64,000 nucleotides of DNA from positions 2,170,001 to 2,234,000 of the forward strand of contig NZ_CP070501.1 of the NCBI RefSeq assembly GCF_018308945.1. The letters are read 5' to 3'. A model generated the notes under the pieces. That model was not told where the DNA came from. It was given only the letters and a program-made list of their open reading frames with translations, and searched no databases. Within the stretch, counting starts at the first letter, position 1. Every line of letters begins with the position of its first letter. The translations under genes and the position numbers were made by a program. This document shows positions 1 through 64,000 of the stretch, in pieces. The stretch comes from Agrococcus sp. Marseille-Q4369. GTDB taxonomy: Bacteria > Actinomycetota > Actinomycetes > Actinomycetales > Microbacteriaceae.

Positions 1-2441
1 AGCCGCCGCGGCCGCCGCGCCATGACGTCCTCCGTCTCGGCGTCGACGCCCATCGCGAGCGCGGGCCCGGAGTCGGTGATGAGGTTGATCCAGAGGATCT
101 GCGTCGCGAGCAGCGGCACGACCATCGCCTCGCCCTGGCCGGCGAGCCCGAGAAAGCCCGCGAGCAGCACGCCCAGCAGCATCGTGAGCACCTCGCCCAT
201 GTTCGACGACAGCAGGTAGCGCAAGAACTTCCGGATGTTCCCGAAGATCACCCGCCCTTGCCGCACGGCGGCGACGATGGTCGCGAAGTTGTCGTCGGTG
301 AGGATCATCGCGGCCGCCTCCTTCGAGACCTCCGTGCCGGTGATGCCCATCGCGACGCCGATGTCGGCCCTCTTGAGCGCCGGCGCGTCGTTCACGCCGT
401 CGCCCGTCATCGAGACGATCTGCCCCTCCGCCTGGAAGGCGCCGATGATGCGGAGCTTGTGCTCGGGCGCGACGCGCGCGAAGACCGAGACGTCCCGCAC
501 GGCCGCGCGCAGCGCATCCGCGTCCATCGCGTCGAGCTCGGCGCCCGCGATCGCGCGGTCGCCGCGTCCCGCGATGCCGAGCTCGCGCGCGATGCGGAGC
601 GCCGTCGCGGGGTGGTCGCCCGTGATCATGACGACCCGGATGCCGGCCCCGCGCGCCGCCTCGACCGCCGCGGCCGCCTCCGAGCGCGGCGGGTCGATGA
701 TGCCGACCGTGCCGACGAAGATGAGGTCCTCCTCGAGCGCGAGGCCGGCGTCGGAGTCGAAGCCGCCCGAGGCGGTGACGGATGCGTGCTCGTCGGCCTC
801 GAGCGGACGGTACGCGACGGCGAGGGTGCGGAGCGCCTGCGCCGACATCGACTCGACCGCCTCGTGCACCCGCGCGCGGTCCTCCGCCGTGAGCGGCCGC
901 ACGGCCATGCCGATCCGCACGCGCGAGCTGTGCTCGAGCAGCACGTCGGGCGCGCCCTTCGCGATCAGCACCGGCTGACCCTCGCCGCCCTCGACCGGGT
1001 GCTCGGCGTCGGCCACGACGACCGACATCATCTTGCGCTCGGAGGTGAACGGCACCTCGCCGATGCGAGAGAAGCGCTGCTCGCGGCGCCCGGTCAGGCC
1101 CGCCTTGCGCTCGGCGACGACGAACGCTGCTTCGGTCGGATCGCCGACGACGACCCAGCTGCCGTCCTCGTCCTGCCGCACCTCGGCATCCGAGGCGAGC
1201 GTGCCGCCCGAGAGCACCACGATGTCCTCCGCGCGCATCCGGAGCGCCGGGTCCGTCTCGAGCAGCGGGCTCCCGTCGACGAGCACGTCGCCCTCGGGCG
1301 CGTAGCCGACGCCCGTGATGTCGGCGACGCCGGAGCCGGTGTGCACGGTGAGCATCGTCATCTCGTTGCGCGTGAGGGTGCCGGTCTTGTCGGAGCAGAT
1401 GACGGATGCGGAGCCGAGCGTCTCGACGGAGGAGAGGCTCTTCACGATCGCGCCCTGCCGGCTCATCGCCTGCACGCCGATCGAGAGCACGAGCGAGAGG
1501 ATCGCGGGCAGCCCCTCCGGCACCGCCGCGACGGCGAGCGAGACGCCCACGAGCAGCACGTCGACGGCCTCCTGCAGCGACCCGATGCCGCTCGAGAGGC
1601 CGATGGCCGCCATCACCACGACCGCGATGACGATCACGGCGATCCCGAGCGTGCGCCCGACGGCCGCGATCTCGCGCTGCAGCGGCGTCGGCTCCTGCTC
1701 CGTCTCGGCGAGCATCGTCGCGATGCGGCCCATCTCGGTCCCCATGCCGGTCGCCGTCACGACGGCGCGACCGACGCCCTGCGTCACCGCGGTGCCCTTG
1801 AACACCATGTTGCGGCGGTCGCCGAGCGGCACGGTGTCGGCGAGCGTCGCGGGCGACTTCGTGACCGGCACGGACTCGCCGGTGAGCGCCGCCTCGGCGA
1901 GCTGCAGCGACGACGCGCTCAGCAGCCGCGCGTCGGCGCCGACCGAGTCGCCCTCGGCGAGCGCGAGCACGTCGCCCGGCACGAGCTCGGATGCGGGCAC
2001 GCGCTCCGCCCGCCCCTCGCGCACGACCGTGGCCGTCACCGCCGTCATGTCCTGCAGCGCTGCCACGGCATCCGCCGCCCTCGCCTCCTGCACGAAGCCG
2101 AGGATCGCGTTCGCGACGACGATGAGCGCGATCACGAGCGCGTCGATCGGCAGCCCGTGCGCGCCCTCGAACGCCCACGCGACGACCGAGATGACGATCG
2201 CGCCGAGCAGCAGGTAGATGAGCGGGTCGGCGAACTGGCGCAGCAGTCGTCGCCAGGCCGGCTCCGGCGGCGCGGCATCGAGCTCGTTCGGCCCGAACCG
2301 TGCTCGCCGCGCTGCGGCCTGCGCCGCCGTGAGCCCCGCGTCGGCGTCGGTTTCGAGCTCGCGAGCGGCCGCACCCGCGTCGACGAGGCTCCAGTCGCGC
2401 GGCTCGGCGGGCGTGCTCGCGGTTGGCTGCGCGTCGGTCAC
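1..2441 (-). CDS. Cation-transporting P-type ATPase (P2/Ca2+-ATPase-like), C-terminus cut by window
   Basis: ATP-driven cation pump of the inner membrane. Read from a GTG at 2441, the protein shows an N-terminal cation-ATPase domain, TGES (about 187-190, actuator), PEGLP in a membrane helix (about 308), the phosphorylation motif DKTGT with Asp near residue 351, and [10 protein letters not shown] (about 680). The last visible part contains LWINLITDS followed by [10 protein letters not shown], typical of SERCA/PMR1-type pumps. About 813 residues are visible; the family usually has about 900, so roughly the last 100 lie outside. The PEGLP and LWINLITD motifs favour Ca2+ or a related divalent cation, but the ion cannot be fixed from sequence. 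It is divergent from the small membrane protein that follows. Confidence 0.93.
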
Positions 2442-2538
2442 TCGTCGGCTCCTGTCGTCCCGGGCTGCGGGCGCGCGGTGCGCTCCGGCCCCTTCCGCAC
2501 CGTACTGGTGCGGTGCGTGGCGTGGGATGCTGGTTGCC

Positions 2539-3042
2539 ATGGATGCGACGCACGATCGGACGCCCCAGAGCGATGCAGCCGGCGACCCGGCCGGCACGGC
2601 CGAGCAGTTCGACGTGACGGTGCGGCGCTCCCCGAAGTACAGCGCCTTCGCGGCGGTCGGCGCCCTCGTCGGCGCGGTCGTCGGATGGCTCATCGCGTCG
2701 GCGATGCCGCCGGCGGTCGACGAGAACGGCCTGGCGGTCGACACGACCCCGGTCATCGGGCTCATGATCGTCGCCGGCTTCGTGCTCGGCGGGGCGCTCG
2801 GCGCCCTCGTCGCGGTGATCATCGATCGCTCCCTCTCGAAGCGCGTGACCGCGACGGTCGCCGAGCGCGTCGAGGTGCGGCGGCCGGATGCGCTGACGAC
2901 CGCCGATGACGACGCACTTGAGGCGCGCTTCGAGCGGCTGGGCGGCGACGCGCCGGTCGCTGGCGGAGGCCCCGTCGATCCCGCGGTCCCCGGCGCCGCC
3001 GACCCGGAGCGCCGCGAGGACGACCGCCCCGGCCGAGCCTGA
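2539..3042 (+). CDS. Two-TM membrane protein of unknown function
   Basis: A 167-residue protein not recognised as a named family. It has a hydrophilic N-terminus, a first hydrophobic helix at about residues 34-54 ([20 protein letters not shown]), a short loop, a second helix at about 70-93, and a charged acidic/proline-rich tail. ATG 2539 is chosen over an in-frame ATG 12 bases upstream because it begins the charged N-terminus; either start is possible. Its stop codon overlaps the ATG of the next gene by one base (TGATG), so the two are probably translated together. Both may be envelope proteins, but no function can be assigned. Confidence 0.72.
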
Positions 3043-4196
3043 TGCCGAGCGGGCGCGCGCGGAGCGCGATCGCGCACGCGCTCGCCTGGATCGGCTTCGG
3101 CGCCGGCTCCGCGGCGCTCGCGATGGTCGCGCTCGCGGCGGGATCGCCCGGCGCGCTCGCCCTCGGCAGTGCGGCGGCGCTCGCCGGCGCGGCGCTCGGG
3201 CTGCTCGTCGCGCCGCTGCTCGCGCGCTCCTCCACCGCCGCGGGCGCCTCCCGACTCGTGGCGCTGGCTGCGGCGGCGCTCGCCCTCGCGGTGCTCGCGG
3301 CGGCTGCGACGCTGCTGCTGCTCGACGTCGCGCCGGGACTCGTGCTGGCGCCGCTGCTCGGTCTCGCGGCGGGGACGCAGCTCGCAACCGCGATCGCGGG
3401 CGCAGAGCGCGATCCCTCGCTCGCGCCCGCCGTGCGCCCGGCGCCCACCCTGCTCGCCTCGGCGGCCGGCACCGCGCTCGCCGCGGCGGTGCCGCTCGTG
3501 CCGACGCTCGACGCATCCGCCGTGCTCCTCGTGGCGGCGGGCGCGCACCTCCTCGCGCTCGGGCTGCTCGTGAGCGTGCGTCAGGATGGGCCGGGCGGCA
3601 CCGCTGCGCCCCAGGAGCCGCCCGTTCCGGCCGGCGCTGCCCGGCAGGCCGACGGCCGGCCGCTCGCGGCGCGCGCGCTCGCCCTGGTCCTGCTCGCGGC
3701 GGCCGGTGCAGGCGCGATCGCGGCCCTGCGCCCCGCGCTGTCGGCGATCGGCACCGACGAACCGCTGCCGGCGGCGCCCGTCGCGCTCACCCTGGCGCTC
3801 GGCGCGATCCTCGGTCCGCCGCTCTCGCGGGTCGCCGAGCGGCTCCTCGGCGCTCGCGCGGCGGCCGTGGTCGCGACGCTCGGGTGCGTCGCGGCGCTCG
3901 CCGCGCCGATCGCCCGCCCGGGAGCCCTCGACCTCGTGGCCGCCGCGCTCCTCGGGATCGCGCTCGCCGCATCCGTCGCCCTCGCCGAGCTCGCGCGCCG
4001 CGCGCACGTGCACCTCGCGCTCGCGACTCCGGTGCTGCTCGCGCTCGCGGGCGCTGCGGGCGCGGGTCTCGCCGCGCTGCTGCTCGGGGCCGTGCCCGTG
4101 CCCGACGTCGTGCTCGGCGCGGCGATCGCATGCCTCGTCGCGAGCCTCGGCGCCTGGGTGCCGGCGCGCGCGGCGGCGTCCGAGCGGCTCAGCTGA
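3042..4196 (+). CDS. Polytopic Ala/Leu-rich membrane protein, possibly MFS-like
   Basis: A 384-residue protein made almost entirely of Ala/Leu/Val/Gly-rich hydrophobic helices, about 10-12 by eye, with a short charged linker near residues 182-205 ([20 protein letters not shown]) that splits it into two halves. This two-bundle layout resembles major facilitator transporters, but no MFS signature loop is clear, so the family is left open. It overlaps the preceding gene by one base. Its stop codon overlaps the 3' end of purF, on the other strand, by 8 bases, leaving no room for a terminator between them. Confidence 0.65.
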
Positions 4197-5646
4197 GCTG
4201 CGTCTGCTCCACCCAGCGGAGGTACTCGTCGGTCACCGAGCCGGTGACGTAGTCGCCCGTGAAGCACGACATCTCGAGGCCCTCGATGCTCGAGCCGTCG
4301 AGGATCGCCCGCTGCAGGTCGTCGACCTCCTGGTAGACGAGGAAGTCGCTGCCGAGTGCCTCGTTCACCTGCGGGATCGAGCGGCCGGAGGCGATGAGCT
4401 CGCTGCGCGAGGGCATGTTGATGCCGTAGACGTGCGGGTAGCGCACGGGCGGGGCGGCCGAGGTGAAGGTGACGGTGTTCGTGCCGACCGAGCGCATCAT
4501 CTCGACGATCTCGCGGCTCGTCGTGCCGCGCACGATCGAGTCGTCGACGACGAGCACGTTCTTGCCGCGGAACTCGCTCTCGAGCGCGTTGAGCTTCTGC
4601 TTGACCGACTTCTTGCGCTCCTGCTGGCCCGGCATGATGAAGGTGCGGCCGACGTAGCGGTTCTTGTAGAAGCCCTCGCGGTACTCGATGCCCAGCCGCC
4701 GCGCGACCTCCATCGCGGCGGGGCGCGAGGAGTCGGGGATGGGCATGACGACGTCGATCGCGCCCGAGGGCGTGTACTTCGCGATCGTGTCGGCGAGCCG
4801 CTCGCCCATGCGGAGCCGCGACTCGTAGACGTTGACGCCGTTCATGACCGAGTCGGGGCGGGCGAGGTAGACGTACTCGAAGGCGCACGGCAGCAGCACC
4901 GGCGAGTCGTGCGTCATCGCCGAGGCGAGCTCTCCGTCGGGCGTGATGAAGATCGCCTCGCCGGGCGCGACGTCGCGCTCGACCTGGAAGCCCGAGCCCG
5001 TGAGCGCCACCGACTCGCTCGCGACCATCCACTCGCTGCGGCCGCGCTCGCTCGTGCGCCGGCCGAGCACGAGCGGCCGGATGCCGAAGGGGTCGCGGAA
5101 GGCGAGGAGGCCGTGCCCGGCGATGAGCGCGATGACGCCGTAGGAGCCCTGGATGCGCTCGTGCGTGCGGCGCACGGCGGTGAACAGCCGGTCGGCGTCG
5201 AGCTCGCCGCCGCCGACGAGCGACTGCAGCTCGCTGCCGAGCACGTTCACGAGCATCTCGGTGTCGCTGCCGGTGTTGACGTGCCGGTGGTCGACCGTCG
5301 CGAGCTCGCGCTCGAGCTCGCGCGAGTTCGTGAGGTTGCCGTTGTGCACGAGCACGATGCCGTAGGGCGCGTTGACGTAGAAGGGCTGCGCCTCGAGCTC
5401 GTTCGCGGCCTCGCCGCGGGTCGCGTAGCGCACGTGGCCGAGGCCGTAGTCGCCGAGCAGCGCGCGCATGTCGCGCGTGCGGAACGCCTCGCGCACCTGG
5501 CCCTTGGCCTTCTTCAAGTGGATCGAGCGGCCCTCGGCGGTCGCGATGCCGGTCGAGTCCTGCCCGCGGTGCTGGAGGAGCGAGAGAGCGTCGTACACCT
5601 GCTGGTTGACGCTCGAGTCGGAGACGATGCCGACGATGCCGCACAC
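4189..5646 (-). CDS. purF: Amidophosphoribosyltransferase (purF), first committed step of purine synthesis
   Basis: Converts PRPP and glutamine to 5-phosphoribosylamine. The GTG at 5646 is chosen because it gives Met-Cys-Gly-Ile-Val-Gly, placing the catalytic Cys at position 2 so that Met removal exposes it. AGAAGGAG lies 7 bases upstream of that GTG, and longer readings would bury the Cys. Class II glutaminase features follow ([23 protein letters not shown]), then the PRPP-binding phosphoribosyltransferase loop [18 protein letters not shown]. The product is 485 residues, normal for the family. No propeptide precedes the Cys, unlike the Bacillus enzyme. purM lies 3.5 kb away on the other strand, with unrelated genes between. 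Confidence 0.96.
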
Positions 5647-5774
5647 AGGCGAGCTCCTTCTGTCGCGGGATTGACACCCAAGCCTACCGAGCGCCGCGCG
5701 CCGGCTCGGGATCGGGCGGATGCGCTCGGCGAGCACCCAAGCGACGTCCAGATTGCGGCGGCACAGTGGGGGAC

Positions 5775-6635
5775 ATGAGCTTCGACACCGAATCCATCAA
5801 GAACCTGCCTGAGCAGACCCAGGAGTGGCCCGGCTGGACGGACAAGCTCCAGCCCGTGCCCGACCACGGCGAGACGAGCTACGTCGGCCGCGGTCGGCTC
5901 GAGGGCAAGCGCGCCCTCGTCACGGGCGGCGACTCCGGCATCGGCCGCGCGACCGCGATCGCCTTCGCGAAGGAGGGCGCCGACGTCGCGATCGCCTACC
6001 TCCCGCAGGAGCAGGAGGACGCGGATGAGACCGGGCGTCAGATCGAGGCGGCGGGCCGCAAGGCGGTGCTCATCGCGACCGATCAGCGCACCGAGCAGGC
6101 GAACCTCGACCTCGCGCAGCGCGCGGTCGACGAGCTCGGCGGCCTCGACATCCTCGTCAACAACGCCGGCTACCAGATGGCGCAGGAGTCGCTCGAGGAC
6201 ATCACCGACGAGCAGCTCCGGCAGACGTTCGAGACGAACATCTTCGCGATGTTCAACCTGACGCGCGCGGTGCTGCCGCACCTCGGCGAGGGCGCGAGCA
6301 TCATCAACTGCTCGTCGATCCAGGCGTTCGACCCGTCCGACACCCTGCTCGACTACGCGTCGACGAAGGCGGCGATCAACAACTTCACCGTCAACCTCGC
6401 CGCGCAGGTCGGCGAGAAGGGCATCCGCGTGAATGCGGTCGCGCCGGGCCCGATCTGGACCCCGCTCCAGCCGTCGACGAAGCCCTCGGTGAAGGACTTC
6501 GGCATGAACGCGCCGCTCGGCCGACCGGGTCAGCCGATCGAGGTCGCGACCGCGTTCGTCTACCTCGCGAGCGACGAGGCGAGCTACGTCTCGGGCACGG
6601 TGCTCGGCGTTACGGGCGGCAAGCCGGTCTTCTGA
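5775..6635 (+). CDS. Short-chain dehydrogenase of the YghA/YdaD general-stress type
   Basis: A 286-residue NAD(P)-dependent oxidoreductase. An N-terminal extension of about 45 residues (with LPEQTQEWPGWTDKLQP) precedes the Rossmann fold, as in the YghA/YdaD/Gs39 group rather than minimal 250-residue SDRs. The cofactor motif is VTGGDSGIGRA, followed by NNAGYQ, the catalytic Ser in NCSSIQAF, and the YxxxK pair in YASTKAAINN. ATG 5775 is taken; an in-frame GTG 9 bases earlier is less likely. The substrate is unknown. Members of this subgroup are often stress-induced in Gram-positive bacteria. It sits alone between purF and the convergent kbl gene. Confidence 0.9.
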   Translation: MSFDTESIKNLPEQTQEWPGWTDKLQPVPDHGETSYVGRGRLEGKRALVTGGDSGIGRATAIAFAKEGADVAIAYLPQEQEDADETGRQIEAAGRKAVLIATDQRTEQANLDLAQRAVDELGGLDILVNNAGYQMAQESLEDITDEQLRQTFETNIFAMFNLTRAVLPHLGEGASIINCSSIQAFDPSDTLLDYASTKAAINNFTVNLAAQVGEKGIRVNAVAPGPIWTPLQPSTKPSVKDFGMNAPLGRPGQPIEVATAFVYLASDEASYVSGTVLGVTGGKPVF

Positions 6636-6640
6636 CCCTC

Positions 6641-6765
6641 CGCCGGCTGAGCCGGTGCGCACGCCGCAGGCGTGCTCAGCGTGTCGAAGCCGGGTCGCGA
6701 CGCGGTCGCGCTTCGACACGGTCTGCGCGCTTCGGGCGCGGACCGGCTCAGCGACCGGAGGGGCT
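6641..6765. repeat. Nested inverted repeat, copy 1, between convergent genes
   Basis: Outer arms CTGAGCCGG (6647-6655) and CCGGCTCAG (6743-6751) enclose inner arms GTGTCGAAGC (6681-6690) and GCTTCGACAC (6710-6719), so the segment can fold into a double hairpin. The right half (6710-6760) matches 43535-43585 at all but two of 51 positions. Both copies fill the gap between the stop codons of convergent genes, here the SDR and kbl. A role as a bidirectional terminator or REP-like element is inferred from position and symmetry. Confidence 0.8.
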
Positions 6766-7955
6766 CAGCGCGCGGAGGAGCCGGCGACGCGCTCGCGAGC
6801 CGCGGCGAAGGCCGCGACCGCGCGGTCGACGTCGGCGTCGGAGTGGGCGGCGGAGAGCTGCACGCGGATGCGCGCCTCACCGCGGGGCACGACGGGGAAC
6901 GAGAAGGCGGTGACGTACACGCCCTCCTCGAGCATCGCATCCGCCATCTCGGCCGCGAGCCGCGCGTCGTGGAACATCACCGCGGTGATCGGGTGCTCGC
7001 CCGGCAGCAGCTCGAAGCCCGCCTGCTCCATGCCGGCGCGGAAGTGCTCGGTGTTGCGGCGCAGCTGCTCGCGCAGCTCGCCGGCGCCCTCCACCAGGTC
7101 GAGTGCCTTGAGCGAGCCCGCGACGACCGAGGGCGCGAGGGCGTTCGAGAAGAGGTACGGGCGCGAGCGCTGCCGCAGCAGGTCGACGATCTCGGCGCGC
7201 GCGGCGATGTAGCCGCCGGAGGCGCCGCCGAGCGCCTTGCCGAGCGTGCCCGAGATGATGTCGACGCGGTGCTGCACCCCGGCGAGCTCGGGCGTGCCCG
7301 CGCCCGTCGCGCCCGTGAAGCCGACCGCGTGCGAGTCGTCGACCATGACCATCGCGTCGTAGCGCTCGGCGAGGTCGCAGATCGCCTCGAGGGGGGCGAG
7401 GTAGCCGTCCATCGAGAAGACGCCGTCGGTCACGATGAGACGGCGACGCGCACCCTGCGCGTCCTGCAGGTGCGCCTCGAGCTCGGCCATGTCGCGGTTG
7501 GCGTAGCGGTAGCGCTTCGCCTTCGAGAGCCGGATGCCGTCGATGATCGAGGCGTGGTTGAGGGCGTCCGAGATCACCGCGTCGGAGGCATCCAGCAGCG
7601 TCTCGAACAGGCCGCCGTTGGCGTCGAAGCACGACGAGTAGAGGATGCACGCCTCCTGCCCGAGGAACGACGCGAGCCGAGACTCGAGCTCGAGGTGCTG
7701 GGTCTGGGTGCCGCAGATGAACCGCACGGAGGCCATCCCGAACCCCCACTCGTCGAGCGCGGTCTTCGCCGCCTCGACGATGCGCGGGTCGTCGGCGAGC
7801 CCGAGGTAGTTGTTCGAGCAGAAGTTCAGCACCTCGGCGCCGTTCGCGACGACGCTCGCCGCTTGCGGTGAGTCGATCGCGCGCTCGCGCTTCGTGAGGC
7901 CCGCGGCCTCGATCTCGGCGAGCTCGTCGGCGATGGATGCACGGATGGAGTACAC
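6765..7955 (-). CDS. kbl: Glycine C-acetyltransferase (2-amino-3-ketobutyrate CoA ligase)
   Basis: PLP enzyme of the alpha-oxoamine synthase family that cleaves 2-amino-3-ketobutyrate with CoA to glycine and acetyl-CoA, the second step of threonine catabolism. It is 396 residues, the usual length. Visible motifs are [14 protein letters not shown] near the N-terminus, DDSHAVGF (cofactor Asp) and [15 protein letters not shown] with the PLP-binding Lys. The GTG at 7955 is preceded by GAGGAG 8 bases upstream. It lies 12 bases downstream of tdh on the same strand, the conserved tdh-kbl order, so the two enzymes are almost certainly co-transcribed. Confidence 0.96.
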
Positions 7956-7967
7956 GGGGCACGCTCC

Positions 7968-9017
<1,050 letters not shown>

Positions 9018-9118
9018 GGGTGTCTCCGTCGACGTGGTGGGTGTGCCGCGCCCATCCTGCCATCTGTGCTAGCGGCCGGGGCCGAGCCGGTGGTCGAGCG
9101 GCCAAGTACCCTGGTCGC

Positions 9119-10207
9119 ATGACCGATCCGTATGCGTCCGCCGGCGTCGACACCGAGGCGGGCGACCGCGCGGTCGAGCTCATGAAGGCGGCCGTCGCGC
9201 GCACGCACGGCGCGGGCGTGCTCGGCGGCGTCGGCGGCTTCGCCGGGCTCTTCGACCTCTCGGCCGCCGGCACGTACGCGAAGCCGCTGCTGGCGACCTC
9301 CACCGACGGCGTCGGCACGAAGCTCGCGCTCGCGCAGGCGATCGACAAGCACGACACGATCGGGCAGGACCTCGTCGGCATGGTCGTCGACGACATCGTC
9401 GTGGTCGGCGCGAAGCCGCTGTTCATGACCGACTACATCGCGTGCGGGCGGGTCGTGCCCGAGCGCATCGCCGACATCGTGCGCGGCATCGCCGAGGCGT
9501 GCGAGGCGACCGGCACGGCGCTCGTGGGCGGCGAGACGGCCGAGCACCCCGGCGTCATGGCACCGGACGACTACGACATCGCGGGCGCCGCGGTGGGGAT
9601 CGTCGAGGCGGATGCGGTGCTCGGCGCTGAGCGCGTTCGCGCGGGCGACGTCGTGGTCGGCATGGCCTCCTCTGGGCTGCACTCGAACGGCTTCAGCCTC
9701 GTGCGCCACGTGCTCGCCGAGCGCGGCCTCGGGCTCACCGACCGGGTCGACGAGCTCGGCGGCGTCGCGGCCGAGGCGCTGCTCGAGCCCACCCGGCTCT
9801 ACACGCTGCCGCTGCTCGGGATGCTCGAGCAGGGATTCGGCATCCGCGCGATCTCGCACGTCACCGGCGGCGGCATCGCCGCGAACCTCGCGCGCGTGCT
9901 GCCCCGCGGGCTCGCGGTCGAGGTCGACCGCGCCGCGTGGGACGTGCCGGCCGTCTTCGGCGCGCTCGCCGGCCTCGGCGGCTTCGCGCTCGAGGACGCG
10001 GAGAGCACGTGGAACCTCGGTCTCGGGATGCTCGTGGTCGTCGACGCGGCGGATGCCGACCGCGTGCTCGCCGCGAGTCGCCACGCCGGCATCGCGGCGT
10101 CGGTCGTCGGCCGCGTCGAGCAGGCGCCCGGCAACCTGGCCGACTGGGTGCAGGGCGCGAAGGGCGTCGACGGCGGCGCCGTGCGGCTCGCGGGCGCCTT
10201 CCGCTGA
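9119..10207 (+). CDS. purM: Phosphoribosylformylglycinamidine cyclo-ligase (AIR synthetase)
   Basis: Makes aminoimidazole ribotide from FGAM with ATP, step 5 of purine synthesis. It is 362 residues. The family features are YASAGVDTEAG at the N-terminus, STDGVGTKLALA, DDIVVVGAKPLFMTDY, GETAEHPGVM and SGLHSNGFSLVR, and HVTGGGIAANLARVLP in the C-terminal domain. ATG 9119 opens MTDPYASAG. The sequence TACCCT ends 6 bases before this ATG, so the transcript is probably leaderless; there is no good Shine-Dalgarno. It is divergent from tdh and runs toward the DUF4190 genes. Confidence 0.96.
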   Translation: MTDPYASAGVDTEAGDRAVELMKAAVARTHGAGVLGGVGGFAGLFDLSAAGTYAKPLLATSTDGVGTKLALAQAIDKHDTIGQDLVGMVVDDIVVVGAKPLFMTDYIACGRVVPERIADIVRGIAEACEATGTALVGGETAEHPGVMAPDDYDIAGAAVGIVEADAVLGAERVRAGDVVVGMASSGLHSNGFSLVRHVLAERGLGLTDRVDELGGVAAEALLEPTRLYTLPLLGMLEQGFGIRAISHVTGGGIAANLARVLPRGLAVEVDRAAWDVPAVFGALAGLGGFALEDAESTWNLGLGMLVVVDAADADRVLAASRHAGIAASVVGRVEQAPGNLADWVQGAKGVDGGAVRLAGAFR

Positions 10208-10322
10208 CCGCTTCGCCGTGGAGGCGCTGAGCACGCCGCGTCCAGGGGATCTTGAGCCAGGACGCGTAGTGTTCTGCGAAATCGACGGATCAGCATGTGC
10301 TCGGAACAGGGGAGGTGGCGAC

Positions 10323-10916
10323 GTGTCCGAAGACTTCGGCCGCTACCGGCCCCGGCAGGACGGTTCCGCGACGTCCGAGCAGTCTCCGCCGGAGCCCAGC
10401 GCTCAGGCTGACGACCGCCGACGCAGCGCGGCGCCGCGGCCCGACATGGGGCTCCCGGCCACGCCGACCATGGGGCAGCAGGGACCGGTGTGGCGGCAGA
10501 CCGCGTACATCGCCCCCAACGTCGCGCAGCGCTACTCGACGCCGCTGAACCACGAGGGCGAGGCGCAGCTCATCCACCCCGCCGCCGCCCAGGTCGCGCG
10601 CTACACCCCGTACGGCGTGCCGGTCTACCGCGCCCCGATCTACCCCAACGCGCAGGTGCCGCAGCGCGGCCTCTCGATCACGGCGATGGTGCTCGGCATC
10701 ACATCGGCGGTGTTCGCCTGGGCGCTCGTCGTGGTGCCGATCATCGGGCTCGTCTTCGGCTTCATCGCCCTGCGGCGCGAGCCTGCTGGTCGAGCGATGG
10801 CGATCACGGGCCTCATCACCTCCGGTGTCGGCCTGCTGTGGGTGCTGCTGTTCTACTTGCTCCCGCTGCTCGGCGTGCTCGGCGTGCTCTTCATCGGCAT
10901 GAGCGCCGCCCCCTGA
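10323..10916 (+). CDS. DUF4190-domain membrane protein with proline-rich N-terminus
   Basis: A 197-residue protein. The GTG at 10323 is preceded by AGGGGAGG, fixing the start. The first 115 residues are hydrophilic and rich in Pro/Gln/Arg (MGLPATPTMGQQGPVW is typical). Two membrane helices follow: LSITAMVLGITSAVFAWALV and a second pair near the C-terminus separated by FGFIALRREPAGRAMAITG, the DUF4190 signature (small loop with Arg-Glu-Pro-Ala-Gly). The function of DUF4190 is not established. A shorter relative with the same helix-loop-helix follows at 11022, so the two look like a tandem pair. Confidence 0.8.
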   Translation: MSEDFGRYRPRQDGSATSEQSPPEPSAQADDRRRSAAPRPDMGLPATPTMGQQGPVWRQTAYIAPNVAQRYSTPLNHEGEAQLIHPAAAQVARYTPYGVPVYRAPIYPNAQVPQRGLSITAMVLGITSAVFAWALVVVPIIGLVFGFIALRREPAGRAMAITGLITSGVGLLWVLLFYLLPLLGVLGVLFIGMSAAP

Positions 10917-11021
10917 CGATCGCCCCTGCGCGAGTTGCGCCGGCGTCACCGCGCGGCTCTAGGCTGGTGGGTCGAGCCCTGTGCTCGCGCCGCACACCCA
11001 CCGAGCACCGAGGACCCCCGC

Positions 11022-11432
11022 ATGACGTACACGCCCCCTGAGCAGCCCGCGCAGCCGAGCTACGAGCCCACGAGCCAGGGCGGCTATCAGCCCGCCGCTC
11101 CGACCGGCTACCAGTCCTACGACGCCGGTCAGGCGTACGCCGCGGCTCCCTCGTACGACGCGTACGGCGCCGCCCCGGTCTCGACCGAGCGCAAGCTGTC
11201 GATGTGGGGCCTCATCCTCGGCATCTCGAGCATCGTCGTCCCGCTGTTCATCAACGCCATCGCGGGCGGCATCCTCTCGGGCGTCGCCCTCGCCAAGGAG
11301 CCTGCGGGCAAGACGATGGCGATCTGGGGACTCGTGACGTCGATCCTCGGCTTCATCTGGGCCTTCGTCTTCTGGCCCATCGCGATCACGGTCTTCTTCG
11401 CCGCGATCTTCGCGACGCAGTACGGCTACTGA
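11022..11432 (+). CDS. DUF4190-domain membrane protein, shorter paralogue
   Basis: 136 residues. A Tyr/Gln/Pro/Ala-rich cytoplasmic N-terminus of about 55 residues (repeats of the type GGYQPAAPTGYQSYDA) leads into WGLILGISSIVVPLFINAIAGG, then VALAKEPAGKTMAIWGLVTS, then a final helix ending in FATQYGY. The helix-KEPAGK-helix core matches the protein encoded just upstream. ATG 11022 is the first Met in a good context. TAGGCT at about 10961 could be a -10 box, giving a leader of about 50 bases. Function unknown; low-complexity tails of this kind often mediate protein contacts. Confidence 0.8.
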   Translation: MTYTPPEQPAQPSYEPTSQGGYQPAAPTGYQSYDAGQAYAAAPSYDAYGAAPVSTERKLSMWGLILGISSIVVPLFINAIAGGILSGVALAKEPAGKTMAIWGLVTSILGFIWAFVFWPIAITVFFAAIFATQYGY

Positions 11433-11442
11433 GCGGGGCGGT

Positions 11443-11479
11443 CGAGCGAGGGGCGCGCGCAGAGCGGCCCGCTCGCTCG
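11443..11479. terminator. Probable bidirectional hairpin terminator
   Basis: CGAGCGAG at 11443-11450 pairs with CTCGCTCG at 11472-11479 in the 60-base gap between convergent genes. No U-run is present. Modest support. Confidence 0.4.
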
Positions 11480-11492
11480 GCCCGAACCGGCG

Positions 11493-11714
11493 CTACCGTC
11501 GACGACGGCTGACGCCGAAGAGGTAGACGGCGTCGAGCACGCCGAGCGTGCTCGTCACGAGCAGCGTCGCGAACCACGGCTTGCTGCCGTCCTGCGCGGC
11601 TCGCCAGAGCGACGCGCCCTTCCAGGCGAGGCCCCACATCGCGGCCGCGGCGATGCCCGCCCGCGCGCCGGGTCGCTCGAGCGCAGCCATCGCCTCGTGT
11701 CGCCTCGTCCCCAT
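11493..11714 (-). CDS. Small membrane protein resembling DUF5652
   Basis: 73 residues with two hydrophobic segments. The centre reads WGLAWKGASLWRAAQDGSKPWF, then LLVTSTLGVLDAVYLFGVSRR. The pattern Trp-Lys-Gly-x-x-Leu-Trp-Arg-Ala-Ala, a short polar turn with Trp-Phe, and a final Gly-Val-Leu-x-x-x-Tyr-Leu-Phe helix resembles the DUF5652 family of small membrane proteins; this is from memory and not searched. GGAGGA lies about 7 bases before the ATG at 11714. It precedes sdaA's stop on the same strand but is transcribed after it, so it could be the last gene of an sdaA transcript. Confidence 0.7.
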   Translation of the reverse strand: MGTRRHEAMAALERPGARAGIAAAAMWGLAWKGASLWRAAQDGSKPWFATLLVTSTLGVLDAVYLFGVSRRRR

Positions 11715-11748
11715 CGCTCGTCCTCCTGCTCCACGGCCGCCGCGGCCG

Positions 11749-13239
11749 TCAGCACTCGATGAAGGCCACCGCGAGACCGCCGAGCGCGGTCTCCTTGTAC
11801 TTGTCGCTCATGTCGGCGCCGGTGCGGCGCATCGTCTCGACGGCGGTGTCGAGGCTCACGTAGTGCGTGCCGTCGCCCTGCTTCGCCATGCGGGCGGCGT
11901 TGATCGCCTTGACGCTCGCCATCGCGTTCCGCTCGATGCAGGGGATCTGCACGAGCCCCTTGATCGGGTCGCACGTGAGGCCGAGGTTGTGCTCGATGCC
12001 GATCTCGGCCGCGTTCTCGATCTGGGCGGGCGTCGCGCCCAGCACAGCGGCGAAGCCGGCGGCGGCCATCGCGCACGCCGAGCCGACCTCGCCCTGGCAG
12101 CCGACCTCGGCACCCGAGATCGACGCGTTCGACTTGATGATGATGCCGATCGCGCCCGCGACGAGCAGGAACCGCACGTGCCACGAGACCTCGTCGTCGA
12201 CGCAGTTCGCGAAGCGGTCGGCGTAGTGCATCACGGCCGGGATGATGCCGGCCGCCCCGTTCGTCGGCGCCGTCACGACGCGCGCTCCCGCCGCGTTCTC
12301 CTCGTTGACCGCGAGGGCGTAGAGGTTGACCCACTCCATGCCCTCGAGCAGGTCGGGGCGGCCCGACTTCGGGGCGGCGTCGCGCTCGAGCAGCTTCGCG
12401 TGCCAGTCGCGCGCGCGGCGCTTGACGTCGAGCCCGCCCGGCAGCATGCCGTCGGTCTCGATGCCATGCGCGACGCACTCCTGCATGACCTGCCAGATGC
12501 GCTCGAGCTGCGCGATCGTCTCGTCGCGCGGCCGCCACGCCTCCTCGTTCGCGAGCATGAGCTCGTGCACCGAGAGCCCGGTGCGCTCGCACAGCTCGAC
12601 GAGCTCGTCGCCGTGGCTGAAGGGGTAGGGCACGGGGTGGTGCTGCGTCGCGGGCGCCGGCACGGGGGCGAGCACGTCGCCCTCGTCGTGCCGCATGACG
12701 AAGCCGCCGCCGATCGAGTAGTAGCCGGCGGTCGCGATCGTGGCGTCGGATGCGTCGTAGGCGGTGATGCGGAGGGCGTTCGGGTGCTCGCGGCGCACCG
12801 TGAGCGGCCGGAAGACGAACACCTTCGACTCGTCGAACGGGACGGCGAGGCGTCCGCCGAGCAGCAGCTCGCCGCTCGAGCGGATGCCGTCGAGCGTCGC
12901 GGCGATCTGCGGCGTCTCGACGGTGTCGGGCGCGAGCCCCGCGAGGCCGAGCATGATCGCGGTGTCGGTGCCGTGCCCCGAGCCGGTCGCGCCGAGCGAG
13001 CCGAGCAGGTCGACGCGCAGCCGCACGATCTCGTCGAAGCGGCCCGACGCATCCGCTTGCGCGACGAAGTCGAGCGCAGCCCGCATGGGGCCGATCGTGT
13101 GCGACGAGGAGGGGCCGATGCCGATCTTGAACATGTCGAGCACCGAGAGCGACTCGAAGACGGGAGCCGTGGCGGTCGCGTGGCTGCCGACCTCGACGGG
13201 CTCCTGCAGCTCGGCGTTCGTGATGCCGTGCGTCGTCAC
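11749..13239 (-). CDS. sdaA: L-serine ammonia-lyase, iron-sulfur dependent, single chain
   Basis: Deaminates L-serine to pyruvate and ammonia using a [4Fe-4S] cluster. The 496-residue chain has the N-terminal beta domain ([20 protein letters not shown]) and the C-terminal alpha domain in one polypeptide. Cluster cysteines are expected in [18 protein letters not shown] and near [24 protein letters not shown] is the other conserved block. The GTG at 13239 has AAGGAG about 7 bases upstream. With tdh/kbl nearby it suggests active use of serine and threonine as carbon sources, though it is a separate transcription unit. Confidence 0.95.
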
Positions 13240-13301
13240 AATCGGCTCCTTCGCGTCAGGGACTCAGAGCCGCGGGCGCGGCCGGGGTGCGTGCGACCGG
13301 T

Positions 13302-13523
13302 TCAGGCGCTGCGCCCCTGCTGACGCTCGTCGACGTAGTCATCGCCGGCCTCGGGGGCGTAGTCGGCGTAGTCGGCGTAGTCGGCCCACTTGTCGACGAG
13401 CTCGTCGTCGGCGGGGGCTCCCCCCAGCTCCTGCTGGAGCACGGAGTAGTTGATGTTCGGGCTGAATGACTTCAGCTCACGTGCCAGCTTCGTGTGCTTG
13501 GCCTTCTGACGACCACGACCCAT
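13302..13523 (-). CDS. DUF3073-domain protein
   Basis: A 73-residue basic-to-acidic protein of an actinobacterial family. The conserved N-terminus MGRGRQKAKHTKLARELKSF fixes the start at 13523, with AAGGGGGG upstream; an upstream reading to 13610 adds sequence unlike the family. The middle carries NINYSVLQQEL and the C-terminus is acidic. The segment WADYADYADYAPEA comes from three 9-base direct repeats (about 13362-13390). The function of DUF3073 is not known. The 5' region holds an 8-bp inverted repeat, CGATGCTA/TAGCATCG, at 13581-13612. Confidence 0.9.
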   Translation of the reverse strand: MGRGRQKAKHTKLARELKSFSPNINYSVLQQELGGAPADDELVDKWADYADYADYAPEAGDDYVDERQQGRSA

Positions 13524-13664
13524 GCTGGACCCCCCTTGCGGACGGCGCCGGCCGAGCGCCGACGAACGATGTGAGAACTGCGATGCTAAGTCCAACCTCC
13601 ATCGTAGCATCGCGCCCGCTTGTCGCCGTGTGGGTGGATGCGGGTGGGGATAGGGTGCCGCGGC

Positions 13665-14039
13665 TCACGCCGGGAGCGCGGGCGCGAGCAGCCCGCCCGC
13701 CAGGAGGCCCGCGGATGCGGCGATCGCGCCGCCCACGATCGTCGCCGCGATCGTGCCGACCGCGGCGCCGCTGCGGCGGTGCTCGAGCTGCTCGACCGCC
13801 TGCACCGCGAACGCCGAGTAGGTGGAGAGGCCGCCGCAGAACCCGGTGACGAGGATCGCCCGCCAGGTGTCGTCGAGCACGAGCAGCCCGGTGAGCGCGC
13901 CGGCGAGCAGGCTCGCGACCAGGTTGACCGCGATCGTCGCGCGCACGGGCCGGCGGTGCGGCAGCGCGCCGGCGAGGAAGCGCACGACCGCGCCGAGGCC
14001 GCCCGCGGCAGCGATGCCGAGCAGCTCGAGCGGGCTCAC
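13665..14039 (-). CDS. crcB: CrcB/Fluc-family fluoride channel subunit (second of pair)
   Basis: A 124-residue membrane protein with four helices. It carries the family signature GFCGGLSTYSAFAVQ and an Asn in the first half (ATIAVNLVASLLAG). Fluc channels export fluoride as dual-topology dimers; Gram-positive bacteria often use two different subunits. Its GTG start at 14039 overlaps the stop of the upstream crcB by 4 bases (GTGA), which couples translation and supports equal dosage. No fluoride riboswitch is evident upstream of the pair. Confidence 0.88.
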   Translation of the reverse strand: MSPLELLGIAAAGGLGAVVRFLAGALPHRRPVRATIAVNLVASLLAGALTGLLVLDDTWRAILVTGFCGGLSTYSAFAVQAVEQLEHRRSGAAVGTIAATIVGGAIAASAGLLAGGLLAPALPA

Positions 14040-14431
14040 GCCGCCCGCCCGCGCACGAGGCGGCGACCGATCGCGAGGCCCGCCCAGGCTGCGGCGAGCC
14101 CCGCGAGCAGCATGCCGAGCGCGATGCCGATGCCCGGCAGCGCCGGGACGATCGTGGCCCAGCCGCTGCTCGAGGCGCTCGCCGAGACGCTCGCGACGGC
14201 GATCGCGCTGAAGGTCGTGAAGCCGCCGAGCACGCCCGCACCGATGCCGTGCCGCAGCCACGCGGGAGCTCCGGTGAGCGAGGCGGTCGAGATGCCGAGC
14301 AGCAGGCTGCCGAGCACGTTCGCGAGCAGCAGCGCCCACCCGCCGGGCATGGCCTCCTGGAGCAGCGCGCGGGCCGCGGTGCCGAGGGCGCCGCCGATCG
14401 CGACCGCGACGATCGAGGGCAGGAGGCGCAT
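14036..14431 (-). CDS. crcB: CrcB/Fluc-family fluoride channel subunit (first of pair)
   Basis: 131 residues with four membrane helices. Signature residues are GGALGTAARALL near the N-terminus, LLLANVLGSLLLG, and GGFTTFSAIAVAS, the counterpart of GGLSTYSAF in its partner. The C-terminus ends in RRLVRGRAA. It is the first gene of a two-gene unit, overlapping its partner by 4 bases. The two proteins differ enough to form a heterodimeric channel with opposed topologies, which is known for this family. It is divergent from the TipA-like regulator; the 70 bases between hold that gene's promoter. Confidence 0.9.
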   Translation of the reverse strand: MRLLPSIVAVAIGGALGTAARALLQEAMPGGWALLLANVLGSLLLGISTASLTGAPAWLRHGIGAGVLGGFTTFSAIAVASVSASASSSGWATIVPALPGIGIALGMLLAGLAAAWAGLAIGRRLVRGRAA

Positions 14432-14463
14432 GCCTCAACGGTAGACCGCGCGGGGGATCGCGC

Positions 14464-14494
14464 TTGACATTGACGCTGCGTCAACCCCTAGCGT
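14464..14494 (+). promoter_or_regulatory. MerR-type promoter with 15-bp palindromic operator
   Basis: TTGACA (14464-14469) and TAGCGT (14489-14494) are separated by 19 bases, the long spacer typical of MerR-controlled promoters. The spacer holds the perfect palindrome TTGACGC-T-GCGTCAA (14470-14484). The -10 box ends 7 bases before the ATG at 14502, so the transcript is probably leaderless. Autoregulation by the gene product is inferred. Confidence 0.85.
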
Positions 14495-14501
14495 CGTCGG
14501 C

Positions 14502-15245
14502 ATGGAGTGGTCGATCCAGCGCATCGCGAAGCTCGCCGGCGTCTCGAGCCGCACCCTGCGGCACTACGACGCCGTCGGCATCCTCGCCCCCGCCCGCACC
14601 GACGTGAGCGGGATGCGCTGGTACGACGAGGCGTCGCTCGCCCGGCTGCAGCGGATCCTGCTGCTGCGCGGGCTGGGCGTCGGGATCCCGGCGATCGCCG
14701 AGAGCCTGCAGCGCGCCTCCGATGAGGAGGCGCTGCGCAGCCACCTCGCCGACCTCGGTCGAGAGGCCGACCGCATCCGCAGGCAGATCCGCGCGGTCGA
14801 GCAGACGCTGCGGGCACGAGAGGAAGGAGCCGCCATGACGGCAGAGGGAGCGCTCGACGGGTTCGACCAGAGCCGGTACGAGCAGGAGGTCACCGAGCGG
14901 TGGGGCCGGAAGGCGTGGGAGAGCTCCCAGGCCTGGTGGAAGGGCATGTCGGAGGACGACAAGCGCCGATTCGGCCAGGAGCACGTCGACATCGCCGCCG
15001 GCTACGCCGCTGCGCGCGCTGCCGGCACGCCGGTCGACGCCGACGAGGTGCAGGCGCTCGTGCAGCGCCACTACGCCTGGGTCGGCGCCGGCTGGCAGAC
15101 CGCGACCCCGCCGCTCGACGCGTTCGCGAACCTCGGGGACATGTACGTCGCCGACGAGCGCTTCGCCGCGAACTACGGCGGCACCGAGGGCGCCGCGTAC
15201 GTGCGCGACGCGATGCGCCGGTTCGTCGAGCGCCGGAAGGCATAG
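14502..15245 (+). CDS. TipA-like MerR-family transcription activator with TipAS drug-sensing domain
   Basis: 247 residues. Residues 1-70 form the MerR winged helix (WSIQRIAKLAGVSSRTLRHY, then GMRWYDEASLARLQRILLLR). A linker coiled coil runs to about 110 and a TipAS domain fills 112-247 (AWWKGMSEDDKRRFGQEH, HYAWVGAGWQ, ANYGGTEGAAYVRDAM). TipAL of Streptomyces lividans binds thiopeptides through this domain. An in-frame ATG at 14835 (Met112) follows AGGAAGGAG at ideal distance, so a separate 136-residue sensor-only form is likely made, as in TipAL/TipAS. It has its own operator and a terminator at 15258. The RND permease next door is a plausible target, unproven. Confidence 0.92.
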   Translation: MEWSIQRIAKLAGVSSRTLRHYDAVGILAPARTDVSGMRWYDEASLARLQRILLLRGLGVGIPAIAESLQRASDEEALRSHLADLGREADRIRRQIRAVEQTLRAREEGAAMTAEGALDGFDQSRYEQEVTERWGRKAWESSQAWWKGMSEDDKRRFGQEHVDIAAGYAAARAAGTPVDADEVQALVQRHYAWVGAGWQTATPPLDAFANLGDMYVADERFAANYGGTEGAAYVRDAMRRFVERRKA

Positions 15246-15257
15246 CGCGACCCGTGC

Positions 15258-15297
15258 GCGGGGAGGGCCGATCCATAGCCGGAGCGGCCCTCCCCGC
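15258..15297 (+). terminator. Hairpin terminator after the TipA-like gene
   Basis: GCGGGGAGGGCC (15258-15269) pairs perfectly with GGCCCTCCCCGC (15286-15297) across a 16-base loop, 12 bases after the stop codon. There is no U-run, as is common in high-GC actinobacteria. Confidence 0.65.
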
Positions 15298-15322
15298 AGC
15301 GCCGGGATGACAGGATCGACGA

Positions 15323-18300
15323 GTGCACCTGCTCTCGCTCGCCAGCCTCAAGAACCGGGCGCTCGTCGCGCTCGCGACCATCTGCATCGCCATCTTCGGC
15401 GGCGTCGCGCTGTCGAACCTCAAGACCGAGCTGACCCCCGAGCTCGAGCTGCCGGCCGTCGTCGTCTCGACCACGGTCGTCGGCGCGAGCCCAGAGATCA
15501 TGAGCGAGGACGTCACCGCCCCGATCGAGCAGGCGATCCAGTCCGTGCCGGGGCTCGAGGGCACGAGTGGCACCTCCTCGACGTCGCTGAGCGTCGTCTT
15601 CGCCGAGTTCACCTACGGCACCAACATCCCCACGGCCGAGCAGCGCGTGCAGCAGGCGGTCAACCGCATCCTGAGCCAGCTGCCCGACACCGCCGAGCCC
15701 ACCGTGCTCACCGGCTCGATCGCCGACTTCCCCGTGCTGCGCATCGCCGTGTCGGGGCCGGGCGAGCAGTCCGCCCTCGTCGACCGCATCGAGACGATCG
15801 CGGTCCCGCAGCTCGAGCGCACCGACGGCGTGCGCGCCGTGCAACTGCAGGGCGCCCCCGGTCAGCGCGTCACGATCGCGCCCGACGACGCGGCGCTCGC
15901 GGCCGCGGGCCTCAGCCGCGTCGACATCTCCGACACGATCGACGAGCACGGGCAGCTGCTGCCCGGCGGCACCGTCGACGACGGCGAGCAGACGCTCAGC
16001 GTGCAGATCGGCGCGCGGCTCGGCTCGGTCGACGACGTCGCGGACCTGCCGCTCACCGGCGACATCGCGATCGGCGACGTCGCCGACGTCTCGCTCGACA
16101 CCGACCCCGTCTCTTCGGTCGCGATCGTCGACGGCGAGCCCGCGATCATCCTCTCGATCACGAAGACGCAAGCGGCCAACACCGTCGACGTCTCGCACGC
16201 CGTGCAGGACCTGCTGCCGACGCTCCAGGCGGAGCTCGGCGAGGGCGTCACCTTCACGACGGTGCTCGACCAGGCGCCCTACATCGAGCAGTCGATCGAG
16301 GCGCTCGCGGTCGAGGGCATGCTCGGCCTCGCCTTCGCGGTGCTCGTCATCCTCATCTTCCTCTGGTCGGTGCGGTCGACGATCGTCACCGCGGTGTCGA
16401 TCCCGATCTCGGTGCTCATGACCTTCATCGGCATGTGGGGCGCCGGCTACTCGCTCAACGTGCTGACCCTCGGCGCGCTCACGCTCTCGATCGGCCGCGT
16501 CGTCGACGACTCGATCGTCGTGATCGAGAACATCAAGCGCCACATGGGCTTCGAGCCCTCCCGCTCGAAGGCGATCCTGGATGCGGTGCGAGAGGTCGCG
16601 GGCGCGATCACCGCGTCGACGCTCACGACCGTCATCGTGTTCCTGCCGCTCGCCTTCGTGAGCGACATCACCGGCGAGCTCTTCCGGCCCTTCGCCCTCA
16701 CCGTGACGATCGCGCTCGTCTCGTCGCTCGTGATCGCCCTCACGATCGTGCCCGTGCTCGCCTACTGGCTGCTCAAGCGGCCCAAGGAGGTCGTCGAGGC
16801 GGAGGAGGCCGCGGCGCGCGCCGCCGCCGCGAGCGAGGCGACCGAGCGCCCGACGCGACGCTCCCTGCTGGGCCGGCGCAGCGCATCCGGCCCCGTCGCC
16901 GCCGCAGAGGCCGCGCCGGAGCCGCAGCCCGTCGCCGAGCGTCCCGACCGCTTGCGGCGCGGCTACCGCCCCATCCTGCTCGCGACCCTCCGGCGCCCCT
17001 GGCTCGTGCTCGGCGGCGCGGTCGTCGTGCTCGGCGCGAGCGTCGCCGCGCTGCCGCTGCTCGCGACGAACTTCCTCGGCGACGACGGCCAGACGACCGT
17101 GAACGTCACGCAGCAGCTCGAGCCGGGCGCGTCGCTCGATGCCCAGCTCGCGGCGGCCGAGTCGCTCTCTGACGAGCTGCAGGGGATCGAGGGCGTCGAG
17201 ACCGTCTCGGCGACCGTCTCGAGCACCGCCAACCAGTTCGCGGGCTTCACCGGCGGTGGCGCCGGCGGCGGCGCGATCAGCTACGGCGTCATCGCCGCCG
17301 ACGGCACCGACATGGAGGCGCTCCGGGAGCGCATCCTCGAGGTCGGCGACGGCGCAGACGGCGAAGTGACGGTCGGCTCGTCGGGCGGCTTCGCCGGCGG
17401 CGACATCGAGATCGAGGTGCAGGCGCCCACGACCGATGCGCTCGAACCCGCCACCGCATCCGTCGTCGACGCCGTCTCGGGCCTCGACGGGGTCTCTCAG
17501 GTCACCGACTCGCTCGAGGGCGCGCAGCCGCTCGTGCAGGTCGCGGTCGACCGCGAGCTCGCCGCGAGCCTCGGGCTGAGCGAAGCGGCCGTCTCGGGTC
17601 TCGTCGCGCAGGCGATGCAGCCGACGCCGATCGGTGAGATCCAGCTCGAGGGCTCGCTCGTGCGCATCTGGATGGACGCGGTCGCGCCCGCCGCGACCCT
17701 CGACGAGCTGCGAGACCTGCAGCTGCCGACCCCGAACGGGCCGCTGCCGCTCGCCGACGTCGCCGAGGTGACCGAGATCGAGGGGCCGGTGTCGATCTCG
17801 ACGAGCGACGGCGCCCGCACCGCGACGGTCACCGTCACGCCGAACGCCGCTGACGTCGGCGGGGTGTCGGCCGGGGTCGCCGACGCGCTCGCGGAGCTCG
17901 AGCTCAGCGACGGCGCGGACGCGGCCGTGGGCGGTGTCGCGACGCAGATCACGGATGCGTTCACCCAGCTCGGGATCGCGGCGCTCGTCGCCGTGCTGCT
18001 CGTCTACGTCATCATGGTCGCGACGTTCAAGAGCCTGCTGCAGCCGTTCCTGCTGCTCATCTCGGTGCCGTTCGCCGCGAGCGGTGCGATCGCGATGCAG
18101 CTCATCACCGGCGTGCCGCTCGGCGTCGCCTCGATGGTCGGCGTGCTCATGCTCGTCGGCATCGTCGTGACGAACGCGATCGTGCTCATCGACCTCGTCA
18201 ACCAGTACCGCGATCGCGGCCGGCCGGTGCGCGAGGCGATCGTCGAGGGCGCGGAGCGGAGGCTCCGGCCGATCCTGATGACCGCGGCCGCCACGATCTT

Positions 18301-18529
18301 CGCGCTCGTGCCGATGGCGGCGGGGCTCACGGGCGAGGGCGGGTTCATCTCGCAGCCGCTCGCGATCGTCGTGATCGGCGGGCTCATCTCGTCGACCCTG
18401 CTGACGCTCATCGTGCTGCCTGTGCTCTACCTCGTCGTGGAGGGCGCCATCGAGCGCCGTCGCGTGCGGGTCGGCAGCGGCACGCGCGCGGAGCGGCGCG
18501 GCGAGCTCGCGGCGGCCAGCAGGCGCTGA
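15323..18529 (+). CDS. RND-family efflux permease (HAE1/AcrB-like)
   Basis: A 1068-residue inner-membrane pump. An N-terminal helix (LVALATICIAIFGGVALSNL) is followed by a large porter domain, helices 2-6 with GRVVDDSIVVIENIKRHMGF, a cytoplasmic Ala/Arg-rich linker near 490-540, then a second half of the same plan ending in a helix before an Arg-rich tail. The conserved membrane Asp pair (VVDDSIV) for proton relay is present. The GTG at 15323 opens HLLSLASLKNRALVAL, a typical RND start. No adaptor or outer-membrane gene is adjacent, as in other Gram-positive RND proteins. CAGGAT 6 bases before the GTG may be a -10 box. Confidence 0.93.
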   Translation: MHLLSLASLKNRALVALATICIAIFGGVALSNLKTELTPELELPAVVVSTTVVGASPEIMSEDVTAPIEQAIQSVPGLEGTSGTSSTSLSVVFAEFTYGTNIPTAEQRVQQAVNRILSQLPDTAEPTVLTGSIADFPVLRIAVSGPGEQSALVDRIETIAVPQLERTDGVRAVQLQGAPGQRVTIAPDDAALAAAGLSRVDISDTIDEHGQLLPGGTVDDGEQTLSVQIGARLGSVDDVADLPLTGDIAIGDVADVSLDTDPVSSVAIVDGEPAIILSITKTQAANTVDVSHAVQDLLPTLQAELGEGVTFTTVLDQAPYIEQSIEALAVEGMLGLAFAVLVILIFLWSVRSTIVTAVSIPISVLMTFIGMWGAGYSLNVLTLGALTLSIGRVVDDSIVVIENIKRHMGFEPSRSKAILDAVREVAGAITASTLTTVIVFLPLAFVSDITGELFRPFALTVTIALVSSLVIALTIVPVLAYWLLKRPKEVVEAEEAAARAAAASEATERPTRRSLLGRRSASGPVAAAEAAPEPQPVAERPDRLRRGYRPILLATLRRPWLVLGGAVVVLGASVAALPLLATNFLGDDGQTTVNVTQQLEPGASLDAQLAAAESLSDELQGIEGVETVSATVSSTANQFAGFTGGGAGGGAISYGVIAADGTDMEALRERILEVGDGADGEVTVGSSGGFAGGDIEIEVQAPTTDALEPATASVVDAVSGLDGVSQVTDSLEGAQPLVQVAVDRELAASLGLSEAAVSGLVAQAMQPTPIGEIQLEGSLVRIWMDAVAPAATLDELRDLQLPTPNGPLPLADVAEVTEIEGPVSISTSDGARTATVTVTPNAADVGGVSAGVADALAELELSDGADAAVGGVATQITDAFTQLGIAALVAVLLVYVIMVATFKSLLQPFLLLISVPFAASGAIAMQLITGVPLGVASMVGVLMLVGIVVTNAIVLIDLVNQYRDRGRPVREAIVEGAERRLRPILMTAAATIFALVPMAAGLTGEGGFISQPLAIVVIGGLISSTLLTLIVLPVLYLVVEGAIERRRVRVGSGTRAERRGELAAASRR

Positions 18530-18626
18530 TCCCGCTCACAGCCAGCGCGCTGGTGGCGCTGGCAGGATGAGTGCGGCTCGCAGAACCGTCGCGGGCCGCA
18601 GTCGTGACGGGACGAGGGAGGATGCC

Positions 18627-19658
18627 GTGCCCAGCTTCCTCATCGTGCACTCCGCCGTCGCGGACGGCCGCATCGCCGACTTCCAGCATCCGCCGGTGCT
18701 CGACATCGGCGGCTTGCGCGCGCCGCTCGACTGGGGCGACATCACGCTCCACGTGCCGGCGGGCGACCTGCCGGTCACGATCTCCGTCACGCGTGCCGAC
18801 GGGGTCATCGAAGGCGCTCGGATCACCGTCCGCACTCCCGCGGGCACGGGCACCCGCTTGACGTTCGTGCCGCCCGCCCGGCCCGGCGTCCGCGCGCAGC
18901 TGCGCATCGAGGGGCAGTGGCCCGCCGACTCGTCGATGCACTACTACGCGGCGCGCGACGGGCGCGTGCTCACGACTGCGGCGCCTCGCACGGCCGCGCC
19001 GCCCGCGCCGGTCGCGCACGGCGCCCCGAGCGCCGCCGCGAGCTCGAGTCCGGCCCGCATGCCTGCGAGCCCGCCCGGCGCACCCGCGACGGGCGCGGCC
19101 GGCGGCTTCCGCCCGCCGACCTCCTCGTCGCCGCCCGTCGGCCCCGCTCCCGGCTCGACCGGCTCGGTGCCGCCGCACGCGACGCACTTCGGCCACGAGC
19201 AGGGCGCGATCGTGCAGCCGACGCTCGCCGACCACCGGTCCGTGGCCGTGCCGCCGGGTGCGGCGAGCGCGCAGCCGTCGTTCGGGCAGCGCCCGCCCGT
19301 GGGGCGCGACGTGTACGGCCGCGAGCTGCCCGACCGCGAACCGCCGCCCATCCCGACGCCGGCGGACTTCGATCGCCTCGAGCGCGAGGCGCACGAGGCG
19401 CACGAGGCGCACGAGGCGCAGTTGCGGGCCTACGAGGCGTGGCAGGCGCAGCAGCGGACGAGGTCCGCGCCCGCCGGGCACTCGCCGCACGACGGTGCGC
19501 CGCAGCCGGTCGGGCTCGCGCCGGTCGCGGCCGAGCAGGTGCCGCCCGACTGGTATGCCGACCCCTTCAAGCGCGCCGACGCGCGCTGGTTCGACGGCCG
19601 CCAGTGGACGTCGTCGGTCATGCGGGGCGGCGTGCGCGCCCACGACCAGCTGGGCTGA
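18627..19658 (+). CDS. DUF2510-domain protein with long Pro/Ala-rich linker
   Basis: 343 residues. The GTG at 18627 has GGGAGG 6 bases upstream, which is preferred over an upstream ATG at 18567. Residues 1-100 form a compact, non-membrane domain starting PSFLIVHSAVADGRI, unrecognised. A Pro/Ala/Ser-rich linker of about 180 residues follows, including three tandem EAH units before AQLRAYEAWQAQQ. The C-terminus has the DUF2510 motif DWYADPFKRADARWFDGRQW. DUF2510 is a short Trp-rich module common in actinobacterial envelope proteins, function unknown. No helix or signal peptide is visible. It is in the same direction as the RND gene, with a 97-base gap. Confidence 0.82.
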   Translation: MPSFLIVHSAVADGRIADFQHPPVLDIGGLRAPLDWGDITLHVPAGDLPVTISVTRADGVIEGARITVRTPAGTGTRLTFVPPARPGVRAQLRIEGQWPADSSMHYYAARDGRVLTTAAPRTAAPPAPVAHGAPSAAASSSPARMPASPPGAPATGAAGGFRPPTSSSPPVGPAPGSTGSVPPHATHFGHEQGAIVQPTLADHRSVAVPPGAASAQPSFGQRPPVGRDVYGRELPDREPPPIPTPADFDRLEREAHEAHEAHEAQLRAYEAWQAQQRTRSAPAGHSPHDGAPQPVGLAPVAAEQVPPDWYADPFKRADARWFDGRQWTSSVMRGGVRAHDQLG

Positions 19659-19697
19659 GTCGCGGATTTCGCCCTGTCGCTCCGGGGCGCCGTGCCG

Positions 19698-19860
19698 TAG
19701 AGTGGGTCGGTCGGCTCGGGACAGGCGCGTGTGCGCCGCATGGATTGTCACCGCGGCCGGAGATCCCGCGAGCACCCTCGCGGTCGACCAGATCCCCGCG
19801 ATGAATGCGGCATGACCCGCGCGAGTGCGATCGATCGCTCGTGCGCAGAAGAGACGAGCA
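19698..19860 (+). promoter_or_regulatory. Putative promoter and long 5' leader of the DEAD-box helicase gene
   Basis: TAGAGT at 19698-19703 could be a -10 box, which would leave about 150 bases of untranslated leader before ATG 19861. The leader contains possible hairpins, for example CCGCGAG/CTCGCGG near 19768-19785. Long structured leaders are common on cold-induced RNA helicases; that reading is inference. Confidence 0.4.
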
Positions 19861-22113
19861 ATGGCACAGAATTCCTCGCGCCCGCAGGGCGCCCGCCGAT
19901 CCGACGACCGCCCCTCCGGGCGCGCCGGCTCGCGCAGCCCGGGACACCGGGGCCACCGCCCCGCGCAGGACGGCGACGCCCGGCCGAAGCGCCGCTGGAC
20001 GAGCGAGGACCGCGAGCAGCGGTCGCAGGGCGCATCGCGCCGCCCGAACTGGACCCCGCCCGAGGAGCGCAAGCGCGACGACCGCCGCGGTCCCGCCTTC
20101 CGCACCCGCGGGGCAGCGCAGGGCGGTCGCGACCAGCAGCGCGACGACCGCGTGCACCGCGGCGAGCGGCCGCGCGGGTTCGACCGCGCCCGCGACGAGC
20201 ACCAGGGCCGGGGCCGCTTCGGCACCGGAGCCGGGCGCGACGAGCGTCACGGCGGCGAGCGGCGGTTCGACCGCGACGAGCGCCCGCAGCAGCGACGGTT
20301 CGACGACCGTGGCGGCGAGCGCCGCTTCGATCGTGACGAGCGCCCGCGTCGCAGCTTCGGCGACCGCGACGAGCGTGGCGGCGAGCGTCGCTTCGATCGT
20401 GACGAGCGCCCGCAGCGGCGTCGGTTCGACGAGCGTGGCGGCGAGCGTCGCTTCGATCGTGACGAGCGCCCGCGTCGCAGCTTCGGCGACCGCGACGAGC
20501 GTGGCGGCGAGCGCCGCTTCGATCGTGACGAGCGCCCGCAGCAGCGTCGCTTCGACGAGCGTGGCGGCGAGCGCCGCTTCGACCGTGACGAGCGCCCGCG
20601 CCGCAGCTCCGGCAGCCGCGTCGACCGCCCGCAGCGCAGCTTCGACGACCGCCCGCGCCGCAGCTCCGACGACCGCGCCCCGCGCGGCGACCGCCGCTTC
20701 GACCGCGACGAGCGGCCGCAGCGCGGCTTCCGCGACCGCGACGAGCGCGGCGGCGACCTCCGCCCCGAGCGCGAGGAGCGCCCGCGCCGCGCCTTCGACG
20801 ACCGGCCGCAGCGCCGCGACAGCACCTACTACCCCTCGACCGACGCGAAGCCCTTCGCGCCGAAGGATGACGTCGTGCTCGACCGGCTCGACGCGACCGC
20901 CACCGTCGCTGCCGACGTGGAGGGCGTCTCCTTCGTCGACCTCGGCCTCGGCGCCGGGATCGCCGGAGCCCTCAAGTCGATGGGCGCCCCGTCGCCCTTC
21001 CCGATCCAGGCAGCCACGATCCCCGATGTGATCGCGGGGCGCGACGTGCTCGGGCGCGGACGCACGGGCTCCGGCAAGACCATCGCGTTCGGCGCCCCGA
21101 TCGTCGAGATGCTGCTGCGCAACCGCCCGGAGCGCCGCGAGCTCGGCCGGCCGCCGCGCGCCCTCATCCTCGCCCCGACCCGCGAGCTCGCGCAGCAGAT
21201 CAACCACACCGTCATGGGCCTCGGCCGTGCCGTCGGCATCTTCACGACCGTGATCGTCGGCGGCGTGAAGCAGGACAGCCAGGTCGAGGCGCTCCGCCGC
21301 GGCGTCGACATCCTGATCGGCACGCCCGGCCGCATCGAGGATCTCGTCGAGCAGCGCAAGCTCAACCTCGGGGCCGTCGAGATCGCGGTGGTCGACGAGG
21401 CCGACCACATGTGCGAGCTCGGCTTCCTCGAGCCGGTGCAGCGCATCCTCCGCCAGACGCGTCCCGGCAGCCAGAAGCTGCTGTTCTCGGCGACGCTCGA
21501 CGCCGAGGTGCAGACGATCGTGCGCGAGTTCCTGCCCGAGCCGGCGGTCCACGAGGTCGCCGGTGAGGAGCAGTCGACCTCGACGATCGACCACCAGGTG
21601 CTCGTCGTTGACCGCTACGACAAGGACGCGGTGCTCGAGCAGATCGTCTCGAACCCCGGCCGCATCATCGTCTTCACGCGCACGCGCGCCTACGCTGAGC
21701 GGCTCACCGAGCAGTTCAGCGACGCCGGCATCGCGGCGGTGAGCCTGCACGGCGACCTGACGCAGGCGAAGCGCAACCGCTCGCTCGAGAAGCTCAAGCG
21801 CGGCAAGGTCGACGTGCTCGTCGCGACCGACGTCGCCGCGCGCGGCATCCACATCGACGACGTCGCGCTCGTCGTGCAGGCCGACCCGCCGGACGAGTAC
21901 AAGACCTACCTGCACCGCGCCGGCCGCACGGGCCGTGCGGGCAATGCGGGCCGGGTCGTGACCGTCATCGCTCCCGCGCGCCGCAAGCGCACGCAGCAGC
22001 TGCTCGACCGCGCCGAGATCGAGGCGCCGATGATCCCCGCGGTCCCCGGCGACGACCTGCTCGACACGCTCACGGCGGCGCCGACCGCCGAGGCCGATCC
22101 CGCCGCCGAGTAG
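19861..22113 (+). CDS. DEAD-box RNA helicase with repeat-rich N-terminal extension
   Basis: 750 residues. Residues 1-320 are a highly charged low-complexity region, including six alternating units built on GGERRFDRDERP (about 131-255). The helicase core then follows: Q-motif region FPIQAATIP, Walker A GRTGSGKT (about 400-407), PTRELAQQI, DEADHM (from 512), SATLDAE, and in domain 2 VLVATDVAARGIHIDD and HRAGRTGRAG. Such enzymes remodel structured RNA during ribosome assembly, decay or cold stress. Unusually the RG/RD-rich tail is N-terminal rather than C-terminal. The repeats may bind RNA or drive condensation. The start is the ATG giving MAQNSSRPQG, after a 200-base gap. Confidence 0.93.
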   Translation: MAQNSSRPQGARRSDDRPSGRAGSRSPGHRGHRPAQDGDARPKRRWTSEDREQRSQGASRRPNWTPPEERKRDDRRGPAFRTRGAAQGGRDQQRDDRVHRGERPRGFDRARDEHQGRGRFGTGAGRDERHGGERRFDRDERPQQRRFDDRGGERRFDRDERPRRSFGDRDERGGERRFDRDERPQRRRFDERGGERRFDRDERPRRSFGDRDERGGERRFDRDERPQQRRFDERGGERRFDRDERPRRSSGSRVDRPQRSFDDRPRRSSDDRAPRGDRRFDRDERPQRGFRDRDERGGDLRPEREERPRRAFDDRPQRRDSTYYPSTDAKPFAPKDDVVLDRLDATATVAADVEGVSFVDLGLGAGIAGALKSMGAPSPFPIQAATIPDVIAGRDVLGRGRTGSGKTIAFGAPIVEMLLRNRPERRELGRPPRALILAPTRELAQQINHTVMGLGRAVGIFTTVIVGGVKQDSQVEALRRGVDILIGTPGRIEDLVEQRKLNLGAVEIAVVDEADHMCELGFLEPVQRILRQTRPGSQKLLFSATLDAEVQTIVREFLPEPAVHEVAGEEQSTSTIDHQVLVVDRYDKDAVLEQIVSNPGRIIVFTRTRAYAERLTEQFSDAGIAAVSLHGDLTQAKRNRSLEKLKRGKVDVLVATDVAARGIHIDDVALVVQADPPDEYKTYLHRAGRTGRAGNAGRVVTVIAPARRKRTQQLLDRAEIEAPMIPAVPGDDLLDTLTAAPTAEADPAAE
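20251..20618 (+). repeat. Tandem coding repeats in the helicase N-terminus
   Basis: Six units encode GGERRFDRDERP followed alternately by an 8-residue QQRRFDER-type and a 10-residue RRSFGDRDER-type segment, giving a 126-base higher-order period. DNA identity between alternate units is very high, pointing to recent duplication. Confidence 0.85.
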
Positions 22114-22227
22114 TCGACCCGACGCATCCGCACGTCACACGGATGCGTGATCCGAGTGGCCCGGGCCGGTGACGGTGCCGGGCCCTCGGCGACTGCGCCG
22201 CGCGAGCTTCCGGCGTACGGTGGGGGC

Positions 22228-22986
22228 ATGCGGATCGTCGTCGTCGGTGGATCGGGGAACGCGGGCTCGGCGATCGTGCGAGCCATCGGCCGGCGGGGCG
22301 AGCTGCCCACGCCGATGTCGCGCTCGGGCAAGGCCATCGCGGGCGCGCCGGGCGTCAAGGCCGACGTCGTCACGGGGGAGGGGCTCGACGCGGCGCTCGC
22401 GGGAGCCGACGTCGTCGTCGACTCCCTCAACTCGCGCAACCCGCTCGACCTGCGCCCCTTCACGATCGGCACGCGCAACCTCGTGCAGGCCGCCGAGCGC
22501 GCCGGCGTCGGCCGCGTCGTGCTGCTGTCGATCCTCGGCGTCGAGCGCTCGCGGCTCGGCTACCACCGCCGCAAGCGGCAGCAGGAGCTCGCCTACCTCG
22601 AGTCGCCGCTCGAGGTGTCGGTCGTGCGCGCGGCGCAGTTCCACGAGTGGTCGGTCGACCAGTTCGAGGCGGGATCCGCCCTCGGCGCCATCCCGGTCGC
22701 GCTCGGGGGCCGGCTGCAGCCGGTCGCGGTGCGCGAAGTGGCGGCGCTCGTCGCGCAGGAGGCGCTCGAGCCGACCGGCAAGCGCTTCACCGAGATCGCC
22801 GGCCCCGAGGTGCGCATCTCGCGCGACCTCGCGAAGTCGTGGCAGCGCATCACGGGCGCGCGCGGCCTCATCGTCAACGGCCCGTTCCCGCCGTCGCTGC
22901 TCGACTACCTGCGCTCGGGCGCCAATCTCACCGAGCAGCACAAGGGCCAGGTCACGTTCGAGGAGTGGCTCGAGCGGCGACGCTGA
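22228..22986 (+). CDS. NAD(P)H-binding atypical SDR (NmrA/ycf39-like)
   Basis: 252 residues. The N-terminus [20 protein letters not shown] is an atypical Rossmann dinucleotide fold (GGxGxxG). [20 protein letters not shown] supplies Ser and Tyr-x-x-x-Lys-like residues in the usual places. [10 protein letters not shown] and a C-terminal [11 protein letters not shown] complete an NmrA-like layout. Members act as redox-sensing or quinone/flavin-linked reductases; the substrate cannot be told. TACGGT ends 6 bases before ATG 22228, suggesting leaderless transcription. It stands alone between the helicase and recQ. Confidence 0.85.
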
Positions 22987-23069
22987 CCGCCCACAGGGCC
23001 GGCGTCGCGCCGCACGTCGTGTCGGCCGCCGCGCCTAGGCTGGATGTGCAGGGCCACGGAGGGGGATGC

Positions 23070-25049
23070 GTGACGGACGCGAGGCACGACGACTGGGTGC
23101 CGCCGAGCGACGATGACGCCCCCGAGGCGTGGGAGTCGTGGGGTGAGCCGGCCGACGGCTGGCTGCCGCCGAGCGACGCCGACGCGCCCGCGGGCGGGGT
23201 GCGCACCGCGGTCCGGCCCGCGACCCGTGCGCCGGGCATCGCCGCGACGGCGAAGGCCGCGACGCCGCTCGAGGCTCTCACCCGGGTGTGGGGCTACGAC
23301 GCGTTCCGCGGCGAGCAGGCCGAGATCATCGACGAGGTGGTCGCCGGCCGCGACGTCGTCGTGCTCATGCCCACCGGCGGCGGCAAGAGCCTCTGCTACC
23401 AGATCCCCTCGCTCGTGCGCGAGGGCACGGGCGTCGTCATCAGCCCGCTTATCGCGCTCATGCACGACCAGGTCGACGCGCTCGAGCAGCTCGGCGTGCG
23501 CGCCGCCTACCTCAACTCGACGCAGAGCGCCGACGAGCGGCGCGACGTCGAGCGGCGACTCCTCGCGGGCGAGCTCGACATGCTCTACCTCGCGCCCGAG
23601 CGGCTCCCCGTCGCGGGGGCGCTGCTCGACGCCGCCCCGATCGCGCTCTTCGCGATCGACGAGGCGCACTGCGTGAGCCAGTGGGGGCACGACTTCCGCC
23701 CCGACTACCTGCAGCTCTCGGTGATCGGCGAGCGCTGGCCCGACGTGCCGCGCGTCGCGCTCACCGCGACCGCGACGGTCGAGACCCGCGCCGAGATCGT
23801 CGAGCGGCTCGGGCTGCACGGCGCGAAGGTGTTCGTCTCGAGCTTCGACCGCCCCAACATCCAGTACCGCATCGCGCCGAAGCAGGACGCGAAGGCGCAG
23901 CTGCTGCGCATCATCCGCGACGAGCACCCCGGCGCGGCCGGCATCGTGTACTGCCTCTCGCGCAAGTCGGTCGAGTCGACCGCCGAGTGGCTGCGCGCGC
24001 AGGGCGTCGACGCGCTCCCGTACCACGCGGGCCTCGACGCCGGCACGCGCGCGCGGAACCAGCAGCGCTTCCTCCGCGAGGACGGCGTCGTGATGGTCGC
24101 GACGATCGCGTTCGGCATGGGCATCGACAAGCCCGACGTGCGCTACGTCGCCCACCTCGACCTGCCGAAGTCGATCGAGGGCTACTACCAGGAGACCGGT
24201 CGCGCGGGTCGCGACGGCGAGCCCTCGACGGCGTGGCTCGCCTACGGGCTGCAGGACGTCGTGCAGCAGCGGCGGATGATCGCCGACGGCGAGGGCGACG
24301 CGCAGCGCAAGCGCAACCAGACGATGCACCTCGACGCGATGCTCGCGCTGTGCGAGACCGTCGAGTGCCGCCGCGTGCAGCTGCTCGCCTACTTCGGCGA
24401 GCCGAGCGAGCCGTGCGGCAACTGCGACACGTGCCTCACGCCGCCCGATTCCTACGACGGCACCGTCCCGGCGCAGAAGCTGCTCTCGACGATCGTCCGG
24501 CTGCAGCGCGAGCGGCGGCAGTCGTTCGGCGCTGGCCACCTCGTCGACATCCTCGTGGGCGCCGACACCGAGCGCATCCGTCGATTCGGCCACGACCAGC
24601 TCGCCACCTACGGCATCGGCAGCGACCTGAGCGCCGTGCAGTGGCGCGGCGTCGTGCGCCAGCTGCTCGCGCAGGGGCTGCTGCAGCCGCAGGGGGAGTT
24701 CGGCGTGCTCGCGCTCACCGATGCGTCGGCGGCCGTGCTCGCCGGCGAGCGAGAGGTGCGGCTGCGGCACGAGGTGAAGGCACCGGCGAAAGTGGCGCGC
24801 CGCTCCGAGAGCACCGCGCAGCTCGACGACGCCGCGCAGGCGGTGTTCCAGTCGCTCCGCTCGTGGCGCGCCAGCACGGCGAAGGAGCAGGCGGTGCCCG
24901 CCTACGTCGTGTTCAACGACAAGACGCTCGCGGCGATCGCCGAGCGCCGCCCGCGCACGATGGTCGAGCTCTCGACCATCTCGGGCGTGGGCGAGTCGAA
25001 GCTCGAGCGCTACGGCGCCGCGGTGCTCGAGGTGCTGACCGAGGCATGA
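23070..25049 (+). CDS. recQ: ATP-dependent DNA helicase RecQ
   Basis: 659 residues. The GTG at 23070 has GGAGGGGG upstream. An unusual N-terminal extension of about 60 residues carries two related acidic motifs ([15 protein letters not shown] and [10 protein letters not shown]). The helicase core has [15 protein letters not shown] (Lys106), [17 protein letters not shown] and [10 protein letters not shown]. The RQC zinc site is [17 protein letters not shown] with CGNCDTC. A C-terminal HRDC domain ends the protein (TIAERRP-like, [12 protein letters not shown]). It unwinds forked and recombination DNA in the RecF pathway. Its stop overlaps the next gene's ATG by 4 bases. TAGGCT at 23036 may be the -10 box. 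Confidence 0.96.
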
Positions 25050-25417
25050 GCGAGCGCGTGCGGCTCGACGTCTGGCTCTGGGCGGTGCGCCTCGTCAAGA
25101 CGCGCGCCGCCGCGACTGAGGCGTGCCGCGGCGGTCACGTGAAGCTGAACGGCAACGCCGCGAAGGCGGCGCAGCCCGTGCGCATCGGGGACGAGGTGCG
25201 CGTGCGCATCCACGGCTTCGACCGCATCGTCATCGTCAAGCAGCTGCTCGCGAAGCGCGTGAGCGCGCCGCTCGCCGCCGACGCGATCGAGGACCGCTCG
25301 CCGCCCCGGCCGAGCGCGATCGACGCCGCCCAGGTGCCGTTCCGGCCGCGGGGCGCCGGCCGCCCCTCGAGCCGCGAGCGGCGCGAGATCGACCGGTTGC
25401 GGGGCCGCGCCGACTGA
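25046..25417 (+). CDS. S4-domain RNA-binding protein, Hsp15-like
   Basis: 123 residues. The N-terminal half is an S4 RNA-binding domain ([41 protein letters not shown]). The tail is basic ([20 protein letters not shown]). Hsp15 of Escherichia coli recycles stalled 50S subunits carrying nascent chains; the same role here is family inference. Translation is coupled to recQ through an ATGA overlap at 25046-25049, so the pair share a transcript although their functions differ. Confidence 0.92.
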
Positions 25418-25425
25418 CCGTTCGG

Positions 25426-25641
25426 CTACCAGAGCCCGGGCTGGTCGTCCATGAGGGCGCCGAGCACGAAGACGATGAGCGCGACGCCGAAGCACAGCGC
25501 CACGAGGCCACTCAGCAGCGCGAGCCAGCCGCCGCGCTTCGGCGTCGAGCCGGTGCCGCGGATGCTCATGGCGACACCGGCGAGCGCGAGCACGAGGGCC
25601 AGGACGAAGACGGCGAGGACGACCGCGAATCCTGCGGGCAT
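25426..25641 (-). CDS. Small two-TM membrane protein
   Basis: 71 residues: a first helix at about 4-26 (GFAVVLAVFVLALVLALAGV), a short polar loop with SIRGTGSTPKRGG, a second helix at about 40-63, and a short acidic tail ending DDQPGLW. No family is recognised. It is convergent with the S4 protein, 8 bases apart, and 96 bases downstream of another small two-helix protein on the same strand. Confidence 0.62.
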   Translation of the reverse strand: MPAGFAVVLAVFVLALVLALAGVAMSIRGTGSTPKRGGWLALLSGLVALCFGVALIVFVLGALMDDQPGLW

Positions 25642-25737
25642 GATCGATCAGCCGCCCGTCGTGAGCGCTGTGATCCACGAGATCGCGCCGAGGATCGCGG
25701 CGATCGGGCGGATGCTGGACGATCGCCCGACCGTCCG

Positions 25738-25953
25738 TCACGCCATGAAGGGCAGCAGCGTCCACAGCAGCGAGGGCACGGCGGCGGCGGTGCCGATCAC
25801 GAGCAGCGTCACGCCGAGCGCGAGCGGCGCGCGCGACGTCGAGTCGTCACGTCGCCGGGAGCCGATCACGAGCAGCACGATGCCGCCGACGATCAGCAGC
25901 AGACCGAGCACGAGGCCGGCGACGCTGAACAGGACCGAGAACATCATCGACAT
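25738..25953 (-). CDS. Small two-TM membrane protein
   Basis: 71 residues: helix one MFSVLFSVAGLVLGLLLIVG continuing to LLVIG, a basic/acidic loop SRRRDDSTSRAP, and helix two LALGVTLLVIGTAAAVPSLL. It resembles its downstream neighbour at 25426 in size and layout but not in residue order, so paralogy is uncertain. It is divergent from the CitE-like gene, 57 bases apart. Function unknown. Confidence 0.62.
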   Translation of the reverse strand: MSMMFSVLFSVAGLVLGLLLIVGGIVLLVIGSRRRDDSTSRAPLALGVTLLVIGTAAAVPSLLWTLLPFMA

Positions 25954-26010
25954 GCCGCGAGCCTAGCCAGGGCCACGCCGGGCGCGACCGCGCGGGTTAG
26001 CCTGGAGCAC

Positions 26011-26862
26011 GTGCCTCCCACCGATATCTCTCCCGCCATCGCCCGCTCCTGGCTGCTCGTGCCGGCCTCGAAGCCCGAGCTCTTCCAGATCGCCCAGGAG
26101 AGCGAGGCGGATGCCATCATCATCGACATCGAGGACGCGGTCGCCGCGAAGGACAAGGCGCAGGCCCGCGCCGACACCGTCGAGTGGCTCTCGACCGGCC
26201 ACCGCGCGTGGGTGCGCATCAACGACGCCGCGAGCGACTTCTGGAGCACCGATCTCGCCGAGCTCGAGCAAGCGCCCGGCCTCGAGGGGGTCATGCTCGC
26301 GAAGACGGAGTCCGCGAGCCACGTGAACGACACCGCCGACCGCCTGCCCGAGGGGACGCGCATCCTCGCGCTCGTCGAGACCGCCCGCGGCGTGCTGCAC
26401 GTCGAGCAGATCGCGAACGCGCCCTCGACCTTCCGGCTCGCGTTCGGCACGGGCGACTTCAAGCGCGACACCGCGACCGGCGATGACCCCATCGCGCTCG
26501 CGTATGCGCGCTCGCAGCTCGTGATCGCGTCGCGCGCCGCCAGGCTGCCTGCGCCGATCGACGGCCCGACGCTCGTGATGGACGCCCTCGACGCCGGCAC
26601 GCGGCTCGCGAAGGAGATGGGCATGTCGGGCAAGCTCATGCTCACCCACGAGCAGGCGCCGATGGTGAACGCGGGCCTCGCCCCGAGCCCCGATGAGGTC
26701 GCGTGGGCGCACGGCTTCGTGCGCGCCTTCGAGGAGTCGGGCGGCAAGATCAGCGACGGCAGCGACCTGCCGCGCCTCGCGCGCGCGCAGAAGATCCAGG
26801 CGCAGGCGCGCGACTTCGGCATCGAGATCGACGCGGCGAAGCTCGACGAGCTCAACTACTGA
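26011..26862 (+). CDS. HpcH/HpaI-CitE family lyase
   Basis: 283 residues forming the TIM-barrel aldolase/citrate-lyase beta fold. Visible are RSWLLVPASKPELFQIA, the metal-binding DIEDAVAAKDKAQAR, ILALVETARGVLHVEQIA and a barrel end with FGTGDFKRD. Stand-alone CitE-like proteins act on short acyl-CoA thioesters such as malyl- or citramalyl-CoA; none of the other citrate-lyase subunits is nearby, so it is not citrate lyase itself. The GTG at 26011 sits 7 bases after TAGCCT, a leaderless arrangement. A strong bidirectional terminator follows. Confidence 0.9.
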   Translation: MPPTDISPAIARSWLLVPASKPELFQIAQESEADAIIIDIEDAVAAKDKAQARADTVEWLSTGHRAWVRINDAASDFWSTDLAELEQAPGLEGVMLAKTESASHVNDTADRLPEGTRILALVETARGVLHVEQIANAPSTFRLAFGTGDFKRDTATGDDPIALAYARSQLVIASRAARLPAPIDGPTLVMDALDAGTRLAKEMGMSGKLMLTHEQAPMVNAGLAPSPDEVAWAHGFVRAFEESGGKISDGSDLPRLARAQKIQAQARDFGIEIDAAKLDELNY

Positions 26863-26867
26863 GATAC

Positions 26868-26903
26868 GCGAAGGGGGCGAGCGCACGCGCTCGCCCCCTT
26901 CGC
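26868..26903. terminator. Strong bidirectional terminator
   Basis: A perfect 17-base stem: GCGAAGGGGGCGAGCGC (26868-26884) against its complement at 26887-26903 with a 2-base loop. It lies between the convergent CitE-like and CsbD genes, starting 5 bases after the former's stop codon. Confidence 0.88.
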
Positions 26904-26913
26904 AACCGGAGAC

Positions 26914-27105
26914 CTACTTGAAGGTGTCCTTGACGTCCTTGCCGGCGTCCTTGATGTGCTCGCCCGCCTGCTTGGCGTTGGCGCTGGCCTCGTCCTTGTG
27001 GCCCTCGGCCTCGAGGCGCTCGTTGTCCGTCGCGTCGCCGATGCCCTGCTTGGCCTTGCCGACTGCCTCCTGGGCAGCGTTCGAGATCTTGTCGTCGAGA
27101 CCCAT
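26914..27105 (-). CDS. CsbD-family stress protein
   Basis: 63 residues, hydrophilic, Lys/Asp/Ala-rich, with the CsbD pattern MGLDDKISNAAQEAVGKAKQ then GDATDNERLEAEGHKDEA. AAGGAGGTTGAG directly before the ATG is one of the strongest ribosome-binding sites in the window, suggesting abundant expression. CsbD-like proteins are general-stress proteins (sigma-B dependent in Bacillus) with no known biochemical activity. It is monocistronic, with a terminator downstream. Confidence 0.92.
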   Translation of the reverse strand: MGLDDKISNAAQEAVGKAKQGIGDATDNERLEAEGHKDEASANAKQAGEHIKDAGKDVKDTFK

Positions 27106-27172
27106 CTCAACCTCCTTGATCGGGGAGCGGTCGCTCCGCCATCCAACCTAGGGACGCTCCCTGGGAGGCGCC

Positions 27173-28966
27173 TCAGGAGTCGCTGGAGGGCTCGTCCCGG
27201 TCGCGGTCCGTCCGCACGACCGGGTTCGACGCGGTCGTGACGGGAGGGGCGATCGAGCCGGGGGCCGACGCATCCGCCTCGAGCTGCGCTTGGGCGGCAC
27301 GCTCCTCCATCGCCTCCTCCATGGCCGACTTCTGCCGCAGCGGCGGCACGCGGAAGAAGAGCGCGATGACGAGCGCGACGCCGACGACCGCGAGCGCGAC
27401 CCAGAAGGGCCCGCTGGATGCGTTCGAGAAGCCGTCGAGGAACGGGGCAGCGAGCCGCGGGTCGGCGGTGTTGAGGAACGACGAATCCTCGTTGAGCGCG
27501 CCGCCGATCTGCTCGGGGCGCGCGAGCACCTCGAGGATGCGGGCGTTGCCGGGGTCGGCCAGCACGGAGGGATCCTGCACCGCTGCCTCGAGGTCGGCGC
27601 GCAGGTCGCGGCGCCCGAACGCGGTCTGGAGCGTCTCGGGCAGGCGGGCGAAGAGCATCGAGAAGACGACCGCGACGCCCGCGGTGCCGCCGAGCTGCCG
27701 GAAGAACGTCGCCGAGCTCGTCGCGACGCCCATGTCCTTCGGCTGCACCGCGTTCTGGCTCGCGATCGTCAGCGTCTGGTTGACCTGGCCGAGGCCGAGA
27801 CCGAGCAGCAGCTGCCCGAGCAGCAGCACCCAGAGCGGGCTGTCCCACTGCAGGGTCACGAGCACGCCGTAGGCGATCGCCATGGAGGCGAGGCCGAGCA
27901 CCGGGAAGGCGCCGTAGCGACCCGTGCGGGCGATGATCTGGCCCGACGCGATCGACGCGATCATGAGCCCGACGATGAGCGGCAGCGTCGCCAACCCCGC
28001 CTCGGTCGGGTTCATGCCGTGCACGATCTGCAGCACGAACGGGATGATCATCATGCCGGCGAACATGCCGAAGCCGCTGAGGACGCCGAGCAGTGTGGCC
28101 ATCGAGAAGGCGCGGTTGCTGAACAGGTGCAGCGGGATGAGGGCGGCGGCCCCCATGCGGCGCTCGACGAGCACGAAGGCGACGAGCCCGACGGCACCGA
28201 CCGCGAAGCACGCGACCGCCGCGGGCGCCAGCCAGCCCCACACGCGGCCCTGCTCGGCGACGAGCAGGAGCGGCACGACGCCGACGACGAGCAGCGCGGC
28301 ACCCCACCAGTCGATGCGCACGCGCTCATGGTGCGCGGGCAGGTGCAGGTAGCGCCACACCATCCACAGCGCCGCGGCGCCGATGGGCAGGTTGAACAGG
28401 AACACCCAGCGCCAGCCGTCGAGCGCGAGGATCTCGTCGGCGCCGGCGAACATGCCGCCGATGAGCGGGCCGAGGATGGACGAGACGCCGAAGACGGCGA
28501 GGAAGTAGCCTTGGTACTTCGCGCGCTCCCGCGGGCTCAGCACATCCGCCATGATCGTGAGCGGCAGCGCCATCAGGCCGCCCGCGCCGAGGCCCTGGAC
28601 CGCGCGGAAGGCGGCGAGCTGGATCATGTCCTGCGCGGACGAGCACAGGATCGAGCCGACGAGGAACAGCACGATCGCGGCGAGGAACAGCGGCCGGCGG
28701 CCGAAGATGTCGCTGAGCTTGCCGTAGATCGGCGTCACGATCGTCGAGACGATGAGGAACGCCGTCACGACCCACACCTGCAGGTCGAGCCCGTGCAGGT
28801 CGTCCGCGATGGTGCGCATGGAGGTGCCGACGACCGTCTGCGACAGCGACGACAGGAACATGGCGATCATCAGGCCGACCAGCACGAGCATGATCTGGCG
28901 GCGGGTCATGAGGGGGTCGCCGGGCACAGCGGTGCTCTCGGCGGCGCGCTGATCGCGCTGCGGCAT
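27173..28966 (-). CDS. MFS multidrug exporter, DHA2 (EmrB/QacA) type
   Basis: 597 residues with about 14 membrane helices, the DHA2 layout. Helix 1 carries LSSLSQTVVGTSMRTI, the DHA2 motif D1-like region, followed by the loop GKLSDIFGRRPLFLAA (motif A). A large extracytoplasmic segment of about 120 residues lies before the last helix. The C-terminus is long, Glu/Gln-rich and cytoplasmic. It exports drugs with proton exchange; the substrate is unknown. TAGACT at 28998-29003 (minus strand) gives a leader of about 30 bases. No regulator gene is adjacent; the divergent neighbour is an M15 peptidase. Confidence 0.92.
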   Translation of the reverse strand: MPQRDQRAAESTAVPGDPLMTRRQIMLVLVGLMIAMFLSSLSQTVVGTSMRTIADDLHGLDLQVWVVTAFLIVSTIVTPIYGKLSDIFGRRPLFLAAIVLFLVGSILCSSAQDMIQLAAFRAVQGLGAGGLMALPLTIMADVLSPRERAKYQGYFLAVFGVSSILGPLIGGMFAGADEILALDGWRWVFLFNLPIGAAALWMVWRYLHLPAHHERVRIDWWGAALLVVGVVPLLLVAEQGRVWGWLAPAAVACFAVGAVGLVAFVLVERRMGAAALIPLHLFSNRAFSMATLLGVLSGFGMFAGMMIIPFVLQIVHGMNPTEAGLATLPLIVGLMIASIASGQIIARTGRYGAFPVLGLASMAIAYGVLVTLQWDSPLWVLLLGQLLLGLGLGQVNQTLTIASQNAVQPKDMGVATSSATFFRQLGGTAGVAVVFSMLFARLPETLQTAFGRRDLRADLEAAVQDPSVLADPGNARILEVLARPEQIGGALNEDSSFLNTADPRLAAPFLDGFSNASSGPFWVALAVVGVALVIALFFRVPPLRQKSAMEEAMEERAAQAQLEADASAPGSIAPPVTTASNPVVRTDRDRDEPSSDS

Positions 28967-29050
28967 AGGGGTCCTCAGCTCTCGGGAAGATCGTTAGTCT
29001 ACCGAATGAAGTTTGCTCGCGCCACCCGCGGTCGATGGCACGATGGATGC

Positions 29051-29845
29051 GTGCGTCGAGTCGTGGTGGTGGTGGCAGCAGCGCTCGTGCTGACGGGGTG
29101 CGGCGCGAGTGGATCGCCAGCCCCGACCGCGACCGCCGAGCCGCCGGCGACCGCGGCGCCCTCGCCGACGCCGTCGACGCCCGCTCCGGCGCCGGAGCCC
29201 GCGCCGACGCCGAGCGCGACCGAGGAGCCTGCGCAGCCCGACGCATCCGCCTTCGACCTCGACACCGGCGCGAGCCTGCAGGTCGTCGTGAACAAGCGGC
29301 GGCCGCTGCAGCCGCCCGACTACCGGCCGGAGCTCGTCGCCGTCTCGAGCGCGCAGGAGGGCGGCGAGCTCGTGCGGCCCGAGCTCGACGCGGCGCTCGC
29401 GGCGATGTCGCACGTGATGCGCGCAGAGATCGGGGAGGGCACCTTCGTATTCTCCTCCTACCGCGGCTACGAGCGGCAGGCCGAGCTCTACAGCGGCTAC
29501 GTCGCCCGCTACGGGCAGGCGGAGGCCGACACGACGAGCGCTCGGCCGGGTCACAGCGAGCACCAGACGGGGCTCGCGATCGACGTCTCCGGCACGGGCG
29601 GCGCGTGCCGGCTCGCGACGTGCTTCGGCGATACGGCCGCCGGGCGCTGGCTCGCCGAGCACGCGTGGCAGCACGGCTTCGTCGTGCGCTACCCGCGGGG
29701 GCTCGAGCACATCACCGGCTACGAGTGGGAGCCGTGGCACCTCCGCTACGTCGGCGTCGAGGTCTCGACCGCGATGCACGAGAGCGGCGCCGCGACCCTC
29801 GAGGAGCACTTCGGGCTCGAGCCCGCGCCCGACTACGCGCCGTAG
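29051..29845 (+). CDS. D-Ala-D-Ala carboxypeptidase-like M15 (VanY) lipoprotein
   Basis: 264 residues. GTG 29051 gives a lipoprotein signal, RRVVVVVAAALVLTGCG, with Cys at the lipobox; an upstream ATG would add a non-signal extension. A Pro/Ala/Thr-rich spacer (about 25-65) leads to the M15 peptidase domain. Zinc-site motifs are HSEHQTGLAIDV (SxHxxGxAxD type) and EWEPWHLRY (His ligand). FSSYRGYERQAELY precedes them. It probably trims stem peptides of peptidoglycan outside the membrane. It heads a run of five plus-strand genes that continues with three Gly-rich membrane proteins and a CapA-like lipoprotein. Confidence 0.9.
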   Translation: MRRVVVVVAAALVLTGCGASGSPAPTATAEPPATAAPSPTPSTPAPAPEPAPTPSATEEPAQPDASAFDLDTGASLQVVVNKRRPLQPPDYRPELVAVSSAQEGGELVRPELDAALAAMSHVMRAEIGEGTFVFSSYRGYERQAELYSGYVARYGQAEADTTSARPGHSEHQTGLAIDVSGTGGACRLATCFGDTAAGRWLAEHAWQHGFVVRYPRGLEHITGYEWEPWHLRYVGVEVSTAMHESGAATLEEHFGLEPAPDYAP

Positions 29846-29854
29846 CATGCCGCC

Positions 29855-30154
29855 ATGGCGAAGGCGAGCGTGAGCGGCGGGTTCCGCGGCGGTGGAGGCG
29901 GATTCGGCGGCGGCAGTCGATCGTTCGGGGGATTCTCGAGCGGCGGCGGCTCGTTCGGCGGTTCGACGCCGAGCAGCAGCTCGTGGAACTGGGCCTCGAG
30001 CGGCAGCTCGAGCGGCTCGGGCGGCTCGAGCGGTTGGAGCACCTGGAACTCGTCGAGCGGTGATGACCGCTCCGAGGGCGGCGCGGCGCCGTGGTGGCTC
30101 ATCTCGCTCATCCTCGCGATCGCGGCCGGGATCACGCTCCTCGGCGGTCGATGA
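29855..30154 (+). CDS. Gly/Ser-rich tail-anchored membrane protein, paralogue 1
   Basis: 99 residues. MAKASVSGGFRGGGGGFGGG opens a Gly/Ser-rich region with WNWASSGSS and WSTWNSSSG, then a single C-terminal helix (WWLISLILAIAAGITLLGG). No family is recognised. TAGCAT ends 6 bases before the ATG, giving a leaderless transcript of its own. The two genes that follow encode proteins of the same design, so this is the first of three tandem paralogues. A tail anchor with a disordered Gly/Ser region suggests a surface-exposed or membrane-tethered scaffold; no function is known. Confidence 0.75.
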   Translation: MAKASVSGGFRGGGGGFGGGSRSFGGFSSGGGSFGGSTPSSSSWNWASSGSSSGSGGSSGWSTWNSSSGDDRSEGGAAPWWLISLILAIAAGITLLGGR

Positions 30155-30177
30155 GCGAAGCCCCGTAGCCTGGCGCC

Positions 30178-30468
30178 ATGGCGAAGCGCAGTGTGAGCGG
30201 TGGACGCAGGGGCGGCGGGGGCGGCTTCGGCCGCAGCTCGTCGCGGCGGAGCTTCTCGGGCGGTGGATCGCGGCGCGGCGGCGGCGGCTCCTTCGGCCGC
30301 TCGTCGAGCCGCTCCCGCGGCAGCAGCAGCTCGTGGAACTGGAGCTCGAGCGGCAGCTCCGGCTCCTACCGGCGTCGCGGCGGCGACGGTGGCGGGTCCT
30401 GGTCGGCGTTCGGCCTGATCATGGCGATCATCGTCATCGCGTTCCTGTTCCGCTACCTCGGCGGCTGA
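30178..30468 (+). CDS. Gly/Ser/Arg-rich tail-anchored membrane protein, paralogue 2
   Basis: 96 residues beginning MAKRSVSGGRRGGGGGFGRS, nearly matching paralogue 1 at the N-terminus and again at SSSSWNWSSSGSS. It is more basic (RRRGG, RSRGS). The C-terminal helix is FGLIMAIIVIAFLFRYLGG. TAGCCT ends 6 bases before the ATG, so it too appears to have a private leaderless promoter in addition to read-through from paralogue 1. The conserved WNW in both suggests the aromatic cluster matters. Function unknown. Confidence 0.75.
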   Translation: MAKRSVSGGRRGGGGGFGRSSSRRSFSGGGSRRGGGGSFGRSSSRSRGSSSSWNWSSSGSSGSYRRRGGDGGGSWSAFGLIMAIIVIAFLFRYLGG

Positions 30469-30472
30469 GCGG

Positions 30473-30715
30473 GTGGCGAAGCGCAGCGCGCGCCCTCGGT
30501 TCCGGGGCGGCGGTGGAGGCTTCCGCGGCGGCTCGTTCCGCTTCTCGGGCGGCGGCGTCCGAGGCGGCGGCGGCTCGTTCGGCGGCTCGTCGAGCGGCTC
30601 GACCTCGCAGCGGCGAGGGGGCAGCAGTCGCGGCTCCCTCGGCTCGCCGCTGTCGTGGCTGCTGCTCGTCGGCACGGCCGTCGTCTGCATCGCCGTCGCG
30701 ATCATCGAGCGCTGA
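30473..30715 (+). CDS. Gly/Ser/Arg-rich tail-anchored membrane protein, paralogue 3
   Basis: 80 residues from a GTG, starting AKRSARPRFRGGGGGFRGGS and sharing the AKRS...GGGGGF opening with the two upstream paralogues, but lacking the WNW motif. The C-terminal helix is LSWLLLVGTAVVCIAVAIIE. Only 4 bases separate its start from the stop of paralogue 2, so it is surely co-transcribed. The tandem trio is best explained by duplication followed by divergence of the aromatic region. Confidence 0.72.
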   Translation: MAKRSARPRFRGGGGGFRGGSFRFSGGGVRGGGGSFGGSSSGSTSQRRGGSSRGSLGSPLSWLLLVGTAVVCIAVAIIER

Positions 30716-30760
30716 CGCCCTGGCGCCGAGCGGTCGGCCGCCCCGCGTAGCCTGGACGGC

Positions 30761-32023
30761 ATGAGCGAGCGCGCGAGCAAGGGCCGACCCACTGTGCCCG
30801 GCGGGCACGCGCCCTCGCGGCGCGGACTGCTCGCGATCGCCGCGGCGGCCGCACTCGTGCTCTCGGCTTGCCAGCAGGGCGCGCTCGACCCCGCGCCGAC
30901 GGCCACCGACGGCGCGGCCGAGCCCACCGCATCCGCGACGCAGCCGACGACCCCGGCGCCGACCCCCGAGCCGATCACCGTCTCGGTGAGCGCGATGGGC
31001 GACATCCTGCCGCACGACTCGGTGACGATGGATGCGCGCACCGACGACGGCGGGTACGACTACGGGCAGTTCTTCGACGCGGCCAAGCCGATCTGGGCCG
31101 ACAGCGACCTCGTCTACTGCAACCAGGAAGCGCCCTCGGGCGGCGTCGAACTGGGGCTGACGTACTTCCCGGCGTTCAACGCGCCGCGCGAGTTCGCCGA
31201 GGGGATCGCCGACGCAGGCTGCAACACGATCGGGTTCGGCAACAACCACACGTTCGACCGAGGGCAGGAGGGCGTCGACCGCACGCGCGCGGTGTGGGAC
31301 GAGCTCGACCCGCTGCTCATCTCGGGCGGCTTCCGCTCGCCGGAGGAGCAGGCCGAGGTGCCGACCGCCGAGGTGAACGGCATGACGGTCGCGTTCCTCA
31401 ACTTCGTCGACCTCTCGAACACGCCCACGAGCGACTTCGTCGTCACGTGGCTCGACGACCCGCTCGTCGAGCAGCAGATGGCCGAGGCCGAGGAGGTCGC
31501 CGACGCGACGATCATCGCGGTGCACTGGGGCGACGAGTACTCGAGCGTCGTCAATGCCCGGCAGCGCGAGCAGGCGCAGCGGCTCGCCGACCTCGGCGCG
31601 GAGGTCATCCTCGGCAGCCACCCGCACGTGCTGCAGGAGGCGGAGTGGCTCGAGCGCGCCGACGGCTCGCGTGCGTTCGTCTACTACTCGCTCGGGAACT
31701 CGGTGACGACGCAGATGGCGATCCCGCGAGTCGTGAGCGCGGTCGCGCAGTTCGAGCTCGTGGGGGAGCCCGGCGGGCACGTCGAGGTGGTCGACCCCGC
31801 GGCGGTGCCGATCTACATGCACTTCGATCTCACGCCGCAGCAGTTCCGCTCGCAGGACTGGATCCACCGCCGCAACCTGCAGCTGCACCCGATCGTCGAT
31901 GCGGCCGAGCCGATCACTCGCTCGGCGTGGCGCGATGAGCTGACGGTCGAGTCGGGCATCGAGCTCGTGAAGGATGCGCTGGGTCCCGACGTGCGCATCG
32001 TGACGGACTCGTTCGCCCCGTGA
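30761..32023 (+). CDS. CapA-family metallophosphatase-like lipoprotein
   Basis: 420 residues. A twin-Arg-like basic stretch (PSRRGLLAIAAAAALVLSACQ) ends in a lipobox LSAC, followed by a Pro/Thr/Ala linker. The CapA (PGA_cap) domain shows the metallophosphoesterase pattern: AMGDILPHD, GFGNNHTFDRG, AVHWGDEYS and LGSHPHVLQ. CapA of Bacillus takes part in poly-gamma-glutamate export; many relatives in non-capsulated bacteria have unknown roles in the envelope, and no capB/capC is nearby. TAGCCT ends 7 bases before ATG 30761. Confidence 0.9.
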   Translation: MSERASKGRPTVPGGHAPSRRGLLAIAAAAALVLSACQQGALDPAPTATDGAAEPTASATQPTTPAPTPEPITVSVSAMGDILPHDSVTMDARTDDGGYDYGQFFDAAKPIWADSDLVYCNQEAPSGGVELGLTYFPAFNAPREFAEGIADAGCNTIGFGNNHTFDRGQEGVDRTRAVWDELDPLLISGGFRSPEEQAEVPTAEVNGMTVAFLNFVDLSNTPTSDFVVTWLDDPLVEQQMAEAEEVADATIIAVHWGDEYSSVVNARQREQAQRLADLGAEVILGSHPHVLQEAEWLERADGSRAFVYYSLGNSVTTQMAIPRVVSAVAQFELVGEPGGHVEVVDPAAVPIYMHFDLTPQQFRSQDWIHRRNLQLHPIVDAAEPITRSAWRDELTVESGIELVKDALGPDVRIVTDSFAP

Positions 32024-32198
32024 CCTGCGCCCGTTCGTCGAGCCGCGAGAGCCCGCGACAGCGGGTGCACTCGTGCCCCGGGGGTGGCGGCATTCCAGCA
32101 CACCGACGGCGGATGCGCACCCGTCGCTCGCGGCGCGTCGTGGGCACTCCCGCTGGGCGAGCAGCGGCCGCAGGTCGCGCATCGAGGTGCAGAGCCTC

Positions 32199-32549
32199 AT
32201 GAAGCGCTGGCTCCTCCTGGCAGCAGCGATCGTCCTCGAGGTCACCGCGACTCTCTCGCTCAAGGCGGCGCTCGACGCACCGGCGCTCTACGCGGTCGTG
32301 GCGGTCGGGTACAGCGGCGCCTTCGCCGCGCTCGGCCTCGCCCTCCGCGCTGGCATGCCGCTCGGAGTCGGCTACGGCATCTGGGGCGCGTGCGGCGTCG
32401 TCATCACGGCGGTCGCCTCGGCGCTGCTGTTCGGCGAAGCGCTCACGCCGCTCATGGGCGCGGGCATCGCGCTCATCATGGGCGGCGTGCTGCTCGTCGA
32501 GGTCGGCTCGCAGCGCGCGCAGCGCGATCCCACGGAGGCGACCTCGTGA
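32199..32549 (+). CDS. Small multidrug resistance (SMR) exporter subunit A
   Basis: 116 residues, four helices. It has the SMR core: LLLAAAIVLEVTATLSLKAA with the essential membrane Glu in helix 1, then MPLGVGYGIWGACGVVITAV and a final helix ending LLVEVGSQRAQRDPTE. ATG 32199 is taken since it begins MKRWLLL; upstream sequence is not membrane-like. It overlaps the next SMR gene by 4 bases (GTGA), typical of obligate heterodimers such as EbrAB or YkkCD. The 175-base leader upstream shows no riboswitch consensus that I can match. Confidence 0.92.
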   Translation: MKRWLLLAAAIVLEVTATLSLKAALDAPALYAVVAVGYSGAFAALGLALRAGMPLGVGYGIWGACGVVITAVASALLFGEALTPLMGAGIALIMGGVLLVEVGSQRAQRDPTEATS

Positions 32550-32878
32550 TCGCCTGGCTCGCGCTCATCGCGTCGATCGTCGCCGAGGTCGGCGGCACGC
32601 TCTCGCTGCGGATGGCGACGGTCGGGGAGCGACCCAAGCGGCGCTGGTCGCTCGTCGTCGCTGCCTGCTACCTCGTCGCCTTCACGCTGCTGTCGGTGTC
32701 GCTCGCGAACGGCATGCCGCTCGGGGTGGCCTACGGCATCTGGACGGCGGTCGGCGTCGCGCTCACCGCGGTGCTCAGCCGCGTGCTCTTCCGCGAGCCG
32801 CTCACTCGGACGATGCTCGCGGGGATCGCGCTCATCGCGCTCGGCGTGCTGCTCGTCGAGCTCGGCGCCACCCACTGA
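32546..32878 (+). CDS. Small multidrug resistance (SMR) exporter subunit B
   Basis: 110 residues with four helices. Helix 1 LALIASIVAEVGGTLSLRMA contains the proton/substrate Glu; MPLGVAYGIWTAVGVALTAV is the counterpart of subunit A's GxGYGIW segment, and the end ALGVLLVELGATH closes helix 4. The GTG start lies inside the stop of subunit A, so synthesis is coupled. The longer loop GERPKRRW between helices 1 and 2 is positively charged, consistent with the two subunits having opposite membrane orientations. Substrates unknown. Confidence 0.92.
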   Translation: MIAWLALIASIVAEVGGTLSLRMATVGERPKRRWSLVVAACYLVAFTLLSVSLANGMPLGVAYGIWTAVGVALTAVLSRVLFREPLTRTMLAGIALIALGVLLVELGATH

Positions 32879-32888
32879 CGGGCTGCGC

Positions 32889-33928
32889 TCAGCGCGCGAG
32901 CGCCTCGAGCTCGAGCACCGCGGCGGCGATCTCCGCCGGCGTGTCAAGCGCCGGGAAGTGCCCGCCGCGCTCGAGCATGGAGAAGGAGCGCAGGTCGCGG
33001 TACGAGCGCTCGGCGAGCGAGCGCGGGTAGTCGCGCTCACGGCGCTGCACGCGCACCGCGGCGGGCGCGTCGACGAGCGGATGCGGCGCGCCTCCCGCGT
33101 CGCTGTACGGGCGGAACGAGGTGCCGATCGACCGCGTCAGCCAGTAGAGCGTCACGGTCGTGAGCACGGTGTCGTCGGGCAGCCCCTGGTCGCCCGCCCA
33201 CTCGAGCAGCTTCTCGCCGACCCACGCGAGCAGCCCGATCGGCGAGTCGAGCAGCGCCGCGGCGGTCGTGTCGGGCCGCGAGCCCTGCTGGTGCGCGTAG
33301 CCGCCGGCGAGCGGGCCTTCCCCGTCGAAGCGGGCGAAGAAGGCCTCCTCCTCGGGGCTGAGCGACTCACCGCGATCCCGTGCGCCGAACGACGAATGGG
33401 TCGCGACCAGGCCGGCCACCGCATCCGGATGCCCGCCCGCGAGCCAGTCGCTCACGCCCGCACCGACGTCCTCGCCGTAGGTGAGGAAGCGCTCGTAGCC
33501 GAGCTCGTCGAGCATGAGCGCGCGCCAGCGGCGGGCGACGGCCTCTTCGGTGAACGGCTCCGGCAGCGGCTCCGACCACGCGTAGCCGGGCAGCGAGGGG
33601 GTCACGACATCGAGCTCGCCGCGCAGCGCCTCGGCGAGCGGCAGCATCTCCGCGAACGAATAGGGCCAGCCGTGCGTGAGCACGATCGGCAACCGGCCTG
33701 GGCGGCCGTGCCCTCGACGGTCGCGACGCGATGCTCGTGCGCGAACAGGCGCCGCTCGACCGCGCGCCAGTCGAAGCCGCCGCGCCAGCGGTCGAGCAGT
33801 CGCTGCAGGGTCGGCATGGGGATGCCGTGGGCGCCGGGCGTCGGCGCGGGCACCGTCGACTCGTCGAGCCGGCGCCGCAGGCGCTCGAGCTCCTCGTCGG
33901 CGGCGCGGAACGCGAAGGGCTCGCTCAT
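32889..33928 (-). pseudogene. Epoxide hydrolase, frameshifted and partly deleted
   Basis: Two reading frames encode successive parts of one EH. The first (from ATG 33928) gives MSEPFAFRAADEELERLRRR and the rest of the N-terminal EHN region to RVATVEGTAAQAG. The second frame resumes at about 33692 with LPIVLTHGWPYSFAEML and continues to the stop at 32889, including YGEDVGAGVSDWLAGG (nucleophile Asp) and RGGHFPALDTP (His). The switch is near 33690-33705, and the usual dozen or so residues between EGT and LPIVLTHG are missing, so an out-of-frame deletion is more likely than a single-base error. TAGCGT lies 7 bases before the ATG. The C-terminal part alone retains catalytic residues. Confidence 0.8.
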
Positions 33929-34007
33929 GCGAGCCACGCTAGGCGGTGCCGCCCACCGTCGCTCTGCCCGCCGCGGGCGCGAGCGCCTTCCGCGACCGGG
34001 GGCGTTC

Positions 34008-34045
34008 CGCCCGACAGGGGCGGTCACGCCAGCCCCTGTCGGGCG
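34008..34045. terminator. Hairpin downstream of pgm
   Basis: A perfect 14-base stem, CGCCCGACAGGGGC (34008-34021) with GCCCCTGTCGGGCG (34032-34045), can be extended imperfectly on both sides. It lies 90-127 bases past the pgm stop codon. A shorter imperfect hairpin (34112-34136) touches that stop. One or both may terminate pgm. Confidence 0.55.
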
Positions 34046-34134
34046 CAGCAGCCCCCGTCGACGGACGAACTAGCCGCCGAGCCTCGCGCTGACGCGCTCA
34101 GCGGCCCTCGCGACGAAGGCCCACCGGGGCTTCG

Positions 34135-35769
<1,635 letters not shown>

Positions 35770-35833
35770 GGGCCCATCCAAGCACCGGCCGCTGAGCGGC
35801 GGCAGGTCGCCCGCCGACGCTGCCCCTCCTGCG

Positions 35834-35896
35834 GACAGGTATATGCCGAGTGGCTCGAGAGCGCCGCTCCTTCGAGCACTCCCGCATATACCTGTC
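35834..35896. repeat. Long inverted repeat between divergent genes
   Basis: GACAGGTATATGC (35834-35846) pairs perfectly with GCATATACCTGTC (35884-35896). Inside, GAGTG/CACTC, CTCGA/TCGAG and GAGCG/CGCTC continue the stem with small interruptions, so the 63-base element can form an almost complete hairpin. It lies between pgm and the decarboxylase, which diverge, so it is not at a gene end. Its AT-rich outer arms differ from the surroundings. Operator, processed RNA or a small mobile palindrome are all possible. Confidence 0.85.
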
Positions 35897-35972
35897 GGTT
35901 CGGTCGACGCGCGGCCCAGGCCGCGGAAGTCGCCCGTTGTCGAGGTGCAGGGCCGGTGCCACACTGGCGCCC

Positions 35973-37355
35973 GTGGACGCACGCGAGGGCGCGGACGACC
36001 GCGAGCGGGCGCTCGAGGCCGCCCACGTCGCCGCGCTCGACTGGCTCCGCTCGCTCGAGGAACGGCCGGTGTGGCCGCGCGCGAGCCTCGACGAGATGCT
36101 CGAGGTCTTCGGCGGGCCGCTCCCCGAGCAGGGCAGCGACCTGGCCGCGGTGGCCGAGCAGCTCGCGGCGGGCGCGGGTCCCGGCCTCGTCGCGATTCCC
36201 GGCGGCCGCTTCTTCGGCTTCGTGATCGGCGGCACGCTCCCCGCGGCGCTCGCGGCCGACTGGCTCGTCTCGGGGTGGGACCAGAACTCCGGCTCGGCGA
36301 TGCTCACGCCGACGACCGTCGCGCTCGAGCGCGTCGCGGGCCAGTGGATGCTCGACCTCTTCGGGCTGCCCGAGGGCGCGAGCGTCGGCTTCGTCACGGG
36401 CGGCCAGGTCGCGAACCTCGCGTGCCTCATGGCCGCTCGCAGCGCCGTGCTCACCCGCGCCGGCTGGGACCTCGGCGAGCAGGGCCTCCGCGGCGCCCCG
36501 CGCGTGCGCGTCGTCGTGGGCGCCGACCGGCACGGCTCGGTCGACCGCGCGGTGCGCTTCCTCGGCATCGGCCGCGCCGACATCGTCGTCGTGCCTGCCG
36601 ACGACGAGGGACGCATGCTGCCCGACCAGCTCGAGCCGCCACTCGGCGAGAGCGAGGAGCCGCTCATCGTCTGCCTGCAGGCGGGCGAGGTGCACACCGG
36701 CGCCTTCGATGACTTCGGCGCCCTCACCCCGATCGCGCACGACCGGGGCGCCTGGGTCCACGTCGACGGCGCCTTCGGGCTGTGGGCGGCGACGAGCCCG
36801 CGCCTGCGGCACCGCACGGCCGGCATGGAGGCGGCCGACTCGTGGGCGACGGATGCGCACAAGACCCTCAACGTGCCCTACGACTGCGGCATGGCGATCG
36901 TGCGCGACCCCGCCGACTCGATCGCGGCGCTCCGCACCGGCGGCGACTACCTCGTCTACACCGGGCTCGACCCGTGGGACGTCACGCCCGAGCTCTCGCG
37001 CCGCGCCCGCGGCGTGCCCGCGTGGGCGGCGCTGCGCAGCCTCGGCCGCGCGGGCGTCGCCGAGCTCATCGAGCGCCTCCACGACAACGCGGTCGCGATG
37101 GCCGAGGGCCTCGCGCAGATCGACGGCATCGAGCTGCTGCACGAGGTCGGCTACACCCAGGTGATGTTCCGGATGCCCTCCGACGACCAGACGACGGCGC
37201 TCGGCGCCGCGATCCTCCACGAGGGCACCGCGGTCGTCACCGGCGCCCAGTGGCGGGGCCGCGCGGCGCTCCGCTGCGCGATGTCGTCGTGGGCGACGAC
37301 GCCGGCCGACATCGAGCGGACGCTCGCTGCCGTCCGGTCCCTCGCGAATGCATAG
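35973..37355 (+). CDS. PLP-dependent decarboxylase (group II, aspartate/aromatic-amino-acid type)
   Basis: 460 residues from GTG 35973. The fold-type I group II pattern is present: [53 protein letters not shown] and the PLP lysine in [17 protein letters not shown]. An N-terminal region of about 70 residues ([16 protein letters not shown]) is typical of aromatic-amino-acid/glutamate decarboxylases. The substrate cannot be fixed; tyrosine, tryptophan or glutamate are possible, or a role in cell-wall amine metabolism. CACACT 7 bases upstream may serve as a -10. It stands alone, divergent from pgm. Confidence 0.9.
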
Positions 37356-37469
37356 GTGGTCGTGAGGAACGACGGTTCCGAGCAGCTCCGTGCGGGCGAG
37401 GCGAACCGCCCGGCGCGGCTCGCCCCGTCATGAGCGCAAGCCTGGGAGGTGGCGAGGCTGCGGTGACCG

Positions 37470-38120
37470 TCAGGGCGCCTCGTACTCGGAGGCCGCCCAA
37501 TACGCTGCGTAGTCGACCTGGTCGACATAGATCTCGATCTCGGGACTGAAGAAGACAGCTGCGGGATCGGGACACAGATCACGCATGAGCGCGTCCTCCT
37601 CTGCCGACGGAGCATTCAAGGTGAACAGAGGATATCCAGCCGACGAATTAATTTGGTCCCTCCACACCTGCAGAGAGATCTCCGGAGGAACTTCGAACCC
37701 GTTTGCCTCCAGACACGCGCGCGCTGCCATCGATCGCTCGAAGTTGAGTGCGTAGAGCGCTTCGTCCAGCGGAGCGGCCGCGGGAAGAAGCGCGCTACTG
37801 GCTGTCGAGCACGATTGATAGTCCATCTGATAGCGCTCCTCCTGCCCGACCGGTACAGCACCCGATTCGACCCGATCCCGCGAACCGATCGCCTCCCAGC
37901 CGAGCTCGCGGAGGCACGTGGCGATGCTCTCGTGGAAAGCGGAGTAGTCGGTGGACGGACCGCCGCGCGGGATCTCCCCGGTTGCGCCGGTTGCCGGTCT
38001 CGCGCCCGAGGACGCGGAGGTGTCCGGATCGAGTTCCGACTGCTGCTCGCCAGCCGTGGAGCATGCGCTGAGCAAGAGTGCGAGCGCTACGGCCAGCGCT
38101 ACACGCCCTTTGCGGCGCAT
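37470..38120 (-). CDS. Unrecognised lipoprotein of the secreted-peptide island
   Basis: 216 residues. The signal MRRKGRVALAVALALLLSAC ends in a lipobox LSAC. The mature part is acidic, with a short Ser/Thr linker then a folded region containing conserved-looking cysteines (ATCLRELGWEA, QSCSTASS, ARACLEANGF, DLCPDPAAVFF). No family is recognised. Its start lies 22 bases inside the end of the upstream peptide gene, so the two are co-translated. Base composition is less GC-rich than flanking genes, and AT-rich codons appear (for example near 37640-37660), suggesting transfer. A role in protecting the producer or in peptide maturation is a guess. Confidence 0.78.
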   Translation of the reverse strand: MRRKGRVALAVALALLLSACSTAGEQQSELDPDTSASSGARPATGATGEIPRGGPSTDYSAFHESIATCLRELGWEAIGSRDRVESGAVPVGQEERYQMDYQSCSTASSALLPAAAPLDEALYALNFERSMAARACLEANGFEVPPEISLQVWRDQINSSAGYPLFTLNAPSAEEDALMRDLCPDPAAVFFSPEIEIYVDQVDYAAYWAASEYEAP

Positions 38121-38434
38121 CCGTCGGTCGCGCTGACTGCGTAGTTGGTCGGAGTGGTCACGACTGTCCAGATGCTCGTCGAGGAAGTGCCCGAGTAGGA
38201 AGTGTGCGTTCCGGAGCCGCTGAAGTTAGTGTAGTGGTGGGCACTGGCGTAGACGTGATCATGCTGCGTAGTCACTGCCGAGGATACCGGTGTCGTGGTG
38301 GACCGTACGAATACGCACTGCGTGGACGAACATGTGTGAGACCCGCTCGCTTGCCCGGCATAGGCAGGCAGCGCGCCGCCGAGGATGAGCGCAAACGCTG
38401 CAACGACCGCGCCGCCTATCTTGATGCTCTTCAT
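38099..38434 (-). CDS. Secreted Ser/Thr/His-rich peptide, possible lactococcin 972-like bacteriocin
   Basis: 111 residues. A signal peptide (MKSIKIGGAVVAAFALILGG then LPAYA) is followed by an 84-residue mature region rich in Ser, Thr, His and Tyr with three Cys: HTCSSTQCVFV, HVYASAHHYTNFSGSGTHTS, IWTVVTTPTNYAVSATDGC. The spacing of Tyr/His/Thr-His and a later Trp resembles lactococcin 972-type bacteriocins, but the N-terminal Gly-rich Trp motif of that family is absent, so this is tentative. It is followed by an overlapping lipoprotein gene and preceded by a three-gene ABC exporter on the same strand, the context typical of that bacteriocin class. Confidence 0.72.
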   Translation of the reverse strand: MKSIKIGGAVVAAFALILGGALPAYAGQASGSHTCSSTQCVFVRSTTTPVSSAVTTQHDHVYASAHHYTNFSGSGTHTSYSGTSSTSIWTVVTTPTNYAVSATDGCAAKGV

Positions 38435-38545
38435 TGAGACCCATTCGTTCGTTTCACTCGTGACTCGAGCGAATTGAGTGGCAGTCAAGCAGACCGAGTC
38501 CGGGTGCGCAACAGGGTCTTGCGCAACCTGCATTAGTGCGCATGA

Positions 38546-39679
38546 TCATGGCACTCGTAGTTCTCTCGCCGGGTCGCGCCTGGCCGCCGCAGCTGCCGGT
38601 ACGAGCGCCGCGATGGTCGCGGTGACCGCCGCGAGGATCATTATGGCCGCGTAGTATGCGGGCGGCGGCTGCGGGTCGCCGCCGACGGCCATCGCGGTGA
38701 ACGAGACGGCGCCGCCCAGGAGTGCCCCGACGCATCCGAGTGCCGCGACCTGTGTCAGCACGAGCCCGACGATCAGGCCCTGGCTCGCACCCAGCGCGCG
38801 GCGGCGGCCGAAGTCCTTGCGCCGCATCATCACGAGCGCGTAGAGGATCGCGGCGACGAGCACCGCGGTGAGCCCGAAGATGGCGATGACGAGCGCGCGC
38901 CCGGCGCCGCCGAGCTGCGCGTCGACAAGTTCGCGCAGCTGCGCGAGCTGCTCGCTCGTCTCGATGGTGGCGAGCTGCGGGTCGACGATGTCGAGCACGC
39001 CCTGCACCGCATCGGTCACGGCGGCGACGTGCGAGGCGTCGTCGGCGATCGCCACGAGCACCGCCAGGCTCTCGCCGCGAAGCACCTGGGCGCTCGTGGC
39101 GCGGCCGTCGAGAGTCGGCGCGTGCTGCGGCTCGACCGGCACGACGATGAGCGGCTCGAGGAACGCGAGGTGCTCGGGCACCTCGATGCGACCGCCGATC
39201 GAGTAGTCCAGGCCGTCGGCGGTCGTGACGGCACCGGCGGCGGACTCCATGCCGAGTTGCTCGAGCGCGGCGGCGGATGCGTAGGCGGCGCCGGGCACGC
39301 CGGGCTCGGTCACGCCCAAAGTCGCGAGGTCGAGCCCGAAGCCGACCCGGATAGGCACCTTGGTGCCACCGGGCAGCATCGAGTTGGTCGCGTCGACGGC
39401 GGAGCCGAAGCCGCCGAGCCACGCGATCGACGAGACTCCATGGAGCCGAGCGAGCGCCGAGGTGTCGAGCCCCGATCCCTCTTGTGCGCGCACCACGACC
39501 GCACGCGTGCCCGCGTCGTCGAGCGTCTCGACGACGCCCTGCTGCGCGCCGACGGTGCGGCCGGTCGTGAGCAGCACCGCGATCACCATGCCGGCGACCA
39601 TCTCGATCGACACGGCTGAGGCGACCTTGGTGCCCCACGCCGCGGCGACGGCCTCCCGGACGAGCGCGGCAAGCCTCAC
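38546..39679 (-). CDS. ABC transporter permease, MacB/FtsX type
   Basis: 377 residues. GTG 39679 overlaps the stop of the ATPase gene by 4 bases. One N-terminal helix (VSIEMVAGMVIAVLLTTGRT), a large extracytoplasmic domain of about 220 residues, then three C-terminal helices with the FtsX signature VLVAAILYALVMMRRKDFGR followed by RALGASQGLIVGL. This one-plus-three topology is shared with MacB and LolE and usually works on substrates in or outside the membrane rather than moving them through it. It probably handles the secreted peptide encoded downstream, or protects against it. Confidence 0.88.
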   Translation of the reverse strand: MRLAALVREAVAAAWGTKVASAVSIEMVAGMVIAVLLTTGRTVGAQQGVVETLDDAGTRAVVVRAQEGSGLDTSALARLHGVSSIAWLGGFGSAVDATNSMLPGGTKVPIRVGFGLDLATLGVTEPGVPGAAYASAAALEQLGMESAAGAVTTADGLDYSIGGRIEVPEHLAFLEPLIVVPVEPQHAPTLDGRATSAQVLRGESLAVLVAIADDASHVAAVTDAVQGVLDIVDPQLATIETSEQLAQLRELVDAQLGGAGRALVIAIFGLTAVLVAAILYALVMMRRKDFGRRRALGASQGLIVGLVLTQVAALGCVGALLGGAVSFTAMAVGGDPQPPPAYYAAIMILAAVTATIAALVPAAAAARRDPARELRVP

Positions 39680-40344
39680 AGCTCGACCCTGCGGTCGCAC
39701 TGCGCCATCACGTCGCGGTCGTGCGTCGCGACGATCACCGCGGCACCGCGAGCGGCTTGCGCGCGCAGCGCGCCGACGACCGTGGCCGCCGAGACGGCGT
39801 CGAGGTTGCCAGTCGGCTCGTCGGCGAGCAGGATCCGTGGGTCGCCCAGCAGCGCCCGGCACACCGCGATGCGCTGCGCCTGGCCGCCTGAGATCTGACC
39901 CGGCTTGTGGTCGGCGCGCACCGAGACGCCGAACTGGTCGAGCAGCTCGAGCGCGCGCTGCTCCAGCGCTCCTCGCGCCTCGCCGCGGTACAGGGTCGTC
40001 TCGAGCACGTTGTCGAGCACGGTGCGGGTCACGTCGAGCGCCGCGTCCTGGAAGACGAACCCGAAGGTGTCGGCGCGCAGGCGTGCGCGATGCGCGTCAC
40101 GCAACCCCGACGCATCCGCCCCGTCGACCTCGACGCGGCCGGCGGCGGGCGCGAGCATGAGCCCGAGCACGTAGAGCAGGGTCGACTTCCCGCGGCCCGA
40201 GGGCCCCGTGAGCGCGACGACCTCGCCGGCGACGAAGTCGTCGTCGAATCCCTCGATGACCGGCGCCGACCGCTGGTAGCCGAAGGAGACGTCGCGTGCG
40301 GCGAGCATGGTGCGGGTGGCGGTGGCGGGCGGGGCGGTCAGCAC
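39676..40344 (-). CDS. ABC transporter ATP-binding protein, MacB/LolD type
   Basis: 222 residues. Walker A is LTGPSGRGKSTLLYVLG, Q-loop FGFVFQDAALD, signature ISGGQAQRIAVCRALLGDP (Gln in place of the usual Glu after SGGQ-x-Q), Walker B ILLADEPTGNLD, and the switch His in VIVATHDRDV. The DEPTGNLD motif is typical of the MacB/LolD/FtsE branch, consistent with the FtsX-type partner. GTG 40344 is taken; an in-frame ATG 36 bases later (MLAARDVSFGY) is an alternative. It lies 7 bases after the adaptor gene and overlaps the permease gene. Confidence 0.92.
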   Translation of the reverse strand: MLTAPPATATRTMLAARDVSFGYQRSAPVIEGFDDDFVAGEVVALTGPSGRGKSTLLYVLGLMLAPAAGRVEVDGADASGLRDAHRARLRADTFGFVFQDAALDVTRTVLDNVLETTLYRGEARGALEQRALELLDQFGVSVRADHKPGQISGGQAQRIAVCRALLGDPRILLADEPTGNLDAVSAATVVGALRAQAARGAAVIVATHDRDVMAQCDRRVEL

Positions 40345-40351
40345 GGCGAGT

Positions 40352-41503
40352 TCACCCGCCCTGGGCGACGGGGATGCGCACCTGCAGCCCCTCGTCGACG
40401 CCCTCGACGAGGCTCATTCCGCGCGCCGACTGCACGACCGTCACCTCCAGCCGCTCGCCCCCCGCGTCGGTCACGAACGCCGCGCCGTCGGCCGCGGTGG
40501 TGATCGCCGAGGTGGGCACGACGAGGCCCGCCTCCACGGGCACCGTGATGATCTCGCTCATGAGGGTCGACTGGCCCTCCGCGCCGACCTGGTCGCACGC
40601 ATCCGCGCACACGGGGCCGCCGTCGGGGGCGGTGAGCTCGACGTGGATCGTCTCGCTGTTCAACGGGTCGGGCGTCTGCGATGCCGCGACCGCCTCCCAC
40701 TGCGCGCCGTCAGGCGCCCGCACGAGCACGCGCGTGCCGGTGGGGGCGAAGCGCGTCTGCGCCTGCTGCATCGGGATCGTGAACGACGGAGCAGCGCCGA
40801 GCGCCACGATGTCGCCCTCGCCGGCGGCGACGAGCCGGCCGGTCGCGATCGTCTCGCCATCGAGCGACATGCGCGCGGGCAGCTGCGGCACCCAGACGAT
40901 GTCCCCCGCCTGCACGACCCCGTCGACAGGGAAGCCGGATGCGCGCTGCCAGTTGCGCACGGCGGTCGCGAAGGGCGCCGTGTAGCGCGCGTTGACCGCG
41001 CCGCGCCAGAAGCCGAGGTCGGTCATCAGCTGCTGCAGCTGCGTCACCTGCGGGCCAGCGACGCCATGCGCTATCGGCCCGTACGCGGGGATGGCGCCCT
41101 GGCCCGCGACGACCGGCCGCAGGTTGACGGAGTAGAGGCGCTGTCCCTTCTCGACGGCGGTGCCAGGCGCGATGTCGACGCTCGTGACGGTACCCGATGC
41201 GCCATTCAACGCGATGGGGCTCGTCGTCCAAGTCGCAATGGAGTTCAACGCGATCGATGAACCTACCTCGCCCGGCACGACCGCGACCGTCGAGAACGCG
41301 TCCGCCTCGAGCACCTGCTGCGGCGGCGCAAACACGGTGGTGCCCGCCCAGCCCGCCGCAGCACCGACGGACAGCGCGACGGCCGCGATGCCGACACCGC
41401 GGACCCAGCCGCCGCGGCTGTGTCTAGATCTAAAGGATCGCTGTTCAGCGACAGGCCGACCGGCACCGGCTCGCTGCCGCTCAATCAGTTCAGAAGTCGC
41501 CAC
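40352..41503 (-). CDS. Membrane-anchored adaptor with HlyD-like and peptidoglycan-binding regions
   Basis: 383 residues. One N-terminal anchor (VRGVGIAAVALSVGAAAGWAG) is followed by a lipoyl/HlyD-like half (GTVTSVDIAPGTAVEKGQRL), a PG_binding_1 insert (GPQVTQLQQLMTDLGFWRG then AVRNWQRASGFPVDG) and the second beta-barrel half ending with VPTSAITTAADGAAFVTD. This is the adaptor seen with actinobacterial MacB-like ABC pairs. It starts at GTG 41503 after GGAGGAGG, with TAGGCT at 41522-41527 as a probable -10, so it heads the peptide-cluster operon. It could link the pump to the cell wall. Confidence 0.88.
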   Translation of the reverse strand: MATSELIERQRAGAGRPVAEQRSFRSRHSRGGWVRGVGIAAVALSVGAAAGWAGTTVFAPPQQVLEADAFSTVAVVPGEVGSSIALNSIATWTTSPIALNGASGTVTSVDIAPGTAVEKGQRLYSVNLRPVVAGQGAIPAYGPIAHGVAGPQVTQLQQLMTDLGFWRGAVNARYTAPFATAVRNWQRASGFPVDGVVQAGDIVWVPQLPARMSLDGETIATGRLVAAGEGDIVALGAAPSFTIPMQQAQTRFAPTGTRVLVRAPDGAQWEAVAASQTPDPLNSETIHVELTAPDGGPVCADACDQVGAEGQSTLMSEIITVPVEAGLVVPTSAITTAADGAAFVTDAGGERLEVTVVQSARGMSLVEGVDEGLQVRIPVAQGG

Positions 41504-41521
41504 GTTGATCCTCCTCCGGTG

Positions 41522-41819
41522 AGCCTAACGCGATTGCAAGACTGTCGGACCACGGTTCTCCCTCCCTGAATTGCACTGGCGCGGATCAATCTGGCGAGAC
41601 CGCATGCGACCAGTCCAGAGCAAAAAACTCGCTCGACACGCTGATTGTGTCGGTCAGCTTCGTAGCAGTTTGTCAACGGTGATCCCTACTTTCGCGCGAA
41701 GCGGCGCCCGCGAGAGAGCCTCGACCCCGCGGGCGCGATGCCGTGCCGCTAAACTGTCACGGACTTGGTCGGCCGCCGGCAGCGAACTCGCTCGAGCCGC
41801 GCGCGGGAAGTTAAGGGGC
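41522..41819 (-). promoter_or_regulatory. Promoter region of the adaptor-ABC operon and intergenic DNA
   Basis: TAGGCT (41522-41527, minus strand) with GGAGGAGG between it and GTG 41503 forms a plausible start region. The rest, to 41819, is less GC-rich than the genome and holds no open frame that I trust; short frames at 41485-41676 and 41571-41840 look random. Confidence 0.5.
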
Positions 41820-42167
41820 TCATCGCATTTGAGGGTGTAGCAGCGGCCTGAAGCCGCCGGCCTCGAGCAACGATCTCGCGATGTAGTTGGTGAGGTTGCG
41901 GAAGCCGAGCGCGGAGCCGCGGAGGTGCTCGAGGCGGCCGTTGATCGCATCCGTCGGACCGTTCGAGGTCCCGGGTCGGTCGAAGTAGGCGAGCACGTCG
42001 AGGGCTCGCTGCTTGAGTGTTCGCCCGAGCGTGATCACCTCGCGCAGCGCCGCGGGCACGCCGCTGCTGACCGTGTTGATCAGCTCGGTCATGAGCGTGC
42101 GCGCGGCCGCGCGGTCGACACCTCGGTGGCGGTGCACGCGCTGCTCGGCCACAGCGCACGAGCGGCA
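41820..42167 (-). pseudogene. ISL3-family transposase remnant
   Basis: The C-terminal part of an ISL3-type transposase survives from about 42101 to the stop at 41820: LINTVSSGVPAALREVITLG, then AYFDRPGTSNGPTDAINGR, RGSALGFRNLTNYIARSLLE and a RPLLHPQMR end. Just upstream in the same frame, CAVAEQRVHRHRG resembles an internal region of such enzymes, directly joined to the C-terminal part, so a central block is deleted and the N-terminal zinc finger and most of the catalytic core are absent. The 3' end runs into GGGGCTCATCGCATTTGAGG, which could be the terminal repeat of the element. It borders the peptide cluster and supports its acquisition by transfer. Confidence 0.8.
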
Positions 42168-42500
42168 GGGGCGCGGACAAGGTTCACCGTAGCGGCCGAG
42201 TCCCTTCGTCCGGTGATCGCGTGAGAGCCGACCGAGGATGCGCCACGCGGTGCGCGCGACCGACAAGCAGCACCTGATGCCTCGGAAGCCTCGACGTGTC
42301 GGCACGAACCTCGTGCGACGCGTGACCGTAGCCTCGCCCGGATCTTCAGAGCGGCCACTTGCTCAACGTCGTGACCTCGTGCCGCGCCGCAACTCCACGA
42401 GGCAAGGAATTTGAGGCGCTCGCCGTCTGCTCGGAGCCGGTACGGCTCCAGCCCTCGATGGGCAAGGGCGTGCTTGTTTGCAGCCGTTACAACGGCCCGA
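42168..42500. other. Degraded intergenic DNA between transposase remnant and pheA
   Basis: No convincing gene. Minus-strand frames continue out of the transposase remnant without family resemblance (for example RTAWRILGRLSRD). Probably decayed mobile-element or accessory sequence. The last bases contain the pheA promoter. Confidence 0.5.
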
Positions 42501-42502
42501 CC

Positions 42503-42508
42503 TAGGCT
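42503..42508 (+). promoter_or_regulatory. -10 box of pheA, leaderless arrangement
   Basis: TAGGCT ends 6 bases before ATG 42515, so transcription would start at or next to the start codon. It exemplifies a spacing repeated at many genes in the window. Confidence 0.6.
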
Positions 42509-42514
42509 GGAGCC

Positions 42515-43456
42515 ATGATCCAGCCCCGCGTCGTGACGTTCCTCGGACCCCGCGGCACGTTCACCGAGGCGGCGCTCGAGCAGGTGCCCGGGCTCGAGCA
42601 GACCGAGCGCGTGCCGGTCGCGAACGTCGCCGAGGCACTCGCGGCGGTCTCCGAGGGCCGCTCCGACGCCGCGATGATCGCGATCGAGAACTCGATCGAG
42701 GGCGGCGTCACCGCCGCGCAGGACGCGCTCGCCGCCACGCCGGGCCTCCGCATCCTCTCCGAGCACGTCGTGAGCGTGAACTTCTCGCTCGTCGCCCTGC
42801 CCGGCACGCGCCTCGACGACATCCGCGTCGTCTCCGCGCATCCCGTCGCGTGGGCGCAGTGCTCAGGCTGGCTGCAGCGCGAGCTGCCCGGTCGCGCCCA
42901 CCTGCCGGCAGCATCGAACGTCACGGCCGCCGCCGATCTCGGCGCGAGCGGCGCGCAAGCCGCGCTCTCGACGCCCACGATCGGCGAGTGGGTCGACGGG
43001 CTCGACGTGCTGGCCGACCGGATCGGCGACAACCCGGATGCGGTGACCCGGTTCCTGTTCGTCGGCAGCGCCGGCGCGCCGGGGGAGCCGACCGGCGCTG
43101 ACAAGACGAGCCTCGTCGTCGAGCTGCCGAGCGACGAGCCGGGCATGCTGCTCGACATGCTCGAGCAGTTCGCGACGCGGGGCGTCAACCTCTCGCTCAT
43201 CCAGTCCCGGCCCATCGGAGACCGGCTCGGCCGCTACCGCTTCGTCATCGACGCCGACGGCCACATCAAGGACGAGCGGGTGGCGGATGCGCTGCTCGGC
43301 CTCAAGCGCTTCTCCCCGTCGGTGACGTTCCTGGGCTCGTACCCGCGGGCCGATGGCCAGCGGATCCACGTCGAGCGCCGCTACACCGACCGCTCGTTCG
43401 TCGAGGCGCGCGACTGGCTGCGGGGGCTGGTCGCGGGCGAGCCAGCGGCGGGCTGA
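42515..43456 (+). CDS. pheA: Prephenate dehydratase with ACT domain
   Basis: Converts prephenate to phenylpyruvate in phenylalanine synthesis. 313 residues, the monofunctional type without chorismate mutase. The PDT domain shows VTFLGPRGTFTEAALEQ, MIAIENSIEGGVTAAQDALA and the catalytic TRFLFVG. The ACT domain (about 207-285) has SLVVELPSDEPGMLLDMLEQ and GVNLSLIQSRP, which binds Phe for feedback control. The stop is followed by the second copy of the nested inverted repeat, then a convergent lipid kinase gene. Confidence 0.96.
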   Translation: MIQPRVVTFLGPRGTFTEAALEQVPGLEQTERVPVANVAEALAAVSEGRSDAAMIAIENSIEGGVTAAQDALAATPGLRILSEHVVSVNFSLVALPGTRLDDIRVVSAHPVAWAQCSGWLQRELPGRAHLPAASNVTAAADLGASGAQAALSTPTIGEWVDGLDVLADRIGDNPDAVTRFLFVGSAGAPGEPTGADKTSLVVELPSDEPGMLLDMLEQFATRGVNLSLIQSRPIGDRLGRYRFVIDADGHIKDERVADALLGLKRFSPSVTFLGSYPRADGQRIHVERRYTDRSFVEARDWLRGLVAGEPAAG

Positions 43457-43470
43457 GCCGCTGTTCCGCT

Positions 43471-43587
43471 GGCTGAGCCGCTGCGCGCGGCGGTGGCGCG
43501 CACAGCGTGTCGAAGCCGTACCGCTGCCTCGTGTGCTTCGACACGGTCTGCGCCCTTCGGGCGCGGACCGGCTCAGCGAACGGAGTG
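43471..43587. repeat. Nested inverted repeat, copy 2, between convergent genes
   Basis: Outer arms CTGAGCCG (43473-43480) and CGGCTCAG (43569-43576); inner arms GTGTCGAAGC (43507-43516) and GCTTCGACAC (43535-43544). The block 43535-43585 differs from 6710-6760 at two positions. A partial second GGCTGAGCCGCTG lies just upstream (43451-43463). It fills the gap between the stops of pheA and the lipid kinase gene, as copy 1 does between SDR and kbl. Confidence 0.8.
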
Positions 43588-44568
43588 CTAGACCGCGGGG
43601 CCCTCGTCGCGCGCGTGCTCGGCCGGCACCCGCACCCGCAGCGCGTCCTCGCGGATGCCGGCGCGGAGCGCGATCGCCTCGCCCACGACGTCGCCGTCGA
43701 CCTGCACCGCCCGCGGCTCGTCGAGCCGCGCGTGCGTCTCCTTCGCCTGCCCGTAGCCGAGCGCCGCACCCGTGCGCTGCCGGCCGAGGTGCCCGCGGCG
43801 GCGCAGCAGCTTCGTGACGAGCAGGTTGTTGCGGGCGATGTAGCCGGCGAGCTGCATCCAGCCGCGCGCACCGCGCGGCCGCACGAGGGCGATGTCGAGC
43901 ATCCCGTCGTCGATCGCCGCGTCGGGGAGGATGATGATGCCGTTCGTCACGGTGCCGCAGTTGCCGATGAGCATCGTGTTGACAGTCGTTCGCGTCGTCC
44001 GGCCGCCATCCATCCGCACCGCCACGCGCACCTTGTCGAGCGACGAGATGACGCGACCGGCCGCATCCACGTAGGCGAGCCAGCCGACCTTCTTCTTGAG
44101 TCCCTCGTCGGTCTTGTCGATCATCTCGGCGTCGAGGCCGAAGCCGGCCATGACCGCGAACGCGTGCTTCGAGCGCGTGCCGTCTGGCGCCTGGATCTCG
44201 AGCTCGCCGAGGTCGATCTCGCGCTCGGCGCCGCCGAACGCGGTCCGCAGGGCCTGGACGCGGTCGGTGACGTCGATGCCGAGGTTCCGGGCAAGCAGGT
44301 TGCCGGTGCCCGCGGGCACGATCGCGAGCGGCACGTCGGTGCTCGCGATCTCGTCGGCCGCGACGCGCACGGTGCCGTCGCCGCCCGCGACGATCAGCAG
44401 GTCGATATCCTCGGCGAGCGCCGCCTTGACCGCGGCGCGGCCGGAGTCGTCCGCATCCGTCTCGAACCACACGGGCTCCGACCACTCGATCGGCTCGGCG
44501 GTCTCGACCTGCCGGGCGAGGGTGTCGCGATCGACCTTCACCGGGTTGTAGACGATGCCTGCGCGCAT
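43588..44568 (-). CDS. Diacylglycerol kinase-family lipid kinase
   Basis: 326 residues. The DAGK catalytic domain shows IVYNPVKVDRDTLARQVE, the ATP-binding VAGGDGTVRVAADEIASTD, VPAGTGNLLARNLGID and later GFGLDAEMIDKTDE. The C-terminal beta domain ends with VQVDGDVVGEAIALR. Members phosphorylate diacylglycerol or related lipids at the membrane (YegS/BmrU/DgkB types); the substrate is not determined. TACTGT ends 6 bases before ATG 44568, a leaderless arrangement. Divergent from serS. Confidence 0.92.
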   Translation of the reverse strand: MRAGIVYNPVKVDRDTLARQVETAEPIEWSEPVWFETDADDSGRAAVKAALAEDIDLLIVAGGDGTVRVAADEIASTDVPLAIVPAGTGNLLARNLGIDVTDRVQALRTAFGGAEREIDLGELEIQAPDGTRSKHAFAVMAGFGLDAEMIDKTDEGLKKKVGWLAYVDAAGRVISSLDKVRVAVRMDGGRTTRTTVNTMLIGNCGTVTNGIIILPDAAIDDGMLDIALVRPRGARGWMQLAGYIARNNLLVTKLLRRRGHLGRQRTGAALGYGQAKETHARLDEPRAVQVDGDVVGEAIALRAGIREDALRVRVPAEHARDEGPAV

Positions 44569-44657
44569 GTCGGCACAGTACCCCGTGCATCCGGGACAGA
44601 TCCCGAGGCGGTCGCGGCTCCGACGGTCCGTTCACCCACGGCTCCTAGACTGGAGGG

Positions 44658-45938
44658 GTGATCGATCCCCAGCTGCTGCGCGACCAGCCCGACCTCGTGC
44701 GCGAGAGCCAGGAGCGCCGCGGCGACCCCGTCTCGCACGTCGACGACGCGCTGACCGCCGAGGCCGCCCGCCGCGCCGCCATCACCGAGTTCGAGCGGCT
44801 GCGCGCCGAGCAGAACGCGCACGGCAAGCTCGTCGGCCAGGCCGCCAAGGAGGACCGCCCCGCGCTCATCGAGCAGGGCAAGTCGCTCGCCGCCGGCGTG
44901 AAGGAGGCGCAAGCGCGCGTCAGCGAGGCCGAGGCCGCCTTCGACACCGCCGTCTCGCGGCTCGGCAACGTCGTGCACCCCGACGTGCCGGCGGGCGAGG
45001 AGGCGAACTTCGTCACCCTCGCGACCCACGGCGAGGAGCGCTCCTTCGACTTCGAGCCGCGCGACCACGTCGAGCTGGGCGAGAGCCTGAAGGCCTTCGA
45101 CATCGCGCGCGGTGCGAAGGTCGCCGGCTCCCGCTTCTACTACCTCACCGGCATCGGCATGCGGCTCGAGCTCGCGATCATGCTGCTCGGCCTCGACCAG
45201 GTGCTCGCCGACGGCTTCACGCCGCTCACGACGCCGACGCTCGTGCGGCCCGAGATCATGCGCGGCACCGGCTTCCTCGGCGAGCACGCCGACGAGGTCT
45301 ACCACCTGCCCGCCGACGACCTCTACCTCACCGGCACCTCCGAGGTCGCGCTCGCGGGCTTCCACGCCGACGAGATCATCGACGTCGACGAGCCGAAGCG
45401 CTACGCCGGCTGGTCGACGTGCTACCGCCGCGAGGCGGGCTCCGCGGGCCGCGACACCCGCGGCATCCTGCGCGTGCACCAGTTCAACAAGCTCGAGATG
45501 TTCTCGTACGTCAAGCCCGACGAGGCCGAGGCGGAGCACGACCGGATGCGCGCCCTCCAGGAGCGGATGCTCCAGGCGTGCGAGCTCGACTACCGCGTCA
45601 TCGACGTCGCGGCCGGCGACCTCGGCTCCTCCGCCGCGCGCAAGTTCGACATCGAGGCGTGGATCCCGAGCCAGCAGCAGTACCGCGAGCTCACCTCCAC
45701 CTCGAACTGCACGACCTTCCAGTCGCGCCGGCTCGGCACGCGCTACCGCACCGAGAGCGGCAAGACCGCGCCGGTCGCGACGCTCAACGGCACCGCCGCC
45801 ACGACCCGCTGGCTCGTCGCGATCCTCGAGACGCACCAGCAGGCCGACGGCTCAGTGCGGGTGCCCGCGGCACTGCAGCCCTACCTCGGCGGCCTCGCCG
45901 TCATCGAGCCCGTCGAGCCCGCGACGGTGGGTGCCTGA
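44658..45938 (+). CDS. serS: Seryl-tRNA synthetase
   Basis: Charges tRNA-Ser. 426 residues. The N-terminal coiled-coil arm (about 1-105) binds the long variable arm of tRNA-Ser. Class II motif 2 is [20 protein letters not shown], preceded by [10 protein letters not shown], and motif 3 is [20 protein letters not shown]. The GTG start lies 6 bases after TAGACT, with GGAGGG between, so either leaderless or very short leader. Its stop overlaps the HAD gene's ATG by one base. Two tRNA-Ser genes lie 1-2.5 kb downstream. Confidence 0.97.
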
Positions 45939-46738
45939 TGGAGCCGCTGCTCATCGCGCTCGACATCGACGGCACCGTCGTGCACGAGGACGACTCGCTC
46001 TCGCCCCGAGTGGCGGATGCGATCCGTGCGGTCGTCGACGCCGGTCACGTCGTCGTGCTCGCGACCGGTCGCTCGCAGTCCACGACCGAGTCGACGGCCG
46101 AGCGGCTCGGGATCGAGCCGAGCCACCTCGTCGCGGCGAACGGCGCGCTCGTGCTCGAGCGCAAGGACGGCCGCTACGAGCCGCTCCACGTCGAGACCTT
46201 CGACCCCGAGGAGGCGCTCCGCACGATCGCGAAGGGGCTGCCGAGCGGCGCGTACATGGTCGAGGACGCGGCCGGCCACCGCCGCTACACGAACGGCATG
46301 CACGACTGGAACCTCGACGAGGCCGAGCAGGTCGAGTTCGACGACCTCTTCCAGCAGCCGGCGATGCGCGTCGTGGTGATGAGCCCCGACCACGAGGTCG
46401 ACGAGTTCCTCGAGATCGTCGAGCGGATGGGCCTCCACAAGGTCTCCTACGCGATCGGCTACTCGTCGTGGCTCGACATCGCTCCCGACGGCGTGACGAA
46501 GGCGACGGGCCTCGAGCGCGTCGCGAGCCTGCTCGAGATCCCGCGCGAGCGGATCCTCGCCGTCGGCGACGGCCGCAACGACATCGAGATGTTCGAGTGG
46601 GTCGCCGCGGGCGGCGGCCGCGCGGTCGCGATGGGCCAGGCGCCCGACGAGGTCAAGGCGGCCGCGAACGAGTCGACCTCCGCGGTCCACGACGACGGCC
46701 TCGCCGAGGTGCTCGAGGGGCTGCTCGTCCGCGCGTAG
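45938..46738 (+). CDS. Cof-type HAD-IIB phosphatase
   Basis: 266 residues. Motif I ALDIDGTVV (nucleophile Asp with acid/base Asp two residues on), motif II in VVLATGRSQ, motif III Lys near the end (VTKATGLERVASLLEIPRE) and motif IV GDGRNDIEMF. The type IIB cap lies between. Such enzymes dephosphorylate sugar phosphates, FMN or PLP precursors with broad specificity. It starts within the serS stop codon (TGATG), so it is translationally coupled, a common actinobacterial arrangement whose meaning is not known. Confidence 0.93.
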   Translation: MEPLLIALDIDGTVVHEDDSLSPRVADAIRAVVDAGHVVVLATGRSQSTTESTAERLGIEPSHLVAANGALVLERKDGRYEPLHVETFDPEEALRTIAKGLPSGAYMVEDAAGHRRYTNGMHDWNLDEAEQVEFDDLFQQPAMRVVVMSPDHEVDEFLEIVERMGLHKVSYAIGYSSWLDIAPDGVTKATGLERVASLLEIPRERILAVGDGRNDIEMFEWVAAGGGRAVAMGQAPDEVKAAANESTSAVHDDGLAEVLEGLLVRA

Positions 46739-46850
46739 CCCGATCCCGCGACTCGAGACGGGCCACGGCGCGGGCGCCGCGTCGGAGGCCCGAGAGGGTC
46801 TTCGACCCCAGCTCCAGCGCGCGACGTAGTCGACGCATCCGATCGCGCCG

Positions 46851-46856
46851 TACAAT
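46851..46856 (+). promoter_or_regulatory. -10 box upstream of tRNA-Ser(UGA)
   Basis: TACAAT, about 43 bases before the tRNA 5' end, in a 160-base gap after the HAD gene. The -35 region is not clear (GTCGAC at 46829-46834 is at a workable distance). Confidence 0.5.
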
Positions 46857-46899
46857 CGCCCGAGGCCCCCGCCGCGCACCCAGCCCGCGCGAGGCGCCT

Positions 46900-46984
46900 G
46901 GAGGGCTGTCCGAGCGGCCGATGGAGCCGGTCTTGAAAACCGGTGGGCAGCGATGCCTCGTGGGTTCGAATCCCACGCCCTCCG
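46900..46984 (+). tRNA. tRNA-Ser (anticodon UGA)
   Basis: Acceptor arms GGAGGGC (46900-46906) and GCCCTCC (46977-46983); anticodon stem CCGGT/ACCGG enclosing loop CTTGAAA with anticodon TGA; a long variable arm typical of serine tRNAs; T arm GTGGG-TTCGAAT-CCCAC. CCA is not encoded. Confidence 0.97.
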
Positions 46985-47012
46985 CACGAGACCGAGACCT
47001 GGAGGGCGCCCC

Positions 47013-48290
47013 ATGGCAGCCGAGCGCGCGACCACCGTCGTCGACACCTCGTCGATGACGCCGCGCCACGGGCGGCTGCGGCGGCACTCGGGGATCGCCC
47101 ACGTCTTCCGCTGGATCGCGCTCGGCATGGCCGTCGTGCTCGCGGCGCTCGTCGGCGTCGTCGGCATCTCGGTGCTGCGCGTCACGACCGGCATCACCAC
47201 CGTCGACCTCGCCGCCGACGTGCCGCCCGCCCAAGCCGGCTTCGCGCCCTACGAGGGCGGGTTCACGATCCTCATGGTCGGCTCCGACCAGCGCGAGGGG
47301 CAGGGCGAGGAGTTCGGCGAGTCGGCCTACGACGGCGGCAAGCTCAACGACGTCACGATGCTCCTGCACGTCAACGACGACCACAGCCGAGCGCGCGTCG
47401 TCTCCTTCCCGCGCGACCTGCTCGTCGACTTCCCCGCGTGCGAGGACCCGGAGACGGGCGAGACGGTGCCGGCCGCGCGCAACGTGCAGTTCAACCAGGC
47501 GCTCGGCCGCGGCGGGCTCGCGTGCGTCGCGACGGTGGTCGAGAGCCTCACGGGCATGGACGTGCCGTACGCGGCGATGATCACCTTCCAGGGCGTCATC
47601 AACATGTCGACCGCGGTCGGCGGCGTGCCGGTCTGCTTCGCCGGCCCGATCGACGACCCGTGGACGGGCCTCCAGATCGAGGAGGCCGGCGTCCACGAGC
47701 TCGAGGGGGAGCGGGCGCTGCAGTTCCTTCGCTCCCGGCACGGCGTCGGCGACGGCTCCGACCTCGCGCGCATCTCGTCGCAGCAGGTGTTCCTCTCGTC
47801 GCTCGTGCGCACGCTCCAGTCGGATGCGGTGCTCACCGACTTCACGCGCCTCTACGCGATCTCGCAGGTCGCGATCGAGAACATGACCCTCTCGTCGGGC
47901 CTCGGCGACATCGGCACGATGGTGTCGATGGCGCGCGTGCTCGCCGACATCCCGCTCGAGACGATGCAGTTCGTGCTCTACCCCAACGTCTACCAGGGGG
48001 CGCGGGTCGTGCCCGACGAGGAGCGCGCCGAGGAGCTGATGCGGCGCATCCGGCTCGACCTGCCGATCGAGCTCGGCGAGGACTCGCTCGGCGTGGGATC
48101 GACCGACCAGACGCCGGAGCCGACGACCGGACCCAGCGCATCCGGCACCCCCGAGCCGACCTCGACGCCTGAGCCGACCGAGAGTGCTGAGCCCGGCACG
48201 ACGCCCACGCCGACGCCGACCGATGAGCTCGAGGGCGTCATCGGCCAGGATGCGTCGCAGGAGTCGTGCGTCGTGCCCTTCGGCGGCTGA
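47013..48290 (+). CDS. LytR-CpsA-Psr (LCP) family cell-wall ligase
   Basis: 425 residues. A cytoplasmic basic N-terminus, one membrane helix (WIALGMAVVLAALVGVVGIS), then the extracytoplasmic LCP domain with ILMVGSDQREGQ, LNDVTMLLHVNDD, ARVVSFPRDLLVDFP and ALQFLRSRHGVGDGSDLARI, the Arg/Asp residues that bind polyprenyl pyrophosphate. A Pro/Thr/Ser-rich tail ends the protein. LCP enzymes attach glycopolymers to peptidoglycan. ATG 47013 has GGAGGG upstream; an earlier in-frame ATG would lie inside the tRNA gene and is rejected. Confidence 0.94.
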   Translation: MAAERATTVVDTSSMTPRHGRLRRHSGIAHVFRWIALGMAVVLAALVGVVGISVLRVTTGITTVDLAADVPPAQAGFAPYEGGFTILMVGSDQREGQGEEFGESAYDGGKLNDVTMLLHVNDDHSRARVVSFPRDLLVDFPACEDPETGETVPAARNVQFNQALGRGGLACVATVVESLTGMDVPYAAMITFQGVINMSTAVGGVPVCFAGPIDDPWTGLQIEEAGVHELEGERALQFLRSRHGVGDGSDLARISSQQVFLSSLVRTLQSDAVLTDFTRLYAISQVAIENMTLSSGLGDIGTMVSMARVLADIPLETMQFVLYPNVYQGARVVPDEERAEELMRRIRLDLPIELGEDSLGVGSTDQTPEPTTGPSASGTPEPTSTPEPTESAEPGTTPTPTPTDELEGVIGQDASQESCVVPFGG

Positions 48291-48340
48291 CCGCCCCCCT
48301 GGTCGAGCAGCGCGCGTATCGAGACCGTTCCCCGCTTTGC

Positions 48341-48346
48341 TAGACT
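48341..48346 (+). promoter_or_regulatory. -10 box upstream of tRNA-Ser(GCU)
   Basis: TAGACT, 28 bases before the tRNA 5' end, preceded by an AT-richer stretch. The -35 box is weak. Confidence 0.5.
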
Positions 48347-48374
48347 TGCCGTCGGCCTGCCCACCGCGGGCCAC

Positions 48375-48463
48375 GGAGACGTCGCATAGTCCGGCCTAGT
48401 GCACCACCCTGCTAAGGTGGAGTCCCCAATAGGGGACCGAGGGTTCAAATCCCTCCGTCTCCA
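48375..48463 (+). tRNA. tRNA-Ser (anticodon GCU)
   Basis: Acceptor arms GGAGACG (48375-48381) and CGTCTCC (48456-48462); anticodon stem CCACC/GGTGG around loop CTGCTAA with anticodon GCT; a long variable arm (AGTCCCCAATAGGGGAC) typical of serine; T arm GAGGG-TTCAAAT-CCCTC. Confidence 0.97.
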
Positions 48464-48469
48464 CGGACT

Positions 48470-48502
48470 GAGGCCCCGCTTCCTTCTGGAACGCGGGGCC
48501 TC
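48470..48502 (+). terminator. Terminator of tRNA-Ser(GCU)
   Basis: GAGGCCCCGCTTCC (48470-48483) pairs with GGAACGCGGGGCCTC (48488-48502) with one bulged base and a 4-base loop, 7 bases after the tRNA. Confidence 0.75.
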
Positions 48503-48561
48503 GCTCGTTCCTCCGGCGCAAGCCGGCGGAAAGTTCTCAGCGCGGCGTCGGTGATCGACGC

Positions 48562-48641
48562 TACGCTGAGGACGGCGCAGGGCGGATCTTGCTCGGCGCT
48601 TTTGAACGCGGCCCCGGCCGCACAGCATGATTGAAGGAAAT
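48562..48641 (+). promoter_or_regulatory. Putative promoter and leader of the cold-shock gene
   Basis: TACGCT at 48562-48567 could be the -10 box, giving a leader of about 68 bases before ATG 48642 that ends in GAAGGAAAT. Leaders of this kind control cold-shock mRNAs elsewhere; here that is inference. Confidence 0.45.
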
Positions 48642-48845
48642 ATGGCAACCGGCACCGTCAAGTGGTTCGACTCCGGCAAGGGCTTCGGCTTCATCGCTCC
48701 GGACGACGGCGGCAAGGATCTGTTCGCTCACTACAGCCAGATCCAGTCCAACGGCTTCAAGACCCTCGAAGAGGCTCAGGCAGTCGAGTTCGAGATCGTC
48801 GAGGGCAACAAGGGCCCGCAGGCTGCGAACATTCGCCCCCTGTGA
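48642..48845 (+). CDS. cspA: Cold-shock protein (CspA family)
   Basis: 67 residues, a single OB-fold nucleic-acid chaperone. RNP1 is KGFGFIAPD and RNP2 [27 protein letters not shown] is the standard start, set by GAAGGA 6 bases upstream; a reading from 48627 adds five non-family residues. It binds single-stranded RNA and prevents secondary structure. Codon use is close to optimal and the gene is less biased to G/C at wobble positions, as expected for high expression. A hairpin terminator follows. Confidence 0.95.
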
Positions 48846-48886
48846 GCCTGGTCGCGTCCTCGTGACGCGGCTCGATTCGCGCTGAC

Positions 48887-48917
48887 GGCCGGGGATCAGG
48901 TAGTCTGATCCCTGGCC
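48887..48917 (+). terminator. Terminator of the cold-shock gene
   Basis: GGCCGGGGATCAG (48887-48899) pairs with CTGATCCCTGGCC (48905-48917) through 12 base pairs and one G-T pair, 5-base loop. It sits just before tRNA-Arg. Confidence 0.65.
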
Positions 48918-48927
48918 GTTCGGCCAA

Positions 48928-49000
48928 GCGCCCGTAGCTCAACGGATAGAGCATCTGACTACGGATCAGAAGGTTGGGGGTTCGAGTCCCTCCGGGCGCG
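48928..49000 (+). tRNA. tRNA-Arg (anticodon ACG)
   Basis: Acceptor arms GCGCCCG (48928-48934) and CGGGCGC (48993-48999); D arm GCTC-AACGGATA-GAGC; anticodon stem TCTGA/TCAGA around loop CTACGGA with anticodon ACG; T arm GGGGG-TTCGAGT-CCCTC. ACG is read as ICG after deamination, the job of the TadA encoded at 61401. Confidence 0.97.
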
Positions 49001-49018
49001 CACTGTGTTGAGACAGGA

Positions 49019-49048
49019 GAAGGCCACTTGCGAGAGCAAGTGGCCTTC
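49019..49048 (+). terminator. Terminator of tRNA-Arg
   Basis: GAAGGCCACTTGC (49019-49031) pairs perfectly with GCAAGTGGCCTTC (49036-49048) across the tetraloop GAGA. Confidence 0.8.
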
Positions 49049-49121
49049 GTGGTTCCCGGGATGCGTCCGCTCGCGCGTCGAGGTCGGTCCGGGCATGCGC
49101 GGTGCCAGGATCGCGAGCACC

Positions 49122-49496
49122 ATGGACTTCGACTACAGCGAGCTCACGCCCGACCCGGAGGTCGCTCGAGCCGCGTCCGAGCGGATGGCCGAGGGTCTCG
49201 CGGCGGAGGCGGTGAACGGGCTGCGAGCGCGGCTGCTCGAGCGCTGGCCGTCGGCGACCGAGCTGCGGTGGACGAGCGCCCCGGATGACGAGGGCGTGGT
49301 GCGCCACGCGCTCCTCCTCGACGCACGGGGACGGCTGCTCGCGAGCCGTGACGACTTCACGGTGCCCGCGGTGTTCCGGGGCGCGGTGTTCCGGCGCAGC
49401 CTCGAGCCGCACTCGCAGCGGCTGCACGCCGACGGCGAGCGGCCCTCGTGGTCGCTCGACCTGACGTTCGAGCGGGAGCGCCATCCGAAGGGCTGA
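49122..49496 (+). CDS. Hypothetical protein, soluble, 124 residues
   Basis: No family recognised. The start at ATG 49122 (MDFDYSELTPDPEVARAASE) is the first Met after the tRNA terminator. The protein is hydrophilic with an amphipathic N-terminal helix, then RLLERWPSATELRWTSAPDD, and a probable beta-rich C-terminal half (HALLLDARGRLLASRDDF, WSLDLTFERERH). No signal peptide or membrane segment. It converges on a lipoprotein gene 15 bases away. Confidence 0.6.
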   Translation: MDFDYSELTPDPEVARAASERMAEGLAAEAVNGLRARLLERWPSATELRWTSAPDDEGVVRHALLLDARGRLLASRDDFTVPAVFRGAVFRRSLEPHSQRLHADGERPSWSLDLTFERERHPKG

Positions 49497-49511
49497 GCCC
49501 GGCACGGGCGC

Positions 49512-49949
49512 TCAGGACTCGGGCGTCTGCCCCTCCTCGGTGGCGTTGAACCAGGCGAGCCACCCCTCGGTCGTCTCGTGCACCTCGTACGGTCCGCACC
49601 AGAGCACCGTCTCGGGCAGCTCGCTCGCGTCCGCGAAGCCGCCGTAGCGGCCGTCGAACGGAAGCGTCGAGCGCGTGCCCTCCGCGCATCCGCTCGGCTC
49701 ACCACCGGTGAACGCGATGACCGCGCTGCTCTCGTCCGTGGTCGCCGTGGTGCGGATGCTCGACGCATCTTCCGGGAGCCACTCCGGCATCGTCACGCCG
49801 ACCCAGCCCTCGGATGCCGCGGCGCGCGTGTCGAACGACTCGCTGTGGACGCGCTCGAGCGTGTCGGTGAAGCTCGTGCAGCCGTTCAGGGCTGCCGTGG
49901 CGAGCGAGGCCGCGGCGAGCGCGGCGATGGCGGGGAGGCGTCTCTTCAT
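49512..49949 (-). CDS. Small lipoprotein of unknown function
   Basis: 145 residues. The signal MKRRLPAIAALAAASLATAA ends in LNGC, a lipobox, so the protein should be anchored outside the membrane. The mature part has two further Cys (PSGCAEGTRS and VLWCGPYEVH) that may form a disulfide, and ends WLAWFNATEEGQTPES. GGAGG precedes the ATG. No family recognised. It lies downstream of a two-TM protein gene on the same strand, with a 76-base gap. Confidence 0.78.
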   Translation of the reverse strand: MKRRLPAIAALAAASLATAALNGCTSFTDTLERVHSESFDTRAAASEGWVGVTMPEWLPEDASSIRTTATTDESSAVIAFTGGEPSGCAEGTRSTLPFDGRYGGFADASELPETVLWCGPYEVHETTEGWLAWFNATEEGQTPES

Positions 49950-50025
49950 GCCTCCATCACAGCCGACGCGAGCGTGGCGCCACATCGCACCGGCGACGGA
50001 TCGCGCGTCGTCCCTGCGGATGATG

Positions 50026-50532
50026 TCAGGGGGCGTCGTCGTGCACGCCGCACGAGCAGCCGACCGCGCCGAGCTCGCGGCTCCGCTCGGTGTAGGCGTG
50101 CAGCACCGCTTGCTCGAAGAGCACCTGGTGCGGAGAGAGGAACTGCTGCACCGCGGCGGGCAGCCGGCCGGCGAAGCGGTGCAGTGGACTGCCGACGGTG
50201 AGCTCGGCCACGTGCACGGCGACGTACACGAGCGAGAGCAGGGAGAAGAGCGTGAGCCCGCGGCCGTCGGGCATGAAGGCGCTCGCCACCGGGATGAGCA
50301 CGACGACCGCGAGGAGGCCGTGCAGCAGCGGCGAGCGTCGCAGCCGCGCCCGCGCGGCGTCGCGCCCGTAGTCGCGCGCCGCGAGCACCGCCGTCGCTCG
50401 AGCGATCTCGTGCGCCTCCTCGTGCGAGGTGCGCTCCTCGGCGGCGATCCTGCCGATGCGCGCAGCCCGGCGCGCATAGCGCTCGATCGCGTCGATCGCC
50501 GATCCGTCGCCCTGCGTGCCCTCGTGGTCCAC
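50026..50532 (-). CDS. Two-TM membrane protein of unknown function
   Basis: 168 residues from GTG 50532, which has GGAGGAGG upstream. The N-terminal 60 residues are charged and helical (IERYARRAARIGRIAAEERT, then YGRDAARARLRR). Two helices follow: LLHGLLAVVVLIPVASAFM and LTLFSLLSLVYVAVHVAELT. A C-terminal soluble part ends with a Cys pair in VGCSCGVHDD. Cys-x-Cys at the end of a membrane protein may bind metal, but no family is recognised. Divergent from the agmatinase-like gene. Confidence 0.72.
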   Translation of the reverse strand: MDHEGTQGDGSAIDAIERYARRAARIGRIAAEERTSHEEAHEIARATAVLAARDYGRDAARARLRRSPLLHGLLAVVVLIPVASAFMPDGRGLTLFSLLSLVYVAVHVAELTVGSPLHRFAGRLPAAVQQFLSPHQVLFEQAVLHAYTERSRELGAVGCSCGVHDDAP

Positions 50533-50688
50533 TGCCGCACCTCCTCCACCATTCTCTCGTGCTCCTCGCTGTGCTCGCATCCGGGCCGCTCGGTGGCACG
50601 AGGGCGACTGCCGCGTGCCAGAATCGCGACGAGAGCGACCGCATCCGGCACGGTCGTGCGCCTCGACCGGGCCGGACAGGGAGACGAC

Positions 50689-51624
50689 ATGATCGGTCAG
50701 CGGGACGACCCGGGGCTGCCGCGCTACGCGGGCATCGCCACCTTCGCGCTGCTGCCGCAGCGGCACGAGGTCGAGCACGCCGACGTCGCCGTCGTCGGCA
50801 TCCCGTTCGACTCGGGCACGAGCTTCCGCCCGGGCGCGCGCTTCGGTCCGGCGCACGTGCGCGAGCACTCGCGCCAGCTGCATCCGTACCACCAGGTGCA
50901 CGAGTCGTTCCCGTTCCGCGACCGACAGGTGGTCGACGGCGGCGACCTGCGGGTCGGCCCCTACGACATCGAGGCGGCCGTCGAGGCGATCCACGAGCAG
51001 GCGCGGACGCTCGTGCAGGGCGGCACGACCGTCGTGGCGATCGGCGGCGACCACACGATCGCGCTGCCGCTGCTGCGGGCGGCCGCCGAGCGCCACGGGC
51101 CGCTCGCGGTGCTCCACTTCGACGCGCACCTCGACACGTGGGACACGCTGCACGGCGCGAGCATCTGGCACGGCTCGCCGTTCCGCCGCGCCGCGGAGGA
51201 GGGGCTGCTCGACCTCGAGCACTGCCAGCACGTCGGCATCCGCGGCGGCATCTACGACCCGATCGAGCTCGACGACGACGCGCGGGCCGGGTTCGCGATC
51301 ATCCGGAGCGACGACTTCGCCCGCCACTCGCCCGAGCAGCTCGCCGAGCGCATCCGGGACCGCCTCGGCACCGGGCCGGTGTATGTGTCGATCGACATCG
51401 ACGTGCTGGATCCGGCGCACGCGCCCGGCACCGGCACGCCGGAGGTCGCCGGCATCAGCACCCGCGAGCTCTTCGGCGTGCTGCGCGAGCTGCGCGGGCT
51501 CGACATCGTCGGCGGCGACGTCGTCGAGGTGCTGCCCGCCCACGACCACGCGGGCATCACGGGGCTCGCCGCCGCGCACACCGTGTGGGAGCTGCTCGCG
51601 CTCATCCCGCCGCCGTCGCGCTGA
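50689..51624 (+). CDS. Agmatinase/ureohydrolase family protein
   Basis: 311 residues of the arginase/agmatinase fold with its dimanganese ligands: AIGGDHTIALPLL, LHFDAHLDTWDTLHG and SIDIDVLDPAHAPGTGTPE. The loop DSGTSFRPGARFGPAHVRE near residue 40 is shared with agmatinases and guanidinobutyrases rather than arginases. It hydrolyses a guanidino compound to urea and an amine; agmatine, guanidinobutyrate, guanidinopropionate and formiminoglutamate are all open. A symbol such as speB would overstate the certainty. ATG 50689 is chosen for MIGQRDDPGLPRYAG. Convergent with a small repeat peptide gene. Confidence 0.9.
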   Translation: MIGQRDDPGLPRYAGIATFALLPQRHEVEHADVAVVGIPFDSGTSFRPGARFGPAHVREHSRQLHPYHQVHESFPFRDRQVVDGGDLRVGPYDIEAAVEAIHEQARTLVQGGTTVVAIGGDHTIALPLLRAAAERHGPLAVLHFDAHLDTWDTLHGASIWHGSPFRRAAEEGLLDLEHCQHVGIRGGIYDPIELDDDARAGFAIIRSDDFARHSPEQLAERIRDRLGTGPVYVSIDIDVLDPAHAPGTGTPEVAGISTRELFGVLRELRGLDIVGGDVVEVLPAHDHAGITGLAAAHTVWELLALIPPPSR

Positions 51625-51645
51625 GCGGGCAGCCCCCGGACGCAG

Positions 51646-51686
51646 CGCGGCCGCGGGCCGACATCGCTGTCAGCACCGCGGCCGCG
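51646..51686. terminator. Bidirectional GC hairpin
   Basis: CGCGGCCGCGG (51646-51656) pairs perfectly with CCGCGGCCGCG (51676-51686); GACA/TGTC pairs inside the 19-base loop. It lies between the convergent agmatinase-like gene and the 38-residue peptide gene. Confidence 0.55.
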
Positions 51687-51701
51687 GGGGTCGGGGCGAG
51701 G

Positions 51702-51818
51702 CTACTTGGAGCTGCCGCCGCCCATGATGATGAAGTCGTCCTCTCCGCCCATGATGATGAAGTCATCCTCGCCCAGCGGCGAGAGGAGGAGGTGGGTGGG
51801 AAGCTGCTTGAAGCCCAT
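51702..51818 (-). CDS. 38-residue peptide with a tandem EDDFIIMGG repeat
   Basis: ATG 51818 to TAG 51702. The peptide has a leader-like first half, MGFKQLPTHLLLSPLG, then two consecutive EDDFIIMGG units and a short GSSK tail. The repeats are encoded by near-identical 27-base blocks differing only at synonymous or few positions. AAAGGAA lies 6 bases before the ATG. A hairpin follows the stop. No family is recognised. The design (leader, then repeated core) resembles precursors of ribosomally made modified peptides, but no modification enzyme is adjacent; a regulatory or assembly-forming peptide is also possible. It lies 111 bases downstream of an OsmC gene on the same strand. Confidence 0.7.
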   Translation of the reverse strand: MGFKQLPTHLLLSPLGEDDFIIMGGEDDFIIMGGGSSK

Positions 51819-51929
51819 TGGCGTTCCTTTGCGAGTGGTGGTGGGTGGTTCCCTCGCCGGTCCGTCGAGGCCCCTGCGCGGGTCTACTGCTGAATGTAAG
51901 GCATCGCACCCACTTCCGCGATGGCTTTC

Positions 51930-52352
51930 TCAGCCCTCGAGCGTGGCGCTCTCGAGCTGGATCTCGATGCCCGCGAGGGCCTGCGAGACCGGGCAGCCAG
52001 CCTTGGCCTCCTCGGCATGCTTCGCGAACTGCTCCTGGTCGATGCCGGGCACCTTCCCGCTCACCGTCAGCACGCTCGTCGTGATGCCCTTGCCGGGCTC
52101 GAACGAGACCTTCGCGCTCGTGCTGAGCGACTCGGGCGCGTGGCCGGCTTCCTCGAGCGCGTGGGAGAGCGCCATCGCGTAGCAGGAGGCGTGCGCAGCG
52201 GCGATGAACTCCTCGGGCGTCGAGGCGCCGCCCTCCTCGGCGCGCGCCTTCCACGTGAGGTCGAAGCTCGAGCCGGTGCCGAGCGTGGTCGTGCCGGAGC
52301 CGCTGCTGAGCGGCCCGTTCCAGCTGGTGCTCGCGTTCGAGGTGATGGCCAT
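51930..52352 (-). CDS. OsmC/Ohr-family peroxiredoxin-like protein
   Basis: 140 residues. The catalytic cysteines are in HASCYAMALSHALEEAG and AGCPVSQALAGIE. The start ATG 52352 follows AAGGAGG and gives MAITSNASTSWNGPLSSGSG, a typical OsmC N-terminus. It reduces organic hydroperoxides using a Cys pair, protecting the cell under oxidative or osmotic stress. The YaiN/OsmC-type motif SFDLTWKARAEEGGASTPEE places it in the OsmC rather than Ohr branch. Divergent from the FKBP gene. Confidence 0.93.
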   Translation of the reverse strand: MAITSNASTSWNGPLSSGSGTTTLGTGSSFDLTWKARAEEGGASTPEEFIAAAHASCYAMALSHALEEAGHAPESLSTSAKVSFEPGKGITTSVLTVSGKVPGIDQEQFAKHAEEAKAGCPVSQALAGIEIQLESATLEG

Positions 52353-52481
52353 GGAGTCCTCCTTGAGTTCGCGTCGCGCCCTCCGTCGGCGGGCGAGTGG
52401 CCCCAGGCTACGCGCGCAGGCTGGGGGTCGGGTGGTCGGATGCGCGGAGGCACTCGGGCGGGCGCGTGCGAGGATGGGCGC

Positions 52482-52853
52482 ATGACTGAGAAGCCCGAGA
52501 TCGACGCCCCCGAGGGCCCCGCGCCCGCTGACCTCGAGATCACCGACATCACCGTCGGCGACGGCGAGGAGGCGGTGAACGGCAAGCAGGTGAGCGTGCA
52601 CTACGTCGGCGTGACGCACTCGACCGGCGAGGAGTTCGACGCCTCGTACAACCGCGGCGCCCCGCTCGAGTTCCCGCTCGGGGTGGGCATGGTCATCAAG
52701 GGCTGGGAGCAGGGGATCCTCGGCATGCGCGTCGGCGGCCGCCGCAAGCTCGTCATCCCGCCCCACCTCGCCTACGGCGAGCGCGGCGCGGGCGGCGTGA
52801 TCGGCCCGAACGAGGCGCTCATCTTCGTGTGCGACCTGGTCGCCGTCCGCTGA
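52482..52853 (+). CDS. FKBP-type peptidyl-prolyl cis-trans isomerase
   Basis: 123 residues, a single cytoplasmic FKBP domain with no signal peptide. The active-site residues are visible in VSVHYVGVTHSTGEEFDASY, PLEFPLGVGMVIKGWEQGI, GGRRKLVIPPHLAYGERG and NEALIFVCDLVAV. It speeds proline isomerisation in protein folding. GAGGAT lies 6 bases before the ATG and may be a weak -10 for a leaderless transcript. A strong hairpin follows its stop. Confidence 0.95.
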   Translation: MTEKPEIDAPEGPAPADLEITDITVGDGEEAVNGKQVSVHYVGVTHSTGEEFDASYNRGAPLEFPLGVGMVIKGWEQGILGMRVGGRRKLVIPPHLAYGERGAGGVIGPNEALIFVCDLVAVR

Positions 52854-52868
52854 CCCACCGCTTCGGCC

Positions 52869-52906
52869 GTCGAGGGTTCGCGTCCGCTCGGACGCGGACC
52901 CTCGAC
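52869..52906. terminator. Bidirectional terminator
   Basis: A 17-base stem with one mismatch: GTCGAGGGTTCGCGTCC (52869-52885) with GGACGCGGACCCTCGAC (52890-52906), tetraloop GCTC. It lies between the convergent FKBP and GlcD-like genes. Confidence 0.75.
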
Positions 52907-52911
52907 TCGTC

Positions 52912-54255
52912 TCAGACGGCCTTGCCCGGATTCAGGATGCCGAGCGGATCGAACGCCGCGCGCACCGCGCGCTGCAGCTCGAGCTGCCGCTCGCCGAGCT
53001 CGTCGACGAGCCAGCGGCGCTTCAGGATCCCGACGCCGTGCTCGCCGGTGAGCGTGCCGCCCATCGCGATCGCCGCCTCGAAGACCTCGTTCGCGCACGC
53101 CCAGATCTCGTCGCTCGGCTCGGTGCCGTCGAAGACGAAGGTCGGGTGCAGGTTGCCGTCGCCGGCGTGCGCGGTCGTCGCGAGCCGCACGCCGTGCCGA
53201 GCGGATGCCTCGTCGCACGCACGGAACATGTCCGCGAGCCGCGATCTCGGCACCGAGACGTCCTCGACGAGCACCGTGCCGAACGACTCGAGCGCGAAGT
53301 GCACCTGCCTGCGCACCTGCACCAGGACATCCGACCGAGCCGCGTCGTCGGTGCGCTCGACCCGCCCGCCGTGCGCGGCGAGGATCGCGGCGACGGCCTC
53401 CGAGGTCGCGGCGGCGCCGAGGTCGTCGGTCTGCACGAGCACGAACGCGCCCTCCATCGGCTGCCCGGTGTAGGCGGCGAGCATCGAGACGGCGTCGCGC
53501 CCGACGAGCTCCATGATGGCGGGGCGGATGCGCGCGGCCGTCACCGCGGTGCACGCGGCGGCCGCGATGGCCTCGTCGTCGAAGAAGGCGCCGACCGTCC
53601 AGATGCTGCCCTCGACGAGCGGACGCAGCTTGAGCGTCGCACCGACGACGATGCCGAGCGTCCCCTCCGAGCCGATCATGAGCGCCGTGAGGTCGAGCCC
53701 GGTGACGCCCTTGACGGTGCGGTGACCGGTGGAGATGAGGCTGCCGTCGGCCAGCACGACGTCGAGCGCGAGCACCCACTCGCGCGTCACGCCGTACTTC
53801 GCGCACAGCAGCCCGCCGGCGTTCGTGGCGATGTTGCCGCCGACGGTCGAGATGGCTCGGCTCGCCGGGTCCGGCGGCCACCACAGGCCGTGGGCGGCGA
53901 GCAGCTCGCCCAGCTCGGCGTTCCGGATGCCCGGCTCGACCACGCAGGACTGGTCGATGAGCGAGACGTCGAGCAGGCGCCGCATGCGGTCGACCGAGAC
54001 GACGAGCTCACCCTCGCCCGCGATCGCGCCGCCCGCGAGACCGGTGCCCGCGGCGCGCGGCACGACCGGCACGCGGTGCTCGCTCGCCCAGCGGAGCGCC
54101 GCCTGCACGTGCTCGACCGCCTCCGCCTCGACGATCGCGAGGGGCGCGGCGCGGGAGCGGTGGCCCGACTTGTCGGCGCGCGCGATCTCGAGCGCGGCAG
54201 GGTCGGTGACGAGCACGTGCTCCGGCAGCGCCGCGCGGAGCGCGTCGAGGCTCAC
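52912..54255 (-). CDS. FAD-linked oxidase (GlcD/D-lactate dehydrogenase-like)
   Basis: 447 residues. The FAD-binding_4 domain has VPRAAGTGLAGGAIAGEGEL and STVGGNIATNAGGLLCAKYG, and the C-terminal cap TTAHAGDGNLHPTFVFDG and GEHGVGILKRRWL with the metal/substrate His residues. Such enzymes oxidise 2-hydroxyacids (glycolate, D-lactate, D-2-hydroxyglutarate); no GlcE/GlcF partners are adjacent, so a stand-alone D-lactate-type enzyme is the best guess. GTG 54255 overlaps the stop of the histidine-phosphatase gene by 4 bases, coupling the two. Confidence 0.92.
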   Translation of the reverse strand: MSLDALRAALPEHVLVTDPAALEIARADKSGHRSRAAPLAIVEAEAVEHVQAALRWASEHRVPVVPRAAGTGLAGGAIAGEGELVVSVDRMRRLLDVSLIDQSCVVEPGIRNAELGELLAAHGLWWPPDPASRAISTVGGNIATNAGGLLCAKYGVTREWVLALDVVLADGSLISTGHRTVKGVTGLDLTALMIGSEGTLGIVVGATLKLRPLVEGSIWTVGAFFDDEAIAAAACTAVTAARIRPAIMELVGRDAVSMLAAYTGQPMEGAFVLVQTDDLGAAATSEAVAAILAAHGGRVERTDDAARSDVLVQVRRQVHFALESFGTVLVEDVSVPRSRLADMFRACDEASARHGVRLATTAHAGDGNLHPTFVFDGTEPSDEIWACANEVFEAAIAMGGTLTGEHGVGILKRRWLVDELGERQLELQRAVRAAFDPLGILNPGKAV

Positions 54256-54812
54256 GCGAGCACCAGCCCGTCGACGAGCGCCCACGCGCCGGGCGTGCCG
54301 CGGAAGCGCACCGAGTGCGCGTTGTCGGGCGTGCGCGTCTCGAGGCCGGTGACGTGGTCGGTGAACGCGCGGATGAAGGTGCCGTGCGAGACGATCACGA
54401 GCGCTCCGACGGGATTGCGGGACGCGACGTCGTCGATCGCCGCCACCGCTCGCCGCTGCAGGTCGTCGAAGTCCTCCTCGCCCGGCCAGTCGGTGCCGAA
54501 GCGCGCGATCGCCTCGTCCTTCGTGAGTCCCTCGACCTCGCCGTAGGCGCGCTCGATGAGGCTCGCGAAGCGGCCGCCGACCTCGAGGTCGAGCTCCGCG
54601 GCGATGATGTCGGCCGTCACGGCCGCGCGCTCGAGCGTCGACGAGACCACGGCATCCCAACGACCTTCGCCGGGCGTCTCGGCGGCGAGCAGCCTGGCCG
54701 CGGTGTGCGCCTGCGCGATGCCGGTCTCGTTGAGCGGGATGTCGCTCGTGCCTTGCAGCCGGCCGGCGAGGTTCCAGTCCGTCTGGCCGTGCCGGACGAG
54801 CGCGATCTCCAT
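54252..54812 (-). CDS. Histidine phosphatase (phosphoglycerate mutase-like)
   Basis: 186 residues. The phosphohistidine motif is LVRHGQTDWNLAGRLQGTSD, with SSTLERAAVTADIIAAEL and ERAYGEVEGLTKDEA; the second catalytic His is in VIVSHGTFIRAFTDHV. The short length and sequence fit the broad-specificity phosphatase branch (PhoE/CobC-like), not glycolytic GpmA, so no symbol is given. TAGGCT ends 6 bases before ATG 54812, so the transcript is probably leaderless and carries the downstream oxidase gene. Confidence 0.92.
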   Translation of the reverse strand: MEIALVRHGQTDWNLAGRLQGTSDIPLNETGIAQAHTAARLLAAETPGEGRWDAVVSSTLERAAVTADIIAAELDLEVGGRFASLIERAYGEVEGLTKDEAIARFGTDWPGEEDFDDLQRRAVAAIDDVASRNPVGALVIVSHGTFIRAFTDHVTGLETRTPDNAHSVRFRGTPGAWALVDGLVLA

Positions 54813-54919
54813 GCTCCGAGCCTAGGCGGCGCGCACGGGCGGCCCGCGCATCCGCCGCCATCCACAACCTCACATCCCTCGGCCCTCGCGCGTTGGCAGG
54901 GTGTGAGAGGAATACGGCC

Positions 54920-55408
54920 ATGACGCACACGATCATCGACAGCCCCATCGGCGAGCTCACGCTCGTCGCGCGCGACGGCGTGCTCACCGGCATCACCATG
55001 CCCGAGCATCGGCCCGCGCCCGACCCGGCTGGCTTCGGCGACCGCGACGACGCGGCGTTCGCGGATGCCGTGCGACAGCTCGACGAGTACTGGTCGGGGG
55101 AGCGCGAGGCGTTCGAGCTGCCCCTCGACCCCGCCGGCAGCGCCTTCCAGGTGCGCGTGTGGGAGGCGCTCCGCGAGATCCCCTACGGCGAGACGCGCAC
55201 CTACGGCTGGATCGCCGCCCGCATCGGCCAGCCGACCGCCGTGCGCGCCGTCGGGCTCGCGAACAGCCGCAACCCCCTCTCGATCGTCGTGCCGTGCCAC
55301 CGCGTGGTCGGCTCGACCGGTGCGCTCACCGGCTACGCGGGCGGTGTCGAGCGCAAGCGCTACCTGCTCGATCACGAGCGGCGCGCGCGGCTAGATTCGG
55401 TCGCGTGA
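54920..55408 (+). CDS. ogt: Methylated-DNA-protein cysteine methyltransferase (Ogt-like)
   Basis: 162 residues. It removes O6-alkyl groups from guanine by transfer to Cys in IVVPCHRVVGSTGALTGYAG. The helix-turn-helix and Arg finger region are in LREIPYGETRTYGWIAARIG and AVGLANSRNP. ATG 54920 begins MTHTIIDSPIGELTLVARDG. Its stop overlaps the GTG of a sigma factor gene by 4 bases, and that gene in turn overlaps a second alkyltransferase gene, so three proteins come from one coupled message. Confidence 0.95.
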   Translation: MTHTIIDSPIGELTLVARDGVLTGITMPEHRPAPDPAGFGDRDDAAFADAVRQLDEYWSGEREAFELPLDPAGSAFQVRVWEALREIPYGETRTYGWIAARIGQPTAVRAVGLANSRNPLSIVVPCHRVVGSTGALTGYAGGVERKRYLLDHERRARLDSVA

Positions 55409-55866
55409 GCCGTGCCCCGTTCGAGAGGATCGTCGAGCGGCACGGCGCTCGAGTGTGGCGAGTGTGCCGGGCGCTGCTCGACGAGGCGGACGCCGACGAC
55501 GCGTGGAGCGAGACGTTCCTCGCCGCGCTCGAGGCCTACCCGACGCTCGCGCACGACGCGCGCATCGAGGGCTGGCTCGTGACGATCGCGCACCGGAAGG
55601 CGATCGACGTGCTGCGGCGGCGCTCGCGGCTCGTCGTCGGCGAGGTGCCCGAGCACGTCGCGCCCGATCGAGCGCGCGACCTCGACCTCGCCCGCGCGCT
55701 CGCGCAGCTGCCGCAGCGCCAGCGCGAGGCGGTCGTGCTCCACCACCTCGGCGGGCTGCCGTTCGCCGAGGTCGCCCTGCAGCTGCAGTCGTCGACGGAT
55801 GCGGTGCGTCGCGCGTCGTCCGACGGCGTGCGGCGGCTGCGGGTGCTCATGGGGGAGGAGCGATGA
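55405..55866 (+). CDS. ECF-type RNA polymerase sigma factor
   Basis: 153 residues. Region 2 (about 1-60) has FERIVERHGARVWRVCRALL and ADDAWSETFLAALEAYPTL; region 4 (about 95-150) has LAQLPQRQREAVVLHHLGGL and the recognition helix STDAVRRASSDGVRRLR. Length and two-domain layout fit an extracytoplasmic-function sigma factor. GTG 55405 lies in the ogt stop codon and its own stop in the next gene's ATG. No separate anti-sigma gene is present; the flanking alkyltransferases are the only candidates, which points to control by DNA alkylation (inference). Confidence 0.9.
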   Translation: MSRAPFERIVERHGARVWRVCRALLDEADADDAWSETFLAALEAYPTLAHDARIEGWLVTIAHRKAIDVLRRRSRLVVGEVPEHVAPDRARDLDLARALAQLPQRQREAVVLHHLGGLPFAEVALQLQSSTDAVRRASSDGVRRLRVLMGEER

Positions 55867-56489
55867 CCGGGCCGCTCTCTCCGGGCGCGCCGTTCCCGGC
55901 CGCGCCGCTCGAGCCCGCCGCCGATCGGGTCGCTGAGCTGCGCGCGAGGCTCGCGGATCGCGCCGCCGAGCGCGGGCTGCTCGACGTCGCCTACCGCTCG
56001 CTCGACACCGAGCTCGGCGCGCTGCTGCTCGCGAGCACGCCCGCCGGCCTCGTCTCGGTGACGTTCGACGGGGCAGCGCCCGATGCGACCCTCGAGCGGC
56101 TCGCGACCTCGCTCAGCCCCCGCATCCTCGAGGCGCCCGCCCGGCTCGACGCGGCGGCGCGCGCGATCGACGACCTGATCGGCGGGCGCTCTCGGGCCTT
56201 CGACGGCGCGCTCGACCTCTCGCTCGCGCGCGGCTTCGGCCGCGACGTGATCGAGCGGCTGCGCGAGATCCCCTACGGCGAGACGCGCAGCTACGCGCAG
56301 GTCGCGGCGGCAGCCGGCTCGCCGCGAGCGGTGCGGGCGGTCGGCACCGCGTGCCGTCGCAACCCGCTGCCGGTCGCCATCCCGTGCCACCGAGTGGTGC
56401 GCAGCGACGGGGCGCTCGGGCAGTACGTCGGCGGCATCGAGGCGAAGCAGCGGCTGCTGCGCGTCGAAGGAGCAGGCGCCGCGCACTAG
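55863..56489 (+). CDS. Second methylated-DNA cysteine methyltransferase, with N-terminal extension
   Basis: 208 residues, about 45 longer than the first. The C-terminal domain has LREIPYGETRSYAQVAAAAG, AVGTACRRNPLPV and the acceptor Cys in AIPCHRVVRSDGALGQYVGG. The N-terminal 40 residues (PAADRVAELRARLADRAAER) are helical and charged, a possible contact for the sigma factor encoded just upstream. ATG 55863 lies in the sigma gene's stop (ATGA). A repair protein co-produced with a sigma factor could also act as its alkylation-sensing partner; this is a hypothesis. Confidence 0.9.
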   Translation: MTGPLSPGAPFPAAPLEPAADRVAELRARLADRAAERGLLDVAYRSLDTELGALLLASTPAGLVSVTFDGAAPDATLERLATSLSPRILEAPARLDAAARAIDDLIGGRSRAFDGALDLSLARGFGRDVIERLREIPYGETRSYAQVAAAAGSPRAVRAVGTACRRNPLPVAIPCHRVVRSDGALGQYVGGIEAKQRLLRVEGAGAAH

Positions 56490-56498
56490 CCTGGGCGG

Positions 56499-57416
56499 AT
56501 GCCAGCCACCGAGCTCCTCGCCGTCGTCGAGCGCGACGGATTCATCGAGTCCGAGCACCGCGGCGTCGCGGTGCTCATCGACCCGGAGGGCCGCGTCATC
56601 GAGGCCCACGGGCCGGTCGAGCGCCCGTTCCTCGCGCGCAGCGCGCTCAAGCCGCTCTTCGCGGCGACGCTGCTCGAGCGGGGCCTCGTCGAGCTCGAGC
56701 CCGCGCACGCCGCGCTCGCGAGCGCGAGCCATTGGGCGGACGACGAGCACGTCGCGACCGCGCAGGCGATGGCGGCAGCCCTCGACGTCGACGAGGCGTC
56801 GCTCCGCTGCCCGCCGATGAAGGCGCCCGACGGCACGCAGCGGCGCTTCGCGCATGTGTGCGTCGGCAAGCACATCGCGTTCGCCGCCGCGGCGCGCGCG
56901 CTTGGAGCGCCCGCCGGGTACTGGGAGGAGTCGCATCCGCTGACCGCGGTCCTCCGCGAGGGGATCGACGGTGCCGCGGGCGAGAGCGTGCCCGGCATCG
57001 CGCGCGACGGCTGCGGGGCGCTCGTCTTCGCCACAACCCCGCTCGGCCTCGCTCGCGCCTTCCGCCGCCTCGCGCCCGACGGCACGGGCGGGCACCGCTT
57101 CGTCGGCGACGCGATGCGGGCGCACCCGACGCTCATCGACGGCGCGGGCCGACCCGATGCGGTCGTGATCGCGGGCACCGGATGCGCGACGAAGTTCGGG
57201 GCCGAGGGCACGCAGGCGATGGTCGCCCCCGACGGCACGACCGCGGTCGTGAAGAGCGCCGACGGCGCGCGGCGAGCCGGCGCACCGGTCGCCCTCGCGA
57301 TGCTCGAGCGGGCGGGCGCGCTCCCCGAGGGCACGCTCGATCGGCTCGCCGAACCGCTCGGTCTCGTGCAGCGCAGCGCCGGCGAGCCGGTGGGCCTGCT
57401 GCGCCCGGTCGTGTAG
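56499..57416 (+). CDS. Asparaginase family protein (L-asparaginase II, Rhizobium etli type)
   Basis: 305 residues. It belongs to the AnsA/II family (PF06089) judged by VAVLIDPEGRVIEAHGPVER, FLARSALKPLFAATLLERG, ALASASHWADDEHVATAQAM and GTGCATKFGAEGTQAMV. These enzymes hydrolyse asparagine to aspartate and ammonia, with weak relation to the classical Thr-type asparaginases. TAGCCT ends 6 bases before ATG 56499, separate from the preceding operon by 9 bases. The stop is 2 bases before the GTG of a small lipoprotein gene. Confidence 0.9.
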   Translation: MPATELLAVVERDGFIESEHRGVAVLIDPEGRVIEAHGPVERPFLARSALKPLFAATLLERGLVELEPAHAALASASHWADDEHVATAQAMAAALDVDEASLRCPPMKAPDGTQRRFAHVCVGKHIAFAAAARALGAPAGYWEESHPLTAVLREGIDGAAGESVPGIARDGCGALVFATTPLGLARAFRRLAPDGTGGHRFVGDAMRAHPTLIDGAGRPDAVVIAGTGCATKFGAEGTQAMVAPDGTTAVVKSADGARRAGAPVALAMLERAGALPEGTLDRLAEPLGLVQRSAGEPVGLLRPVV

Positions 57417-57418
57417 CC

Positions 57419-57832
57419 GTGCGCCGCGCACGGGGAGCGCTCGCTGCGACGCTCGCCGTCGTCGCCGTCGTCGCCGTCGTCGCCGGCACGACGGGCTGCG
57501 GGTTCGGTGCCGCCTGCACCGCTGTCGGCTACTCGAGCACGTTGCACGTCGAGCTCGGGTGGGCCGCGGACGGCATCGCGGCGCTCGAGGTGTGCCCGGA
57601 GGCGGGCTGCGGCGTCGGGGGCGAAGCCGAGATCGGAGCCGGCCGCGTCACCGTCGGGGACGAGCTCGCGACGTTCACGCTCTACTACCCTGGCGAGCGG
57701 CTGAGGCTCCGCGCGCTCGGCGAGGACGGCGCGGTGCTGACCGAGGGGGTGGTGCAGCCCGATTGGGTGCGGGTCGGCGGCACCGAGCGCTGCGGCGGGC
57801 CGACCGAGGCGACGGTGCGGCTCGCCGGCTAA
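57419..57832 (+). CDS. Small lipoprotein of unknown function
   Basis: 137 residues from GTG 57419, 2 bases past the asparaginase stop. The signal RRARGALAATLAVVAVVAVV continues to AGTTGC, a lipobox. Its Val-Val-Ala-Val-Val pattern comes from GTCGTCGCC repeats in the DNA. The mature part is beta-rich (LHVELGWAADGIAALEVCPE, VRVGGTERCGGPTEATV) with several Cys that may pair. No family recognised. It converges on a glutamine amidotransferase gene 22 bases away. Confidence 0.75.
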   Translation: MRRARGALAATLAVVAVVAVVAGTTGCGFGAACTAVGYSSTLHVELGWAADGIAALEVCPEAGCGVGGEAEIGAGRVTVGDELATFTLYYPGERLRLRALGEDGAVLTEGVVQPDWVRVGGTERCGGPTEATVRLAG

Positions 57833-57854
57833 CTCCGGTGGTGCGGCGCGGCCG

Positions 57855-58544
57855 TCAGAGCCGGGCGGCGCACGCCTCCGCGAACGCGCCGAAGCCACGC
57901 TCGACGACGCCCAGCAGGGTCTCGTCGCTCGCGAGGTGTGCGCGCCACTCGGCCACCGCATCCGGGTCGCGCAGCTCCGAGAGCGTCGGCGACGCCACGG
58001 AGTCCCAGAGTCGCATGACGCGGTCGTCGGCCTCGAGGTGGAACTGCATGCCGAGCGCCGAGCCGTAGCGGAACGCGTCGTTGTCGACGGTCGCGCTGCG
58101 CGCGAGCAGCTGCGCGCCCGGCGGGAGCGAGACGACGTCGCTGTTCCAGCGCATGGCGCCGAGCTGGCCGACGTGGTCGCCGAGCCACGGGTCGGGCTCG
58201 AGGAGCTCGATGTCGAGGATGCCGACGGCGTCGACGACGCCCTCGCGGTGCACACCGCCGAGCGCGCGGCCGATGATCTGGTGGCCGAGGCAGATGCCCA
58301 GCACCGGCACGTCGGCGTCGATGGCCCGCAGCGCGAGATCGGCCGTCGCCTGCAGCGACGGGAAGCGATCGACCTCGGCGGCGCTCATCTGCCCGCCGGT
58401 GATGACGATGCCGGCGATGTCGTCGAGCGGGGGCAGCGCGGTCTCGAGCACCGCTTCGCGCGTCGGCAGGTGGCTCAGCAGCGTCGTCGCGTGCCCGCCC
58501 GTCTCGTACTCGATGTGCTTGATGAACAGGACGGAACGCGCCAA
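57855..58544 (-). CDS. Class I glutamine amidotransferase-like protein
   Basis: 229 residues. The triad Cys is in VLGICLGHQIIGRALGG, and the His in GMQFHLEADDRV with a Glu two residues on. VITGGQMSAAEVDRFPSL is the oxyanion-strand region. The start is uncertain: TTG 58544 is favoured because AGAAGGG lies 6 bases upstream, and it opens ARSVLFIKHIEYETGG. The family includes stand-alone GMP-synthase-like amidotransferases of unknown acceptor. Divergent from the alpha/beta hydrolase gene. Confidence 0.85.
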   Translation of the reverse strand: MARSVLFIKHIEYETGGHATTLLSHLPTREAVLETALPPLDDIAGIVITGGQMSAAEVDRFPSLQATADLALRAIDADVPVLGICLGHQIIGRALGGVHREGVVDAVGILDIELLEPDPWLGDHVGQLGAMRWNSDVVSLPPGAQLLARSATVDNDAFRYGSALGMQFHLEADDRVMRLWDSVASPTLSELRDPDAVAEWRAHLASDETLLGVVERGFGAFAEACAARL

Positions 58545-58636
58545 CGTGCACCCTTCTCTCGTCGCTAGCCTAGGCGTGGCGGGCACCGGTCCCGATCACG
58601 CGACCGGCCGCATCCGCCCCGAGGCGGGGGAGCAGC

Positions 58637-59395
58637 ATGACGGTCTTCGCGATGGCGCCCGACGGCGTGCGGATCGCCCTGCACGAGCTCGGCGACCCCG
58701 ACGGCTCGCCCGTGCTGATGATCCACGGCTTCTCGTCGAACGCGAAGCGCAACTGGATCGGGAGCGGCTGGAGCGCCGCGCTCGCCGAGCGCGGCCTCCG
58801 CGGCATCGCGATGGACCTCCGCGGCCACGGCGAGAGCGACCGGCCATCGACCGGCTACGGCGTGCCGCGCTTCGTCGCCGACGTCGACGCGGTGCTCGCC
58901 CAGCTCGCGCTCGACGAGCCACCCGGGGCGATCGGCTACTCGATGGGCGCCCGGCTGCTCTGGCGGCATGCCGGCACCCGTCCGCACGCCTTCCGGGCGC
59001 TCGTGCTCGGCGGACTGCCGGCGAGCGACCCGTTCGAGCGCTTCGACGTCGACCTCGCGCAGCGCGCGCTCGCGGGCGAGGCCGAACCCGGCCCCATGGA
59101 GTCGTTCATCGTCGACCTCGCGGCGGTCTTCCCCGAGCACGACCCGGCCACGCTCGTCACGCTCGCGGGTGAGGTGTCGCGCACGCTCTTCGACCCGACG
59201 CAGGCGCCGCCCGCGGTGCCGACGCTGCTCATGACCGGGGCGAAGGACACGCGCGCGGATGACACGCGCGAGCTGCTGCCGCTCCTGCCCGACGGTCGCT
59301 TCGAGGAGATCCCCGGTCGCAACCACGTGAATGCGCCCACCTCCGGCACCTTCCGGCGCAGCGCATCCGCGTTCCTCGCCGAGCACCTCGGTTGA
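58637..59395 (+). CDS. Alpha/beta hydrolase
   Basis: 252 residues. HGFSSNAKRNW is the oxyanion region, the nucleophile Ser lies in IGYSMGARLLWRHA, the acid is near TGAKDTRADDTRELLP, and the catalytic His in PGRNHVNAPTSG. It is a compact esterase/thioesterase-like enzyme without a lid domain; the substrate is unknown. GGGGGAGCAGC lies just before the ATG. A strong hairpin follows 13 bases after the stop. Confidence 0.9.
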   Translation: MTVFAMAPDGVRIALHELGDPDGSPVLMIHGFSSNAKRNWIGSGWSAALAERGLRGIAMDLRGHGESDRPSTGYGVPRFVADVDAVLAQLALDEPPGAIGYSMGARLLWRHAGTRPHAFRALVLGGLPASDPFERFDVDLAQRALAGEAEPGPMESFIVDLAAVFPEHDPATLVTLAGEVSRTLFDPTQAPPAVPTLLMTGAKDTRADDTRELLPLLPDGRFEEIPGRNHVNAPTSGTFRRSASAFLAEHLG

Positions 59396-59408
59396 CACGC
59401 CCTGCGAC

Positions 59409-59457
59409 GTGCAAGAGGGCCGATCGGGTTCTCCCGACCGGCCCCAGTCCCTTGCAC
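59409..59457 (+). terminator. Hairpin terminator after the alpha/beta hydrolase gene
   Basis: Outer arms GTGCAAG (59409-59415) and CTTGCAC (59451-59457) enclose GGGCCGATCGGG / CCCGACCGGCCC with one mismatch and loop TTCT. Confidence 0.7.
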
Positions 59458-59581
59458 CAAGTGAGGCTGCTGCCTCCGCTTCCGCCGATCGCCACAGCAC
59501 TACGATCAACGTGCGACGAACGTATAACGGATGGGTAACGAGCCGCCCCAGTTCCTGCTGTGAAAGGCCTGTGGGCGCCGA

Positions 59582-60322
59582 TCAGAAGCGGTCGGGGCTC
59601 GGTCCGGATGCGAGCACCGTCACGTCGGCGTGCCGGTCGAAGCGGTAGCCCGCGCCGCGCACCGTGCGGATGATCTCGGCGTAGGCGCCGAGCTTCGCGC
59701 GCAGCCTCCGCACGTGCACGTCGATCGTGCGCTCGTTGGGCCGGTCGTCGGCGTCGGCGTCCCACAGCGCGTCGATGATGTCGCAGCGGCCGACCGTCGA
59801 GCCCTCGCGCAGCACGATGTGCTGCAGCAGCTCGAACTCGCGGTAGGTGAGCGGCGCGATCTCGTCGCCGATCGCGACGCGCTTGCGGGTGAGGTCGATG
59901 ACGATGCCCGGGTCGGTCTCGGCCGCGGGCTGCTGCACCGCGGGGTCGCCGAGCGCGCGGCGCACGACGTCGACGTCGCGACCGCCGGCGCCGGCCGGGG
60001 CGAGGGCGACGGCCGCGTGGGTCTGCGCGCTCGGGGCGAGCTTCGACGTGAGGGCGCGCAGCTCGGTGACGAGCCGCGCGAGCTCGACGCGGTCCTCGGC
60101 GGCGGCGTCCTCGCCGAGGCCGACGTAGAGCACGAAGCCGCGCGCCTCGGTGCCCTCGGGGACGGCCCGGACGGCGCCGTGCGGCGCGGCCGTCGGAGTC
60201 GGAGCGGATGCGGCGGGCAGCGGCTTGAGGGCGCTCGAGCCGCTCGTGCGGGGCTGGGCGAGCGACGGGCGGCCGAGCTGACGGTGAAGGGCAGTGCGGG
60301 CGGGGAGAGCGGTGATGGTCAT
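59582..60322 (-). CDS. Winged-helix transcription regulator (OmpR/PhoB C-terminal type)
   Basis: 246 residues. Residues 1-150 are low-complexity and Pro/Ala-rich around a possible small domain (RGFVLYVGLGEDAAAEDRVE). Residues 150-235 form an OmpR-type winged helix: DLTRKRVAIGDEIAPLTYRE, EFELLQHIVLREGSTVGRCD, NERTIDVHVRRLRAKLG and VRGAGYRFDRHADV. No receiver domain with its phospho-Asp is present, so it is not a classical response regulator. It begins 197 bases downstream of a 31-residue Met-rich open frame with a strong promoter. Targets unknown. Confidence 0.88.
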   Translation of the reverse strand: MTITALPARTALHRQLGRPSLAQPRTSGSSALKPLPAASAPTPTAAPHGAVRAVPEGTEARGFVLYVGLGEDAAAEDRVELARLVTELRALTSKLAPSAQTHAAVALAPAGAGGRDVDVVRRALGDPAVQQPAAETDPGIVIDLTRKRVAIGDEIAPLTYREFELLQHIVLREGSTVGRCDIIDALWDADADDRPNERTIDVHVRRLRAKLGAYAEIIRTVRGAGYRFDRHADVTVLASGPSPDRF

Positions 60323-60519
60323 GGGAGGGCCTTCCGGCGTGCGGTCGGCAGCGCCCGTGGAGGGGCGATGAGTGCTGCCGACTCGAGGAGTCGAGGGGTG
60401 GTGCGCAGACCTCGGATGGGTCCGGTGACCGCTCGCAGGCCTGCTCAGGGCCTCACGGGGTGCGACGGCGATGCGTCAGCGACTCCGATGCGGAGCGGTC
60501 GGGCTGGTGCGAGCTGGGC

Positions 60520-60615
60520 TCAAGCACACATTCGACGCATGTCGACCATCGGCATCATCATGCCGTTCGTCCCGTTCGTCGCGAGGACGGACTGGGGGCC
60601 GAAGGTGGTCGTCAT
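60520..60615 (-). CDS. 31-residue Met-rich leader peptide candidate
   Basis: ATG 60615 to TGA 60520. It reads MTTTFGPQSVLATNGTNG then MMMPMVDMRRMCA, with 8 Met in 31 residues, mostly in the second half. A near-ideal promoter lies directly upstream (see 60623-60652) and predicts a transcript beginning at the ATG. It has no Shine-Dalgarno. It precedes the winged-helix gene by 197 bases. Three readings fit: a leader peptide sensing Met (or Cys) supply, a small functional protein, or a chance frame on a leader RNA. The high Met density makes chance less likely. Confidence 0.55.
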   Translation of the reverse strand: MTTTFGPQSVLATNGTNGMMMPMVDMRRMCA

Positions 60616-60622
60616 GCTTGTC

Positions 60623-60652
60623 AGTATCGCCGCTTCTCGCGTCGCAAGTCAA
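60623..60652 (-). promoter_or_regulatory. Strong sigma-70-type promoter
   Basis: On the minus strand: TTGACT (60652-60647), an 18-base spacer, GATACT (60628-60623), then 7 bases to ATG 60615. It is the best consensus match in the window apart from the MerR-type promoter. It should drive the leader peptide and probably the winged-helix gene. Confidence 0.7.
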
Positions 60653-60707
60653 ATGACGCAACGATGTGACGAACTATGACGGAAAGCGGCGCGCGCGCCG
60701 CGGGCGC

Positions 60708-61346
60708 TCAGTCGCCGACCGTGCCGTAGAGGCGGTCGCCGGCGTCGCCGAGCCCCGGCACGATGAAGCCGCGCTCGTCGAGACCCTCGTCGAGGGCGCC
60801 GAGCACGATCGTCACGTCGTGCCCGTCCATGTCGCGCTCGACGCGCTCGAGGCCCTCGGGGGTGCCGAGCAGGCAGATGGCGGTGACGTCCACCGCGCCG
60901 CGGTCGAAGAGGAACTGCATCGCGCCCGAGAGCGAGCCGCCGGTGGCGAGCATCGGGTCGAGCACGAAGCACTGGCGGTCCGAGAGGTCGTCCGGCAGCC
61001 GCTCGGCGTAGGTCGTCGGCTCGAGCGTGGTCTCGTTGCGCGCCATGCCGAGGAAGCCGACCTCGGCGGTCGGCACGAGCGCCGTCATGCCCTCGAGCAT
61101 GCCGAGGCCCGCGCGCAGGATCGGCACGACGAGCGGGCGCGGCTCCGCGATCTCGACGCCCGTCGTGACCGTCACCGGCGTCGTGATCTCCTTCGGCGTC
61201 ACGCGCACGTTGCGGGTCGCCTCGTACGCGAGCAGCGTCATCAGCTCGCCCACGAGCGACCGGAAGGTCGGCGAGGGCGTGCGCGCATCCCGCAGCACGG
61301 TGAGCTTGTGGGTGATGAGCGGGTGGTCGGCGACGTGGACTCGCAT
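60708..61346 (-). CDS. upp: Uracil phosphoribosyltransferase
   Basis: 212 residues. It converts uracil and PRPP to UMP in pyrimidine salvage. The PRPP loop is [20 protein letters not shown], with [14 protein letters not shown] upstream and the uracil-binding region [12 protein letters not shown] near the C-terminus. TACCCT ends 7 bases before ATG 61346, so the transcript is probably leaderless. Divergent from tadA, 54 bases apart. Confidence 0.97.
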
Positions 61347-61400
61347 AGGGTTCAGGGTAGTGGGCGGCCTGCATCCGGTGCGCCCCGACGAGGAGGGCGG

Positions 61401-61862
61401 ATGCGGCCGGCAGCACGCGACGAGGCGCTCATGCGCCTCGCGCTCGACGAGGCGGCGGCGGCCGAGCGCTCGGCCGACGTGCCGGTCGGCGCGGTCGTGG
61501 TCGACGCATCCGGCACCGTCCTCGGCACGGGCCGCAACGAGCGCGAGCTGCGGCACGACCCGACGGCGCACGCCGAGGTCGTCGCGCTGCGCGAGGCGGC
61601 CGCGACGCGCGGTGCCTGGCGGCTCGACGGATGCGTGCTCGTCGTCACGCTCGAGCCGTGCGTCATGTGCGCGGGCGCCATCCTCGCGAGCCGCATCGAC
61701 CGCGTCGTGTTCGGCGCGTGGGATGAGAAGGCCGGTGCCGCCGGGAGCGTCGTCGACCTGCTGCGCGAGCGGCGGCTGCCGCACCGCGTCGAGGTCGTCT
61801 CGGGGGTGCTCGCGGCCGAGGCGGAGGCGCAGCTGCGCGCGTTCTTCGCCGAGCGGCGCTGA
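61401..61862 (+). CDS. tadA: tRNA-specific adenosine deaminase (TadA)
   Basis: 153 residues. Converts A34 to inosine in tRNA-Arg(ACG), the tRNA encoded at 48928. The zinc/catalytic motif is [12 protein letters not shown] and the zinc cysteines [37 protein letters not shown] is typical of the N-terminal strands. ATG 61401 follows GAGGAGGG; an ATG 30 bases later is possible. It is followed by a convergent small gene and a hairpin. Confidence 0.95.
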
Positions 61863-61972
61863 CGGCGCGGCGCGGCGGCGCTGGCGGCTTGACCCCTTCG
61901 CGTCGAGCGGACCCGCGGCAAGGGCTCGAGTGGGCGACAAGCGGTCGAGTCGCCGGCAGCCGCGGTGACAGC

Positions 61973-62006
61973 GGGTCGAGTCGGCGGGAAGCGGCCGACT
62001 CGACCC
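61973..62006. terminator. Bidirectional hairpin terminator
   Basis: A perfect 12-base stem: GGGTCGAGTCGG (61973-61984) with CCGACTCGACCC (61995-62006), ending next to the stop codon of the minus-strand gene at 62007. The preceding 60 bases hold two or three degenerate copies of the GTCGAGTCG core. Confidence 0.7.
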
Positions 62007-62261
62007 TCAGTCGCCGGGCGGGCGGCGCGGATCCTTCGGCTCGAGCCCCTCGACCTGGTCGCCGGCCTGCTCGCGCTGCTCCTCCGCGATGCGCTGCTCG
62101 TAGGTGTGCGGGCGCCAGATCTCGTCCATGACGCCGAGCCCGCCGCCCATGCGGCGGGTTCGCTGCGTTGAGGCGCTGTGCCACAAGCGGGGTCCCGCGA
62201 GCACGAGCGCGACCGTCACGCCCAGGGTGGCGAGGAGGGCGACGAGCTCGAGCCGCCCCAT
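62007..62261 (-). CDS. Small single-TM protein, unknown
   Basis: 84 residues. One N-terminal helix (LELVALLATLGVTVALVLAG) and a charged cytoplasmic tail, RRMGGGLGVMDEIWRPHTYE then QRIAEEQREQAGDQVEG. No family recognised. GAGGTG precedes the ATG. It lies 9 bases after the four-TM protein gene upstream on the same strand and is probably co-transcribed with it. A hairpin directly follows its stop. Confidence 0.7.
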   Translation of the reverse strand: MGRLELVALLATLGVTVALVLAGPRLWHSASTQRTRRMGGGLGVMDEIWRPHTYEQRIAEEQREQAGDQVEGLEPKDPRRPPGD

Positions 62262-62270
62262 CCGGTCACC

Positions 62271-62687
62271 TCAGCGCCAGAACACCGCGATGAGGAGGTT
62301 GACGAGCGCGAGCCCGCCGGCCGCGTGGAAGAACGGCATGAGCTTCCGCTCGAGGGCGACGTCGGCGGCCGCCACGGCGCCGCCAGCCGCCAGGCGCGAC
62401 TTCTCGTTGCGCATCGAGCGCTGGCGGAGGAAGCCGATGAGCGCGGCGACGAACACGACGAGCGCGATGACGCCCTTGATGCCGAGCTTCATGTGGTTCA
62501 CATCGGCGTCGTTCGCCATGGCCAGTCCGTAGAGCGAGACGCCGGTCACGAGCTGGAGCGCGCCGCCGATCAGGAGCAGCGTGAAGTTGTGCCCGGCCTT
62601 CGCCCGCATCTGCACGAAGAACGTGCCGACGAGCAGGGCGAGGCCGATGAAGTGGCCGGCGAGCAGCAGCGAGTGCAGGAAGTCCAT
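62271..62687 (-). CDS. Four-TM membrane protein, unknown
   Basis: 138 residues with four helices: LHSLLLAGHFIGLALLVGTF, LLLIGGALQLVTGVSLYGLA, a third IKGVIALVVFVAALIGFL and LMPFFHAAGGLALVNLLIAV. The His in helix 1 (LAGHFIG) and helix 4 (FFHAAGG) could ligate heme or metal, as in some small cytochrome-like membrane proteins, but this is speculative. TAGGCT ends 6 bases before ATG 62687. Function unknown. Confidence 0.75.
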   Translation of the reverse strand: MDFLHSLLLAGHFIGLALLVGTFFVQMRAKAGHNFTLLLIGGALQLVTGVSLYGLAMANDADVNHMKLGIKGVIALVVFVAALIGFLRQRSMRNEKSRLAAGGAVAAADVALERKLMPFFHAAGGLALVNLLIAVFWR

Positions 62688-62718
62688 GCAGACAGCCTAC
62701 ACAGACGCGTCCGGTCCG

Positions 62719-63681
62719 TCAGTTGCCCGACTGGATCACGATGTGGTCGGTCGAGGGAGCGATCTCGGGCCGGTGGAGGTAGAGGTCGGGCTCGATGTAG
62801 ATCACTCGCGCGTGCGGGATCTCGGCGCGCAGCAGCGACTCGAGCTCGTTGATCGTGCGCGCGACGTGCTCGATGTCGCTCTTCGGCGGGAACGCGACCT
62901 TCGCCGCGATCATGAGCTCGTCGGGCCCGAGGTAGAGCGTCTTCATGTGGATGACCGACTCGACGCCCGGGGCGGCGTTCAGGACGCGCGCGATGCGCGC
63001 CGTGTCCTCCTTCGTCGCGCCCTCGCCGATGAGGAGCGACTTCATCTCGACGGCCAGCACGGCCGCGACGACGATGAGCAGCACGCCGATGACGATGGTG
63101 CCGATCGCGTCGAAGAGCGGGTTGCCCGTGATCGCCGTGAGGCTGACGGCGATGAACGCGAACACGAGGCCGAGGAGCGCCGCGAGGTCCTCGAGCAGGA
63201 TCACCGGCAGCTCGGGGCTCTTCGCCTTGCGGATGAAGTCCACCCAGCGCGCCTTGCCGCGCACCTTGTTCGACTCCTTGATCGCGGTGCGGAACGAGAG
63301 GCTCTCGAGCACGATGGCGATGCCGAGCACGACGAGCGGCAGCCAGATGATGTCGAGCTCGTGCGGGTCACGCAGCTTCGAGACGCCCTCGGCGATCGAG
63401 AAGAGGCCGCCGACCGAGAAGAGCACGAGCGCGACGATGAACGCCCACACGTAGCGCTCGCGGCCGTAGCCGAACGGGTGCTCCGCGTCGGCCTTGCGCT
63501 TCGCGAGCCGACCGCCGAGCAGGAGCAGCAGCTGGTTGCCGGCGTCGGCGACCGAGTGGATCGCCTCGGCGAGCATCGACGCCGAGCCCGAGAAGAACCA
63601 GGCGACGAACTTCGTGATGGCGATGCCCGTGTTGGCGAGGAACGCCGCGACGACCGCCTTCGTACCGTGGGATGCGCTCAC
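62719..63681 (-). CDS. Cation diffusion facilitator (zinc/iron exporter family)
   Basis: 320 residues. Six helices with the CDF metal site AEAIHSVADAGNQLLL (His-x-x-x-Asp) and HPFGYGRERYVWAFIVALVL, and a C-terminal cytoplasmic domain (IHMKTLYLGPDELMIAAKVA, ARVIYIEPDLYLHRPE). GTG 63681 is chosen over an in-frame TTG 18 bases upstream because TAGAAT, a good -10, ends 7 bases before the GTG and overlaps the longer reading. It exports a divalent cation (Zn, Fe or Mn) by proton exchange. Confidence 0.93.
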   Translation of the reverse strand: MSASHGTKAVVAAFLANTGIAITKFVAWFFSGSASMLAEAIHSVADAGNQLLLLLGGRLAKRKADAEHPFGYGRERYVWAFIVALVLFSVGGLFSIAEGVSKLRDPHELDIIWLPLVVLGIAIVLESLSFRTAIKESNKVRGKARWVDFIRKAKSPELPVILLEDLAALLGLVFAFIAVSLTAITGNPLFDAIGTIVIGVLLIVVAAVLAVEMKSLLIGEGATKEDTARIARVLNAAPGVESVIHMKTLYLGPDELMIAAKVAFPPKSDIEHVARTINELESLLRAEIPHARVIYIEPDLYLHRPEIAPSTDHIVIQSGN

Positions 63682-63734
63682 GATCGCGATTCTACGCAAG
63701 GCGGCGCTGGCGGCTTGCCGACTAGCCTGGCGGC

Positions 63735-64000
63735 ATGCCAGAGCTGCTCCCTCCCATCGCCATGCTCGGTGTCGGCTCGATGGGCGGCGCGATCCTCACG
63801 GGGCTCGCGCGTCACGGCGCCGAGCGCATCGTCGTGACAAACCGCACCGCCGCGAAGGCGGGCGCGATCGGCCACGAGGGCGTCGAGTCGATCGCGCTCG
63901 AGTCGGAGCCGGGCGGCAACGCCCGCGCGGTCGCCGGCGCGAAGCTCGTCGTGCTCGGCGTCAAGCCGGCCGGCATCGTCGAGCTCGCGCGCGACATCGC
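63735..64000 (+). CDS. proC: Pyrroline-5-carboxylate reductase, cut by window end
   Basis: The first 88 residues of ProC, the last step of proline synthesis. The N-terminus LPPIAMLGVGSMGGAILTGL is the Rossmann nucleotide site, followed by RIVVTNRTAAKAG and LVVLGVKPAGIVELARDI, typical for this enzyme. The rest lies beyond 64000. TAGCCT ends 6 bases before ATG 63735, another leaderless arrangement. Divergent from the CDF gene, 53 bases apart. Confidence 0.93.
   Translation, partial: MPELLPPIAMLGVGSMGGAILTGLARHGAERIVVTNRTAAKAGAIGHEGVESIALESEPGGNARAVAGAKLVVLGVKPAGIVELARDI

Follow-up and report, generated by a model that had tools for sequence, protein, structure and literature searches.

A repeated-unit peptide gene downstream of osmC

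The stretch of DNA analyzed here (termed the window) comprises 64,000 nucleotides of contig NZ_CP070501.1 from Agrococcus sp. Marseille-Q4369. On its minus strand, 111 bases beyond the end of a gene for an OsmC family peroxiredoxin, lies a short frame that translates into MGFKQLPTHLLLSPLGEDDFIIMGGEDDFIIMGGGSSK and closes with TAG (Table 1). The peptide consists of an N-terminal segment followed by two tandem units that are identical in protein sequence and that differ at 2 of 27 bases in their DNA (GAT versus GAC and GGA versus GGC), both differences being synonymous and at third codon positions. The DNA pattern GAYNNNNNNATHATHATG, which codes for D-x-x-I-I-M, has two occurrences in the genome of 2.74 Mb, and this frame contains both. 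The features from which the gene was originally predicted (a 38-residue frame with AAAGGAA ahead of it, a stop and a hairpin) have all been located on the minus strand, and the two units do, as had been claimed, agree in protein while differing synonymously in DNA. The observation of a repeated-unit peptide is confirmed and, with the comparisons described below, is stronger than the sequence of one genome could have made it.

Table 1. Features at the peptide locus, in window coordinates
Feature	Positions	Strand	Remarks
Micropeptide coding sequence, 38 residues, stop included	51702..51818	-	ATG at 51818, TAG at 51702-51704; homologues known
N-terminal segment MGFKQLPTHLLLSPLG	51771..51818	-	contains QLPTHL
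Unit 1, EDDFIIMGG, residues 17-25	51744..51770	-	core DDFIIM at 51750-51767
Unit 2, EDDFIIMGG, residues 26-34	51717..51743	-	core DDFIIM at 51723-51740
Ribosome-binding site AAAGGAA	51824..51830	-	5 bases 5' of the start; SD-like in 17 of 17 homologues
GC-rich 18-bp hairpin	51646..51686	-	begins 15 nt past the stop; terminator-like without a T-run; palindrome search agrees
Upstream block ATGCCTTACATTCAGCAGTAG, possible promoter	51884..51904	-	few changes across six type-A genomes
osmC, OsmC family peroxiredoxin	51930..52352	-	TIGR03562, 150.9 bits, over cut-off; constant upstream neighbour, same strand
Agmatinase, convergent neighbour (context only)	50689..51624	+	TIGR01230, over cut-off

Conservation, divergence and distribution of the peptide

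Carriers were located by searching 24 Agrococcus genomes for osmC (which 22 of them match) and by then reading the sequence downstream. An intact related frame lies directly downstream of osmC, on the same strand, in 17 of the 24 genomes (the genome of the window included) and in 15 of the 19 that reach 90% completeness or more with no more than 5% contamination; thus the outcome that would have spoken against the gene, namely non-conservation or frame-breaking changes in related genomes, was not seen. No such peptide is found within 600-900 nt past the osmC match in five genomes, of which G009, G021 and G023 have a close osmC and G003 and G013 a diverged one (55-58% identity), and of which G009, G013, G021 and G023 are near-complete; two incomplete genomes (G010 and G016) have neither an osmC match nor such a peptide. 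In G023 the position that the peptide occupies in other species is taken by a tandem array just after osmC (L074:752-1424), with 10.9 copies of a 62-base GC-rich unit and 96% matches. A protein search of 60 genomes, again including that of the window, had matches in 20 genomes when E values as high as 1 were admitted: in 13 of these (E <0.001) the match is the peptide, all of them being Agrococcus; so is one weak match (G001; E 0.284), and the remaining weak ones are other frames.

The 17 homologues are of several types, termed here A to D. Type A (6 genomes) has FKQLPTHL, further on two [E/D]DDFIIMG units, and as its tail either GGGSL or GGGSSK. Type B (7 genomes) reads xQLPTHLLVTLGGDDDIIM-SSIMG-DDDIIM-stop, together with variants, one of which has QLPIHLL. 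Type C (2 genomes) consists of MKFNKPSRRG plus three DDFIIM in one genome and of MKLSKPGRRG plus two, with DLVITG between them, in the other. Type D (2 genomes) is represented by MRPNKNDLSTSKSGDGWIIMDAVARSGDGWIIMR and by a second member with a single GDPWIIM. Of the 13 peptides of types A and B, 12 contain QLPTHL and that of G004 has QLPIHL; types C and D have no QLPTHL. The motif is retained across types while the N-terminal part is replaced. D-x-x-I-I-M, which is also the criterion by which units were counted, is common to every unit of all 17 homologues, and the unit cores differ by lineage (DDFIIM, DDDIIM, DGWIIM and DPWIIM). Among genomes with at least two units, those within a genome share an identical six residues in 16 of 16 cases, whereas the types differ from one another. 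Counting repeat units across species, a check suggested at the outset, gives 1-3 units among the 17 genomes: three in G001, two in 15 genomes and one in G017.

All 17 frames are intact, with all three stop codons in use and one GTG start. For type B (7 genomes, right-aligned, pairs pooled and uncorrected for relatedness) the pooled pN/pS is about 0.31; within it, the last 18 codons have a pN of 0.062 and a pS of 0.267, and the codons before them a pN of 0.157 and a pS of 0.379. The variable columns of type B fall at codon positions 3:1:2 in the proportion 17:8:7. (In alignment A1 the row for L039 begins one codon 5' of the start and ends one residue short.) Because the frame is kept across species, because type B has this pN/pS, and because GAYNNNNNNATHATHATG occurs only at both units, these sequence comparisons argue that the peptide gene is under coding selection. 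Selection had been proposed earlier from the synonymous differences between the two units; that 2-of-27 difference is weak evidence when taken alone, and it is by the cross-species comparison that the proposal is upheld. In an osmC tree covering 19 of 22 rows (G002, G008 and G017 were left out), 3 of 14 inner branches are well supported, and the peptide types are clustered. The Leu codon CTT within QLPTHL (window positions 51801-51803) is the same codon in 11 of the 13 type A and B homologues; CTC or CTG is usually preferred over CTT for Leu in high-GC genomes, and the kept CTT may hint at a constraint at the level of RNA or of pausing.

An SD-like sequence precedes the start, and a long GC-rich hairpin can be folded 3' of the stop, in 17 of 17 homologues; by a stricter count, 15 homologues have 17-26 pairs, and the stems of G015 and G018, which have a small internal loop, only 6-7 uninterrupted pairs. 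Type-D hairpins differ in sequence and retain the pairing. Some 40-60 bases 5' of the start, TATAA is found in types B and C (8 of 9 genomes, G005 having TATGA) and the type D box is TATAAC or TACAAC; type A has a different conserved block instead (Table 1). Because a sigma-70 consensus scan of 51600-52500 gave no promoter, and a terminator scan of the same interval that requires T residues gave no terminator and did not call the GC-rich hairpin, the promoter and the terminator are putative elements, proposed from their conservation.

Beyond the genus, the distribution was explored with DNA patterns that require two units and fixed I-I-M codons, and which single-unit or diverged relatives elsewhere would escape: a two-unit pattern matched 8 of 398 genomes of the family, all Agrococcus (a genus with 10 members in that sample); a looser pattern matched 3 of 396 genomes of the order, which are the 3 genus members drawn; and a related pattern, run over 84,980 species genomes, matched 21 stretches, 9 of which are this peptide, all in Agrococcus (the records include A. 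baldri, A. lahaulensis, A. pavilionensis and A. sediminis). The 12 stretches from other genera were rejected as relatives, none combining an N-terminal segment with two similar DxxIIM units after it. Membership of the window peptide in a known family was rejected on finding 0 families at E up to 10 in either NCBIfam or Pfam; an Rfam element was likewise rejected as the identity of the region, a search of 51500-52500 giving no match; and so was a mobile origin, with 0 matches among viral contigs and one plasmid match at E 9 that lies inside a STAS-domain protein. Literature searches with the unit and leader strings, with Agrococcus and RiPP, and for OsmC-linked small proteins found no report of the peptide, subscription papers being mostly uncovered. 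These micropeptides form an orphan family, not previously represented in the resources searched and restricted, within the searches made, to Agrococcus.

Gene surroundings and maturation machinery

Neighbouring genes were compared at 15 of the 17 peptide loci (G011 and G022 were left out) by grouping frames of at least 70 residues by mutual similarity. Apart from osmC itself the surroundings vary. On the osmC side there are, with variation, an FAD-linked oxidase and an FKBP-like isomerase, joined at some loci by an antiporter (the names FAD-linked oxidase, antiporter and cold-shock protein were assigned by eye). On the downstream side, which this grouping left empty at several loci, the gene is DHDPS-family in G008, a short-chain dehydrogenase in G001 and G005, a luciferase-like monooxygenase in G018, CstA in G014, a CAP/CWB2 protein in G004 (G017 and G019 having frames that look similar by eye), and in G012 and G002 a small protein that matches nothing in Pfam (with a similar frame in G020); the agmatinase adjoins the peptide only in the genome of the window and in G015. 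Extra downstream frames at 13 loci were chosen by codon-position GC, and 10 of them were run against Pfam (that of G001 trimmed at its start, those of G004 and G014 limited to 400 residues). By eye and by these 10 Pfam scans, no maturation gene was recognised within 0.3 to 7 kb downstream at the 15 loci (about 0.3 kb in G007), in agreement with the earlier statement that no maturation enzyme is adjacent; nor does any transporter or regulator recur beside the peptide at these loci, a LuxR-type response regulator being present in G006 alone, some 1 kb downstream. Such surroundings are unlike those of most RiPP clusters and signal-receptor pairs. An attenuator leader peptide was rejected, inasmuch as the gene downstream is not the same from locus to locus and, in the window, runs convergently. 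A small protein that contains hydrophobic stretches and starts with a conserved ERAxRIGR-like sequence recurs near the peptide in several genomes (on the minus strand of the window at about 50026-50530, and at L113, L115, L040 and L038); two members were scanned, neither with a Pfam match.

Maturation enzymes encoded at a distance were sought across the 24 Agrococcus genomes. PqqD/RRE (PF05402), YcaO (PF02624) and MNIO (DUF692; PF05114) each matched in 0 of 24, and in 3, 5 and 2, respectively, of 14 control genomes. Radical SAM proteins number three in the genome of the window: MiaB, HemW and a Rv2578c-type protein, each over its NCBIfam cut-off. They are housekeeping-like, and none is a dedicated radical SAM/SPASM enzyme; per genome there are 3 to 6 such proteins, and extras, which were counted only, are present both with and without the peptide. 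The PIMT family (PF01135; PCMT) has matches in all 24 genomes, strong ones (E <1e-35) in 15 of them, the genome of the window not being among these: its best match has an E of 8.7e-12 over positions 66-134. Matches of this family in all 24 genomes prove nothing for an Imiditide-type RiPP. A further PCMT match in the genome of the window (G000:C1:1832446-1832730) covers positions 109-207 only, at E 3.4e-9, and elsewhere the matches extend over positions 17-207 at E 1.4e-38 (G022) and 18-177 at E 9.0e-36 (G015); the gene at 1832446-1832730 may thus be broken or truncated.

Interpretation of the repeated unit

A stand-alone, genus-specific micropeptide that acts through its repeated D-x-x-I-I-M strands by binding a conserved partner is the interpretation tentatively adopted here, at a confidence somewhat short of even. 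It is favoured over RiPP-like or pheromone-like precursors because the unit is constrained, the N-terminus is exchangeable, the gene stands alone and the maturation families tested are absent. The gene, with its ribosome-binding site and terminator-like hairpin, would be carried on a short message of its own just downstream of osmC; the peptide would be active whole, or trimmed by general proteases alone; and D-x-x-I-I-M would serve as a short linear motif, that is, an exposed hydrophobic strand docking on a conserved partner encoded elsewhere, with tandem copies raising avidity. We infer the expression unit, the strand conformation, the partner, the lack of dedicated processing and a link through osmC to peroxide stress. 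In the AlphaFold2 model, whose confidence is low (mean pLDDT 65.7, pTM 0.31), the FIIM stretches are drawn as strands at residues 20-23 and 29-32. Against this interpretation, the conservation of QLPTHL in types A and B looks like that of a recognition leader; without processing or modification, a peptide that is short and acidic and contains glycine may be unstable; the structure model is weak; the scans for a promoter and a terminator gave neither; and G009, G021 and G023 have a close osmC with no peptide after it. In any case this is a well-supported small gene without a named family, and its evolutionary signature is unusual: a six-residue repeat that is constant within a genome and variable between lineages, with a replaced N-terminal flank. 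Should the unit be a docking motif, the peptide would offer a simple model, found in nature, of how micropeptides can be multivalent; should it be a signal or product, it would point to peptide chemistry beyond the known RiPP enzymes. It is small enough to be tested directly with synthetic peptides.

The original prediction likened the gene to the leader-plus-repeated-core design of ribosomal peptide precursors, of which the part concerning a selected peptide with a repeated unit is supported and the part concerning a RiPP precursor of known class is not: no adjacent maturase is recognised, PqqD, YcaO and MNIO are absent from all 24 genomes, and the radical SAM proteins are accounted for as above. 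As in RiPP precursors generally, a short frame with an N-terminal segment and a distinct core is present, and a maturation enzyme with or near the precursor is missing from the 15 of 17 loci examined. It is possible, if doubtful, that a QLPTHL-type leader directs an enzyme encoded remotely, and outside the families tested, to modify multiple D-x-x-I-I-M(-G) cores, which are then excised. The conserved QLPTHL of types A and B, the copy number of 1-3, and units that are similar inside one genome and divergent from lineage to lineage all fit such a precursor. The genome-wide search for maturation families covered PqqD, YcaO and MNIO. The chemistry is less accommodating: type-A units have no Cys, Ser, Thr, Lys, Trp or Tyr, so that the Ser, Thr and Lys of graspetide cores are missing from them, and Cys, expected of lanthipeptide cores, occurs in 0 of 17 peptides. 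Moreover, the unit stays while leaders are swapped, and in most RiPP families the arrangement is the opposite one. The RiPP reading is weakened because the maturation families gave no match and because the unit persists as leaders change. The type D sequence GDGWIIM resembles GDGWKVM, which we take to be a motif of the streptide precursor StrA; in contrast to that system, the genome of the window has no such radical SAM enzyme, the K-x3-W spacing is absent, and Trp occurs in only 2 of the 17 homologues. Multi-core precursors do exist, though rarely (PMC5934393), and those of the multi-core microviridin type are likewise short, with an N-terminal part and then repeated short units; the Agrococcus peptide differs from them in having no recognised adjacent maturase, in the lack of Ser/Thr/Lys acceptors in its type-A units, and in pairing a conserved unit with a swapped leader. 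A multi-copy signal or natural product of a new D-x-x-I-I-M class, processed without known RiPP machinery and diversified into lineage-specific dialects, is an unlikely alternative on the evidence at hand.

A reading in which short, hydrophobic, GG-ending units are freed by proteolysis as multi-copy linear signals and sensed by a receptor in the manner of streptococcal SHP pheromones is rather improbable. DDFIIMGG resembles the ends of SHP2 and SHP3 (DILIIVGG and DIIIIVGG in PMC3257209), in which a short hydrophobic unit likewise has Asp first and GG last, and units that are alike in each genome and lineage-specific are what signals would show; yet a likeness over 8 residues is weak, and it is the ends of types A and C that resemble the D/E...GG form, those of B and D being different and without a terminal GG. 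Further differences from the SHP/Rgg system are the 1-3 copies of the unit, an N-terminus that by eye is no hydrophobic signal segment, an actinobacterial host, the absence of the Rgg C-terminal family (TIGR01716) from 24 of 24 genomes (the control matched in Lactococcus lactis, 1 of 14), and the want of a constant receptor or transporter neighbour, the LuxR-type regulator of G006 being the sole case. That the peptide works with OsmC, its Asp and Met binding metal or taking up oxidant, is quite unlikely: where found it always follows osmC, Met is invariant in every unit, and types A-C are rich in Asp; however, adjacency to osmC is not proof of co-regulation, in type D a single Asp is left per unit (DGWIIM, DPWIIM), and the invariant residues are D, I, I and M rather than an acidic cluster. 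As for a small RNA or terminator region in which the frame is incidental, the strong conserved hairpin and the short transcript proposed above would suit it, but it is made very improbable by the intact frames and the use of all three stop codons in 17 of 17 homologues, by their uniform SD sequences, by the codon-position bias and pN/pS of type B, and by the lack of an Rfam match in 51500-52500.

Three other candidates were set aside. A double-glycine export leader was judged by eye, type B having no GG after IIM. Aureocin A53-like bacteriocins are cationic, Trp-rich peptides of about 50 residues without repeats, unlike the Agrococcus peptide. Such bacteriocins, which are unmodified and leaderless and are likewise small peptides of this genus, are reported from Agrococcus sp. 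SL85 in PMC11580447; the leaderless bacteriocin reading was set aside by comparison of such descriptions. For mimicry of ClpP or ArgS no case could be made, single DxxIIM sites being present in both kinds of protein (each named by eye): DECIIM, DQCIIM or DQSIIM in ArgS-like proteins (4 genomes read), and DRDIIM in a ClpP-like protein (the pattern is in 4 genomes, 3 of which were read). In G011, G013 and G018 (L077, L081 and L088) this DRDIIM stands before YINSPGGS, and its likeness to the DDDIIM of type B is probably a coincidence.
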